Below, one piece after another: positions 1-64,000 of a stretch of 64,000 nucleotides of DNA. Source of the DNA: Armigeres subalbatus (taxonomy: Eukaryota > Arthropoda > Insecta > Diptera > Culicidae); assembly GCF_024139115.2 (NCBI RefSeq), contig NC_085140.1:28445806-28509805 (forward strand), in the 5' to 3' direction. The notes beneath the pieces are model-generated. The model saw only the letters and a list, made by a program, of their open reading frames with translations. It did no database searches and was not told the DNA's origin. A program made the translations under genes and the position numbers. Numbering within the stretch: the first letter of the stretch is position 1; every line of letters begins with the position of its first letter.

Positions 1-1470
1 AAGTTCAGTCCAAGTATAAAACCATCCTATTTGCATTTTAATATGCAAAAGCCATATTGTAGATACCGTGGGGACAGCAAAACTTTTCCGCGGCTGTTTC
101 CACCGTCTTGTGCTTGGCACTTTGGAAAAGTAATAATACCCCAAAATCAGTGAAGCACCCTTTTCGTTCACTAGAAAAATGAAATACACATCTACAACCT
201 TCATCTGTTGCCTCCGCCTTCCATCGTTGTCCGACATCGTCATTAGGGATCTTCAACAAGTTTGTTCAACAGACAGCCCATTTATTCCATCCTTCTTCTT
301 TTGGGTGGTGTGTCGGAGCCACACCTAGGGTGGTGCCTTTATCAGTAAGCTACACGGAGCCTACTGTCGGTCAATCTACTGTCGGGTTATCAAATTAATT
401 TTTGATCTTCCGTATAACAGATTCACGGATCAAAACGAACCTGCGGGTTGTGCTTCCCCTGTGGTGTTAACCCGCACAAATTGATTCCTTTTCAAATTGT
501 CATGAATTAAATAATTCAAATTGCGGTTCATCCGTCTCCCATTGGGTATGTCATCTAAAAAGGTTGCTACATTTAGTTTTGATATAATTCATGAGAAAAA
601 GTGCGAAAATTACCTACTGGTGGATGAATAATTCAAGCTGATCGTATTCTACCCATGATTTACTATTTTTTGGAGTTTATTCTATTTTTAAATTGATTGT
701 TTAATTTTTAGATTGAAAAAAAAGTCACCAAAAAATCTAGAAGATAGGGCAGGGCGCGAGATTAATTGTCTGCCAACAGCTGGGCTATGGCTGGATGGAA
801 GAAGGTACCATGCCGGTACAGAAAATGATGATGATTACGGTCATCAGAGTTTGAAGATTATTTTCTTTTTGGTGGCAGATTTAGAAAGTTTATTAATAAT
901 CATGGTTCGACGCAACTGGTGGCTGTCAATGTTTGATGAGCAGATAATCACAAAGGAGTAGAGTATTTGGAAGTAATAAGAATGGGTTTTTATGGTCATT
1001 TAGTGTCGATACTCTATATTTTTTACTCGACGGCAAAGAAAAAACAGATTAATTTGAAATTAATATCCGAAAACTTGCAGAGCAATCATTCACTATATTT
1101 AATATTTTAACTTTTGAAGCGAAATTCATCAAGTTTGCTTTTGATTAGAGCAAAAAAGCGCAGAGAACACTTTTTGATGACAAAGAAAATACAAAAAAAT
1201 CGCAAATTATCAAGGTTGTTTGACTTTGTAAATGGAGGCTTTTCTCTATGTGTATAGGTACTTTGTGCGAGTCATGACCTTTTTGGACAAGACTTTGGCC
1301 TTATCCCAGAAGCAAGCAAGCGGACAATACCTTCTTGATTAAATACACCTCGAATGAAAAAAAATGAAGAAAAAAGCAATTTTTACATCGTTTGCAGCAC
1401 GATTGCTTAAGGCGAATCGTGCCAGTGTTTACTCTGCAACGTAAAGAGTTCAGAAGCATAAATTAGATCA
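1..1470. other. No gene recognised
   Basis: This AT-rich stretch has only short open frames (minus 38-259, plus 713-961) with no motif I know, no splice context and no homology I recognise. The first 560 bases are less AT-rich and could be an old transposon end, but I cannot assign one. Confidence 0.5.
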
Positions 1471-1560
1471 AATGACTTTTTTTAAGTCTACTCAGAACTG
1501 TTATTTAATTGATGGGGGTGCAGCAATTAACTGGTTAAATTGTAGTGTTTATTTGGGTGC

Positions 1561-2060
1561 CAATGAAAATCGACTTTTTCAATTTCAAAAACGGGTAGTG
1601 CTCAAAAGTTTCATCTCCTCGAAAAACGTCCCTATGCAAAATTTCAGCTCAATCTTCTTGACTTTTTTGAAACACGAAAATTTCCCAAGGGGGTATACGA
1701 AAGTTTCGATTTCGAAATCGAATTTTTATTTTGATGCCAAATGTCGTCAAGATCTGGTGCTATCTTGAAAAAATAAATTGAAAAAAATGGCGTTTTGGGA
1801 CTTACAAATTTTTTTGAAATTGAAATTTTTGTTTTTGATGCCAAATGTCTACATGAAACGTCAGATCTGGTGTTATCTAGGATTTTTTTTTTTCAAAAAA
1901 ACTGACTTTTTGAGACTAAAGTCTTTTTCTTTTATTTTTTTTTGAGATTGTACCGGATCTTGACATTTCATGCATTTCTGAAGACATTTGGAATCACAAA
2001 TAAAAATTCGATACCGAAATTTTCCTGTAAAAGAAAGCGTCGAACTCTACGACCCCCCCC
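1561..2060. repeat. Degenerate internal repeat (GATGCCAAATGTC)
   Basis: The phrase GATGCCAAATGTC, followed a few bases later by AGATCTGGTG and TATCT, occurs near 1733-1766 and again near 1838-1879, about 105 bp apart, amid homopolymer A and T runs. It looks like the decayed repeat of an old non-coding mobile element. No terminal repeats were found. Confidence 0.4.
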
Positions 2061-3225
2061 TCCCAGGATTGTGCCTTTGGGTGAGAAAATAAATCTCTAA
2101 AAATTTCAGCTCAATCGTTTGTTGCATAAGCTTCCGCATTTGATTTGAAGTTGCAATTTGAAAATGCAACTCCGTCACTCTTTTGTTCCAAAAATAGATT
2201 TGGTATGTCCGATTGAGCCCATTTCATCGAAGATAATCGAGCAATCCAAACCATCGCTCATAGCAGAAGAAAATTTAGATACCATGAGGGTATGAATCTT
2301 GTCGAGTATTCCTGGTTTGAAGTGTAAGATGTTGTAACCGTTCGGGAACTGGGTAACCTTACCATTTTTCGTTCTCTATCGTACATAGAGATGTTTATTT
2401 TTATTTTTCACAATTTTTAACAATCAAATAAAATGTATTATATTGACAGATCGAAGTTACATTTAGAAAACTCAAATATCCATCTATTAGTTGCACTCAC
2501 TAAATGTATTTTTTAATAGTTACAAATTGTGAAAAATAAAAGAGAAGATTTTTTACCCACTGTGTAAGACATCTCCGATCAAACATACTGTTGCTTAATT
2601 TAAATCTGAACTTCAATTCTTCCGCTATCGACTCATCTGACCATTTATGGATTTTTGATACATATCCAGAATGTAGTTGGTACTGGTCGTCGTTGAACTT
2701 TTTTTTTTGATTTTCTTTCCGCAGGTTGTTCGGAATATTCTTTCTCACGACTTGTCGTATTTCCGTTTCAAACTTGCATTTTTCTTGTCATTTTCTTCCC
2801 AAATAATGTTCTAGCTGTTTGATTTTCCTTAAATTAGTTATACGATTACGAAATTTATAAACATTTATACCAAAATCAGAAAGAACTAACCGTTGTTGTA
2901 CTTCACATTTAGAATACAAAACAGCTATTAACTTTTTAAAGTTCGGGGCTGTGGTAGTGCTATCATCTGCTTTGTCTTGTTTGAATGATCCGGATGCAGA
3001 TGCGCGTTTCTTTAGCGAATGCTGAGCCGATGGTGGAATCGATAAAAAATGGTCTGACGATATTTTCTACTTCCAATGATACCCGACACTTGATTGATAT
3101 CTCGTTTGCCACTGTGGAGGAACCTGCTGGTTTGTCTGAAACAACACCGTTCTGAAGAGGCAGGTACCTTTTCGTCGAAGAAAGTACTTGGAGAATTGAA
3201 TGTGAGAAAAACAACTTAATTGTTA
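2061..3225. other. No gene recognised; small inverted repeat
   Basis: No gene is recognised. The 5' part carries a poly-C stretch near 2053. An inverted repeat of about 22 bp (TTATTTTTCACAATTT and its complement) sits at about 2400-2425 and 2520-2545. A minus-strand frame at 2963-3229 (88 residues) has no motif I recognise. Confidence 0.4.
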
Positions 3226-3253
3226 ACAATTAATTGCATATTATTCGGCAACT
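3226..3253. repeat. 28-bp direct repeat, left copy
   Basis: ACAATTAATTGCATATTATT followed by CGGCAACT is repeated exactly at 3789-3816. The two copies bracket 535 bp that contains a tRNA-like sequence. The motif CAACTTAATTGTT also lies just before this copy and just after the other, so the flanks share more than the 28 bp. It may be a long target-site duplication or a remnant of tandem duplication. Confidence 0.7.
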
Positions 3254-3359
3254 CGGCCGTACGAAAACCATTTTTTGTTAAATATCTTGGCTGTGCATAT
3301 GCACAGCATATGTTTCGAAATGGACAAATTGATATGAAATTTGCGAAAAAGAATCCACG

Positions 3360-3431
3360 TGTCTTGGAGGGACTCGAACCCTCAACCTCCTACTCTCTAG
3401 ATAGGCGTGATAACCCCTACACAACAAGACC
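3360..3431 (-). tRNA. tRNA-like sequence (likely pseudogene or SINE head)
   Basis: Read on the minus strand, 72 nt fold as a cloverleaf. There are six of seven acceptor pairs, a five-pair anticodon stem with loop CTAGAGA (nominal anticodon AGA), a five-pair T stem GAGGG/CCCTC, and a perfect B box GGTTCGAGTCC. A tRNA-Ser should have a long variable arm, and this one has only five variable bases. With the first acceptor pair also mismatched, I read it as a tRNA-derived element, not a working gene. Confidence 0.5.
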
Positions 3432-3788
3432 ACTTAAAGGTCACGTTTGCGGAAAAGCCATCAGAATCCGAGTACCAACCTCCACCGCGGTTAGCTCTCT
3501 TTTTTGCAAATTGAATATCTTTCGGATGCTTGATTTGCCCAATCTCCACATTTGCTTTACTGTTGTATATCCACAGCCAAGCGAGTGCACATTGTTTATT
3601 AAACGAGAGAATCGCACTCCATGCACCCCAGCAACGGACTGGGCGGGACGGTATAGCATGCGAATTCAATCGCACTCTGCTGTGCCAAAGGCTTGCTTGG
3701 CTAAAGCATTTGATGAGTTTGATTGCCTTTACGTAAACGGTCGCGTGTACTCAGACGACTAATGACGGTGAAAGACCGACACTTGATT

Positions 3789-3816
3789 ACAATTAATTGC
3801 ATATTATTCGGCAACT
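3789..3816. repeat. 28-bp direct repeat, right copy
   Basis: Exact copy of 3226-3253, in the same orientation. Confidence 0.7.
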
Positions 3817-4242
3817 TAATTGTTTATAAAGAAAAAGATAAGATTTTTTTTACCATTGTTGGTATTGGCGATTTCATCATATACAGAAGTCGCTCCAGGC
3901 TGGGGGCAGCAGGGCTTGACTATCCCTCCTCAGGCCATCTGCGAGTTGTGGTGCCTGCCTAGGATGTGCTGGTGTTTGACAGTGAACCCTTTTAAACTTC
4001 TTTGAAATGGTGCATGAATCCGCAAGTAGGCTCCGCCAAAGCGATCGTGTGCTGCTCAAAGCGCACAAGCCCAAGTCCTGTTATTATGTGGGACGCTAAA
4101 CAGCCCTGACACGACGGCCCTCCGACGAGACAGGAGGTTTGCGCAGGCCCAATAAACAACCATTACGACATAGAAGATAATACGACTCGATACAATCGGC
4201 AACGACCTAGGCCCACAAGGCCACATGGAAATCACCTAATCA

Positions 4243-5085
4243 GAAACGGAAAACCAAATCGACCACGTTCTAATCGACGGTGAATTCTTCTCCGACATCA
4301 CGAACGTACGTACTTACCGCAGTGCGAATATTGAATCCGACCACTACCTCGTTGCAGTATGTCTGCGCTCAAAACTCTCGACGGTGTACAACACGCGTCG
4401 AAGTCGGACGCCGCGGCTTAACATTGGGCGGCTACAAGACAGTGGACTATCCCAAGACTACGCGCAGCAGCTGGAAGTGGCACTCCCAACGGAAGAGAAG
4501 CTAGGCGCAGCTTCTCTTGAAGATAGCTGGAGAGATATTCGATCCGCCATTGGAAGCACCGCAACCACTGCACTAGCCACGGTGGCCCCGAATCAGAGAA
4601 ACGACTGGTATGACGGCGAATGTGAGCAGTTAGTTTAGGAGAAGAATACAGCATGGGCGAGATTGCTGCAACACCGCACGAGGGCCAACGAGCCACGATA
4701 CAAACGGGCGCGAACCAGACAAAATTCGATTTTTCCGAGGAAAAAGCGCCAGCAGGAGATCGAGACCGTGAAGAGACGGTGGAACTATACCGCGCTAATA
4801 ATGCACGAAAGCTCTATGAGAAGTTATACCGTTCACGTAAGGACCATGTGCCACAGCCCGATATGTGTAAGGACATGAACGGGAACCTTCTTACAAACGA
4901 GCGTGAGGTGATCCAAAGGTGGCGGCAGCACTACGAAGAGCACCTGAATGGCGATGTGGCAGACAACGGTGGCGGTATGGTAATAAACCTAGGAGCACGC
5001 GCGCAGGACATGCGACTTCCGGCTCTGAATCTCCAGGAAATCCAGGAGGAGATCGACCGGTTCAAAAACAACAAACCAGGTGTTC
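4243..5085 (+). pseudogene. RTE/JAM1-like non-LTR ORF2, 5' fragment
   Basis: Frame-broken remains of ORF2 from an RTE-like retrotransposon. From about 4245 the frame reads the end of an AP-type endonuclease (IDHVLIDGEF, then SDHYLV, which carries the family's SDH motif). The linker follows up to a stop near 4636. Further frames continue with RWRQHYEEHLNG and IQEEIDRFKNNKPG, which normally lead into the reverse transcriptase (RT). The RT motifs that should follow are absent, because a Jockey-like element takes over at about 5085. The same element appears to resume at 6485 and again at 8842. The sequence upstream to about 3830 may be its 5' part, but its frames are too damaged to say. Several frameshifts make it dead. 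Confidence 0.7.
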
Positions 5086-6480
5086 GCCGTACGTCAGGTA
5101 TTGCAGAAATGCCACGAATAACTGTGCAGCCTCGCTGGCTGTCCCAGCCCTGACAATTTTCAACCGATCACTCGCGGATGGCGTGTTCCCTGATGCCTGG
5201 AAGCACGCATCAATTACACCGATCTTCAAATCTGGCAACATATATAGCGTGATAAATTATCGACCCATTTGGATCCTGAGCTGTTTGGCCAAAGTACTCG
5301 AAAGACTGCTGCATTACAAGCTTTATCCAGCCGTTAAATCCGTTATATCAGAATTCCAGCATCGATCCATGCAAAAACGTACAACGATCTCTAATTTGAT
5401 GAGTTTCACCAATAGTGTTATTGGATGCATCGAGAAGCGGCAACAATTAGATGCTGTGTATATTGACTTTTCGAAAGCATTTGATAAAGTTCCGCATGAT
5501 CTTGCTATTTTGAAACTGAACCGTCTTGGTCTACCGTCGTGGATCGTCAACTGGATTCATTCGTACTTGACTTCAAGAAAAGCCTTCGTTAAGGTTCGTG
5601 ACGCCACTTCCGATGAATTCTAGATTCCGTCTGGCGTTCCACAAGGGAATCACCTTGGACCTTTAATTTTTGCGCTATTTATCAACGACCTTTGCGATCA
5701 GCTACACTCGTGCAAGCTGCTTTTTGCGATGGCCTGAAAATTTACCGAGTCGTGATATCAGCTTTAGATTGCTGTGCACTTCAAGCCGACATTGTGCGCT
5801 TATCATCGTGGTGTCAGATAAACGGAATGCAAGCCAACGCCACCAAATGCAGAATCGTTACTTTTTCCCGTGTTCACTCACCAATCAGATTTGACTATTC
5901 GATGGACCAGTTACCGCTTATGAGAGTTAACTCCATAAAGGATCTTGGCCTTACCTTGAACAGTAAGCTTCGGTTCAACGAACACATCTCAAAGACAATC
6001 TCTAAAGCCAACACTATGCTTGGCTTCCTGCGCCGCAACTCTACACAATTCGATGATGTTTATGCTTTGAAAACATTATACTGCTCATTGGTCCGAAGCA
6101 TTCTTGAGTACGGAGTTCAAATAAGGGCTCCTTACCATTACGAAACCTGCCATGGACCAATCCCGATAATCTGACACCGTATGAGCACAGATGTACGCTC
6201 ATTGGCTTGCAAACACTCTCCAAACGCCGAACGTATGTACAACGCCTTTTTATTTTTGACATGATCCGTGATAACATTGACTGCAGTAGCGTGCTCCGGG
6301 AAATCAACTTCCACGCACCTAGCCGCCGATTACGCAATCCCCAATTGCTTTGGACCCCGGCGCACCGCACTGCTTACGGTTACAATAAATCACTTGACAG
6401 ATGTTGAAGATTGTTTAACGATGTATGTTATGTATGTTGTATTGTTATATGTTTGATTATAATGTTAGTAAGCTTGTCTG
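5086..6480 (+). pseudogene. 5'-truncated Jockey-like non-LTR RT inserted in RTE-like element
   Basis: The C-terminal part of a Jockey-superfamily ORF2. Recognisable RT blocks are ITPIFKSG, NYRPI, AVYIDFSKAFDKVPHD (catalytic Asp block) and IPSGVPQG. The FADD catalytic box at about 5719-5730 is broken by a one-base loss that shifts the frame into a stop. Reading resumes in another frame (ADIVRLSSWC, KDLGLTLNSKLRFNEHI), ends in a typical C-terminal tail near 6405, and is followed by an AT-rich 3' UTR. There are also stops at about 5621 and 6171. It has different RT features from the flanking fragments, so it is a separate, nested element. Its exact edges are uncertain by tens of bases. Confidence 0.75.
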
Positions 6481-6484
6481 CAAA

Positions 6485-7132
6485 AATAGGATTAAGATAC
6501 TGTAGTCTGTGTGGATTTGAACCAAAGAACGAAAACGGATTTCTGGATAAACTGATACGGTTGATCAAGGCGACGGTGGATCGGGTGATGTGCGTAGTTC
6601 GAGTTTCAGGGGCATTCTCGAGTCCCTTCGAAACGCGCAGAGGTGACGGTCTTTCGTGTCTGCTATTCAACATCGCTTTGAAGGGAGTAATACGAAGGGC
6701 AGGCATTGACACGAGTGGTACGATTTTCACGAAGTCCGTCCAGTTATTAGGGTTCGCCGACGACATTGATATCATGGCACATGACTTTGAGAGGATGGAG
6801 GAAGCCTACATCAGACTGAAAAGCGAAGCTAAACGGATTGGACTAGCCATCAACACGTCGAAGACGAAGTACATGATAGAAAGAGGCTCAAAAGAGGTCA
6901 ATGTAAGCCTCCCACCACGAGTTTCTATCGGTGGTGACGAAATCGAGGTGGTTAAAGAATTCGTGTACTTGGGCTCACTGGTGACCGCCGATAATGATAC
7001 CAGCAGAGAAATTCGGAGGCGCATTATGGCAGAAAATCGTACGTACTTTGGACTGTGCCAAACGCTCCGATCGAAAAGAGTTCGCCGCCGGACTAAACTG
7101 GCTATCTACAAAACGCTTATTAGACCTGTAGC
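6485..7132 (+). pseudogene. RTE/JAM1-like non-LTR ORF2, middle fragment
   Basis: Continuation of the element that begins near 4243. The frame reads LDKLIRLIKATVDRVMCVVR, then GDGLSCLLFNIALKG, FADDIDIM (catalytic FADD box, intact, about 6755-6778), INTSKTKYM, FVYLGSLVTADNDTSREIRR and KLAIYKTLIRP. The RQG part of RT motif B, expected just before GDGLSC, is missing (a short in-frame deletion). The N-terminal half of the RT palm is also missing between this piece and the 4243-5085 piece. The fragment stops exactly at an 8-bp target-site duplication of a hAT element. Confidence 0.8.
7125..7132. repeat. hAT target-site duplication, left (CCTGTAGC)
   Basis: Pairs with CCTGCAGC at 8834-8841 (7 of 8 identical). 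Eight-bp duplications are typical of hAT transposons. Confidence 0.8.
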
Positions 7133-7722
7133 CAGTCTTCCCAAACGAACATCGAACACGCTGAGTACAGCTGTTCGTATACTCCATCTGTACCCTTGCT
7201 TCGTGTTTGTACGCATACGCACGAAAAGTATACTTGTACCCGAACTTGCGTTCGAGTTTCATTTTGTACATATGTACTGTACATCTGTACAGTACCATGT
7301 ATAATCTGGCTGTAAAATTTTGCCGCTGAATATAATTCCAGAAGCTTCTCGAACAAAACAAATGTAGACAATTAAAAAATCATAGATGTGCGGATATGAG
7401 AAAATTTGGGTTCTCAATATTTCCATGAGGTTTGGTACTCTAGAACGCTCAGTAAAGTGTTCATGCAAAAATTAGGTTTATATTTTCAAATGTTATGATT
7501 TCTCCGCTTTGAGTAAATTCATGCCTTGAATATGCCCCCTCCCTAAATACGGTATTTAGTGCGAACTCATCAAACTGCTAATATTTGTACATTTCAAAAG
7601 CAAAACAGATGGCTATTTTTATGTCACCATATTGAAAACCAATAAATTCTTGACCGAAAACACCGTCAGAAGCCGGTCACTTCAGCGGAAAACAATCATG
7701 TTGTCCTATTTTGTTGCATTCG

Positions 7723-7883
7723 GGGCCGTACACTAATTACGTAAGCAAATTTTTCGGGTTTTGAATACCCCCTCCCCCCATGTAAGATTTTTCCCATACA
7801 AATATGTTTTTATTTATGTGGAGCGTAAGAAAATGGCAGACCCCCCTTCCCCCGTAAGTGCTTACGTAATTAGTGTACGATCC
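7723..7883. mobile_element. MITE with ~25-bp inverted termini (GTACACTAATTACGTAAGCA)
   Basis: The left end GGGCCGTACACTAATTACGT and the right end, read inward as GGGATCGTACACTAATTACG, are almost identical over about 25 bases. The roughly 160-bp interior has opposing C-rich patches. It is nested inside the hAT element. The motif is common in mosquito DNA as I know it, but the family name is not certain. Confidence 0.8.
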
Positions 7884-8084
7884 CTTCCTTGGTTGTAGCC
7901 TGTACAGATTACGAATATAGTCATTTGATATGGCGTGTGATCTTTGATATCAACCTTTACTTTTAATAAGTCATAGACCTGGTAGTCTGTGAAGGCTATT
8001 ACGTAATATGTTATAAATGGCATTTTCCAACACGATGCCGGTTTTTGACATTACAATGCGGTCATGCGGTGCATCCATGAGGGG

Positions 8085-8243
8085 TGTTCATGATTTACGT
8101 GGCGCTATAGGGGGATGAACGGGATAGCCTCAAGCGTTATGATCCAGACAAAAGATTTAAATTGTCCATACACAATGTGCCATAAAGGAGAATCTGCATT
8201 CGCCCAACTTTATGTTACGTAATTTGTGAGCGGCTCCATAGCG
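8085..8243. mobile_element. Degenerate relative of the 7723 MITE
   Basis: The left part GGGGTGTTCATGATTTACGT and the right part TTACGTAATTTGTGAGCGGC are imperfect inverted copies resembling the neighbouring MITE termini. The low identity makes this tentative. Confidence 0.35.
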
Positions 8244-8833
8244 CAACGCGAAATGATTTCTCCTGATGAACAATACACAATTTGGTTTTATTACGAAAAC
8301 ATTTACGGAGAGTCAAGAAATTGTTCCGCTGATCTATAAGTATAAAAAGTATTTATCATTATGCGCTTTCTATTCCTTCTCTGTGGAATGTACACGCTCA
8401 ACTAAAGATATATAGCGGCATGTGAATCGAAATCAAATTTATCATAATCTTCTGTTCTCTTAATTATTCTTACGTGATGTTGAAAACCCATATCAGTTGG
8501 TCATTAACGTCATGAAAAAATGCTGCATCATTAGAAAATTATTCGCAAAAAAACCTTCCAGATCTACCCATCACTGCGCATCTTCATTTCAGCGTGTATA
8601 GTTTCCGAATTCCATTTTGTTCTTTCTCTTTGTCTCTTACTCTATCGACTCTCAGACCGCTCGGAACTGAAAGCAAGTTTGTACACGTGTTTTGTACTTA
8701 AGTACAAGTTTGCTTAGGCAGGTACTGGGTATCCCGTTGTACTCGAGTACGTCAATAATTCACGTTCTGTGTTCAACACGAGTTGATGAAAATGTACTTG
8801 TGTTGAACATCACACATGTTCGTGGGAAGACTG

Positions 8834-8841
8834 CCTGCAGC
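8834..8841. repeat. hAT target-site duplication, right (CCTGCAGC)
   Basis: Partner of 7125-7132, with one T/C difference. Confidence 0.8.
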
Positions 8842-8992
8842 TCTCTACGGACACGAGACCTGGACGATGCTCGTGGTGGACCAACGCGCACAGGGAGTTT
8901 TTGAAAGGAAAATGCTGCATACCATCTATGGTGGCGTGCAGATAGCGAAGGGTGACGTGGAGTTTTCGTCTCTCGCATCTGCCGGATGAACT
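8842..8992 (+). pseudogene. RTE/JAM1-like non-LTR ORF2, 3' fragment
   Basis: Frame continues as LYGHETWTMLVVDQ, then GVFERKMLHTIYGGV, the segment that in RTE-like proteins directly follows the ...IYKTLIRP block left of the hAT insertion. It ends at a stop near 8990, and the remaining C-terminus is not recognisable. It belongs to the same original element as 4243-5085 and 6485-7132. Confidence 0.75.
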
Positions 8993-8994
8993 AA

Positions 8995-9485
8995 TAGACC
9001 AAAAGCGCTCCAGGCTACTTAAGGATTTTTCGCTTAACAAAATATAATGCTGGCTTAACAAAATATAATTCGGTATGATAAAAAAAGTACTAAAAAGGAA
9101 CGTAAACATTGAATTAGTTTCTTTTCAACTCGAGCAATAAACTATCAATGCATTACATAACACAATCTCATTGTATCGACAAGATCTATATTTTTCAAAC
9201 TTATAATAACACTTTTCGTGCCACAACTCCCGCGATTCTTGCAAAACTTGACAATACACTTCATTATACAGGTTTAAAAAACAATATATTTATATCATAA
9301 ACAAACGTAAATTCAAGCACAGATCTTCTGCAATTCGATCTAAAACGCTAAGCAGAATAGATACGTTTGCGTACGTTTTGACATTTTTCCTACGCAACGG
9401 TTATATTCTGAAAAGCTCCTTAGTGTGTTGACAGCACGTTGTCAAATCGCATGGAAAGTTTTGAGAACATCTCTTAATAGGTTTA
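8995..9485. other. No gene recognised
   Basis: AT-rich sequence with no terminal repeats or motifs I can support. Confidence 0.4.
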
Positions 9486-9487
9486 GG

Positions 9488-10041
9488 GAAACGTCAAAAG
9501 ACAAAAGGTCGAATGACAAAAAGTCGAACGTCGAAAGATCGAAAGGGACAAATGGTCGAAAATGATAAAAAGTCGAATGGGACAAAAGGACGAAAGGACA
9601 AAACGTCGAACGGGACAAAAGGCCGAAAGGACAAAATGTCGCACGGGACAAAAGGTCAAAAAACTAAAAGTTCAAAATAGACAAGAAACTACGGAGAGAA
9701 TCAATCTCGCACACTACAAGTTTTATACATATTTTAGGAAAACTATTGTCTGTTCTGTTCTGTTCTATCTAGATATTCATAATATTGTTTAATAGTAATT
9801 TCTCCTTCTTTGAAAATTGCTCATTCTTCGACTTTGATCGATGAGATGAGTGTATTACTTCTGCTTGAAGTATAATGCATTTCACAAATTGCTTTGTTAT
9901 CAGCTTGTTCTTGATCGACCTTTTGTCATTTTCGACCCTTTGTCCCTTTCGACCTTGTGTCCTTTCTACCTTTTGTCATTTCGACCGTCTTTCGGCCTTT
10001 TGTCCTTTCGACCTTTTGTCTTTCGATCTTTTGTCATAAAT
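9488..10041. mobile_element. Foldback element with GACAAAAGGTCGAAAG repeat arms
   Basis: The left arm (about 9488-9665) holds many near-copies of GGTCGAAAGGACAAAA. The right arm (about 9915-10041) holds the complement, TTTTGTCCTTTCGACC. They flank a unique AT-rich core of about 250 bp. Arms made of short tandem units in opposite orientation define a foldback-type element. There is no coding content. Short open frames in the arms are by-products of the repeat. Confidence 0.75.
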
Positions 10042-10046
10042 TCCTC

Positions 10047-10448
10047 TTAATACATGACTCCTAGTATGGCAAGGGCCCCATACGCCTGTCACTGGCGAAC
10101 AATGCTCGTGTACTCTGCATCGAAGCTTAGAACCAATATTAGGGCGCAATCGTTAATGCGAACATTTTTATATTCGGTTAGTTACTGCAAATAAATTCTT
10201 TTTCGAGTCCCTATAATCAAGTAGGTATCTCAAGCATACCACATCATTATATTGCTGCATGATTGAGTGTTAAATTTTGATGAAATATCGAAAACAAAAG
10301 TGTGCATAAAAATTGCCTCGCCATAACAAAAAGGCGGCAGAGAATTAACACTGTTGTTTACATATTAGAACCAAATCCAGATGTCGCACATGTCGGGGTA
10401 GGGATTCAGTGCTCCGCCTTCTCCCCCTGTAGTATGGAGTTGACTTGT
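10047..10448. other. No gene recognised
   Basis: Nothing assignable between the foldback element and the next MITE. Confidence 0.4.
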
Positions 10449-10456
10449 ATGCCCAA

Positions 10457-11169
10457 TCGAGTGATTCAAATTTGACTTTTTTGCCCCCTATGTTTAAGTT
10501 TAAACGATTGTGTTTACCATTTTAATAGACTGCCCAAATTTTAAACTAATTTGGATGTTTTTTGAATGTGCACACTTCATTTGAAGTTAATTAAGAAATT
10601 TCTATGGAAATCGATACTTAAGTGAAAGGCTGTTCCGTGAGGTGAGCTTAAGCTTGAGCTTGTGAAAGACCGTTCCGTGCAGTGGCCCATAAACTAATTG
10701 ATTATAATCAACGCGTCGACTTCATAGAACACTTCCTAAACTGAAAGTCAGTTGTTGTTGCGAAGCGATTTGACGTTTATAAGTAAAGCTATAAAGAAAA
10801 CAAAAATGCTCATTATTGATATTGATGTTATTCTTTTACGTATTAAATAGAATTTCCCACGATTCAGTATTTTATTGACAACTTTTCTTGCCAGCGTCAA
10901 AATGTTTCGCAACAAAGACGATCAATTCCCGTGCTAAATTTCCTATTTTACCAATGTGTTCATACATTTTTAGAGTCTAACGGGTAACGTTGCGCAAAGG
11001 CTTTATACAAAAGATACTGTTTGCATATTAAATTTCATACAAACTTCAAACTGCTCGTGCTCAGTCAAATTACAACCAAACTAGCTAAAAAATTAGGAGG
11101 CTTATTAAAATAGGAAATGTCATCGATTTAGCGTAGGGATCCGAAAAAGTCAAAATTTGAATCACTCTA
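10457..11169. mobile_element. hAT-type MITE (713 bp), ATGCCCAA target duplication
   Basis: ATGCCCAA occurs immediately outside both ends (10449-10456 and 11170-11177). The termini are TCGAGTGATTCAAATTTGAC and, inward from the right, TAGAGTGATTCAAATTTTGA, followed by CTTTTT and a poly-C/GGATCC stretch. An 8-bp duplication and a TAGAGTG-like terminus fit the hAT superfamily. No transposase frame. Inside, near 10623-10685, GTGAAAGRCYGTTCCGTG is duplicated. Confidence 0.85.
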
Positions 11170-11177
11170 ATGCCCAA

Positions 11178-11432
11178 CCTATACCATTTTATTTGGCTGG
11201 GAAACGGTTTGAAACGCAAGTTTTGTTAAAAACAAAGTTTCCCATGCCAAGACAAAGTGGATCTGTTGGGCACTAAAACTGACAAGCAAGCGCTCTGTTG
11301 ACTACTCGTAATTTATGTTTGACAATCAAAAAAGGACAATTTCCCTTCATAAATTCTTTCTTTACACTGCAAAAATCAACTCACTTTATAATTTCTTTCA
11401 CTCAAATCCGCCTTTACGTAGAAGAAGCGAAT
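11178..11432. other. No gene recognised
   Basis: Unassigned spacer between the MITE and the small satellite block. Confidence 0.4.
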
Positions 11433-11436
11433 TTAT

Positions 11437-11612
11437 TTCATTCGAGCCTCTTGAAAGGAGGCTTCCGAGCCTTTTGAAAGGAAGCTTCCGAGCCTCTTGA
11501 AAGGAGGCTTCCGAGCCTCTTGAAAGAAAGCTTCCGAGCCTCTTGAAAGGACGCTTTCGAGCCTCTTAAGAGGAAGCTTCCGATCCTCTTGAAAGGAGGC
11601 TTCCGAGCCTTG
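11437..11612 (-). repeat. Small block of the 23-bp satellite, inverted
   Basis: About seven units of GAGCCTCTTGAAAGGAGGCTTCC, the reverse complement of the unit that forms the array starting at 18577. Units vary at a few positions (GGAAGC for GGAGGC). It is 7 kb away from the main array, in the opposite orientation. Confidence 0.9.
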
Positions 11613-11938
11613 AACTATTGATCCATATTCACCTGTCATTTGTTCACTTTAACACTCAATTCAGATACATTTGACTGCTGCTCATTGATCGACTTCTTCC
11701 ACATACAGAGTGCTAGAATTTTTTTTCCTACGGAATCTAAGCTCTATATAAATTTTCTTCGACAGAAATGTTTTCTGTTCTGTTAATTTCATGGACTCAA
11801 TTTATAGCTCACAATCTTTCAGAACTTTCACTTCAGCGATCTGCGTTGTTCTGATTTTTTTTTCTCTCTTCCAACTAAAATGTATCTAACTTATGCTGCT
11901 CCTTCAGAAACTTCTAATTTTAACGTAAACCGTGACTT

Positions 11939-12617
11939 AGTAGGGGAGAACAGTTCAAAATACACTCCTCATACTTTTACGATGTTTTTACCAACAAGAA
12001 TATCGAACCATTTCAACGTGTAGATGCACAATTTACCAAACCAGCTACATTTCACAATGATCTCCTATTCAACATGGTTTTTATGACTTTCGCATTTTAA
12101 CGCATTTTAAAAATGTTTCGAAAATGAGGCTGGGGCAAAACGCCCGAATGGTGGTGTACAATGACTCAATTGAATGTAAAATAATGGTGAACGCATGGTT
12201 GCTTGTTTTTTCTTAATAAATTAAACAACAATCTTACGGAAGATCGCAACTCGTTGAATTTAAGTGAATATGGGAGAGTCCCCACAGAGAAGTGTTCAAG
12301 CTCATTTTGTGTTTTGGACCACACAGCTTTGTAGAACAAGTTGAAATGCATCATCAGAACCAGTGCTCCCAGCGTGTAAAGCTTTTTAAAAGAAATGTAT
12401 CATGAGGTATAGCCTCCAGAATCAGTTCTTTATCATGACAGCTTGCGAAAAAAGTCTCTCACGGTATCCTACATATCGTATATGTATACAGAGATGATAA
12501 GTGAGCGACTTTCTCATTATCTTTTGGATTAAATCCTTGCGTACAACAGATTATAAGAAAGATTTTAAGAATGACGCCATTTTGCCCCGTGGGTACGTTA
12601 TGCACTGTTCTCCCCTG
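11939..12617. mobile_element. MITE with GGGGAGAACAGT termini
   Basis: The left end AGTAGGGGAGAACAGTTCAA and the right end, inward, AGCAGGGGAGAACAGTGCAT are inverted copies. The interior part 12310-12480 is related, in opposite orientation, to 40165-40330 (shared phrases GATGATGCATTTCAACTTGT and ACCGTGAGAGAC). There is no coding frame. Confidence 0.65.
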
Positions 12618-15600
12618 CTTGATTTGTCACTAATAACATTTTTTTATTTTATTTTATTTTTTGAACTGGTTTGGTTTCTGACCGACATAGCATTTTATCT
12701 ATCGATCCACCATTCAAGTTGTACCGATGTTTGAAGGGGAACTGAACATTCATCTCATCGCGAAACAAAGAAATACATCATCAATTTTATCGCTTCTTTT
12801 TGCTAACAAAAATACAAAAATAAGAAACAAATCGAATTCTTTTTCGTTGTTTTGTTTTTCGGAGCTATAAGAAGAAATCCAGGAGCAGGCCTAAGAGCTG
12901 TCCTGCAGGCCTGATGTTGCAGGCCTAAGAGTTTTTTCTGCACCTGTGTGTTCCTTCTTTCCATTGTTGGCATGCTGAAATGAAGGATGAAGATTTTCAT
13001 ATGAGGTTCGGTTGCATTTTCAGAAACGGAACCACAAACGTCGTAGCTACGAAGCAACTATGACTGCAAAATATTTGAATATTTAGTTTCAATTTATTTC
13101 CCAAACTAACAAAGTTCTTAGTTCTTATATTTGGATATCATTTGAAAAAGATGAACAGAAGTCGAACTGATATCTGTCGTTTTCTTTTTTGTATAAAAAT
13201 CAAAGAACCGTATCACAACCCATCAAGTTTCACCTTAACTCGGGTGTCGGATTGGCTGTCTCTATTACGTCCCCGATGGAAAATCTCAGCTAGCTCAATC
13301 GAACAAAAGTCCCACTGGAAGGTGGGTCGACATGTAACAAGAAGCACTTCCAGTGTCGTTCTTGATTGCAAAAATTGCGCCAGAAAATGACAAACGTGAC
13401 TACAGAATACTCAAGCCTTTGTAAGGCTCACCAGTGTGGGGGAGTCTGAGTTTGTATTATTTCCGTTCTTGACTTGAACTGGCAGTGAAATGTTATTAGA
13501 CATGGTGGTGGTCTCCTCGGACCGATTCGGGTCGAATGCAACTGGTGAAAACGCTCGAGAACGGAAGGCAGCCAGCCGGGAAAAACGAGCACAGAAAACA
13601 TAGATTGGATGAAGCGAATAAAGTCATCTTCGATTACACCAGCAGGGACTTAATGTTGCCTCCCACTGCCGACCGTCAGAATCGGAAAATCCCTTTTACA
13701 ATGAATCGAATTGATGGGAGTGTATGTAGCAAGGTATGTAATGCCGGTTACAAACGTACGAGACGGGAAAGTTGTTTCGCGTTACAGCTTTCTATAGCTC
13801 TGGCTTGGTGAGAACATCAAATTCGCTTGTTCGACCGAGTGTACGTTATGAATGTGAACATACGTGCATTTGTAGGTACAATGGCATACGGGGCGGCATG
13901 TAGCAAGAATATCTTTCGTCCGTCTAGTCGACTTTGGAGTGGGAGGGCTTTGTGCGAACGTGTCTGGAGTGTCGATTGGAAAACTGTTCTTCCGCTACCC
14001 GGCATCGCATCGACGGCAGTCAGCGCGATTCAACAAGTTATGACTCTGAGTGTTGTAGATTGTGTGGATGATGCTGATGGTTGTAGGTGTTGCGAGACTT
14101 AAGATAACCAGTCAGTGGAGTGAATTTTTCTATGCTACCGAACCGAACCACGTATGCGGCAAACAAAGTGGCGTGCAGTAATAACGGATGCTACGCGTTC
14201 GTGTTGTATTCTAGTGTCGAATTGTAATCCTATTTAGGCCTGTTCTGTTGGAAAAATTGGTACAATTCAAAACGAATACTTCGGTCGAACTAATCTTTAT
14301 GGATTACAATCGCTAATGGCTCATAGGATAGAATTATGAATATTCTTGACCACCTTCTAATTGGTGAGATGTGCCTCGAGTTCAACGAGAAGACGATAGG
14401 TTCGGGCGCCGATTCAACCCAGTAACATTTAGGTTTTATAATGGCTTCCAAGCACTCTTGTAGAGTAGCCTTCAAGACCGTTGAAAAATTGAAAATGTTA
14501 CTTGGGCTAGAAGATCCAGCTCGTTGAAGAACTTGGAACTTGGAACTTAGACAGCGGATCTTCCGGAAGATGACCGCGTAGATGAGTAGTAAACGGCCAT
14601 CAATGCTACTTTTAACAAAAACAGCGAGAACAACCTGACATTCAACATTATAGATAATATACATAATATGTATATTTAATGAAGTACAAATGGAGAAAAA
14701 AAAGTCGGAACTTATCTTTAATCTACTTCAGCGTTTACCTAATTTAAACTATACTTCAGAACGCCATAAAAAAAACAAAAAATAATACTTCTACTTGTAT
14801 AACGAGTCGACATAATTGAAATTCGTCGTTTCCAGTTCGCAGCAACTAATACAACCCGCAGTTCAGCTGTGCCCTGTAAAAGGCACACGCAAAGCACCGG
14901 AAGACACATTTCACCGAACCGTGGCTATGAATAGGTCACACAGCCAGGAAGTGTGGTGCAATCAGCTCCATAAAGCAAACATACCACCCACGGGGAACGA
15001 ACCATAGGTTGACCCGGTAGTCATTTCAGCCTTCCTATTTCAGGATCCTTAATACGCTCCATTTTCGTTCAGCGAGCGAACGCCACCGCCACCACACCCC
15101 CAGAGGGAGCACAGGTGGCTGCTGATGAGCCTGGTTGTGACTTTCGGCTGCACAGCAGCAGCGGGGGGTACCATTTGAACTGTGTTGCTCCAGTTTGTAG
15201 CGGTTGCTTCTAGCATTGATATCTTTATTTTGCTGGATGAGAGTGAAATAAAGTTGGTCTAGCCTGAATGGATGTTTATAAAGTAAAAATTTGTGTGGAT
15301 TTGTGTTCCTGTGAGCTGATTCAAAAGGATGATGATTTCATTTTTTTTTTTTGAAAATTCACGAAGGCTACGGAAAATATATTATGTAGTTAATAAAACA
15401 AATGTAAACGCGTTGGTAAAAGGTTAAAAAATCATTAGCAATGATGCGAGTCAACCTTCTTCTAATCTAAATCAAACAATTCAATAGATCACATCTCGGG
15501 TCGCATTTTCAAATAACATCAAAACAGTTTCCCACCCATTCTCCTTGATTTGGTTGGCTGAAGATACTTTGATGTGAAGGTGCGCCATGTGTTACCACGA

Positions 15601-16202
15601 GAAGGTGAATCTACCCTTACACAGAGCGTCTGAAAACAACGATGGTAGAGTTGCCGTCGACATCGTCCTTGTCGCTGTTGGAGCAACAGATTAAAGAACA
15701 AGGTAACTTCTACGGATCACTGAAATGTTCACAGTCCTATTATCTGAACGTTGCCGTGTGTTGACTGATTCTCCGTAACCGTGAACGAAAGCTACACAAA
15801 CTCAAATTTATGCAACCACCCGAGCAGACTAGAGGTGGGCAATTCGGTTCATGTTAAGCGAAAGCGATTCAGATATGTTTCGCGCCCAAAAAGGAACAGC
15901 TCTTTCGATTGATTGAGTAGTAGTAAATTATTTATTCGTTTTCCATCGCTGATTACTGTTTTTGCTCATGCTTGTAAGATACAATAACATAAAAAGACTA
16001 TCATTGCATTCTAGGGAATTCGATCTCATTATTGCCATTATTTTACTTTATACAATTATTTTTTCTAACATAAAGAATAATGGTAGCCAAAAAATCGAAT
16101 TAAACATCAGCCTGAGAGCAAATTGAAGAATCTTATGCAAGACATAGCAAGGTTTATTTAACTAAAAGATAAGTAAAGCAAAAATTCAATTATCTTCTTC
16201 TT
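12618..16202. other. Unassigned 3.6 kb, probably intronic or intergenic
   Basis: No exon, RNA gene or terminal-repeat element could be supported here. Open frames at 13536-13811, 13827-14102 and 14290-14664 (minus) have no motif I recognise and no splice context. The segment 13240-14200 is less AT-rich than its surroundings and may be old coding or mobile sequence. Confidence 0.4.
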
Positions 16203-16462
16203 CTTATATATAAAAATGAAATGGTCTGTGTTCGTATCCGCATAACTCGAAAACGGCTGGATGGATTTTTTTCATTCCTTCAGCAAAAATATTCGTTATT
16301 GTTTCCGACGGGTTTATACAATATTCCCTCATGCGAAAATTATTAATAAAGTTGAGTAAATCGTGAAAAACTAAAATTTAGATTCGTATGGAAATTTCGC
16401 ATGGGCAGTTCACTGGGCGCATTTTCGCCTACTATGCAGGACAACGTCTGCCGGGTCGACTA
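16203..16462 (+). mobile_element. Non-autonomous Helitron-like element
   Basis: Begins TCTTATATATAAAAATGAAA, like the TC...TATATAAAAATGAA starts common in insect non-autonomous Helitrons. Ends ACGTCTGCCGGGTCGACTAGT, with the CTAG-type end expected of a Helitron. No terminal inverted repeats and no clear target duplication, as expected. A related element on the other strand is at 39212-39465. Confidence 0.55.
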
Positions 16463-17043
16463 GTTGTTTATAAATGATAAGAAAATGACAATTGCTCACC
16501 CCTTGGCATTACACCTGCTTCCGGCGAAAAATGCGCTGGAAAGTTTATGCATCCGTTGTTGAAACGTCACTCAGAGTAATTATAGTTTCATAAACAAAGG
16601 GATATGAAATTCGCAAACACCCTGCACCAACATTCGGAGTGCAGTGCTCAGGAAGTTTATATTTCTTCGTATGGAAAATAAGCGGAAAACCGGAAGGGAA
16701 ATGCTGTCTCTCGAATTACCGAAAGTTTAATATTTATGTTCGAGTCTGTGTCTGCTGAGTGCGCATTTTGTGTCTCATGGCGTTACTCTACTCATATGTA
16801 GCGGAATGCTTTTCTGGGGTAAATTTGTGATGAGTGCGAAATGCAGACCATTAGAAGGTTTGCAATGATTTTGCAATTATGGTTTCGTATGAATGCATAA
16901 GTTAACGAATTAACGGATTAACAAATGAATGGTTGAACAACTAATTAATAAATTGGAAATTTGCTAAACTGCGATACGACGTAAATCAAAACCAATATCA
17001 GACTTGACAAAGGACAGTCTCATATGTTTATTCATTTTAAAAA
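16463..17043. other. No gene recognised
   Basis: AT-rich unassigned sequence. Confidence 0.4.
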
Positions 17044-17545
17044 TAGGGTAAATGCTCCAATAGTGGAGGAATTAAGCACGTTCCAACACTATTCATTTTC
17101 CCAGAATAATATCGAATCTCATTTCACTTACCTTAATTATGCATTCGAAAGCTCTCCGCTTCTGTTTTAATAATAAAATGCTTGTGGTGAAAGAGAATTC
17201 ATTTTCAAGCCTAAAATTACGACTCTAATTACTGGTACAATGTTCCAATAGTTGCGATATTTCTTAATTTGCGTTCCTATAGTTGCAATCCATTGTTTTC
17301 TAATGGGACTCGCAACTATAGGAACACTACCGCAACTATTGGTGTACAGACGAAAACATGTTAGAGTATTTTGATGATATTTAACAGTTTACAAGGGCTA
17401 CTAAAGATATTGTGGCTCGGTTCGGAAACTGACAGATATACTAACTGATTGACAGTGTGGGTTGCTGCGATTGATTTGTAAGTTTTGAGTATACTATATC
17501 ACCGCAACTATAGGAACACCCACGACTATCGGAACTTTCACCCTA
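17044..17545. mobile_element. MITE with TAGGGT termini and repeated inner words
   Basis: The left end TAGGGTAAATGCTCCAATAG and the right end, inward, TAGGGTGAAAGTTCCGATAG match as inverted repeats. The possible duplication is TA. Inside, the word GTTCCTATAGTTGC occurs several times in both orientations (about 17225-17345 and 17495-17540), giving a strong inner hairpin. No coding frame. Confidence 0.75.
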
Positions 17546-17600
17546 GTAGTGAAGTAGTGAAGTTTTGTGACATAAGGCATTTGTCCGTTTAAGATTTAGT

Positions 17601-17886
17601 GGGTCTCCAGTTAGCCTTGTGAACAAAGGCGTAGGATTGCCAATTCGGAGATGGCGAGTTCGATTCTTGAACCGGTCTGGGATGTTTTCGGGTAGGAAAC
17701 ATTCTCGGATCCCTGGGCATAGGGTATCCATTTTACTTGCCACACAAGATACATATGCATGCATTGGCGGGCATTGAAACGCTCTCAATTAATAACAGAG
17801 GAAATGCTAATAGTATTCTAAGTTGTAAAGCAGACCAAGCTCCAGTTGGAGTGTATGGCCAAAGAAGAATGAGAAGAAATAGAGAA
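17601..17886 (+). mobile_element. tRNA-derived SINE
   Basis: The head 17601-17677 has an A-box-like stretch (TTAGCCTTGTG) and a B-box-like GAGTTCGATTCTTG. The body phrases GGCATAGGGTATCC, ACACAAGATACA and GAGGAAATGCTAATAG, and an AAGAAG-type tail, are those of a mosquito tRNA-derived SINE family as I know it. It abuts the 3' side of the R1-like remnant. Confidence 0.7.
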
Positions 17887-17888
17887 GA

Positions 17889-18540
17889 TTATAATATTGA
17901 AATAACAGACAAGAAAGTGAGAAAAACTTTTTCCTCATTTTTATTAAACATGATTGCGTTCCTCGTGCTTTCCTCTCGACACATTTCTTCAACCAAATTC
18001 TTCAAGCTAAAACCAGGTATTTCCCTGCGTAGTTCCTCAAACCTTGGACATATGAAGACCACGTTCCGCGGCGTATCTTCGATGTTCTCACATTCCGGAC
18101 ACAACAGTGAATTAGCAATCCAGAACCGATGTAGACATTTTCTAAACCATTAACGTAGGTTTACCTTACTGCGTTTTCTGTTAATCCACGTCGATAGGTT
18201 TGGAAAGATTTCACCGGTGGGTCCACCTTCCTTTCTCCCGCTCCGTACTATTCCATTCCTGCTGCCACCTCACCATCGAACGGGTTTTCACCAGAGATGG
18301 ATCTCTCTTACGTTTTTGGTGGCACTCCGCCATCTCTGGCATAACACTCGATGTCTTCCCTGGTGATGCAGATGGGCAACATCCCGGCGATAACGCATTC
18401 TGTCTCTGACGACACCGCGCTATACGCACTCCCGACTCGTATGGCCATCAGTCGGAACACACTTTTCAGCTTTTCACCCGACTCATGGTTCAGCGAATCG
18501 GTCATGATTCTACTCGAGATTTGCATCATTGCATGATTTC
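17889..18540 (-). pseudogene. R1-clade non-LTR ORF2 C-terminus, decayed
   Basis: Minus-strand frames give KLKSVFRLMAIRVGSAYSAV (about 18465-18406), then WQQEWNSTEREKGRWTHR (about 18264-18211), then CPECENIEDTPRNVVFICPR (about 18101-18042). This is the order of the R1-like C-terminus, including the CCHC-type knuckle after the RT. Frames shift between the pieces and stops occur, so it is dead. Its 5' side lies directly against the start of the 23-bp satellite at 18577, and its 3' side against a SINE. Confidence 0.8.
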
Positions 18541-18576
18541 TACGTCTTCTTCGTCGTTAAATTTATCGAAGTAACT

Positions 18577-21500
18577 TTCGGAAGCCTCCTTTCAAGAGAC
18601 TCGGAAGCCTCCTTTCAAGAGGCTCGGAAGCCTCCTTTCAAGAGGCTCGGAAGCCTCCTTTCAAGAGGCTCGGAAGCCTCCTTTCAAGAGGCTCGGAAGC
18701 CTCCTTTCAAGAGGCTCGGAAGCCTCCTTTCAAGAGGCTCGGAAGCCACCTTTCAAGAGGATGGAAAGGCTCGTTTCAAGAGGCTCGGATGCTTCCTTTC
18801 AAGAGGCCTCAAAACCTCCTTTCAAGAGGCTCTGGAAGCCTCCTTTCACGAGGCTCGGAATCCTCCTTTCAAAAGGCGCGGAACCCTCCTTTCAAGCGTC
18901 TCTGAAGCCTCCTCTCATGCTCCTCCGAAGCCTCCTTTCAAGAGGCTCGGAAGCCTCCTTTCAAGAGGCTCGGAAGCCTCCTTTCAAGAGGCTCGGAAGC
19001 CTCCTTTCAAGAGGCTCGAAGCCTCCTTTCAAGAGCTGGAAGCCTCCTTTCAAGAGGCTCAGAAGCCTCCTTTCAAGAGGCTCGAGGCCTCCTTTCAAGA
19101 GGCTCAAGGCCTCCTTTAAAGAGGCACGAAGGCCTCCTTTCAAGAGGCTCAGAAGCCTCCTTTCAAGAGCTGGAAGCCTCCTTTCAAGAGGCCTGGAAGC
19201 CTCCTTTCAAAAGGCCTGGAAGCCTCCTTTCAAGAAGCCTGGAAGCCTCCTTTCAAGAGGCTCGGAAGCCTCCTTTAAAGAGGCTCGGAAGCCTCCTTTC
19301 AAGAGGCTCGGAAGCCTCCTTTCAAGAGGCTCGAAAGCCTCCTTTCAAGAGGCTCGGAAGACTCCTTTCAAGAGGCTCTGAAGCCTCCTTTCAAGAGGCA
19401 CGAAAGCCTCCTTTCAAGAGGCTCGGAAGCCTCCTTTCAAGAGGCTCGGAAGCCTCCTTTTAAGAGGCTCGGAAACCTCCTTTTAAGAGGCTCGGAATCC
19501 TCCTTTCAAGAGGCTCGGAAGCCTCCTTTCGAGGGGCTTGGAAGCCTTCTTTCGAGAGGCTCGGAAGCCTCCTTTCGAGAGGCTCGGAAGCCTCCTTTCG
19601 AGAGGCTCGGAAGCTTCCTTTCGAGAGGCTCGGAAGCTTCCTTTCAAGAGGCTCGGAAGCCTCCTTTCAAGAGGCTCGGAAGCCTCCTTTCAAGAGGCTC
19701 GGAAGCCTCCTATCAAGAGGATCGAAAGCCACCCTTCAACAGGCTCGGTAGCTTCCTTCAAGAGACTCGGAAGCCTGCTTTCAAGAGGCTCGGAAGCTTC
19801 CTTGCAAGATGCTCGGAAGTCTCCTTCGAAGAAGATCGGAAGCCTCCTTAAAAGAGGCTCAGAAGCCTCCTTTCAAGAGGCTCGGAAGCCTCCTTTCAAG
19901 AGGCCTCAAGCCTCCTTTCAAGAGCTGGAAGCCTCCTTTCAAGAGGCCTCAGGCCTCCTTTCAAGAGGCTCAGAAACCTCCTTTCAAGAGGCTCAGAAGC
20001 CTCCTTTCAAGAGGCTCGGAAGCCTCCTTTTAAGAGGCTCGGAAACCTCCTTTCAAGAGGCTCGGAAGCCTCCTTTCGAGAGGCTCGGAAGCCTCCTTTC
20101 GAGGGGCTTGGAAGCCTTCTTTCGAGAGGCTCGGAAGCCTCCTTTCGAGAGGCTCGGAAGCCTCCTTTCGAGAGGCTCGGAAGCTTCCTTTCAAGAGGCT
20201 CGGAAGCTTCCTTTCAAGAGGCTCGAAAACCTCCTTTCAAGAGGCTCGGAAGCCTCCTTTCACGAGGCTCGGAAGCCTCCTTTCAAGAGGCTCGGAACCC
20301 TCCTTTCAAGAGGCTCGGAAGCCTCCTTTCAAGAGGCTCGGAAGCCTCCTTTCAAGAGGTTCGGAAGCCTTCTTTCAAGAGGCTCGGAAGCCTCCTTTTA
20401 AGAGGCTCGGAAGCCTCCTTTCCAGAGGCTCGGAAGCCTCCTTTCCAGAGGCTCGGAAGCCTCCTTTCATGAGGCTCGGAAGCCTCCTTTCAAGAGGTTC
20501 GAAGCCTCCTTTCAAGACATACGGAAGCCTACTTTCAAGAGTCTCGAAGGCCTCCTTTCAAGAGGCCTGGAAGCCTCCTTTCAAAAGCCTCTGAACCTCC
20601 TTTCAAAAGCCTCTGAAGCCTCCTTTCAAGAGGCTCGGAAGCCTTCTTTCAAGAGGCTCGGAAGCCGCCTTTGAAGAGATTCGGAAGCCTTCTTTCAAGA
20701 GGCTCGAAAGCCTCCTTTCAAGAGGCTCGGAAGCCTCCTTTCAAGAGGCTCGGAAGCTTCCTTTCAAGAGGCTCGAAAGCCTCCTTTCAAGAGGCACGAA
20801 AGCCTCCTTTCAAGAGGCTCAGAAGCCTCCTTTCAAGAGGCCTCAGAAGCCTCCTTTAAGAGGCTCGAAACCTCCTTTAAGAGGCTCAGAATCCTCCTTT
20901 CGAGAGGCTCAGGAAGCCTCCTTTCGAGGGGCTTGGAAGCCTTCTTTCGAGAGAGGCTCAGAAGCCTCCTTTCGAGAGGCTCAGGAAGCCTCCTTTCGAG
21001 AGGCCTGGAAGCCTCCTTTCAAGAGGCTCAGGAAGCCTCCTTTCAAGAGGCTGGAAGCCTCCTTTCAAGAGGCCTGAAGCCTCCTTTCAAGAGGCTCGGA
21101 AGCCTCCTTTCAAGAGGATCGAAAGCCACCTTTCAAGAGGCTCGAAAGCCTCCTTTCAAGAGGCTCGGAAGCCTCCTTTCAAGAGGCTCTGAAGCCTCCT
21201 TTCAAGAGGCTCGGAAGCCTCCTTTCAAGAGGCTCGGAAGCCTCCTTGCAAGAGTCTCACAATCCTCCTCTCAAGAGGCTCCGAAGGCTCCTTTCAAGAG
21301 GCTCAGAAGCCTATTTTCAAGAGGATCATAAGCCTCCTTCCAAAAGGCTCGGAAGCCTCGTTTCATGATGATCGGAAGCCTCCTTTTAAGAACCTCGGAA
21401 GCCTTCTTTCAAGAGGATCGGAAGCCTCGTTTCAAGAGGCTCGGAAGCCTCGTTTCAGAAGCCTCGGATGATTCTTGCAAGAGGCGCAGAAGCCTTCTTT

Positions 21501-24500
21501 CAAGAAGCTCGGAAGCCTTCTTTCAAGAGGCTCAGAAACTTACTTTCGAAAGGTTCGGAAGCCCCTTCAAGAGGCTCGGAAGCCTCCTTTCAAGAGGCTC
21601 GGAAGCCTCCTTTCAAGAGGCTCGGAAGCCTCCTTTCAAGAGGCTCGGAAGCCTCCTTTCAAGAGGCTCAGAAGCCTCCTTTCAAGAGGCTCGGAAGCCT
21701 CCTTTCAAGAGGCTCAGAAGCCTCCTTTCAAGAGGCTCAGAAGCCTCCTTTCAAGAGGCTCAGAAGCCTCCTTTCAAGAGGCTCGGAAGCCTCCTTTCAA
21801 GAGGCTCGGAAGCCTCCTTTCAAGAGGCTCGGAAGCCTCCTTTCAAGAGACTCGGAAGCCTCCTTTCAAGAGGCTCGGAAGCCTCCTTTCGAGAGGTTCT
21901 GAAGCCTCCGTTCAAGAGGCTCGGAAGCCTCCGTTCAAGAGGCTCGTAAGCCTTCTTCCAAGAGGCTCGGAAGCCTTCTTTCAAGAAGTTTGGAAGCCTC
22001 CTTTCAAGAAGATCAGAAGCCTCCTTCCAAAAGGCTCGGAAGCCTCGTTTCATGAGGATCGGAAGCCTCCTTTTAAGAAACTCAGAAGCCTTCTTTCAAG
22101 AGGATCGGAAGCCTCGTTTCAAGAGGCACGGAAGCCTCGTTCCAGAAGCCTCGGATGATTCTTTCAAGAGGCTCAGAAGCCTTCTTTCAAGAAGCTCGGA
22201 AGCCTTCTTTCAAGAGGCTCAGAAACTTACTTTCGGAAGGTTCGGAAGCCTCCTTTCAAGAGAATCGGAAGCCACCTTGCAAGAGGCTCGGAAGCCTCCT
22301 TTCAAGAGGCTCGGAAGCCTCCTTTCAAGAGGCTCGGAAGCCTCCTTTCAAGAGGCTCGGAAGCCTCCTTTCAAGAGGCTCGGACGGAAGCCTCCTTTCA
22401 AGAGGCTCGGAAGCCTCCTTTCAAGAGGCTCGGAAGCCTCCTTTCAAGAGGCTCGGAAGCCTCCTTTCAAGAGGCTCTGAAGCCTCTGTTCAAGAGGCTC
22501 GGAAGCCTCCGTTCAAGAGGCTCGTAAGCCTTCTTACAAGAGGCTCGGAAGCCTTCTTTCAAGAAGTTTGGAAGCCTCCTTACAAGAAGATCAGAAGCCT
22601 CCTTCCAAAAGGCTCGGAAGCCTCGTTTCATGAGGATCGGAAGCCTCCTTTTAAGAAACTCAGAAGCCTTCTTTCAAGAGGCTCGGAAGCCTCGTTTCAA
22701 GAGGCTCGGAAACCTCGTTTCAGAAGCCTCGGATGTTTCTTTCAAGAGGCTCAGAAGCCTTCTTTCAAGAAGCTCGGAAGCCTCCTTTCAAGAGGCTCAG
22801 AAACTTACTTTCAAAAGGTTCGGAAGCCTCCTTTCAAGAGAATCGGAAGCCCCCTTTCAAGAGGCTCGGAATCCTCCTTTCAAAAGGATAGGAAGCCTCC
22901 TTTCAAGAGGTTCGGAAGCCTCGTTTCAGGAGCCTCGGAAGCTTCCTATCGAAAGGCTCGGAAGCCCCTTTTTAAGAGGCTCGGAAGCCTCCTTTTAAGA
23001 GGCTCGGAAGCCTCCTTTCAAGAGGCTCGGAAACCTCCTTTCAAGAGGCTCGGAAGCCTCCTTTCAAGAGTCTCGGAAGCCTCCTTCCGAGAGGCTCAGA
23101 ATCCTTCTTTCAAGAGGCTCAGAGCCTCCTTTCAAGAGGCCTGGAAGCCTCCTTTCAAGAGCTCAGAAGCCTCCTTTCAAGAGGCTCGGAAGCCTCCTTT
23201 CAAGAGCTCAGCCTCCTTTCAAGAGGCCTGGAAGCCTCCTTTCAAGAGGCTCTCGAAGCCTCCTTTCAAGAGGCTCAGAAGCCTCCTTTCAAGAGGCTCA
23301 GAAGCCTCCTTTCAAGAGCTCAGAGCCTCCTTTCAAGAGGCTCAGGAAGCCTCCTTTCAAGAGGCTCAGGAAGCCTCCTTTCAAGAGGCTCAGGAAGCCT
23401 CCTTTCAAGAGGCTCAGAAGCCTCCTTTCAAGAGGCTCAGAGCCTCCTTTCAAGAGGCTCCAGAGCCTCCTTTCAAGAGGCTCAGGCCTCCTTTCAAGAG
23501 GCTCAGGAAGCCTCCTTTCAAGAGGCTCTGGAAGCCTCCTTTCAAGAGGCTCAGAGCCTCCTTTCAAGAGGCTCAGAAGCCTCCTTTCAAGAGGCTGGAA
23601 GCCTCCTTTCAAGAGGCTCAGGAAGCCTCCTTTCAAGAGGCTCAGAAGCCTCCTTTCAAGAGGCTCAGGAAGCCTCCTTTCAAGAGGCCTCAGAGCCTCC
23701 TTTCAAGAGGCTCAGGAAGCCTCCTTTCAAGAGGCTCAGAAGCCTCCTTTCAAGAGGCTCAGAAGCCTCCTTTCAAGAGGCTCAGAAGCCTCCTTTCAAG
23801 AGGCTGGAAGCCTCCTTTCAAGAGGCTCAGAAGCCTCCTTTCAAGAGGCTCAGAGCCTCCTTTCAAGAGGCTCAGAAGCCTCCTTTCAAGAGGCTCAGAG
23901 CCTCCTTTCAAGAGGCTCAGGCCTCCTTTCAAGAGGCCTGGAAGCCTCCTTTCAAGAGGCTCAGGAAGCCTCCTTTCAAGAGGCTCAGAGCCTCCTTTCA
24001 AGAGGCTCCAAGCCTCCTTTCAAGAGGCTCGGAAGCCTCCCTTTCAAGAGGCTGGAAGCCTCCTTTCAAGAGGCTCAGGCCTCCTTTCAAGAGGCTGGAA
24101 GCCTCCTTTCAAGAGGCTGGAAGCCTCCTTTCAAGAGGCTCAGGAAGCCTCCTTTCAAGAGGCTCAGGAAGCCTCCCTTTCAAGAGGCTCAGGAAGCCTC
24201 CTTTCAAGAGGCTCAGGAAGCCTCCTTTCAAGAGGCCTGGAAGCCTCCTTTCAAGAGGCTCAGGAAGCCTCCTTTCAAGAGGCTCAGAGCCTCCTTTCAA
24301 GAGGCTCAGGAAGCCTCCTTTCCAAGAGGCTCAGAGCCTCCTTTCAAGAGGCTCAGAGCCTCCTTTCAAGAGGCTCGGAAGCCTCCTTTCAAGAGGCTCA
24401 GGCCTCCTTTCAAGAGGCTCAGGCCTCCTTTCAAGAGGCTCAAGCCTCCTTTCAAGAGGCTCAGGAAGCCTCCTTTCAAGAGGCTCAGAGCCTCCTTTCA

Positions 24501-26869
24501 AGAGGCTCAGAGCCTCCTTTCAAGAGGCTCAGAAGCCTCCTTTCAAGAGGCTCAGGAAGCCTCCTTTCAAGAGGCTCAGGAAGCCTCCTTTCAAGAGGCC
24601 AGGAAGCCTCCTTTCAAGAGGCTCAGGCCTCCTTTCAAGAGGCTCAGAAGCCTCCTTTCAAGAGGCCTGGAAGCCTCCTTTCAAGAGGCTCAAGCCTCCT
24701 TTCAAGAGGCTCAGAGCCTCCTTTCAAGAGGCTCAGAGCCTCCTTTCAAGAGGCTCGGAAGCCTCCTTTCAAGAGGCTCAGAAGCCTCCTTTCAAGAGGC
24801 TCAGAGCCTCCTTTCAAGAGGCTCAGAAGCCTCCTTTCAAGAGGCTGGAAGCCTCCTTTCAAGAGGCTCAGAGCCTCCTTTCAAGAGGCTCAGAAGCCTC
24901 CTTTCAAGAGGCTCAGAGCCTCCTTTCAAGAGGCCAGGAAGCCTCCTTTCAAGAGGCTCAGAGCCTCCTTTCAAGAGGCTCAGAAGCCTCCTTTCAAGAG
25001 GCTCAGGAAGCCTCCTTTCAAGAGGCTCAGAAGCCTCCTTTCAAGAGGCTCAGAAGCCTCCTTTCAAGAGGCTCAGGAAGCCTCCTTTCAAGAGGCTCCA
25101 GGAAGCCTCCTTTCAAGAGGCTCAGAGCCTCCTTTCAAGAGGCTCAGAAGCCTCCTTTCAAGAGGCCTGGAAGCCTCCTTTCAAGAGGCTCAGAAGCCTC
25201 CTTTCAAGAGGCTCAGAGCCTCCTTTCAAGAGGCTCAGAGCCTCCTTTCAAGAGGCTCAGAGCCTCCTTTCAAGAGGCTCAGGAAGCCTCCTTTCAAGAG
25301 CTCAGGAAGCCTCCTTTCAAGAGGCTCAGAGCCTCCTTTCAAGAGGCTCAGGAAGCCTCCTTTCAAGAGGCTCAAGCCTCCTTTCAAGAGGCCTGGAAGC
25401 CTCCTTTCAAGAGGCTCAGAGCCTCCTTTCAAGAGGCTCAGGAAGCCTCCTTTCAAGAGGCTCAGAAGCCTCCTTTCAAGAGGCTCAAGCCTCCTTTCAA
25501 GAGGCTCAGAAGCCTCCTTTCAAGAGGCTCAGAGCCTCCTTTCAAGAGGCTCAGAAGCCTCCTTTCAAGAGGCCTGGAAGCCTCCTTTCAAGAGGCTCAG
25601 AAGCCTCCTTTCAAGAGGCTCAAGCCTCCTTTCAAGAGGCTCAGGAAGCCTCCTTTCAAGAGGCTCAGAGCCTCCTTTCAAGAGCTCAGAGCCTCCTTTC
25701 AAGAGGCTCAGAAGCCTCCTTTCAAGAGGCTCTGGAAGCCTCCTTTCAAGAGCTCAGGAAGCCTCCTTTCAAGAGGCTCAGAGCCTCCTTTCAAGAGGCT
25801 CGGAAGCCTCCTTTCAAGAGGCTCAAGCCTCCTTTCAAGAGGCTCAGAGCCTCCTTTCAAGAGGCTGGAAGCCTCCTTTCAAGAGGCTCAGGAAGCCTCC
25901 TTTCAAGAGGCTCAGAGCCTCCTTTCAAGAGGCTCAGGCCTCCTTTCAAGAGGCCTGGAAGCCTCCTTTCAAGAGGCTCAGAGCCTCCTTTCAAGAGGCT
26001 CAGAAGCCTCCTTTCAAGAGGCTCAGAGCCTCCTTTCAAGAGGCTCAGGAAGCCTCCTTTCAAGAGGCTCAAGCCTCCTTTCAAGAGGCTCAGAGCCTCC
26101 TTTCAAGAGGCCTGGAAGCCTCCTTTCAAGAGGCTCAGAGCCTCCTTTCAAGAGGCTCAGAAGCCTCCTTTCAAGAGGCTCAGAGCCTCCTTTCAAGAGG
26201 CCAGGAAGCCTCCTTTCAAGAGGCTCAGGAAGCCTCCTTTCAAGAGGCTCAGAAGCCTCCTTTCAAGAGGCCTCGGAAGCCTCCTTTCAAGAGGCTCCAG
26301 CCTCCTTTCAAGAGGCTCAGAGCCTCCTTTCAAGAGGCTCAGAGCCTCCTTTCAAGAGGCTCGGAAGCCTCCTTTCAAGAGGCTCAGGAAGCCTCCTTCA
26401 AGAGGCTCAGAAGCCTCCTTTCAAGAGGCTCAGGAAGCCTCCTTTCAAGAGGCCTGGAAGCCTCCTTTCAAGAGGCTCAGAAGCCTCCTTTCAAGAGGCT
26501 CAGAGCCTCCTTTCAAGAGGCTCAGGAAGCCTCCTTTCAAGAGGCTCAGAAGCCTCCTTTCAAGAGGCTCAGGAAGCCTCCTTTCAAGAGGCTCAGAAGC
26601 CTCCTTTCAAGAGGCTCAGGAAGCCTCCTTTCAAGAGGCTCAGGAAGCCTCCTTTCAAGAGGCTCAGGAAGCCTCCTTTCAAGAAGCTCGGAAGCCTCCT
26701 TTCAAGAGGCTCAGAAGCCTCTTTCAATAGGCTCAGAAGCCTCCTTTCAATAGGCCCGTGCGCCTGCTTTTAAGAGGCCGGAACCCTGCTTTCAAGAGAC
26801 TCGGAAGCCTCCTTTCAAGAGGCTTGGAAGCCTCCTTTCAAGAGGCTTGGAAGCCTCCTTTCAAGAGGC
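18577..26869 (+). repeat. 8.3-kb array of a 23-bp satellite unit
   Basis: Tandem copies of GGAAGCCTCCTTTCAAGAGGCTC, about 360 by length. Each unit contains GCCTC-CTTTCAA-GAGGC, a five-pair stem with a seven-base loop. From 18577 to about 23100 the units are mostly 23 bp with the junction GGCTCGGAAGCC. From about 23100 to 26720 the junctions are mostly GGCTCAG(A)AGCC, GGCTCAGGAAGCC, GGCTGGAAGCC or GGCCTGGAAGCC, so unit length varies by a few bases. Larger blocks are themselves duplicated. A 1,532-codon open frame at 22155-26753 and many others exist only because the unit has no stop in any forward frame. Confidence 0.97.
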
Positions 26870-26873
26870 TACC

Positions 26874-26887
26874 ATTACCAATAGCAT
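26874..26887. repeat. Feilai copy 1 target-site duplication, left
   Basis: ATTACCAATAGCAT, repeated exactly at 27196-27209. Confidence 0.85.
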
Positions 26888-27195
26888 CTTCTTCTTCTTC
26901 TTCTTCTTATTGGCATTACATCCCCACACTGGGACAGAGCCGCCTCGCAGCTTAGTGTTCATTAAGCACTTCCACAGTTATTAACTGCGAGGTTTCTAAG
27001 CCAGGTTACCATTTTTGCATTTGTATATCATGAAGCTAACACGATGATACTTTTATGCCCAGGGAAGTCGAGACAATTTCCAATCCGAAAATTGCCTAGA
27101 CCGGCACCGGGAATCGAACCCAGCCACCCTCAGCATGGTCTTGCTTTGTAGCCGCGCGTCTTACCGCACGGCTAAGGAGGGCCCCTCTTGGTATA
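26888..27195 (-). mobile_element. Feilai SINE, copy 1
   Basis: Read on the minus strand it starts with CCTCCTTAGCCGTGCGGTAA (A-box region), has a perfect B-box GGTTCGATTCCCG, then the body TAAAAGTATCATCGTG and CTGCGAGGCGGCTCTGTCCC, and ends in an (AAG)n tail (TTC run at 26888-26907). A 14-bp target duplication flanks it. About 10 extra bases (TCTTGGTATA) lie between the head and the right duplication. Confidence 0.92.
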
Positions 27196-27209
27196 ATTAC
27201 CAATAGCAT

Positions 27210-28000
27210 AATGGATCCATAAGCAAATTTCTGGATTTTACAATCTAGTGCGTATTCAGTTTTAGCCATTTAAAATAGTAAAATAAACATTTTGAAACAA
27301 TCTCACCAAACTAATCCATAAAGAAGATCAGGTGCGATTGAGGAAGGATAACTGTCGCATAATTTCAGCAACATGTTCCATCGATAATCTCAATCGCTTC
27401 CATTGGATTTGCATTCCTACAATGGATACAGGAGAAAATCGATGCGATTCTTCGGCGGAAGCAGGCCGAATTCAGTGCCGGAAGAACTTAGGATGTTCCG
27501 ACACGCCAGCTGTCATATTTGAAACGAGCGAGTAATGTCGCTTACTGATAAAGTGCAAATCATCTTCCATGCCAACATCATGGAATTAAAATTGTAGTAC
27601 AACCGTACAAACCAAAGCTCCGCGACAGTGTAGTGGGTAGCACTTGCCGCTCTAATGTAGGTCAAGTCTGCACGTTTCAAATTCCACTCTATTCATATTT
27701 AATTTTGATAAAATAACTATGTATAAATAATTTTTCTTATTAAATTTTGCATGAAAGTGTTAGTAGAACTTTTGGAAGTCGCTCGAAAAATTCCCAGTGA
27801 ACTTGCTTGGAAATTTTATATTCGAAGTTCCTGAAAGGAAGCTTTTATTAAAACATTGTATATGATTTTACACATCTTTTAAAAACATATACTGCTCTGC
27901 ACTATTCACCTTCGGCTTCATTAGAGTTGAATTGGAACTACGAAAAATGAATTTAAAATACGGAAAAATTACAGAAGCAGACATTTTTCGGGAGTGCATG
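27210..28000. other. Intronic sequence with possible SINE head
   Basis: No exon was found. Around 27617-27690 a tRNA-like stretch (GTAGTGGGTAGCACTTGCCG, then GTTTCAAATTCC) may be the degenerate head of another tRNA-derived SINE. The rest is AT-rich. Confidence 0.35.
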
Positions 28001-28004
28001 TTTG

Positions 28005-28200
28005 TTCGTGTTTTGTATTGGGCGCAGAACGATCGCGCGGAATTCGTGATTGTTCATATTGTTTCGTATTAGATGCGGAATCGAGATCCGGGATATTTTG
28101 TTCTGTGCGATGCGTCGGTCGATAATCGACCTAATTATTTAGCTCGTGATTGTTTATGTTTCGTATTGGATGCGGAATCGAGATCCGAGACTTTCTAAAT
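28005..28200. repeat. Dispersed repeat with internal ~96-bp duplication, copy A
   Basis: CGTGATTGTT..., with TTTCGTATT, GATGCGGAATCGAGATCCG and more, appears at about 28045-28097 and again at 28142-28190. The order of phrases (GCAGAACGATCGCGCGG, then GGTCGATAATCGACCTAATT) matches a second locus at 32315-32465. Function unknown. It may be the 5' region of a retroelement. Confidence 0.5.
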
Positions 28201-29029
28201 TAATCAATGTCTCCTTAAGGCTATTCTGATACATAAGATAAACTAAATAAAAGTATGGGAACTCCGCGTGTGTGTTGTGCACCTATTGGTTTGATTTCAT
28301 ATAAAGTATGCAGAATCCACCAAGGTGGAGTCCATTTTTTTATTTAAGTTTGCATATTTCACCTGCAACAAAATTTAAACATAAAACCTTCAATCTCCAT
28401 CTGAATATAAGATTTCATATTTCCGCCTCATAATTTCATTTCCTTCAACAAAAATGTGTCCCATCCGGCGATGCTTTTCCCTCGCATCCATTCAGTTCTG
28501 CATGTCTTACGATTCTCACTTCATCCCCAAAACGGCACTGCACCGGAACCCGATTCCACTGAATAACTTTTGTGTCTCTTATTTTCCCACACACACAGCT
28601 CTTTAGGCTCAACAACGCTGCAAGATAAACGAAAAAGTTTTCCCTCGAAAAACTGATAACTTGATTATACCGGTAAACGATGTGCTGCGACTTTGTACGA
28701 AAGCAAAAAAAAATAGGCCGTGCGCCTCTAACCACAGATTTCCATGTTCACCAGTTTGGGTGGATGAAAAATGAGTGAAAAGTGCGAAAACCAACCTTTT
28801 TTCACCAGGGTCGACTTGTCGATCTTAGCAAAAGGAAACCAAAAATGTTCCGAGCCCAAACCCCACACAGAACACTTTCCAGGGATTTGGGTCTGATCCA
28901 TCCGGCTGGTTGTAGGAGACAGCGGAAATATTTTTTTAATAAGTTTAGACAAAAATTGTTCTACGCGCCAGAAAGTGTGTTTATGTGTGAAAATAATATT
29001 TATTTCCGTTTCTCCCTTCTCCGTTGCAG
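28201..29029. other. End of upstream Epac intron
   Basis: No further exon was recognised. The sequence ends in a pyrimidine-rich tract and acceptor TTCTCCGTTGCAG immediately before the exon at 29030. Confidence 0.5.
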
Positions 29030-29176
29030 CTCTCGGTGACGCTATGTAATTTGGGCGTGGGTGCTACCTTCGGCGAAAGCATCCTGCACGACTTGCCCCG
29101 GGACAGTACGGTGGTAACGAAGACGACTTGCGAGCTGCTCAGAGTGGAACAGGAGGATTTTAGACTGATATTCGAG
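29030..29176 (+). CDS. Epac (cAMP-activated Rap GEF) exon, end of first cAMP-binding domain
   Basis: A 147-bp exon, phase 0 at both ends, 49 codons. The acceptor is TTCTCCGTTGCAG and the donor GAG|GTAGGT. It encodes VTLCNLGVGATFGESIL, then LPRDSTVVTK and ELLRVEQEDF. This is the phosphate-binding cassette and following beta strands of a cyclic-nucleotide-binding domain. FGESIL...PR keeps the Glu that contacts the ribose and the Arg that contacts the cyclic phosphate, as in Epac domain A. Epac is a cytosolic and membrane-associated exchange factor that loads Rap with GTP when cAMP binds. Identification rests on the match to vertebrate Epac2 domain A known to me. Other cyclic-nucleotide-binding proteins are less likely, because the ELLRVEQEDF ending and the next exon also fit Epac. 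Other exons lie outside the window. Confidence 0.88.
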
Positions 29177-29857
29177 GTAGGTTCGGTGGAATTTGGCAGC
29201 AGTTTGTGGTATTAGCCGGAAATGAAGATGGAGGATGGTCTGCTGGTGAGCGTTCAATGGAATTTCAGTTAATTTGGACTTGGGCTGTTGTACGACTGTG
29301 CGTCGAAAAAGCTTTCTTTTTATATTACATATTTTGAAGGAAAAATACAAGCTAGGCTGTTTAGTGTTTACACGGAAACTCAACCCAATATCAGAAGCCC
29401 CCGTTTTGCAAATTTCAATGGTCTTCCAATCACATTTGCTGCTTAGCGACTACTAATGAATTTCAACAAAATCCACATAGTATCAGACTTCCTTTCATAC
29501 GCGCAACAAATGATGCATATTCAAATCCAGAGAGATTTTCATCCCAGCTGCTACTCTGTGACTGACCAGCACCAATATTAACTGGGATGAACATTCCCTT
29601 CTCAATGAAGAAAAGAATGTTGTTTGTAAAAAAACTTATTAAAAAAAACTTTTAAATGGAATAAAAGAAATTACAATGTTACAATTACAATTACAAAACT
29701 CGTCAAAATAAATAGATAAAAATAATTATCGTAGGAACACCTTAGCTGTTGAAAATTTTGTGAAATTCACGGGAGTCTGTGAAACAGTTCAAGTGTTTTT
29801 GTTTCCCACATTTTTGTAAGAATCTTTGAATTATCTTTTAAATTCCGATACAACTTC
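29177..29857. other. Intron start, nothing recognised
   Basis: AT-rich intronic sequence. No repeat termini or other feature supported. Confidence 0.4.
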
Positions 29858-29859
29858 TA

Positions 29860-30065
29860 TTACACGCAAAAAAAAGCGTTCCCGAATTCGTGAACCAGCA
29901 AAAATACACCGTGATTTAAATCATGGTTTCGGGAACACCAGTCACGTTTTCCAGAACGTTCCAGAAAACATGACTTTGTTCCCGAATCCGTGGCTGTTGT
30001 TCACGGAAAAATACACCGTGAACTTGTCAGTTCACGAATTCATGAACACTTTTTTTTGCGTGTAA
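29860..30065. mobile_element. MITE with TTACACGCAAAAAAAAGCGTTC termini
   Basis: The left TTACACGCAAAAAAAAGCGT and the right GAACACTTTTTTTTGCGTGTAA are inverted copies. The interior repeats TTCACGAATTCATG/GAATTCGTGAAC and AAAATACACCGTGA in both halves, so about 205 bp form an imperfect hairpin. No coding frame. Confidence 0.8.
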
Positions 30066-31886
30066 ACTTGCTTGGGGAAACAAATAAATATCAGTTGGAG
30101 CTGAATATGATAAATGAAGTGACTTTTATGATTTTATACAAAAAATATAACGCGACGAACCCTTAGTCTGATAGCGAAATGTTCTAATTTTGTGATCATA
30201 ACTATTACCAGTGATCATTATGCAAAAACAAGCTCATTTCCTAGAATACATTACACATTTAAACTCTCAATCTTGGATTTGGACCACTCTCAAATTTAAA
30301 TGCTATTCTTTCGTAGTAGTTCTATTATTAGCACTTGTAAAATGATTGAACAGAAGTTCGCCTCATTTACATGCCGAATAGTTGCCCCATAAATCTTCCC
30401 ACTCTCGGTCTGCCGCTCATTCTAAGCTCTCCAAAAATATCCCAATTCCAGTCCCGAAAATACCCTCCATCGATCGATGTCAACACTTTGTGCAAATACA
30501 CCCCCGTGACACACTCGAACACGGACGTGTCATCGAAGCCGGAAAAAGCGCAACGGGAGTATGATTTTCCACCCAACCTTAAGTGTTTTCTGCAGACTTT
30601 TCTCAGCCGGCGTCACCCGCCACCCTCCGGTCTACACTCGAGACTTACTGTCTGCCTATCCGTTCGTCCATCTTGTCGACCTTCTCCCAGCTGGACGCCC
30701 GTAGGTAGTTGGTGTCAGCAGCGATGGTCCTCAGCCTCAGCCAGCAGCGAGCGGAAGCAATGGGATCTGGCATCGATCCGGGGGCCTTAATTTGTCCGGT
30801 CGTGACAGGAAAAGAAAACATTTTCCCATGCCAGCAAATTGTGCTCTTCCCATAGCATCAGTCGAGAGATGACTGGACAGATGAATGACACTTGCAGATT
30901 CTGAATGGTCCGAAAAGTAGTACTTGTCCCTCAGAACAGAAAGCAGTGATGTGTGAAAAGCCATTCTCTGCTTGAGGAGCAGTGGGTGAAATGTTTTCAT
31001 GGTGATCCGAAAATTCAACTTTACATTTGTCACATTGCATCACTCACCCATGCCCACCGGACTTATGTTGGATTATGATCCATAAATAATAAGTGCCTGT
31101 CTTTTCTTCGTCAAGTGGAGTCGTTTTTCATTCTGCTATTTTCTCATTCTTCGAATACCATTTCGGTTCAGTTTCGCATCCGGTAAGGGTTATCAGCATG
31201 TAAATTGTACACGATGGTTCATTATTCTTCTAGTGCTATTTTTAGCATGTTTACGACTTCTACTATGACTAAAGTTCGGTAGCACATGTTTGAAAGTGGT
31301 TTCGACGCCGAGTAGGACGTAGAGGAGAAGGATAAAAATATATCTTGTCCTCCATTACGGTTGCTGGTGTAGGCGTTTGATGGCTAGCTCATGGAGATCA
31401 GTACGAAAGTTCCTTTTTTGCCATTCTAGTTTATGTTGGTGAAAATATTGGCAATTCTATTATCGTAACTTCGGAGAACACGTGAGCGCTGTGTATTAAG
31501 TTCATTTGATTGACAAGTTCGACCTTCTTGCGGGAAAGAAATAAAAGTTCTGGTGAGTGATAACCATGTTTCGTTCCCTTCCAGTGCCGCCAAAACTTAA
31601 GTATGTTACTTTTCGTGCCTTCTCCAATGCCAACAAGAGTAGTCTTCATTAAAGAAATAATCTAACCCATGGCCTATCCAGCTTTTTACGCTAGCCATAA
31701 ATTAACAAGGGGTGAATCGAATTTGACATATGCTGTGAACCTCATTTATGATAATATCTTGGTAGCTATGAATTATTGACTATATCACTGACTTGACCAG
31801 TCAAATTTGGTTCTGAGAAACGAGGATTTGGTAGATTGTATTTCGTTTGTTTTTGGCTATGAAACTGATTTTATTATTTTCAGGGC
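30066..31886. other. Unassigned intronic sequence
   Basis: No element or exon was supported. The segment 30590-30800 is GC-richer, with CAGC-rich text, but has no conserved frame. Confidence 0.4.
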
Positions 31887-31887
31887 A

Positions 31888-31908
31888 TTCGTTAAACGAA
31901 AATAATTG
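31888..31908. repeat. 21-bp direct repeat, left copy
   Basis: ATTCGTTAAACGAAAATAATT, repeated exactly at about 32991-33011 around a 1.1-kb segment. It contains the small palindrome TTCGTTAAACGAA. Confidence 0.7.
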
Positions 31909-32314
31909 GCCCTGACGAAAGCGAGAAAACAAAATGGGGGCCGGCTGATGCTTTTTTATTTCACCCAGCAAGGGATATAGGACGTCGATTTTAAAATGCT
32001 TATTGAAGCGTTTAAATACATTTTAGCCTAAAATTGTTCACTTTTTTGGGTTAGAAATTTAATTTACTTTCATATAGGTAATACGAAAGTTGAATTATTT
32101 TGATTAAAAAACATGTGTAGATGAGGAGCCTAACATGTAGTTTTTCAAAATTCTAACCCTACGTATTTAAAAGTTTTCAACATATCATTGTTAATAACAT
32201 TTTAAAAGCATTTTAAAATATACTTCCTATACTTCACCATGTTGAAAAACAGTGATTTCACGCACACGTCCGTCGCCGCTAGATGGCAACAGCGCGGCTG
32301 CGTCAAAGCGAATT

Positions 32315-32465
32315 GTGCGTGTTGGCTCTTGTTTCGGACGGCAGAACAATCGCGCGATTTGCCGAAATTTTGTGTTTTGCATTGCGCGGCCGGTAATCAA
32401 GTTAATTAGTTCAGTGCGTGTTGGCTCTTGTTTCGGACGGCAGAAAGATCGCGCGGCCGAGTGAG
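32315..32465. repeat. Dispersed repeat with internal ~99-bp duplication, copy B
   Basis: GTGCGTGTTGGCTCTTGTTT followed by CGGACGGCAGAA and ATCGCGCG occurs near 32317 and again near 32416. The phrases between (GGCCGGTAATCAAGTTAATTAG) correspond to copy A at 28005-28200. It lies inside the segment bounded by the 21-bp direct repeats. Confidence 0.55.
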
Positions 32466-32990
32466 TAAACAATTGGTGCGTAATCGGACGTGTTTCAGGT
32501 AGGATTTAGAGCATTCGTAAAATCCGAGTTTTTGGTTCTGATTTTAATGTTTGGTGAATAAGTGTGGTGAATAAGTGTTTTGTATATAATGCGGAACATT
32601 TGTAAAATCCAGGTTACTTTGTCCTCCTTTGGACGGTTCGTAAGTAAATTGATGAATATATTTTAATATTTTTTCAGCATATACTGTTATTGACAAACGC
32701 TCTATATTGTCGAATAGAGCTCCCTATTATTCACCTTACCCACTAACACAAATTTTCCTTCCCGAGACATCTATGAAGGTAGTATGGGTTCCCTGCATCT
32801 TCACTAGTAGATGTTGAACTAACATTCCTTCCCTTCCTTCCGTGATTGTAAGGACGTGGCCAGGTATACAACTGCTACTGTATAGGAAAAGGTACTAATC
32901 CCAAGTACCAATTTGCGACAATATACAGTAGATTGTTCAATTGAGCATTGTATAGCCACCCACGATTTGAACAATCACATATGCTATGCT

Positions 32991-33011
32991 ATTCGTTAAA
33001 CGAAAATAATT
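32991..33011. repeat. 21-bp direct repeat, right copy
   Basis: Exact copy of 31888-31908. Confidence 0.7.
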
Positions 33012-33338
33012 TGAATCAGAACAGCTTTGCATGCCAGTTTGCAACTTCTTTTAAGTTTTAGAAGTTATGGGTATGTCCCAAACGTCGCGTCGGGAAGATC
33101 GTTGGACTGAAGCGGTATGATGAATTGAAGTGACTTATGAGTATTATGTGATAGCTGATACAGTACAACCACTACAACACTATGGTAGCATGGATCGAAT
33201 CCCGTAGCAATCATACAATTTAGTTATTGCTCACTTAAAAAAAAATTTTGAAAATAAATGAGGTGTAGACATCATGAAACGAAAAAGAATTTCGTCAAGT
33301 TGACCCGATTTTCGTATGGCTTCTTTTCAAAACAAAAC

Positions 33339-33531
33339 AGGGGGAAAGACGGCTTTGGCAGGTTTTGTTCTATTATTGGCAGGAGTTTTTTGTCTACCAA
33401 ATTTTATGAAATTTGGCCACAATATTCTTTGATATGCAATGAATGTTTAGGCCAAATTTGAGCCTAGTCAGTCATAAAAAACCCCCCTGCCAATAATAGA
33501 ACAAAACCTGCCAAAGCCGTCATTCCCCCTA
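33339..33531. mobile_element. Palindromic MITE, copy 1 (GACGGCTTTGGCAGG)
   Basis: About 193 bp that is nearly one long hairpin. The left arm GACGGCTTTGGCAGGTTTTG continues through TTCTATTATTGGCAGG and is matched by CCTGCCAATAATAGAACAAA at the right, with further pairing inside (AAATTTGGCC and GGCCAAATTT). The ends are AGGGGGAAA and TTCCCCCTA. A second copy lies inverted at 43490-43684. Confidence 0.88.
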
Positions 33532-33789
33532 CGATTTTCCTTCGACTCGAAAATCGTCTGGTTTCGTCGCATCGAAACGAAAAGTACGAACTCTTGCTAT
33601 CAGCCTTATCGAAAATTGCTTTCTACGGGCCGCTTGAGTTTCACATAAATATCAAGTGTTCTAGTTCGACTCAAAAAAAACTGACGAATACACTTAAGAA
33701 ATCTTTATCAGAAATGACAACAACAACGAATCAACTTACCATGACGACGTGGAGGGCTATTTACCTACGAACGCGTCCTCCGAACATGA

Positions 33790-34584
33790 CCGAGAGGAAG
33801 GTCCGAGACCGAGACCGAGAATCTCATCTCCTCTGGTCTGCTGCAAATATGTGACGTGCTCAACGCCAATGGTAGACTATTATATCTGGCATTTGTATGT
33901 AACGTTAATGAAACTGAACTGATTGAAGCGCCAACCACGATGTTAAGACCAGACCGCCATCATAAACCGTTTGTTATACGTTTAGACATACAACGTACTT
34001 TGGATCGTTCTCGAAGTATCACCTCTAATCAAGAATTAGATTTCACACGTTGTGACTTTGACGCTGTAAAGTCGGAGTTTGGCTCACTCGATTGGCATCA
34101 AATCGATGGTGGAACCGATGTGAATATGGCTATCTCAACGTTCTACGGTACTGCTTATGATACAGTCAGAAGGCATGTTACTATCAGTAGATGTTCCACG
34201 CGTCGAACATTCAAGCTACCTTGGTGGAATGCAGACTTACAACACATGCGTAACGTTCTCCGCAAGGCACGACGATGGTATTTCAAAAACCGGAATTATA
34301 AGAATAGAACGTTTCTTCAACGCATCGAAGCAGAGTTTGGCGAATTTGTTAACACTACTTTCCGTAACTATACTTTTCGTGTCCAAGAGGAAGTTGAGTC
34401 GATCCCATCATCGTTTTGGCGGTTCATTAACAGTAGGAAGAACTCGCAGCAGGTTCCTTCGGAAATGTCATTTGGCGACGTTACTTCCAGCGGCACCTCT
34501 GAAGCAGCTAAACTTTTTGCCCGTTTCTTCAAATCTGTGTATAACGCCGCGTCTCCTCCAATCTCAGTTGGCGCTATAGACTCA
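33790..34584 (+). pseudogene. Jockey-like non-LTR ORF2 fragment, part 1
   Basis: The frame from about 33803 reads NLISSGLLQICDVLNANGRL, the end of an AP-type endonuclease, then the linker before RT: WWNADLQHMRNVLRKARRW, SSFWRFINSRKN and AAKLFARFFKSVYN. The endonuclease core and RT are absent. It is cut at 34585 by a Feilai SINE, and the frame resumes exactly after the SINE and one copy of its duplication. Earlier bases (33594-33790) also read in part but out of frame. A 5'- and 3'-truncated relic. Confidence 0.72.
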
Positions 34585-34594
34585 CTTCAATCGT

Positions 34595-34890
34595 TCTTCT
34601 TCTTCTTCTTATTGGTATTACATCCCCACACTGGGACAGAGCCGCCTCGCAGCTTAGTGTTCAACTAAGCACTTCCACAGTTATTATGTAACTGCGAGGT
34701 TTCTAAGCCAGATTACCATTCTTGCATTCGAATATCATGAGGCTAGCACGATGATACTTTTATGCCCAGGAAAGTCGAGACAATTTCCAATTAGAAAATT
34801 GCCTAGACCGGCACCGGGAATCGAACCCAGCCACCCTCAGCATGGTCTTGCTTTGTAGCCGCGCGTCTTACCACACGGCTAAGGAGGGCC
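34595..34890 (-). mobile_element. Feilai SINE, copy 2
   Basis: Same structure as copy 1, on the minus strand (TTC run at 34594-34612, head complement CTTAGCCGTGTGGTAAGACG near 34883-34864). The target duplication CTTCAATCGT lies at 34585-34594 and 34891-34900. It interrupts the Jockey-like frame. Confidence 0.92.
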
Positions 34891-34955
34891 CTTCAATCGT
34901 ACTACATCAATTTCCCACGCCCGATATTCTCTACTGCAGAAATAGTAAGCGCATT
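34891..34955 (+). pseudogene. Jockey-like non-LTR ORF2 fragment, part 2
   Basis: After the SINE the frame resumes as SYYINFPRPIFSTAEIVSAF, the segment that precedes the RT in these proteins. It is lost where the degenerate GAAGGCATT repeats start. Same element as 33790-34584. Confidence 0.65.
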
Positions 34956-35123
34956 TCAAGAAGGCATTGTCTCATTCTTTCAGTTTATTTCAGACAAACG
35001 AGTACTTTTAAAGAAGGGACTATCAATCCTCTATGCCTTATACCGGGCAAATGTGTTCATTTGCGGAAGGCATTATCGCTTCCTATCCCCTAATATCGGG
35101 CGCTGCTATCATCTAAAGAAGGC

Positions 35124-35128
35124 ATTAT
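35124..35128. repeat. LTR element target-site duplication, left (ATTAT)
   Basis: Matches 36750-36754 exactly. Five bp is typical for LTR retrotransposons. Confidence 0.85.
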
Positions 35129-35304
35129 TGTGGGGTTTGAGTAAGTTACCATCAGCGTGTGATTATACATTACCACCTCAGCGTGTCAATCGGTGAGTAG
35201 CAAGCCATGACTCGGCCTTTTCTCATACGATCTTGGTGGCGTGCACACGCACCAATGGAGAGCTGCCGTCATCGCATTTCGCAGCAGCCATTTGGAGCCA
35301 CACA
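35129..35304 (+). repeat. 5' LTR (176 bp) of the TRIM-like element
   Basis: Starts TGTGGGGTTTGAGTAA and ends GAGCCACACA (TG...CA). It is matched along its length by 36574-36749, with scattered substitutions. Confidence 0.88.
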
Positions 35305-35307
35305 TTT

Positions 35308-35325
35308 TGGCGATCCTGCCAGGTT
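35308..35325 (+). promoter_or_regulatory. Primer-binding site, tRNA-Arg type
   Basis: TGGCGATCCTGCCAGG begins three bases after the 5' LTR. It is complementary to CCTGGCAGGATCGCCA, the 3' end of insect tRNA-Arg(ACG) with its CCA as I recall it. The starting TGG is the standard mark of a reverse-transcription primer site. Confidence 0.75.
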
Positions 35326-35431
35326 GTTTTTTTTGTATCCTAACGCTGATTTCAAAAGGTGAGTTGAATTCAAGTAGTTAATATGCGAAAAGATACAGTA
35401 TTTAATTTTAAATACGGAAAGGAATCACAAG

Positions 35432-35930
35432 CATTTCAACAAAGCGCGTCTGGGAGGCCGCTGGAAAATGGATTGTGGTTTGGAAAATCACAAAGCGCGT
35501 CTGGGAGACCGCTGGAAAATGGATTGTGGTTTGGAAAATCACAAAGCGCGTCGGGATGACCGCTGGAAAATGGATTGTGGTTTGAAAAATCACAAAGCGC
35601 GTCGGGATGACCGCTGGAAAATGGATTGTGGTTTGGAAAATCACAAAGCGCGTCTGGGAGACCGCTGGAAAATGGATTGTGGTTTGGAAAATCACAAAGC
35701 GCGTCGGGATGACCGCTGGAAAATGGATTGTGGTTTGGAAAATCACAAAGCGTGTCGGGATGATCGCTGGAAAATGGATTGTAATTTGAAAAATCACAAA
35801 GCGTGTTAGAGAGACCGCTGGAAAATGGATTGTGGTTTGGAAAATCACTAAGCACGTCTGGGAGACCGCTGGAAAATGGATTGTGGCTTGGAAAACCGTA
35901 AAGCGCGCCTGAGAGACTGCCGAAAAAAGG
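35432..35930 (+). repeat. 51-bp tandem array inside the LTR element
   Basis: Nearly ten units of AAAGCGCGTCTGGGAGACCG + CTGGAAAATGGATTGTGG + TTTGGAAAATCAC (51 bp). The length is a multiple of three and there is no stop in several frames, so both strands show open frames (a 17-residue unit MDCGLENHKARLGDRWK on plus). Units differ by CTGGGA/CGGGAT and a few substitutions. Nothing suggests translation. Confidence 0.95.
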
Positions 35931-36557
35931 GTTGACAATCTAGAAAATCCCAGGGATAATCTGGGAAGTAGAAATTTTGGTTAACATAAATTTATACAAT
36001 TGACAGTGTACATAAGACCACAAGTTTAACTTATTGGATAGCGAAATAGATTACATATCTTGAAGTTTATTTTGGGATTTACTGACTTAGTAGTCATAGC
36101 AGAATTGCCCGGTGAATCCGATATCCGAAATTCACGAAGTTAAAAAAAAACTTTGCATTTGTTTGGAGTTGTTGGGTAATAGTACTAGTTACCAAAAATC
36201 TAAAATCGCTAACTTTTTTGAATAAATATCATTTTCTAGGCGGTTGTTCGGAAGTTTAATATCGACATGTTGGAGGTCAGCTTGCTGGTGTTACTATACA
36301 CGAGGGAGATAGTTCGACTAATTGGACAGAATAAGTTATTTAGATTATTGCTGCGATCTATAACGTTTTTTGAGAGATCAGTATCATAACAACCAGATAC
36401 CAACGTTGTTCTGCAATTTAAAATCGTGGTTAAGTCAAGTTTATTTTGGAGTTCAGTTGTCAAATGAAACATATTTAACGTTCAACTTCGTCTTACGAAA
36501 ATGACTTTGAAAAAAACACTCGTCCTATGCTAAAAGGTTTTTTTGCTCCTTTTTTGT

Positions 36558-36573
36558 GAGAGAAGAAGGGGAA
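36558..36573 (+). promoter_or_regulatory. Polypurine tract of the TRIM-like element
   Basis: GAGAGAAGAAGGGGAA, sixteen purines directly before the 3' LTR at 36574. Confidence 0.85.
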
Positions 36574-36749
36574 TGTGGGGTTTGAGTAAATTAACATCAG
36601 CGTGTGATTATACATTACCACCTTAGCGTGTCAAACGGTGAGTAGCAAGCCATGACTCGGCCTCTTCTCATTCGATCTCGGTGGCGTGCACACGCACCGA
36701 CGGAGAGCAGCTGTCATCGCATTTCGCAGCAGCCATTTTGAGCCATACA
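36574..36749 (+). repeat. 3' LTR (176 bp) of the TRIM-like element
   Basis: TGTGGGGTTTGAGTAA...AGCCATACA, same length as the 5' LTR. Followed by ATTAT at 36750-36754. Confidence 0.88.
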
Positions 36750-36855
36750 ATTATCCCTTCCTTTCGTCTTATACCGGGCAGGCGCGTTCATTTTAAGGAG
36801 ACATTATTTTTTCCCTATGCTGTAAACCGGGCAGAAGCATCGAATCGGAAATCCT

Positions 36856-38712
36856 ATGCCTTTGCTCACATGGTTAACTGGATACCCTTCGCTTTGTGCC
36901 GCACTCAAAAAAAAGATAAGCTTTCGGGGAAGTGTTACATTCGGGGAATTGGTTTGCGGGGAATTGTGATACAATCATTATGCTTTAGCGTGAGGGATCC
37001 AAATCCATACAGCACCGAAATCCGTCCACCTCATAAGATATCAATAAATTTAAGGGGTTTGAGGAAAATTAACTTATAAATAATCAATCTCATCCTTGCC
37101 ATATACTTGACAGTAAGCTTTTTAGCCATTTAAAAGACAAGTATGCTTTGAAATCAAAACAAAATAAATCAACGCGAACAACTTGTTTAAAGACATCCTA
37201 ACGTGAAAATTTATTACAAATGTTCAGCTTCTGATTTTTAAGAATTTAACGGTAAATCGCATATGGGCAATTATATTACTCAACTCTCCAGGGAAAAAAG
37301 AGGAATGATAATATAATAAATTAATAATCATTTGTCATAAACTCAAGAATTTTGTAGAACAACGACTTTTGGGGAAAACAAAATTTTAATGCACTTAAAA
37401 GCTTGAAAATCACTTTAACATGGACACAACGTGAACGAAACGAACGGCAATGTTCACAGGACTTGTAGAGCACACCAAAAGCTTCCATATAGAGGTTGTT
37501 GCGATAGTTTTCGACGTTTATATCTCTTGTTAGATTTTTTCCAAAATTGAAAATAACCCAAAAACACTAAATCGACTTGCGGCACCTCGAAATTTTATCC
37601 GAATTAGCTGAAAATTTGACAGGAGACTTATTTTAGCATAAGAATTGTGATGCTGGGCTGACCGATTGAATTTTTGATACTTTTTGAAAACATGAAGAGG
37701 TCTAATACACACTCACTTGATTTTTCACTTGATCTTTTCCCGTTGTTTCTTTGATTTTATCACTCCTAAAACATATTCACTAACTGAGTTTCACATTTTT
37801 CTTCAACCTTGACTACCAATTTATTCACTTCACCCTCAAAAACTGTTAAAAACTGCTTTCCAAAAATCGAAGTGAGAGACAAATTTGACAACCGTATTGT
37901 GAATGCAATAAAATGCGGAAGACTCAAATTCACTAGCGCAATAAGTGAAATGGTGAGTACAAAATCTACGCGATGCAACTTCATTCAATCCGAACAATAC
38001 AACGTATACGCCAGCCAACACGCAAACAAAGATGTGCATACACAAGTAAATAATCATCTCTTCGCAGTTGCCAGATTTTGTTATTGGAAAAAATCATTGC
38101 TGTTTGTCGGATTAAACAATAAATCCAAAAATAAATATCTAAACATGTTACGTAAGCTTCTATTACATTCCAAGTGGTGTATAAAAAAAATAAAACCGAT
38201 AAATACCCATATATTTGATACACCATGAACATGTCTTATGATATAAAATAAACAATTCGTCAAGTCTGGCAACATTATGCATCATCTGGCATATTTTTAC
38301 CACCCCATTTCCACCCACCCCAGTTGTAAACAACATTTTATTTATCGCTGCTGCACTTTCCGTACCAATTGCATCACTATTACAAACAAGTGATACAGTT
38401 ATTAATTTTCAAAACATTGTGATGGAGTCTTGAGTCTTAATACAGTTTTTACCGTGGAATATAATTTGAAGGGATCACTTCTTAAAATGCATAGTGAGCT
38501 ATTAATTATAACAGTGATAGTTTAGTCAATCGGATTGCATTCATTTAAATATTTATGCAGAGAAAAGCTGTACGGATTTTGATCTTTTGATTCAAAATCA
38601 GTCTACGGTGGACGGATTTGGAATCAGAAAGTGTAAATTTTGTCATGAACACTTAAAATATAGAGGCCATCATGCACCAATAACAACTACGAACATTCTA
38701 TTTGCATTCGAT
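36856..38712. other. Unassigned intronic sequence
   Basis: AT-rich. No exon, terminal repeats or tandem array was supported. A phrase near 36940-36975 (ATTCGGGGAATTGG, TTGCGGGGAATTG) is an imperfect tandem of about 20 bp. Confidence 0.4.
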
Positions 38713-38724
38713 GCGTATTTTCTA

Positions 38725-39027
38725 TTTCTGGGGCTCTCCTTAGCCGTGCGGTAAGATGCGCGGCTACAAAGCAAGACCATGCTGAGGGTGGCTGGGTTCG
38801 ATTCCCGGTGTCGGTCTAGACAATTTTCGGATTGGAAATTGTCTCGACTACCCTGGGCATAAAAGTATCATCGTGTTAGCCTCATGATATACGAATGCAG
38901 AAATGGTATCCTGGCTTAGAAACCTCGCAGTTAATAACTGTGGAACTGCTTAATGAACACTAAGCTGCGAGGCGGCAATGTCCCAGTGTGGGGATGTAAT
39001 GCCAATGAAGAAGAAGAAGAAGAAGAA
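38725..39027 (+). mobile_element. Feilai SINE, copy 3
   Basis: Plus strand. Head CTCTCCTTAGCCGTGCGGTA, B-box GGTTCGATTCCCG, body CTGCGAGGCGGCAATGTCCC, tail (GAA)n. The target duplication GCGTATTTTCTA lies at 38713-38724 and 39028-39039. Confidence 0.93.
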
Positions 39028-39211
39028 GCGTATTTTCTAGAGACCTCAATATAACCTCAAGGGCTTTCGTATTTTGATGCCCCATGGTATTGCAAAACGA
39101 TTCGGTCGGTCATATCGTATATTCAACCTTTGGTTCCAATCTGCCATGAAAATTCAAAATTTTAATTCAGTTCCTCCGTATCAAAGATAGTAAAGTAGTT
39201 AATATATAATA

Positions 39212-39465
39212 CTAGCAGACCCGACGAACCTTGTTTCGCCCAAAATTGATGTATTCTCTGATTATTTCTCGATCGATTTAGAAATTAATGTTTCATTTGT
39301 ATGGGAGCCCCCTTTTTCAAAGGGGGGAGGAATCTCAAACCATCTTAAGAACCTTCCCCGGCCCCAAAAACCTCTCCATATAAATTTTCACGCCGATCGG
39401 TACAGTAGTTTCTGAGTCTATAAGGTTCAGACAGACAGAAATTCATTTTTATGTATAAATATTTG
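39212..39465 (-). mobile_element. Non-autonomous Helitron-like element
   Basis: On the minus strand it starts TCAAATATTTATACATAAAA followed by ATGAATTTCTGTCTGTCTG, and ends GGTTCGTCGGGTCTGCTAG, then T. This start and CTAG end are those of a widespread insect non-autonomous Helitron-like family. No inverted termini. Confidence 0.55.
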
Positions 39466-40164
39466 ACCGTATTCAACATTGTTGTCCATGATGACACATC
39501 ACGAACGATTCTTTTTCTCTTTTGACGTAGAATTGCGTCTTTCGGTAAGATAGGGGGGTCATTCCAAAATTTCAAATTTGGGGCCGTCACGAAAAGTGGG
39601 CAGGAAGTAAAAGCCAACAACTCAGTCATTTTTCAACGGATTCTGAAGATTTTAGTATGAATCGATCAGTAAACTCTCTGAAATTGCATACAACTATTGT
39701 AAACAATTGATTCAATGCATTTCACTATTGAAAAATTCAATTTCATAATTTTTCAGTAAATTTCCTACAATTCGGCTATTACCCATCCGACATGAATATG
39801 CACAAATTGTTGATGATTGAATTTCGAATTCACTATCGCATTATACGTAATTCTACGTTCAATGTGCGGTCGTGTCTTTGATACAACCTTCTACTTTTGT
39901 TCTTCATGAAAGTTAGAAAACTATAAGGCCAGTAAATGGTTGGGGTACTGCCAAAACCAAGTGGCTTTTCGATCGAATTCTGGTATTTTGTTCGTACAAG
40001 GAAAACGGAAATCATTTCGATGGATGTCCGATACGATTTGCGATCAATTAAATCTGCTAAACAAAGGCTTGAGCAGAAAAATGGATAATACCAAATATCA
40101 GTGAGCAGGGTTTGAATCGAAAGGAGAATGCGAAAATCTCTCACTTATCATGTCTGTATACCTT
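39466..40164. other. No gene recognised
   Basis: AT-rich unassigned sequence. Confidence 0.4.
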
Positions 40165-40330
40165 CTAGGTAGCATACCGTGAGAGACGTTTTTCGGTAGC
40201 TGTTACGATAATGAACTGATTTGGGGGGCTACAACCGATGATAAATGTCTTTCAATAAGCCCCAATTGCGGGGGGCACCGGTTCTGATGATGCATTTCAA
40301 CTTGTTTTACACAGCTGTTCGAAAAAAATA
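40165..40330. repeat. Second copy of the 12.3-kb MITE interior
   Basis: TACCGTGAGAGACG, AATGAACTGATTTGG, CCGGTTCTGATGATGCATTT and CAACTTGTT appear in the same order as in the reverse complement of 12310-12480. Roughly 70 percent alike by eye. Termini not found. Confidence 0.55.
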
Positions 40331-41604
40331 TGGTCCCCAACATGAAATGGGCGAGAACAAAGCGTTTTATCAAACCCTTGCCTCTTATCAGTTTGTTAGG
40401 GGGAATCCTGTAATTTACGTAGACAAAGACGGAAAGGGTGCATTATTTTCTAAATTGCTTAACATGGATAAATATAGTGTATTCAGAGAGAAGTTTAAAA
40501 ATTGAGATAAAATTTATTAGGATTTATGCAAACCCTGTCAGTGAGAAAGAAATAAAGCTCGTCCATGCAGTGTCCTATAACGTTAGATTGTGAAGGGTGT
40601 CCACGATAAATTCTAAAACATAAAAGCACAGTAACTTTTTTGTTCCGAATTTGAACCTAGAAATATTTTGCTTACAACAGCTATAGGGTACATTTCTTGC
40701 ATTCTGTAGATTACTTCTGAAAGGTGAAATACTTTCAGATATGTACTCGAAAGAACAAAAAGCTCGTACAAAAACAATACACCAAATTGGAGTCCTGCGC
40801 AGCACTTCTGTTCTGAAAACTATCACTAAACTGAGAACTATCACTAAAATACGCATAGCATTTTTAACACCCCATAGGAAATCAGATTCTCCGCCCAATA
40901 TATCTTGTTGAAAGCAAATCGGTCAAGAATAACTGCCCGTAAAATCAGTAACATTTTGAAGCAACTTTAGCACATAAAAAATCCTATTTTGGCCATAACT
41001 TCTGAGCCCAAAATTTGACAAAATCTATGTCCAATAGTGTCTAAAAAATTAGGGAAATTTTTGCGCAAATTTGAGCACAAGAAGTAAAACTAATCTGATT
41101 AGTATAAATCACTATAGATCTCCGGGCCTACTCTAAACAAATGTTTTTGGAACAAAAATATCCTATTTATGTAAATTTAATGTACTAGAAAGTTACATTT
41201 CTGGGTAATGAATGACAAAACCTACGTAAGCAGTTTGCCGGATTAATTAAAAATTCCGCAGCCCAATTGGAAGATCGTCGATTGATATCTGCGATGTTGA
41301 ATTGCACACAAAGAACAGATGTAACGAAAAAACGGTCCGTGTTAACTCATTGATAAAGGTACAATATATGTAACCGAAACGTCGGATAAAATACCCATTT
41401 TTTACCATATGAAAGTCAATCGTTACAATCACAGTCGATCTTTCCTACACAGTATTAATTTTTCTGTAAATTTACGTTTATTTTCATGCAAAATAAACGC
41501 AAAAATGTATCAGATATTAAGTTTACACGGATTAAAAATGTAGTCATGTGAAATTACATGACATGTACATAATTTCAATTGAATCTTCACGCAAAAGAAT
41601 CTTG
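40331..41604. other. No gene recognised
   Basis: AT-rich intronic sequence. A frame at 40245-40505 partly overlaps the repeat above and has no recognised motif. Confidence 0.4.
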
Positions 41605-42130
41605 CAATATTGAAACAACTATTCCGATTGTTGCATCAAACAACACGGATATTGTTGTTTCAATCTTCAATGTTGTTGTTTCAGCATGTTCACATGCTTT
41701 ATTCAATTGAACATTATTGTTGTTTTAATCTTGCATCGCATGATTGAAACAATAATAATATCGTTCTTTTGACAATCATGTCATGATTTTGAAAAACTGT
41801 ATCAACATAAATCACCCTGTCTACTAGAAGTCAGCACAGTGCAGAAGTGAAGTGAACGGCTCTCACTCCCCATGTAACTTGTTCGATTCTGCTTCTGTCA
41901 CTTTTTCCTCTTTTGTTGTTGTCATTATATTGTCGATAAAGTAGTTTCCCAGCATTTTCGAATGAATAAACAACAATACATATTGTTGTTTCCTGATGTA
42001 TTATTTGACAGTGATAGCTGGAAAGCCTGGTTGAAACAAATATTTTCGAGAATTGAATCAACTATCGCGTATGGTTGATTCAATCCTATTTGAGGCTGTA
42101 TCAACAATAAATATTGTTGTTCATGAATCA
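41605..42130. repeat. Region rich in ATTGTTGTTTCA words
   Basis: ATTGTTGTTTCA and TTGAAACAA variants occur about a dozen times in both orientations (for example near 41618, 41652, 41676, 41725, 41985 and 42110). This gives several short hairpins. It may be an old MITE cluster. No clear ends. Confidence 0.45.
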
Positions 42131-42408
42131 TAGCAGTAATGATTCCATATAAATAAACGAAGAACTGAAAGTTTAAATTTAGGCTGTTATGCAGTTTCAT
42201 GTATGGTCTGGAATATTAATAAGCGATATGAATGTATAGTCTAATGTTTGATCTTCCTTAAACGAAAATTTTCTTCGGAATAGTTTATTGTTTTAACCAA
42301 TTAGTTTGAAAGGAATCGTATTAGTTAATAAAATAGTTTTGAATCGAGTTCTATAAATGTATTTATTATTTATTCATACAATTACACGATACATTTATTA
42401 ATAAGTAT

Positions 42409-42483
42409 AAGGGGTGGCGCAGTTGGCCACACGTTCGCCTATTAAGCGAATAGTCATGGGTTCCATTCCCAGCCCCTCCACCA
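42409..42483 (+). mobile_element. tRNA-like SINE head ending in CCA
   Basis: The sequence has a D-arm-like GGCGCAGTTGGCC, an anticodon stem TTCGC/GCGAA with loop CTATTAA, and a T arm TGGG-TTCCATT-CCCA. The acceptor end CCCCTCC is followed by ACCA. The B box has one change (GTTCCATTCC). It is probably the head of a tRNA-derived SINE whose body runs to about 42680. Confidence 0.5.
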
Positions 42484-42772
42484 AATCCTCGTTAGTCGCC
42501 GGATCCGTAGCCCATAAAGTGGTATTTTGAGGAACGCGCCTCTCCGACACAGCTGTTTGATGACGACTGACAAAACTGTTCTTCTCGACAGCACTCCTCA
42601 AACGTACTTCGATTAATGGCAACAGAACAAAGCAACGATTACTGGATTCACTACATGGACAAATGAACACAATGGATTCACGATGATATGGACGGACAAC
42701 GACAACGATAACGAATTATGGACATCTGAAAAAAGATTCTGTGTGGATTCTGTACAGCAGAGTACCACAATA

Positions 42773-43463
42773 TAGGGTGGGTGTACCAATTGTCGCCATA
42801 CATAAGAACAACTATTTTTAAAAAAAATAAGTAAAAGGCATGTGGGTGAACTTTATATATCAAGGGAAAGGTTTTACTTCCTGCTCCTTAGAGCAGCTAT
42901 GAAAACCACAATAAAATTTGTTATTATCCTCATAATTAATTACCGCCATCAGGGGTGACAATGGGTCTGGGGGTGAGAATGGGTCATCGCTCTCACCGTC
43001 AGCCTGGAGGTCGTAGAGCAAAATCGTTCAAAAAGGTCTCTTACATTTTAGTCTTCTTGCCCTCAGATACATTCAATCCATTCTACAAGCATTCTAAGTA
43101 GTTGAAACAGTGACCCATTCTCACCCCCATTTGACCCATTGTCATCCCCGACGACGGTAATCCATAATAGGAACGCATGCACCAGTTGTGGCACTATTCT
43201 TAATTTTGGTTCCTTATTTGGGAAATCCTATTGTTTTCTTATGGGATTGGCCAAATTGGGACCACTAGTGCGACAACTGGTGCAAAGGACGTCAAAAATT
43301 GAGCAAAATCAATTTTTACAATTATGCTTTGCTTGTTTTATCGTATCATATGAATATGCTTTATCGATATGAACTTGGTTTGCGGTGATTTGATTGGCCA
43401 TTTGGCATATAAAGTACTAGTGCGACAACTGGTGCAATAGCCACAACTGGTACATCTAGCCTA
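42773..43463. mobile_element. MITE with TAGG.T.G.TGTACCA termini
   Basis: The left TAGGGTGGGTGTACCAATTG and the right, inward, TAGGCTAGATGTACCAGTTG match as inverted repeats. Inner words GCGACAACTGGTGCA and GCACCAGTTGTGGC recur near 43165-43190, 43270-43285 and 43410-43435. It contains a second MITE at about 42951-43150. Confidence 0.65.
42951..43150. mobile_element. Nested MITE with GGGGTGACAATGGGTC termini
   Basis: The left arm AGGGGTGACAATGGGTCTGG followed by GGGTGAGAATGGGTCA is matched at the right by TGACCCATTCTCACCCCCAT and TGACCCATTGTCATCCCC. About 200 bp, with a strong terminal hairpin, inserted in the 42773-43463 element. Confidence 0.75.
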
Positions 43464-43489
43464 CATATAAAAAAGTAATTATAAAAATC

Positions 43490-43684
43490 TAGGGGTAATG
43501 ACGGCTTTGGCAGGTTTTGTTCTATTATTGGCAGGGGGGTTTTTTATGACTGATTATGCTCAAATTTGGCCCAAACATTCTTTGCATATCGAAGAATATT
43601 GTGGCCAAATTTCATAAAAATCGGTCGACAAAAACCCCCCTGCCAATAATAGAACAAAACCTGCCAAAGCCGTCTGTTCCCCTA
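43490..43684. mobile_element. Palindromic MITE, copy 2 (GACGGCTTTGGCAGG)
   Basis: TAGGGGTAATGACGGCTTTG...AAAGCCGTCTGTTCCCCTA, 195 bp, nearly a complete hairpin. Its interior is the reverse complement of copy 1 at 33339-33531, at high identity. Confidence 0.9.
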
Positions 43685-43849
43685 CTTAATTTTCAATCAA
43701 ATTCTCGATTCAATCAATTTATTATTACATAATTTTTAATTAACAGGCCATGCAAATTTAATTATATTTCGCTATGTATAGTTGAGTTTTTTTGGAATAA
43801 AACCTCATTTCTTGAAATTTAACAAAATTTGTTTGGATGATTGGACATT

Positions 43850-44195
43850 TCTCTGAAAGGGTCATTTGGCCGAAAGGGACATTTAGCCGAAAGGGTCATT
43901 TGTCTGAAAGGGTCATTTGGCTGAAAAGGTCCTTTGGCCGAAAGGGTCATTTGTGAGTAATGAGTAGTGCGAAGTGGGTAGTGAGTCTTATTCGGCCAAA
44001 TGTCCTATTCGGTCAAGTATCCTATTTGACACTTTCGGCCAAATGACCCTTTCGAACGAACGACGCTTTCGGCCAAATCATCCTTTCGGCCAAACGACCC
44101 TTTTGGCCTAATGGTCTGTTCGATCAAATAGTATATTCGGCCAAACAACTTTCAGCCTAGTGGCATTCGGCCAAATGGTTTTCGGTCAAATGTCC
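43850..44195. mobile_element. Foldback element with GGCCGAAAGGGTCATTT arms
   Basis: The left arm (43850-43950) repeats GGTCATTTGGCCGAAAGG. The right arm (43988-44195) repeats the complement CTTTCGGCCAAATGACC. The short centre 43951-43985 is a GTGAGTAGTGCGAAGTGGGT-type repeat like the one in the 56824-57362 element. Confidence 0.8.
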
Positions 44196-44208
44196 CTTCC
44201 CCGCATAT

Positions 44209-44394
44209 ATACCCGATTCTTTTTTTACACGGCCGTGTAAAATAAAATCCCATATAAAATTGTTGCAAAGTTGCTCCATTTTGCATGATTCTTCGAGAAA
44301 TCATAAAACTTTTTTTACACGGATTTTTAAATCTTGAACTGAAAACTTTTTTTACATGGAACGCATCTCCCGTTTTAAAAAAGAATCGGGTGTA
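44209..44394. mobile_element. MITE with ACCCGATTCTTTTTT termini
   Basis: The left end ATACCCGATTCTTTTTTTAC and the right end AAAAAAGAATCGGGTGTAAT are inverted copies. Internal TTTTTTTACACGG words repeat. No coding frame. Confidence 0.75.
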
Positions 44395-47300
44395 ATGAAG
44401 ATCAAATGGCTATATTCCAGGGATTTTGGAGACCTTAGAAGTAATACTTACCTGCAAAACATGTATTTCACATATTTTAGACATTAATCTTCGAAATAAG
44501 TGTAAAATATTGCAAAAATGTCGTGAAAATATTTTCGGACACCTACTTGTATCCATCAATTTTCATATTTAAAGTTACGTATATTTTGTTCTAAGCCAAT
44601 GACATGACATAAGTAATAGACTGAACGATCTTAAAATATTCATGCATGATGATGACTACATTCCTCAATGCACCAAACTGTTTTACTTAGTTTACGTTGG
44701 GCGGTCGTGTCTTGTACATAACCCTTCAGATTTTAAATCTTCTTATTCCTTGACATCCAAAATCAACCATCAGAGCAGCATCCTTTCTTGAATGTTCCCG
44801 TCAACTCTAATGATCCCAGTACTAGATGTTATTGATGCTATTACTACCGAAAGCAGAAACAACGATCGGCACAACTATTTCAATATAATTTTGATTATGT
44901 TCATTATATTCCCAAGCCGCATTTTTCCAATGAGTTTTCTTCCAATTGGACATCTTACTACTAGAACCACTTTTATTTATTGCGAATGTTTTTTGCTCTT
45001 CATAAATCTGTCGAGGTCCAATATTAAAATCTATTTCAAGATACTAACGTAAAACCGTTTTATATTTCACCAGAATTTTATGGTTCAATCAACTAATAAC
45101 ATTTCAACTGAATGAAATTCTGTAGAATTTTTCATAGAAAACCAATCACATTGTTTTAGAACACTCAGCTCAATCCCCAATTATATATTTTAATTAAATT
45201 TTAATCTCCTGGAAATAAAATAATTCCAAGGAACCCGTCAAGCCATCAACCACAAATCATTCCATCGGAAACATTTGAATAGATTGTTCACAACGGATTG
45301 ATTGGCTTCCCGCTCCAGTGCGAAACATCAGGAAACCGGGAAACCTTCAATAGAAAGTCATAAATCAACCCTCCAGAAATTAATCGAAACCCATCAGCGC
45401 GGCGGGAGTAAATTTCGTGCCCAGCTTAACCGACTCATTAACTTGCTTCGCTATTCAGCAGACGCGTCTCGTTACCGGAAGGGATCGTAGACGAGAAGGC
45501 GTCCACCTAATTGCGAACCACTCACCATATCGGAAACCATATCCGTTCCATCCACGGTATAAAGATATACCTATCTAATCGATTTAATAAAAACATTCCA
45601 CCGGTCCGGTCTTCATGGGGTGGGCTCAGAAGGAATCCTCTTGGCTGCTTTTCCACAGAAAAAGCAGTACTACCAGGAATGTCATGGCCGAGGGTCGCGT
45701 TCACGCGTATTCTTTCAAGAGCGAAGTTTATTGGCATCCTGGTAGCATTTTCAACTTCCTAATAAATCATATCCCCCCTCCCTCTCTTCTTTTCTTGCCA
45801 TACCCAATTGAGATCCTCCGTGATCGAAGGAGACGAAACAGGACGGTTTACGCACCGCCGCCCAGGAAAATCCAATAAATGTTGCGCTCCAGTGGATAGG
45901 ATGATTTGAAGGGACCATCGCGATGAAGCCGGCCATTCGCTTTAATCGTCGAGTGGCTTGACGCTCGGCATTCGGTGCGAAATTCGCGGAACAAACCCAA
46001 ACGAAAAAAAAAATGGAAATGGAGATGAGGTGATTATCTGTTCAAGCGGATAACAGTTCCATGAAATTTGGTTTCCGATTGTCGGTTGGTTTTCCTCGCG
46101 GTAGCACTGATGGGTGACTTTCTGTTTGACGGTTGCCAATCACTTTTGCTCTGTAAATGTATGGCGTTAATAGATCGTTCACCTCCGAAAATGGAATTGG
46201 GGTCCTATCACAAAAGAATAATAAGCGACCGATTTAGGATTAATAAAACTAAATTAGGCCGTTACAAATATTTAATTAACTTTTTGTCCTTCTGGTCACC
46301 GAAAGGTCAAGGAAGGAAGGATAATGAAAAATAAAAAATAAAATTAAAAAAATCAAAAAAGTCCTCGGATTTGTTAAAGAATGTTTTGAAAATCCTCGAA
46401 ATTATCCGAATTTTATTTTGTTGCCCCCTCAAAATATTATTTTTTGGCAAAAAAAATCCGAGGGGGGGAGACAAAATAGATTTTAAATATTTGTATCGGC
46501 CTTATTAAAAAATTAAAAGGATTTCAATTTAGAGTACAACCAAGATATAATTTTTTTCTTGAACAATGAAAGACTTAGAATTCATTGCGAGGAATTGAAG
46601 TATGAGAACTGTTGGCCTAAGCCAGCGCGCGCATCTATCATCATAGTATCTACATCGTTCGCAACCCTGCGATCGAGAAGACATTACGTATGACGTGAAA
46701 TGAAATGACAGGTATATGATCTGGTATTGGGTGAGTAGACAGAAAACAGATAGAAAACGACGAACAAATAGAAAGGTAGACAAAACGTTGCACTCTGAGC
46801 TTTGTATTTGCTTAGACTAAATAGATAAATCTAGCTTAATTCTAGTTTTATTAGTTGCTAGTGGGTATAATTAGTTGCTTGTGTACAACATTGTTTCGCA
46901 ACCGGTAAGCCTAATTTACTTAAATATCACTTAAAAGTACTTAGAAACTATTCTTACACTAGGTAACCTAAACTTATTCCGCAACCTATTGTCCACTCGC
47001 CATACATGCTACTCTATGAACTAGGTGAGGTGAAGTAATCGGTAAGAGTAAAGCTAAAGTAAAATGAATTCCAAACCAAACTAACTTAAAATCAACCTAA
47101 TAGGACTTACGACTACCGTTTATTTACTTGAACTGTGTTAAACTACGTGGAATTGTACAAAGGGAACTAAACGTAAGTTTTTATAAACTATATGTACATT
47201 TAGGCATTAAAATTAATCGAGAACGATGCTCTATACATGTATATGTTCACGAAATAATAATTATTCAGAATCAAGGCAACTTAAATCTATACGATTGCCA

Positions 47301-48150
47301 GAATTACTTTATGAAACCTATTTGAATTTAACTGAATATGTTATGTTTATGTGACAGGAAATTATATTCTCGCTATCACCGGATTATACGTGTTTCATTT
47401 CGCTTCCGGCCGAGAATCATAATATCGGAAACATCCCGTTGAAACTTTACTTCAACAAGAACGTTTCCCTACATCAGAGTTAATGATTCTCACCTGAAAC
47501 CCATTTGTAAGAGCACCCACAGAATAGACAAATCCCATCCACTTGACTTTCTGAATGTACGAAAGACACAATGAGCTGCTCTGATGCCAATCCTTCTCCC
47601 CTTCACAATGCTGAAACACCTGGCAAATCCCCTGGAGAGGACACACTGTGACTGTGACAAAGACACATATCGAACCTCCGTTGAATGGTGACGAATGAAG
47701 GCAGACTGCCAGTACGTCGACGTAAAGAAATCGATCTTCATCAACCAAAGGATTGACCTGAGGGTGTTTGCATTAGTGCGAAATGAATTCCATACAACTG
47801 ATTTCTTCTGGCCTCACATGTGGATGAGAGACATTTACAAATCATTTCTAGATTGTCATTCGTCCGCCGGGAATTGTCTTTGCTAGAATGTTGCACATTT
47901 CTGTTCCATCAGGATTGTAAGGACTTGTAAACATCTTTTTTTTAATTGGATGGATGTACTCTTCATGCGACATGTATTCTAGGGTGAAGACCTAATTCGC
48001 TTCCATACAATACTAAGGTACCATAAAATGTGCGCATGTCTGAGTATGGCACAGTCGAATTATACGAGGACCAATTTGATTTTTTTAACCAGCCTAACTG
48101 CACGAATTACTTTTTATACAAATTCTAATGCGAATCGTTAATCAAATAAT
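44395..48150. other. Unassigned intronic sequence
   Basis: No exon was found. At 46360-46500, CCTCGGATTT and AAATCCGAGGGGGGGAGACA form an inverted pair that may be one end of a MITE. The segment 45300-45960 is less AT-rich but has no splice-bounded frame I trust. Confidence 0.4.
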
Positions 48151-48435
48151 AACCATAAAATAAAAATCCTAATCCACACCATAACCCAAATCCTAATTCA
48201 GGTCCTGATCCAAAAAAGAATTTAAATCCGAATCCAAATTCAGATAAAGATTCAAATCCAAACTTCATTCCTAATCCAAAGCCTTATCCAGATCAAATTC
48301 AAACTAAAACCAAATACTAATTAAAATCCATTAAATTCCGAAATTTTAACTAAATTCTTTTCCAAGCTTAATCAAAATGTTAACATTTTCCAAAAACCTA
48401 TTACACACCCAAATTAAAAACCTGATTTGAAAAAA
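48150..48435. repeat. Decayed left margin of the CCAAT satellite
   Basis: Irregular AATCC, CCAAATCC and AATCCAAA phrases spaced about 6-12 bases apart, with many substitutions, lead into the regular array. This is the usual look of an old array edge. Confidence 0.7.
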
Positions 48436-51400
48436 TCCTAATCCAAATTCAATTCGATTCCAATCCAAATCCAATCCAAACCAAACCCAAACCCAATCCA
48501 AATCCAATCCAAAACCAATCCAAATCCAATCCAAATCCAATCCAAATCCAATCCAAATCCAAACCAAATCCAATCCAAATCCAATCCAAATCCAATCCAA
48601 ATCCAATCCAAACCAACCAAACCAATCCAAACCAATCCAAACCAATCCAAACCAATCCAAACCAATCCAAACCAATCCAAACCAAACCAAACCAATCCAA
48701 ACCAATCCAAACCAATCCAAACCAATCCAAACCAATCCAAACCAATCCAAACCAATCCAAACCAAACCAAACCAATCCAAACCAATCCAAACCAACCAAA
48801 CCAATCCAAACCAATCCAACCAATCCAAACCAACCAAACCAATCCAATCCAAATCCCATCCAAACCCATCCAAACCAAACCCATCCAAATCCCATCCAAC
48901 CAATCCAAACCAATCCAAACCAATCCAAACCAACCAAACCAATCCAAACCAATCCAAACCAATCCAAACCAATCCAAACCAATCCAAACCAATCCAAACC
49001 AATCCAAACCAATCCAAACCAATCCAAACCAATCCAAACCAATCCAAACCAATCCAAACCAATCCAAACCAACCAAACCAATCCAAACCAACCAAACCAA
49101 TCCAAACCAATCCAAACCAACCAAACCAATCCAAACCAATCCAAACCAATCCAAACCAATCCAAACCAATCCAAACCAACCAAACCAATCCAAACCAATC
49201 CAAACCAACCAAACCAATCCAAACCAACCAAACCAATCCAAACCAATCCAAACCAATCCAAACCAATCCAAACCAATCCAAACCAATCCAAACCAATCCA
49301 AACCAATCCAAACCAATCCAAACCAATCCAAACCAATCCAAACCAATCCAATCCAAACCAATCCAAACCAATCCAAACCAAACCAAACCAATCCAAACCA
49401 ATCCAAACCAATCCAAACCAATCCAAACCAACCAAACCAATCCAAACCAATCCAAACCAATCCAAACCAACCAAACCAATCCAAACAATCCAAACCAATC
49501 CAAACCAATCCAAACCAATCCAAACCAATCCAAACCAAACCGAACCAATCCAAACCAATCCAAACCAACCAAACCAATCCAATCCAATCCAAACCAATCC
49601 AAACCAATCCAAACCAATCCAAACCAACCAAACCAATCCAAACCAATCCAAACCAATCCAAACCAATCCAAACCAAACCAAACCAATCCAAACCAACCAA
49701 ACCAATCCAAACCAACCAAACCAACCAAACCAATCCAAACCAAACCAAATCCAAACCAAACCAATCCAAACCAATCCAAACCAATCCAAACCAATCCAAA
49801 CCAATCCAAACCAATCCAAACCAATCCAAACCAATCCAAACCAATCCAAACCAATCCAAACCAATCCAAACCAATCCAAACCAATCCAAACCAACCAAAC
49901 CAACCAAACCAAATCGAATCCAATCCAAACCAATCCAAACCAATCCAATCCAAACCAATCCAAACCAATCCAAACCAATCCAAATCAAACCAAACCAATC
50001 CAAACCAATCCAAACCAATCCAAACCAATCCAAACCAAACCAAACCAATCCAAACCAAATCGAATCCAATCCAAACCAATCCAAACCAATCCAATCCAAA
50101 CCAAACCAACCAAATACAATCCAAATCCAATCCAAATCCAGTCCAAATCCAGCCCAAATCCAATACAAATCGAATACACATCCAATCCAAATCCAATCCA
50201 AATCCAAATCCAATCCAATCCAAATCCAATCCAAATAAAAATCCAATCCAAATCCAGTCCAAATCCAGCCCAAATCCAATACAGATCCAATACACATCCA
50301 ATCCAAATCCAATCCAAATCCAATCCAAATCCAATCCAAATCCAATCCAAATCCAATCCAAATCCAATCCAAATCCAATCCAAATCCAATCCAAATCCAA
50401 TCCAAACCAATCCAAACCAATCCAAACCAATCCAAACCAATCCAAACCAATCCAAACCAATCCAAACCAATCCAAACCAATCCAAACCAAACCAAACCAA
50501 TCCAAACCAATCCAAACCAACCAAACCAATCCAAACCAATCCAAACCAAACCAAACCAAACCAAACCAATCCAAACCAATCAAACCAACCAAACCAATCC
50601 AAACCAATCCAAACCAATCCAAACCAATCCAAACCAATCCAAACCAATCCAAACCAATCCAAACCAATCCAAACCAATCCAAATCCAATCCAAACCAATC
50701 CAAACCAATCCAAACCAATCCAAACCAATCCAAACCAATCCAAACCAATCCAACCAATCCAAACCAATCCAACCAAATCGAACCAATCCAAACCAATCCA
50801 AACCAATCCAATCCAAACCAATCCAAACCAATCCAAACCAATCCAAACCAATCCAAACCAATCCAAATCAAACCAAATCAAACCAAACCAATCCAAACCA
50901 ATCCAAACCAATCCAAACCAATCCAACCAAACCAAATCCAATCCAAACCAAATCGAACCAATCCAAACCAATCCAAACCAATCCAATCCAAACCAAATCC
51001 AATCCAAACACAATCCAAACCAATCCAAACCAGTCCAACCAGCCCAAACCAACACAAATCGAATACAACATCCAATCCAAACCAACCAAACCAAACCAAC
51101 CAATCCAAACCAATCCAACCAGTCCAACCAGCCCAAACCAACACAGATCCAACACACATCCAATCCAAACCAATCCAAACCAACCAAACCAATCCAAACC
51201 AACCAAACCAATCCAAACCAACCAAACCAATCCAAACCAATCCAAACCAATCCAAACCAATCCAAACCAATCCAAACCAATCCAAACCAATCCAAACCAA
51301 TCCAAACCAATCCAAACCAATCCAAACCAATCCAAACCAATCCAAACCAATCCAAACCAATCCAAACCAACCAAACCAATCCAAACCAATCCAAACCAAT

Positions 51401-54400
51401 CCAAACCAATCCAAACCAACCAAACCAATCCAAACCAATCCAAACCAATCCAAACCAACCAAACCAATCCAAACCAATCCAAACCAATCCAAACCAATCC
51501 AAACCAATCCAAACCAATCCAAACCAACCAAACCAACCAAACCAACCAAACCAATCCAAACCAATCCAAACCAATCCAAACCAATCAAACCAATCCAAAC
51601 AAAAACCAACCAAACCAGTCCAAACCAGCCCAAACCAACACAACATCCAATCCAAACCAACCAAACCAATCCAAACCAATCCAAACCAATCCAAACCAAT
51701 CCAAACCAATCCAAACCAATCCAAACCAATCCAAATCCAATCCAAACCAATCCAACCAATCCAAACCAATCCAAACCAATCCAAACCAATCCAAACCAAC
51801 CAAACCAATCCAAACCAATCCAAACCAATCCAAACCAATCCAAACCAATCCAAACCAATCCAAACCAACCAAACCAATCCAAACCAATCCAAACCAACAA
51901 AACCAAACCAACCAAATCAAAACCAATCAAAACCAATCCAAACCAATCCAAACCAACGCAAATCTAATCCAATCCAAACCAATCCAAACCAATCCAAACC
52001 AATCCAAACCAATCCAAACCAATCCAAACCAATCCAAACCAACCAAACCAATCCAAACCAATCCAAACCAATCCAAACCAATCCAAACCAACCAAACCAA
52101 TCCAAACCAACCAAACCAATCCAAACCAATCCAAACCAATCCAAACCAATCCAAACCAATCCAAACCAACCAAACCAATCCAAACCAACCAAACCAATCC
52201 AAACCAATCCAAACCAACCAAACCAATCCAAACCAATCCAAACCAATCCAAACCAACCAAACCAACCAAACCAACCAAACCAACCAAACCAATCCAAACC
52301 AATCCAAACCAATCCAAACCAACCAAACCAATCCAAACCAACCAAACCAATCCAAACCAATCCAAACCAACCAAACCAATCCAAACCAATCCAAACCAAC
52401 CAAACCAATCCAAACCAATCCAAACCAATCCAAACCAATCCAAACCAATCCAAACCAACCAAACCAATCCAAACCAATCCAAACCAACCAAACCAATCCA
52501 AACCAATCCAAACCAATCCAAACCAATCCAAACCAATCCAAACCAATCCAAACCAATCCAAACCAATCCAAACCAATCCAAACCAATCCAAACCAATCCA
52601 AACCAATCCAAACCAACCAAACCAATCCAAACCAATCCAAACCAATCCAAACCAATCCAAACCAATCCAAACCAACCAAACCAATCCAAACCAATCCAAA
52701 CCAATCCAAACCAACCAAACCAACCAAACCAACCAAACCAATCCAAACCAACCAAACCAATCCAAACCAATCCAAACCAATCCAAACCAATCCAAACCAA
52801 ACCAATCCAAACCACCCAAACCAATCCAAACCAATCCAAACCAATCCAAACCAATCCAAACCAATCCAAACCAACCAAACCAATCCAAACCAATCCAAAC
52901 CAATCCAAACCAATCCAAACCAATCCAAACCAACCAAACCAATCCAAACCAATCCAAACCAATCCAAACCAATCCAAACCAATCCAAACCAATCCAAACC
53001 AATCCAAACCAACCAAACCAATCCAAACCAACCAAACCAATCCAAACCAACCAAACCAATCCAAACCAATCCAAACCAATCCAAACCAATCCAAACCAAC
53101 CAAACCAATCCAAACCAATCCAAACCAATCCAAACCAATCCAAACCAATCCAAATCCAATCCAAACCAACCAAACCAATCCAAACCAATCCAAACCAACC
53201 AAACCAATCCAAACCAATCCAAACCAACCAAACCAATCCAAACCAATCCAAACCAATCCAAACCAATCCAAACCAATCCAAACCAACCAAACCAATCCAA
53301 ACCAACCAAACCAATCCAAACCAATCCAAACCAATCCAAACCAATCCAAACCAATCCAAACCAATCCAAACCAACCAAACCAACCAAACCAATCCAAACC
53401 AATCCAAACCAATCCAAACCAATCCAAACCAATCCAAACCAACCAAACCAATCCAAACCAATCCAACCAATCCAAACCAACCAAACCAATCCAAACCAAT
53501 CCAAACCAATCCAAACCAATCCAAACCAATCCAAACCAATCCAAACCAATCCAAACCAATCCAAACCAATCCAAACCAATCCAAACCAATCCAAACCAAT
53601 CCAAACCAATCCAAACCAACCAAACCAATCCAAACCAATCCAAACCAATCCAAACCAAACCAATCCAAGTCCAATCCAAGTCCAATCCAAACCAATCCAA
53701 ACCAATCCAAACCAATCCAAACCAATCCAAACCAATCCAAACCAATCCAAGTCCAACCAAGTCCAATCCAAACCAATCCAAACCAACCACATCCAATCCA
53801 AACCAATCCAAACCAATCCAAACCAATCCAAACCAATCCAAACCAATCCAAACCAATCCAAACCAACCAAACCAATCCAAACCAATCCAAACCAATCCAA
53901 ACCAATCCAAACCAATCCAAACCAATCCAAACCAACCAAACCAATCCAAACCAACCAAACCAATCCAAATCCACCCAACCAATCCAAACCAATCCAAACC
54001 ACTCCAACCAATCCAAACCAATCCAAACCAATCCAAACCAATCCAAACCAATCCAAACCAATCCAAACCAATCCAAACCAATCCAAACCAATCCAAACCA
54101 ATCCAAACCAATCCAAACCAATCCAAACCAATCCAAACCAATCCAAACCAATCCAAACCAATCCAAACCAATCCAAACCAATCCAAACCAATTCAAACCA
54201 ATCCAAACCAATCCAAACAAATCCAAATCAATCCAAACCAATCCAAATCCAATCCAAATCCAATCCAAATCCAATCCAAATCCAATCCAAATCCAATCCA
54301 AATCCAATCCAAATCCAATCCAAATCCAATCCAAATCCAATCCAAATCCAATCCAAATCCAGTCCAAATCCAATCCAAATCCAATCCAAATCCAATCCAA

Positions 54401-54411
54401 TCCAAATACAA
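48436..54411 (+). repeat. 6-kb satellite of CCAATCCAAA-type units
   Basis: The bulk unit is the 10-mer CCAATCCAAA. A 9-bp form CCAACCAAA is interspersed, and an 11-bp form CCAATCCAAAT dominates both edges (48465-48605 and 54240-54405) and an inner block (50100-50405). The plus strand is almost only A, C and T, and the minus strand is GG-rich (TTTGGATTGG). It lies in the large Epac intron. Long minus-strand frames rich in Trp, Gly, Leu and Phe (up to 844 codons) come from the unit and are not genes. The right edge at 54411 is abrupt. Confidence 0.97.
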
Positions 54412-56049
54412 ATGTAGTCTGGACGAATTCCATTTTTGAATCCCAATTCAAATCACTGAAATGTTTGGATTAGGTCATTCACGATTTGAACCCAGTTCGG
54501 AGAAGAGTCCAATTGGCAACCTCCTACCGAATCCGAATTTTCCACTTCACCCTGTTTTTTCTACCGTCCGCTCGTTTGTGCTGCATGTGTGTGCAGTTCC
54601 TACGGCTTCTGACACGTCGCCATCGGCAATACAAATCACGTATTCCGAATCGATTTCGTTTCCATTCTGCACCTAAATCCTTTCTGACATCCTTCCCGGC
54701 CCGTTCCGATGTTCATCGGTGGCTGTGACACGTTGTCCGGCGGTAGTCACTGTCCTGTTTGTTCTGCCACCCATATAGTTTGTCGATGGGGGCCTGCTGT
54801 AGTGGAATTGGTCTGACTGGTGGGTGCAACAAGTTATAATGGCACCTGAAGCTGCAAATAAATGAATGCAATGTGTTCAATCGTTTGATCAGCACCATCG
54901 TCGACCGGTCACTATGCTGTTGAATGGAAGCCTCCGCAAACAATGAAGCCATGAAAAGTGGTTTGGAGTGGATAGGGCAGTTTTCAAGTTTAGTGTAATC
55001 GGATTGTTACACCTTGTCCGTGGGTTGGAGGACTGAAAGGAAAATGTTCCATAATTTTCCTTTAATATTCTATAGAAACACGAAACAGTCAAATGATTGT
55101 TTTGGGCTAGCCAAACGAGTGCACGCGATAAACATTTTGGACTAATTGGGTAAAATGGTTCCAATTTAAAGATGGGGAAGTTCCATGAAGTATGTAATGT
55201 CATATAAATATGGATATGGATAAAGTTAAATCAAGATTAAGTATTAACTCTATGAAAATGTGAATGTTTATGAATAATTTTATTTGTTTGGAGGTCGTAC
55301 AACTTCAAAATTAAATAGCAAAATTTATCTATAATATTCTTGGAAAGTACTGTGAAAAGTTAATTATATTCAAAATCACTCCATTGGCACTTGTTCCACT
55401 AGGGTCATTATGAAAATTTAATGCATTTAAGCATATTTTAAGCGTTTGCTTGAGTTCTTGAATATGGAAATATATTCAGCTGCCGGTTCAGAACTAGTAA
55501 GCGATGAAACTGACAACGAATAAATGGGATGATTGCATGTGATAGCACATACTGGTTGTCAGTTCTCCCAGTGTCCTTCCAGAGAATTAAAATAAACTTG
55601 TTTGCGTTGCAAAATGTTATTCAGCTGTAAACGAGATTAAATGCGCATTCAATAATCCCCAAAGAAAAACAACTCGAATCAATTCAATCTGTCTCACACA
55701 TCCTGCTCTGTTGTCGTAAATTGAAATCCCAAAAATGACATGGACGTAATCATCGTATCCACTCAGCTCCCATTCCGGAACGCCGGTTGTCGAACGGAAT
55801 GCCTTGTCAGGCATAATAAATATAATCGCAATCTCTGTATGTTCGGATTGGGAATTCACTTGCAAACGAATACACGAACGATCGGCTGTTCACTTGTAGA
55901 ACCATCCTTTATCAGCATTGTCAGCTATTAATTAATAATGGCCGTGAAAGCTACTGGTTCCGGACCGGTCCCATTCCAACGGCTTACCCTCGAGTGAAGA
56001 TTATTAATTTAATTTTCTTTTTTCTCTCTATCCGCTTTTCCATTTCCAG
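54412..56049. other. End of the large Epac intron
   Basis: Unassigned sequence. A pyrimidine-rich tract (TTTTCTTTTTTCTCTCTATC) and acceptor CATTTCCAG precede the exon at 56050. Confidence 0.45.
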
Positions 56050-56101
56050 AAAAATAAGGAATTAATGAACGACATAATCTCCAACTGTAAATTAAAAAAT
56101 G
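56050..56101 (+). CDS. Epac exon, 52 bp, after first cAMP-binding domain
   Basis: Acceptor CATTTCCAG|AAA and donor ATG|GTAAGT, both near-consensus. Phase 0 in, phase 1 out. It encodes KNKELMNDIISNCKLKN plus the first base of the next codon, the alpha-helical lid that follows ...EDFRLIFE from the exon at 29030-29176. Vertebrate Epac proteins have a helix at the same place. At 52 bp it is close to a microexon, 26.9 kb downstream of its partner. The frame runs on past the donor to a stop at 56305-56307, so intron retention would add about 69 unrelated residues. Confidence 0.85.
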
Positions 56102-56442
56102 GTAAGTACGGCCTTCCAGAACAATTCACGAACCATTTAATATTAATGCATATCTTCAGCTGCTCTAACGAAGCATCATTGAAACCCATAATAATTTCAA
56201 GTTATCTGGAAGTATGCTTTGAAAATGATGAATATTGGATACATCAAGAGTACGCTAACGGATGTAGATTGATTAAAGATTCTGAGAAAGATTTGGAGAT
56301 AGGTTGATAATTTTGAGCTACGATAGTATTTTGGATCAATTGGCAGAACGTAAAAACAGTGATAAAATGGGCCATTTTTTACAAAAGCTTTTCAAGAACA
56401 ATAAATAAAACAGTATCTGCGAAATTTGGGTACATAACTAAA
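56102..56442. other. Downstream Epac intron start
   Basis: No element recognised. Confidence 0.45.
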
Positions 56443-56707
56443 TGGAGCCTTCCTTAGCCGTGCGGTAAGAAGTGCGGCCACAAAGCAAGACTATGCTGAA
56501 GGTGTTTGGGATCGATTTCCAGTTTGGTCTCGACAATTTTCGGTTTGAGAATTTTCTCAAATACCCTGGGCATCATCGTGATGTACGAATGTAAAAATGA
56601 TAACTTGGCTTATGAAATTCGCAGTTAACAACTGTGAAAGTGCTTAATGAAGTAAGCTGCGAGGCGGCAATGTCCCAATGGAGGATTTAATGCCAAAAAG
56701 AAGAAGA
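56443..56707 (+). mobile_element. Feilai SINE, copy 4, decayed
   Basis: CCTTCCTTAGCCGTGCGGTA, GCTGCGAGGCGGCAATGTCC and the AAGAAGAAG tail are present. The B box (GGGATCGATTTCC) and body carry many substitutions and small deletions. It is the oldest of the four copies. Confidence 0.85.
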
Positions 56708-56823
56708 TGACTACACACTTAATTTTTTATACCGTGAAACGTAATTTTTGCTGGAATATCAGATTTTTATTTTGCTAGCGCACGGCTGTGCGGATTTTTA
56801 CCGAGCTGCAGAAGGGGAAGGGC

Positions 56824-57362
56824 CGATTGGCCGAATGCCATTTGACCGAAGGCCACTAGGCCGAATATAGCATTTGGCCGAACTGTCCATAAATAACATG
56901 AAAGTCTTTTAGCCGAATAGGCCATTTGGCTGAATAAATCATTTCTAGACTAACATTTGAAAAGGGAGTAACAGCCAAAATTTATTCCTTCTGATTCTTC
57001 GTCTACATGTATACCTACATATGTGGACAAAGAATCAGAGAGAATAAATTTTGGCTGTTGCGCCCTTTTCAAATGTTAGTCTAGAAATGACCGAATAGGT
57101 CATTTGGTCAAATAGGCCATTTGGCCGAATAGCCATATGGTTTTAAAGGTCATTTTTGCCGAATAGGTTATTTGGCCGAAAAGGTTATGTGGCCGAAAAG
57201 GTCATTTGGCCGAATAAGAAGTGAGACGTCTCACTTCTCACTTCTCATTTCTCACATCTCACTATAAAAAGTGAGAAGTGAGTAGTGAGACGTCACACTT
57301 CTCACTCCGCACTACTCACTTTTCACAGTGAGAAGTGAGAGATGAGGAGTGAAAGGTCAGAC
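56824..57362. mobile_element. Foldback element with GGCCGAATGGCCATTTG arms
   Basis: Arms of GGCCATTTGGCCGAA-type units (56824-56940 and 57090-57215) enclose a 150-bp palindrome (56940-57095; TCTAGACTAACATTTGAAAA on one side and its complement on the other). A right-hand block (57220-57360) repeats GTGAGAAGTGAG in both orientations. No coding content. Confidence 0.78.
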
Positions 57363-57369
57363 CGCATCG

Positions 57370-57625
57370 TGCTTTCGTGCTGTGCGGTTCTTTCTCTCTT
57401 TGCGGAAGGAAGTTTTTAATACTACCCGAAGCTATTTTAATTTCAACGGTGCTTCTTAGCGCTATTTGTACCCACTGATCCCGTTACGATCTTTGCAAGG
57501 ACCCGTGCCTTCGTTTTACGTTGGACCCGTTTGCGGAAGTAAAATTCCGACAAGCGGTGGTAATCCTGCAGGGACACCGTTCTGAAAAAAAAACCTCTTA
57601 GAAGGTCACGTCTCCACGCTCAGCT
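57370..57625 (+). other. Probable 5' UTR of the Jockey-like element
   Basis: Between the foldback element and the first ATG of the gag-like frame. GTGCTGTGCGGTTCTTTCTC near its start resembles the internal-promoter start of insect Jockey-type elements. The boundary is not proven. Confidence 0.4.
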
Positions 57626-58793
57626 ATGAGCATTAATAAAAACAAGAGGAACCCCCTTCTCTGAATTCTCCACTTCCTTCAAAGAAACAAGGTTTCAAGA
57701 CCATCCTGCCAAGGCGCGGAAAAATAGAAGGAAGCTGGAGACTTCAGATGTTCCTTCTTACTCGAATATCGGAAATAATTCTTCTCCTATCGAACTGTGC
57801 AATCAGTTCGATTTGATTAATGATGAAATTGAGCAAATCGAATATACCTCTAGCCCAGGTGATTCGATTCATGCGAAAAAGCAAAGGATTCCGCCAATTG
57901 TAGTATCTGTTGCCGAGTTTTCTGGCTTCCGGAATGAGATTTTGAGCAACCTTCAGGGGATCAAGGTTTCATTTCAGATTGCTAGGAAGGGTGACTGCCG
58001 CGTTTTGCCGGGATCCTTTGACGATCGCAAACGTCTTCTTCAGTATTTAACTGAGAAGCGCCATAAATTCTTCACATACGACGACAAAACTGAGCGATTG
58101 TTCAAAGTCGTCTTGAAAGGTCTCCCCAGTGATGACAAATCACTGGATGAGATTAAAATTGAAATTTCTCAATTACTTGGATTTTCACCAGTCCAAGTAA
58201 TTAAGATGAAAAAGAAATCCCACTCTGGTACTTCCCAAAGGGGCATTTCTCAAGAATTTTATTTAGTTCATTTTAACAAAAGTGAACTAAATAATATGAA
58301 AAGTTTGGAAAAGGCCTGTATTATGTCTCATGTCCGTGTTACATGGGAACATTTCCGCAGGCCTGGGGGAAATTTCCAAAACCCCAACCAGTGCCGTAAG
58401 TGGCAAAAATGGGGTCATGGAACCAAACATTGTCACATGGATGCTAAATGCATGATTTGTGGTGGAACCTCTCACGCCAAGGACGCATGTCCTGTGAGAG
58501 AAGATTCCAATAAATTTAAATGTGCAAATTGTGGGGGCAATCATAAATCCAATTTCTGGGAATGCCCTTCACGCAAAAGTTTTGAATTCCCGTGCAAAAT
58601 TGATGACGGAAATTCCAATCGGATCCCAGATTCGACGGGTAGAAATTTTTCAAACGCTCAAATTTCGAAACCAGTTACCGGTCGAGCAATTCATACCCAC
58701 CACAATTCACAAACAAATTTTGCCGCTCGTCAACGGGTAGCAAGCACTTCAGTAAATTCCAATTTTTCGAATGTACCTACGTGTGGTATCTGA
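57626..58793 (+). pseudogene. Jockey-clade ORF1 (gag-like) cut by a gypsy LTR
   Basis: A clean frame runs from 57813 to 58793 (326 codons). Residues matching the ORF1 start (MSINKNKRN, then SPLPSKKQGFKTILPRRG) begin near 57626, but two frameshifts before 57720 separate them. The protein has the pre-C2HC fold region (KFFTYDDKTERLFKVVLKGL) and three zinc-knuckle positions: CRKWQKWGHGTKHC, CMICGGTSHAKDAC and CANCGGNHKSNFWEC. In the first, the second Cys is Trp, so that knuckle is probably unable to bind zinc. The last codon is a TGA made of the first three bases of the gypsy LTR (58791), so the natural C-terminus is lost. ORF1 proteins coat the element RNA. Confidence 0.8.
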
Positions 58794-58952
58794 AATATCG
58801 AGGTACTTCCGAATTTGGGGTTCACAAGAAACTACAGAGCACAATTTACTGAAGCACGACAATCTTTATTCACCGCTCGTCTCACACCACTGATTATACT
58901 AATCTCTCTCTTAAAACTTAATCAAGGATCACTAGATCTCTTCGACATCACA
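58791..58952 (-). repeat. 3' LTR of the gypsy element (162 bp)
   Basis: Read on the minus strand it starts TGTGATGTCGAAGAGATC and ends CTCGATATTTCA (TG...CA). It lies downstream of pol, just after a polypurine tract. It contains GAATAAA near 58875 (minus), a possible polyadenylation signal. No matching 5' LTR is inside the window. Confidence 0.75.
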
Positions 58953-58962
58953 CTCCCCCCTG
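58953..58962 (-). promoter_or_regulatory. Polypurine tract of the gypsy element
   Basis: Minus-strand CAGGGGGGAG directly before the LTR start TGTGATG. Confidence 0.75.
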
Positions 58963-58972
58963 ACAAATAATT

Positions 58973-61900
58973 TTAATCCAATAATGCTTGTATATATTGT
59001 TCGAGATATTCAGGACGTTTCGTCTCTCGACGACTGCGACGGATAGCTGTTTGTTCTTCCATTGGAATCTGGTGATGCGGAGTCTGTATCATTTCTTCAC
59101 CAGGTGTTGATGTTTGGGTTTCAACCGGTTCATTTACGGATTTGAGATGGGTGATATTCCTGCGATATACTTTGCCAGTTTCCATTGAGCGGATGCTTAC
59201 TTCAGATCCATTTCTTGCTATTATTTTGAAATTCTCTTCGCTGAAGTTGGTCGATAATTTGTTCTCCTTCGAAATCCTTTTGGCAACCACAATGTCTCCC
59301 TCTTTCAACTGGTTGGTTTGGGCGTTCCTACGGCGGTCTGTTGATTCAGCTGCTGAGACTTTCCGTTCCCAATCGCGATCCTTGATTCCTTCCATCCACA
59401 GTCTATTGGTGTTGTGAATGCTCGGGATTTTATCTCTAAGTACCCTGCCAAACATTAGAGCCGATGGAGCTTCTCCTGTCGTAGAATGCGGAGTAGAATT
59501 GTACATTAACAGAAAAGTACGCAAATCCCACTTCCAATTGGGAGATCCTTCTACCTGGCTGATCCTTAGTCGCTTAAGAATTGTGTTATTCATTCGTTCC
59601 ACCTCTCCATTTGCCTGGGGCCAATACGGTGTGGTTCTTTGGTGATCGATGCCAAATTCACGGCAGAAAGCGCGGAAAGAATCACTTACAAACTGTGGCC
59701 CATTGTCCGATCTGACTGTTTCTGGTACTCCGAAACGACTGAATGTTTCGAATAATGCTTGAATAGTTAGTTCACTAGTTATCTGCTTCATTACGATCGC
59801 CTCAGTAAATCTACTAAAGTAGTCAATTATTACAAGAAGGAAATGCCCCGAAGGCAGTGGTCCTAGGAAATCTATTGCTACTACACACCATGGTCGATCA
59901 GGAATTCTTGAACGGTGCATTGGTTCAGGGGGACCTACAGCTGACACAAGCGTGCATGAGCCACAATGCTTCACAAATTTTTCAACGCACTCATCTATTT
60001 TTGGCCACCAAACTTTTTGTCTCAACCTACGTTTCATTACACTCATTCCTGGATGACCATCATGCGCACATGTCAGTACCTGTTGTCGGAGTACTGTGGG
60101 TATTATAAGCCTGTCTCCTCTCAACAGAACGCCCTTAGCTGAATGTATTTCTGAATTGAAACACTTGAAAGCTTTTACTTCATCTGACCAACATCCAGTT
60201 TGTAGTGCCTTTTGAAGCTTCTGAAGTGTTTCATCTTGCTCAGTTGCTTCAACCACTTGAACAAGTGTTACAGCTTCCGGAATCGAGTTTACCACTAGAT
60301 GGTTAATAAAGGTTTCTGCCGTCTTATCGAAAGGCTTCTCGCTACTTACTGACAACCTGGATAATGCATCGGCCAGATTTGTTGCCCCTGGCTCGTACTT
60401 AATGTCATAGTTATAAGACTGAATACGAAGCACCCATCGCTCAATTCGTGGACATGGACGAGATCGGGGGTTGAATAAGAATTTTAATGCTTTGCAATCA
60501 GTAATGAGAAGAAACTTGATACCCAGTAAGTATAATCGGAATTTTTCAACCCCCCACACGATCGCTAAAGCTTCACGTTCAGTTTGGAAGTATTTGCGCA
60601 CTGTCCATTTAATTCCACCAGTTAATTAACTGGTGGAATTAAATGGACAGTACTTAATTCGTCTTAGACGGTTTAATACATTCCACTAAACGAGCTTAAT
60701 ATATTTTTCTGAGTATTTGCGCTCTAAGTCGGTAAGTGCCTTGCTTGCAAACGCGATTATCTGATTTTGACCATCCATGTTTTCTTGAAGTAGGACCGCC
60801 CCTAAACCTTCAGGGCTTGCATCTACTATTAATTTCGTTCTCTTCTTGCGATCAAAGAAACCCAAATAGCCTATATCGCTGACTGCCTCTTTTATCCTTC
60901 TGAAAGCTTTACGCTGATCGTCGTTCCATGAAAATGTTACTCCTGTACGTAACAAAATCCTCAGTGGTTCCGTTTTGGCTGCCAGATTCGGAATGAATCG
61001 TCCAACATAAGTAATCAAACCCAGGAAACTTCTAAGCTCAGCTACTGTTTTCGGTTCCCTAAATTTGGTTATCGATTCAATTCGGCTTTCCGTTGGGCTA
61101 ACACCTTTTTCACTCAGCACATGTCCTAGAAAATCAATTTCCTTTGCTCCGAAAATGCACTTCTCGTTGTTCAAAAGAACGTCATATTCCTGTAAACGTT
61201 TCAAGAGTGCTTGAAGACGTTTATCATGTTCTTCCTGTGTCGACCCGAATACTACTATATCATCAAGATAAACAACAACTCCTTCTAAGCCGGCTAGTAA
61301 TGATTCCATTGTCTTTTGGAAGATTTCCGGAGCACAGCTGATACCAAACATGAGTCTTCTATATCTACAGAATGTCCATTATTAGAAAAATACGAAATAT
61401 AATTCAAAAATTACTAATTTTATTTGCGTAATATTTTAGAATACGAATTCAAATTAAAAAATCAATAGTTTTACAATTTACCTGAATAAACCGCTTTTTG
61501 TAATGAAGGTAGTAATTGGCCTAGATCTTTCTGATATTTCCAGTTGATGATATGCGTCCTTGATATCGATTTTTGAAAAAAGTTTAGCGCCTGACACTGA
61601 TCCAAGAATTTCATCTACCAGAGGTAGTGGGTGCGTTTCTCGGAGAACCGCCTGGTTTGCTCGACGCATATCGATGCACAAACGAACTTCACCAGAAGAC
61701 TTCAAAACTGGAACCATAGGAGAGACCCAAGGAGATGGTCCACTTACACGTTCGATAATCCCTTCTTTCTGCAACATTTGTAACTTATCGTTCACCTTAT
61801 CCTCAAGAGCGTACGGGGCACGCCGAAAGGCTTGCTGCACAGGTTGAACGGTTTCATCGATTGGTATTTCAACTGTAACACCTTTGAACTTCGGGAATTC

Positions 61901-63226
61901 GACTTGTGGAGATTTAGAGATGTTTCCGATATCAAAACCAACTTTCAGGACCTGCAGAGCTTTCGCCGTTTGGTCACCCAACAAATTTTGTTGTCCTGCC
62001 TTGGCAACATAGAATTTCGCCGCCAGATTCCTTTCGCCTCCTTGAATCATTGCCATGAAACTTCCCGACATATATAATGGCTCGTTCGAAGCGTAGCATG
62101 TAAAATTTTTATCAATGTCCGTTGACATGTCCCACACCGATACTTTCATCTGTTTCATTTTCTCCCATGTTGTCTGACTAACGATGTTTGCAGCAGCGCC
62201 CGAGTCGATGACCATTGGTACTTGGACTCCCCCTACTTCAAACATGAATGTATTCTCCCCCATAGCATAAAATATGTATTCATTATCTTTATCTTGACTA
62301 TCGTCGCCGTGGACAATTCTGATGCGCTTTGTAGAATTCGGATATTGGCTATTATAGTTGACTCGTTTCAAGCATTGCTTAGCAAAATGCCCGATGCCTT
62401 TGCATTTCAGGCATGCTGCACCCTTTGCCGGACAAGAGTCAGCTCCTCTGACATGACCCCGCTTACCACAAGCGTAACAAACTGGGGTCGATCGATTCCT
62501 TCCCTGAACATATTGATGTTTGAACTGAACATTTTGATGTTTTCCCATACCTAAAATAATCTGAATTTAGAAAATCTTCTTAATTCTTCATTTCAATTTT
62601 AATAATTTACCAAAAGTCTCGTTTTTCTTTTCCGGTTTCCATTTCGATACTTTACTGATTTGGTCGTTAGACGTCGCAACCCTTGAAAATTCTTTCATTT
62701 TCCGCTCGCTTTCCTCCAAACTTGTGCCGAGGCTCTCCACTTCGTTCAGCAACATATCACGCTTCAACAGTTTCTGGCGAAGTTTGTCAGTATAGCACTT
62801 CTCTACTATCTGATCCAATATCATCTCCTCTGGTTTGTCGTATTCACATCTCTTAACTTGGGTTCTTAGCCGTAAAACGAAGTCGGAAAATCGTTCAGTC
62901 GATTTCTGTGCGATTTGGCGAAACAGATGGCGTTCATATGTCCGCCTGCGAAATGGCTCGAAATGCGCATCCAACTTCGCGATTGCAGCGTCATAATACG
63001 GGGGATTTATAACGACCAGCGATACTGTTTCAACTTCGGGCAAATTGTCGTAAATATCTCTTAGATCAGAGCCACCGAGATAAAGTAATTTGGACCGTTT
63101 TTCGTACTGCCCTTCAATCTTTTCAGATTCAAAGTAGCACTCAAGGTCACGCTTCCATTTGGCCCAAGCCACCGGTAACTGAGAAGACTCGAGCGATGTT
63201 TCTAATGGTCTGATGCGCATGTCCAT
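58973..63226 (-). CDS. Ty3/gypsy (Mag-like) gag-pol with two GT-AG introns and one small insertion
   Basis: Minus-strand gag-pol read in segments. 63226-62611 is Gag (YESFEKIEGQ-like capsid region, CYTDKLRQKLL). 62550-61482 holds two zinc knuckles (CYACGKRGH, CLKCKGIGHFAKQC), protease VIDSGAAANIV and RT CIDMRRANQAV, FSKIDIKDAYHQL. 61364-60600 is the rest of RT (VVVYLDDIVVFG) and RNase H (LIVDASPEGLG). 60599-58973 is RNase H (LLITDCKALKFLF, ATNLADALSR), integrase zinc site (HDGHPG, KHCGSC) and DDE core (VVAIDFLGPL, VRSDNGPQFV, WPQANGEVERMN). Every catalytic residue is present. Introns at 62551-62610 and 61365-61481 join in frame. A 112-bp insertion plus 11-bp duplication breaks RNase H. Without these, the coding length is 3,954 nt. 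No env. The Mag-like assignment rests on similarity to K02A2.6-type proteins. Confidence 0.85.
60600..60711. mobile_element. 112-bp insertion with 52-bp perfect palindrome, in RNase H
   Basis: The duplication AGTATTTGCGC lies at 60589-60599 and 60712-60722. The insert begins with a perfect 52-bp palindrome (60600-60651; half-site ACTGTCCATTTAATTCCACC + AGTTAA). The remaining 60 bp (TACTTAATTCGTCTTAGACG...) has no repeat partner here. It stops the RNase H frame about 11 codons in. Confidence 0.8.
61365..61481 (-). other. Intron 2 of the gypsy gag-pol (117 bp)
   Basis: Minus strand: donor CAG|GTAAATTG, acceptor CATTCTGTAG|ATA, about 80 percent A+T. The upstream exon ends two bases into a codon and the join keeps the conserved RT frame. 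If it is kept, the frame stops at TAA two bases inside the donor. Confidence 0.8.
62551..62610 (-). other. Intron 1 of the gypsy gag-pol (60 bp)
   Basis: Minus strand: donor TTTTG|GTAAATTA, acceptor ATTATTTTAG|GTATGG. The join completes a Gly codon and links Gag to the zinc-knuckle segment. If it is kept, Gag ends at TGA seven residues later (212 residues). Sixty bp is near the usual lower size for insect introns. Confidence 0.78.
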
Positions 63227-63227
63227 A

Positions 63228-63307
63228 CTGTTATTTTTTTAAACATTTGGATATTCGGGAAAACCAGTAAAAATAGTAATAAAAATTATTCTGGACCAGC
63301 ATCTTAC
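63228..63307 (-). other. Possible 5' leader intron of the gypsy element
   Basis: Minus strand: donor ATTATTT|GTAAGATG at 63307 and acceptor AATAACAG|TATGG at 63228, just before the Gag ATG. The donor is good. The acceptor's upstream tract is A-rich, so this is weaker than introns 1 and 2. Confidence 0.35.
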
Positions 63308-63405
63308 AAATAATAACTCAAACGCACCATTCCACAATCATTGAAAAAAAAATGTGATGAAACTCTCTCATATTTTGAATTGATATTAATAAATAAATTT
63401 AATAT
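63308..63405. other. Gypsy leader or flank, 5' LTR not seen
   Basis: AT-rich sequence between the Gag start and the poly-T of the next element. The gypsy 5' LTR is missing here. It may have been displaced to the right by the insertion at 63406 or lost. Confidence 0.45.
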
Positions 63406-64000
63406 TTTTTTTTTTTTTATCTTTCGTTTATTTGGAAGGCTCATTTGCCGTGAAGCGTTACGGAGCCGAAATCAAGTTTAACAATACATTTCTTGATTCT
63501 TATACATAGTGTTAGTTTTGGGGAACCGAAAGACTCGCGGTTTAGTCGAGGTTAGGGAATACAATAATACAGTAGGAAAGGAAAGGATTTTAGGGTGCTT
63601 AAGTAATTACGATGCTGATGTTCACAAAGTTGACATTCCTCGCATTTTTACATCTGTAACGGGACAAACAAACTTTTTTTGGGAGACAACGACGAGAGGA
63701 AGACATACGGAAGGGATTAACGACAGACATGGAAATGTACAACAAGAGGAAGACATTCGATATGGGGTACGACAGACAAGGGAATGGGCAGACAATGATT
63801 ACAGCTTTACATCAGCAACTTTCAAAAATTGGTGGACCAGGGGCATGTACTCGAGATCAAGGCCCGACAACACTTCCCTAATAGGCTTTGGTTGTTTTCC
63901 TCGGACCCGGAGATGTTCAGTTAGCGCAGATCTGGGGCCACGATGCTCCTCGCACGCCCACACGACATGATCGATGTCCTGATAATCCTCGCCGCAAACA
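63406..64000 (-). mobile_element. 3' end of a non-LTR retrotransposon (continues off the window)
   Basis: Minus strand. From the right edge the frame reads CGEDYQDIDHVVWACEEHRG, then REVLSGLDLEYMPLVHQFLK, and stops at about 63804. This is the C-terminal knuckle and tail of an I/R1/Jockey-superfamily ORF2. A 3' UTR of about 390 bp follows and ends in a poly-A tail (T run at 63406-63419 on plus). It seems to have landed in the gypsy leader. The clade is uncertain. Confidence 0.75.

What the first reader, a model, noticed from the sequence alone, without database searches (positions are those of the whole stretch)
58973..63226. An LTR retrotransposon whose gag-pol is interrupted by two spliceosomal-type introns
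Seen: the minus-strand gag-pol is open from 63226 to 58973 except at two AT-rich gaps, 62551-62610 and 61365-61481, each starting GTAAATT and ending TTTAG or TGTAG. Both joins fall inside codons and keep the frame, the second within the conserved RT block. Coding length without these gaps and the later insertion is 3,954 nt, an exact multiple of three. All protease, RT, RNase H and integrase catalytic residues are present, so the gaps are not decay. Known: retrotransposition goes through RNA, so introns should be lost unless the genomic RNA is unspliced. Inference: the element keeps them because they are useful, or this is a host-adopted gene. I know of no Mag-like element with introns in RT.
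Basis: partly seen in the sequence, partly recalled or inferred. Interest (0 to 1): 0.9.

Follow-up and report, generated by a model that had tools for sequence, protein, structure and literature searches.

The report
Mosquito jumping genes keep an intron
A large group of mosquito virus-like jumping genes carries a removable intron in the middle of its copying enzyme, although they multiply through RNA and should lose it, which suggests that they use RNA splicing to control how much enzyme they make.

Summary
The copy is recent: its LTRs are identical (171/171), the 5' one lying outside the window. Intron 2, in RT at GLFR|YRRLMFG, is the important one. It sits at the same codon in 64 of 68 scorable loci and in 35 of 36 families; the 31 families testable are synonymously saturated. 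Three families also hold copies that lack exactly the intron beside intron-bearing sisters 96-99% identical upstream, so it is removed precisely from some RNA. Retrieved proteins put this break in one well-supported clade. The donor makes the next unspliced codon a stop (64 of 64). A sister group lacks it but breaks further down RT (15 of 16; 13 resolve to one GT-AG site); protein ends suggest three further positions, all between protease and integrase. Intron 1 is local. Best reading: unspliced RNA is genome and Gag-protease message; spliced RNA makes full Gag-Pol, as in plant Ogre. Regulation is inferred; no RNA was examined.

The parts
58782..58952 (-). 3' LTR, 171 bp (TG...CA)
   Evidence: Four copies share this end and then have unlike flanks, compared by eye; one search lists 17 matches, fragments included, among them the 5' LTR of this copy, 100% over 1-171, at G000:C2:28516901-28517071 outside the window
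62611..63226 (-). exon 1: Gag, 205 codons plus the first base of a split codon
   Evidence: no Pfam match
62551..62610 (-). intron 1, 60 nt, in the Gag to zinc-knuckle linker; lineage-specific
   Evidence: one member of each family examined: linker frame broken in 5 of 35, open in 30 of 35
61482..62550 (-). exon 2: zinc knuckle, protease (DSG), first part of RT
61365..61481 (-). intron 2 (site A), 117 nt, inside the RT arginine codon AG|A; donor reads AGG TAA
60686..61364 (-). exon 3, first piece as read to the stop inside the insertion: RT from YRRLMFG through YLDD, start of RNase H
   Evidence: best solved-structure matches are Ty3 RT
60600..60711 (.). later 112-bp insertion holding a palindrome with 26-bp arms, flanked by AGTATTTGCGC twice; breaks this copy
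   Evidence: absent in L001, L012, L016
58973..60599 (-). exon 3, second piece: rest of RNase H, integrase, stop
63227..63414 (-). leader of the element, cut by the tail of a non-LTR element
   Evidence: 98.4% over 309 nt to L001

Best explanation
An LTR retrotransposon of a mosquito clade whose single gag-pol frame is interrupted by a retained spliceosomal intron in RT. Unspliced RNA serves as genome and, because the donor GTAA or GTAG puts a stop right after the junction, as message for Gag-protease ending in an RT stub without YLDD. Part of the RNA is spliced by the host and encodes full Gag-Pol. The intron thus does the job that a frameshift or stop readthrough does in other retroelements. 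Shown from DNA: intron identity, exact junction, wide retention, recent transposition of intron-bearing copies, precisely intron-free sister copies. Inferred: that only part of the RNA is spliced, and that selection maintains the ratio.
For: Same-codon intron in 64 of 68 scorable loci and 35 of 36 families; 73-157 nt in the 61 complete ones; AT 0.77 versus 0.57 in exon; lengths in all three classes mod 3 (26/20/15). Intron sequences have diverged (8 of 561 family pairs give a hit) while 100 nt of flanking exon still align (459 and 517 of 561), and AG|GTA...YAG is kept in 34 of 34 families with a complete intron. Among the 31 families with an open exon 2 piece, 0 of 465 pairs have usable dS. 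Precise removal in L027, L054 and L065 beside sisters 98.3 and 96.0, 99.1, and 99.0% identical over 700 nt upstream. Recent transposition with the intron: LTR pairs identical over 171 bp in the window copy and L001, unlike flanks of four copies. Stop is the next codon in 64 of 64. All 18 thinned site-A rows lie in one group with support 100/98. A sister group without site A breaks at another RT site. Donor +5 is G in 2 of 34 families, a hint of weak donors. Splicing of only a subset of transcripts with a like layout is reported for plant Ogre (passage of PMC6317226).
Against: No RNA was examined. In this phase any GTRA donor gives a stop, so the stop alone proves little. Branch-point-like YTRAY is no commoner than in shuffles (15 of 34 against a mean of 16.0). 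The unspliced product runs past protease into RT, unlike a classical Gag/Gag-Pol switch. Intron-free copies exist (4 of 68), and L065 is only 91-93% identical to its sisters downstream. Deep branches of the tree are weak.
Confidence: 0.62

Rival explanations
1. Passive retention: only unspliced RNA is packaged, for instance through a packaging signal or export route, so the intron is rarely lost and has no regulatory use.
For: Intron-bearing copies dominate (64 of 68) and were recently transposed.
Against: Three families hold precise loss copies, so loss happens, yet in the tree the one continuous raw ORF inside the clade is at a tip. Breaks at other places of pol in related groups are not expected from passivity.
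Confidence: 0.25
2. Host-adopted gene with ordinary introns.
For: Introns are typical of host genes.
Against: 120 matches in the genome, four copies of the window family with unlike flanks, identical LTR pairs.
Confidence: 0.02
3. Programmed frameshift, readthrough or simple decay rather than splicing.
For: Stops and frame breaks are common in dead copies.
Against: Fixed position, GT-AG ends, lengths in all three classes mod 3 and exact removal in sister copies.
Confidence: 0.03
4. The zero-gap copies arose from cDNA made by another element's enzymes or by gene conversion, and the family's own cycle never uses spliced RNA as template. This is compatible with the best explanation.
For: Loss copies are few (4 of 68; L070 has no near intron-bearing sister among the loci), and LTRs of the loss copies were not recognised in the stretches fetched.
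Against: It does not by itself explain retention.
Confidence: 0.3

Closest known systems
Plant Ogre elements (Ty3/gypsy)
   Different: Ogre's intron separates two ORFs (274 bp on average in that passage); here it is 73-157 nt inside the RT core, in mosquitoes, and related groups break at other sites.
Drosophila copia and barley BARE1
   Same: Splicing of retrotransposon RNA sets Gag against Pol output (passages of PMC3735527).
   Different: There splicing makes a Gag-only RNA; here the unspliced RNA would be the Gag-protease form and splicing completes Pol.
Mag lineage elements of Culex quinquefasciatus
   Same: Like elements in a mosquito: 13 Mag-lineage families; the Table 1 rows seen list one or two ORFs; three have tandem repeats in the 5' UTR (passages of PMC3286476).
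   Different: In the passages seen, introns are mentioned only for host genes.
Penelope-like elements with introns
   Same: Retroelements that keep introns (only the title of Arkhipova et al. 2003 was seen, in a reference list; that it concerns Penelope-like elements is recalled).
   Different: Another retroelement class with another replication route (recalled).

Membership tests
Ty3/gypsy (Metaviridae) LTR retrotransposon | order protease, RT, RNase H, integrase | tested here: met
   Pfam on separate pieces; protease seen only as the DSG motif in the translation
Ty3/gypsy (Metaviridae) LTR retrotransposon | paired LTRs beginning TG and ending CA | tested here: met
   171-bp LTR pairs, 100% identical, for this copy and for L001
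Ty3/gypsy (Metaviridae) LTR retrotransposon | RT most like Ty3 RT among solved structures | tested here: met
   4ol8 and 7q5b lead the 13 matches
Ty3/gypsy (Metaviridae) LTR retrotransposon | short target duplication and tRNA primer site | not tested
Mag lineage | RT groups with Bombyx mag | not tested
Spliceosomal intron | GT-AG ends, AT-rich, frame not kept | tested here: met
Spliceosomal intron | branch-point-like motif before the acceptor | tested here: inconclusive
   YTRAY in 15 of 34, shuffled mean 16.0
Spliceosomal intron | precise absence in RNA-derived copies | tested here: met
   L027, L054, L065 against sisters
Spliceosomal intron | spliced reads | not testable with these tools
   no RNA data; P0255 (continuous, 3902-nt contig, nested in the clade) could be a transcript or a loss copy
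Ogre-like splicing-regulated Gag-Pol | only a subset of transcripts spliced | not testable with these tools
   no RNA data

The most novel reading that the evidence does not exclude
Mosquito (perhaps wider insect) Ty3/gypsy elements have repeatedly captured a spliceosomal intron between protease and integrase: site A at GLFR|Y and site D at KK|VL, seen in DNA, and by protein ends also HQ|IEIS, THKG| and the RNase H end FKFK|V. Each time host splicing became a switch between Gag-protease and Gag-Pol, and the site A intron has been kept under selection through a whole radiation of families.
Probability: 0.5. Interest if true: 0.88.

Novelty: new variant of a known kind. Interest (0 to 1): 0.82.

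Why it matters
Retrotransposons copy themselves through RNA, so an intron inside the coding frame should vanish. A clade that keeps one at a fixed codon past synonymous saturation, while related groups appear to carry theirs elsewhere in pol, is a natural experiment on how mobile elements balance genome and message. It also shows that ORF callers cut these elements in two, and it makes intron gain and loss in animals testable on recent, datable copies.

Tried and rejected
Host gene, decay and recoding were set aside as argued under the rivals. Viral contigs gave no relative. Branch-point consensus was not enriched. dN/dS between families could not be computed: usable dS in 0 of 465 pairs for exon 2 (31 families) and in 1 of 231 for exon 3 (ratio 0.05); within families the exon 2 ratios run from 0.08 to 1.14 on few changes, one pair undefined, and exon 3 ratios are 0.26, 0.26 and 0.60. 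A host donor baseline was sought through P450 introns and failed for lack of letters.

Rows dropped or doubtful. L029 and L058 of 70 loci were not scorable at site A. L050 (416-nt gap, donor CG|GTAAAT), L010 and L023 (cut short by tblastn) count among the 64 but not among the 61 complete introns. For site D, 16 of 21 full matches at 39-45% identity were fetched; L073 and L077 were not resolved by the script, and where it offered two pairs (L078, L081, L083, L085) I took the AG|GT one. Of 302 proteins retrieved, 162 covered the RT piece: 82 raw ORFs end at site A, 21 raw ORFs run on, 8 end at the RNase H site, 3 at THKG, 48 are NCBI models (37 run on, 11 end) (the NCBI list was made by hand from the listings). 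The tree holds 65 rows after thinning site-A rows at 78% and picking 15 NCBI rows. The protein searches list only the best 120 of 173, 1628 and 1266 hits, and genome counts are lower bounds.

Literature: ten searches were answered. No title or abstract start shown there speaks of an intron inside a mosquito LTR element; most subscription journals are not held. Passages were read in PMC3286476, PMC5718144, PMC3735527 and PMC6317226; no paper was read whole.

Full report
What is there. The minus-strand gag-pol between 63226 and 58973 is open except for two GT-AG gaps at exactly the stated places and one later insertion at 60600-60711 with an 11-nt duplication, absent from three sister copies. 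Separate pieces hold the zinc knuckle, RT, RNase H and integrase, and exon 3 is nearest Ty3 RT among solved structures. The 3' LTR is 58782-58952; the 5' LTR, 100% over all 171 bases, lies about 7 kb beyond the window end at G000:C2:28516901-28517071. The tail of a non-LTR element meets the leader at 63415. The genome's three large contigs have the lengths of contigs that one search gives for Armigeres subalbatus proteins, so that species is inferred (a culicine mosquito).

Other copies. The exon 2 protein has 120 matches in this genome, a lower bound. I obtained 70 loci with flanks and measured the distance from the end of exon 2 to the start of exon 3. In 64 of 68 scorable loci an intron splits the same arginine codon; 61 are complete as AG|GT...AG|A or G, 73-157 nt, median 100. 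At 80% nucleotide identity the loci form 36 families, of which 35 have the intron in at least one copy. Between families the flanking exons still align and the introns mostly do not (459 and 517 against 8 of 561 pairs). Synonymous sites are saturated among the 31 families that could be tested (0 of 465 pairs usable). The intron is therefore old, and its position and ends are kept.

Is it spliced? Four loci have a gap of exactly zero: L027, L054, L065 and L070. The first three have intron-bearing sisters: L040 98.3% and L057 96.0%, L053 99.1%, L032 99.0% over 700 nt upstream; downstream the best figures are 100% (L057), 99.7% over 294 nt, and 93.2% (L028). The junction text shows removal to the base. 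Exact absence in three families is what reverse transcription of spliced RNA leaves behind. The nearest relative of L070 among the loci is at 74.6%. LTRs of the loss copies were not recognised in the stretches fetched, so how they were inserted is open.

Does the intron-bearing form transpose? The window copy and L001 each have LTR pairs that match the query at 100% over 171 bp, and four copies of the family end at the same LTR base followed by unlike flanks (by eye). All four have intron 2 by spacing; in the three compared with the window all 116 aligned bases are identical. So intron-bearing RNA was recently used as template.

Intron 1. The 60-nt intron 1 is present by spacing in the four copies of this family, with a mutated donor in L012. 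In one member each of 35 families, 30 have an open linker from Gag to RT and 5 a broken one. It is a younger, local feature.

Wider distribution. Of 162 retrieved proteins that cover the RT piece, 82 raw ORFs stop at the junction, as AG|GTAA or AG|GTAG would make them. Some downstream ORFs begin with residues such as a translated pyrimidine tract would give and then RYKRLMFG; many simply begin at the methionine of MFG. In a 65-row tree of a 150-column RT piece all 18 thinned site-A rows fall in one group of 21 rows with support 100/98; the other three are two NCBI models (Ochlerotatus, Malaya) and P0255, a continuous ORF in a 3902-nt contig that may be a transcript or a loss copy. Outside it, raw ORFs such as P0258, P0268, P0276, P0284, P0297 and P0298 (1286-1384 residues) run through the junction, and so do NCBI models from Anopheles, Bradysia, Plutella and Cydia, whose gene models may themselves be spliced. 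Deep branches are weak.

Other breaks. Of 21 full matches at 39-45% identity I fetched 16 short stretches. None has site A; one (L071) is continuous; 15 break about 52 codons further down, after YLDD. Thirteen of the 15 resolve to the same phase-0 site, KK or equivalent before VL, with AG|GT at both ends; L073 and L077 were not resolved. Protein ends point to three more positions: HQ|IEIS (P0201, P0205, P0230), THKG| (P0115, P0118, P0119) and the RNase H end FKFK|V (eight proteins). In the last group the tree also holds three raw ORFs that run on (P0259, P0272, P0282), and in this genome, of 14 stop-free single matches at 64% or more that reach the site, 8 have frames at most 30 codons longer than the match and 6 have frames at least 176 codons longer (letters not seen). 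That intron, if real, is thus not fixed. These three positions rest on protein ends only. All five lie after protease and before integrase.

Mechanism. Shown from DNA: the intron, its exact junction, precise absence in some sister copies, wide retention, and transposition with it. Inferred: only part of the RNA is spliced; unspliced RNA is genome and Gag-protease message, spliced RNA is Gag-Pol message. The in-frame stop in 64 of 64 intron-bearing loci and the rarity of G at donor +5 (2 of 34 families) fit this, but the stop follows from any GTRA donor in this phase, and no host donor baseline was measured. Plant Ogre does the like with an intron between ORFs (passage of PMC6317226); copia and BARE1 splice the opposite way, to make Gag-only RNA (passages of PMC3735527). 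In PMC3286476, on Culex Mag-lineage elements, the passages seen give one or two ORFs and no intron inside elements.

Verdict. It is a new variant of a known kind: an Ogre-like arrangement in mosquito Ty3/gypsy elements, inside RT, clade-wide, and apparently reached more than once.

Noticed in passing
57630-58793 +: A 387-codon frame with CCHC-like cysteines, like ORF1 of a non-LTR element (likeness by eye, no Pfam match), runs into the LTR element's end at 58782.
   Followed up: partly
63415-64000 -: Tail of a non-LTR element with poly-A sits in the leader of the LTR element; from the LTR positions the extra length against L001 is about 6.1 kb, most of it beyond the window.
   Followed up: partly
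60600-60711: 112-bp insertion with a perfect palindrome (26-bp arms) and an 11-nt duplication; its family was not identified.
   Followed up: partly
18578-26870: 8.3-kb array of a 23-bp unit, open in several frames.
   Followed up: no
48434-54405: 6-kb array of 5- or 10-bp units that leaves frames of up to 2015 codons open.
   Followed up: no
L001:1-640 (minus strand of the locus): The leader of the L001 copy holds 13 GGCGG motifs in imperfect repeats; Culex Mag elements with 5' UTR repeats are in print (passage of PMC3286476).
   Followed up: no
L031, L018, L043 linker regions: Other families have stops and acceptor-like sequence between Gag and zinc knuckle, which may be further linker introns.
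   Followed up: no
G000:C2:452720890-452721060 and 452730300-452730473: A further LTR pair at 93-94% identity, 9.4 kb apart, not among the loci studied.
   Followed up: no
3359-3431 -: tRNA gene by Rfam.
   Followed up: no
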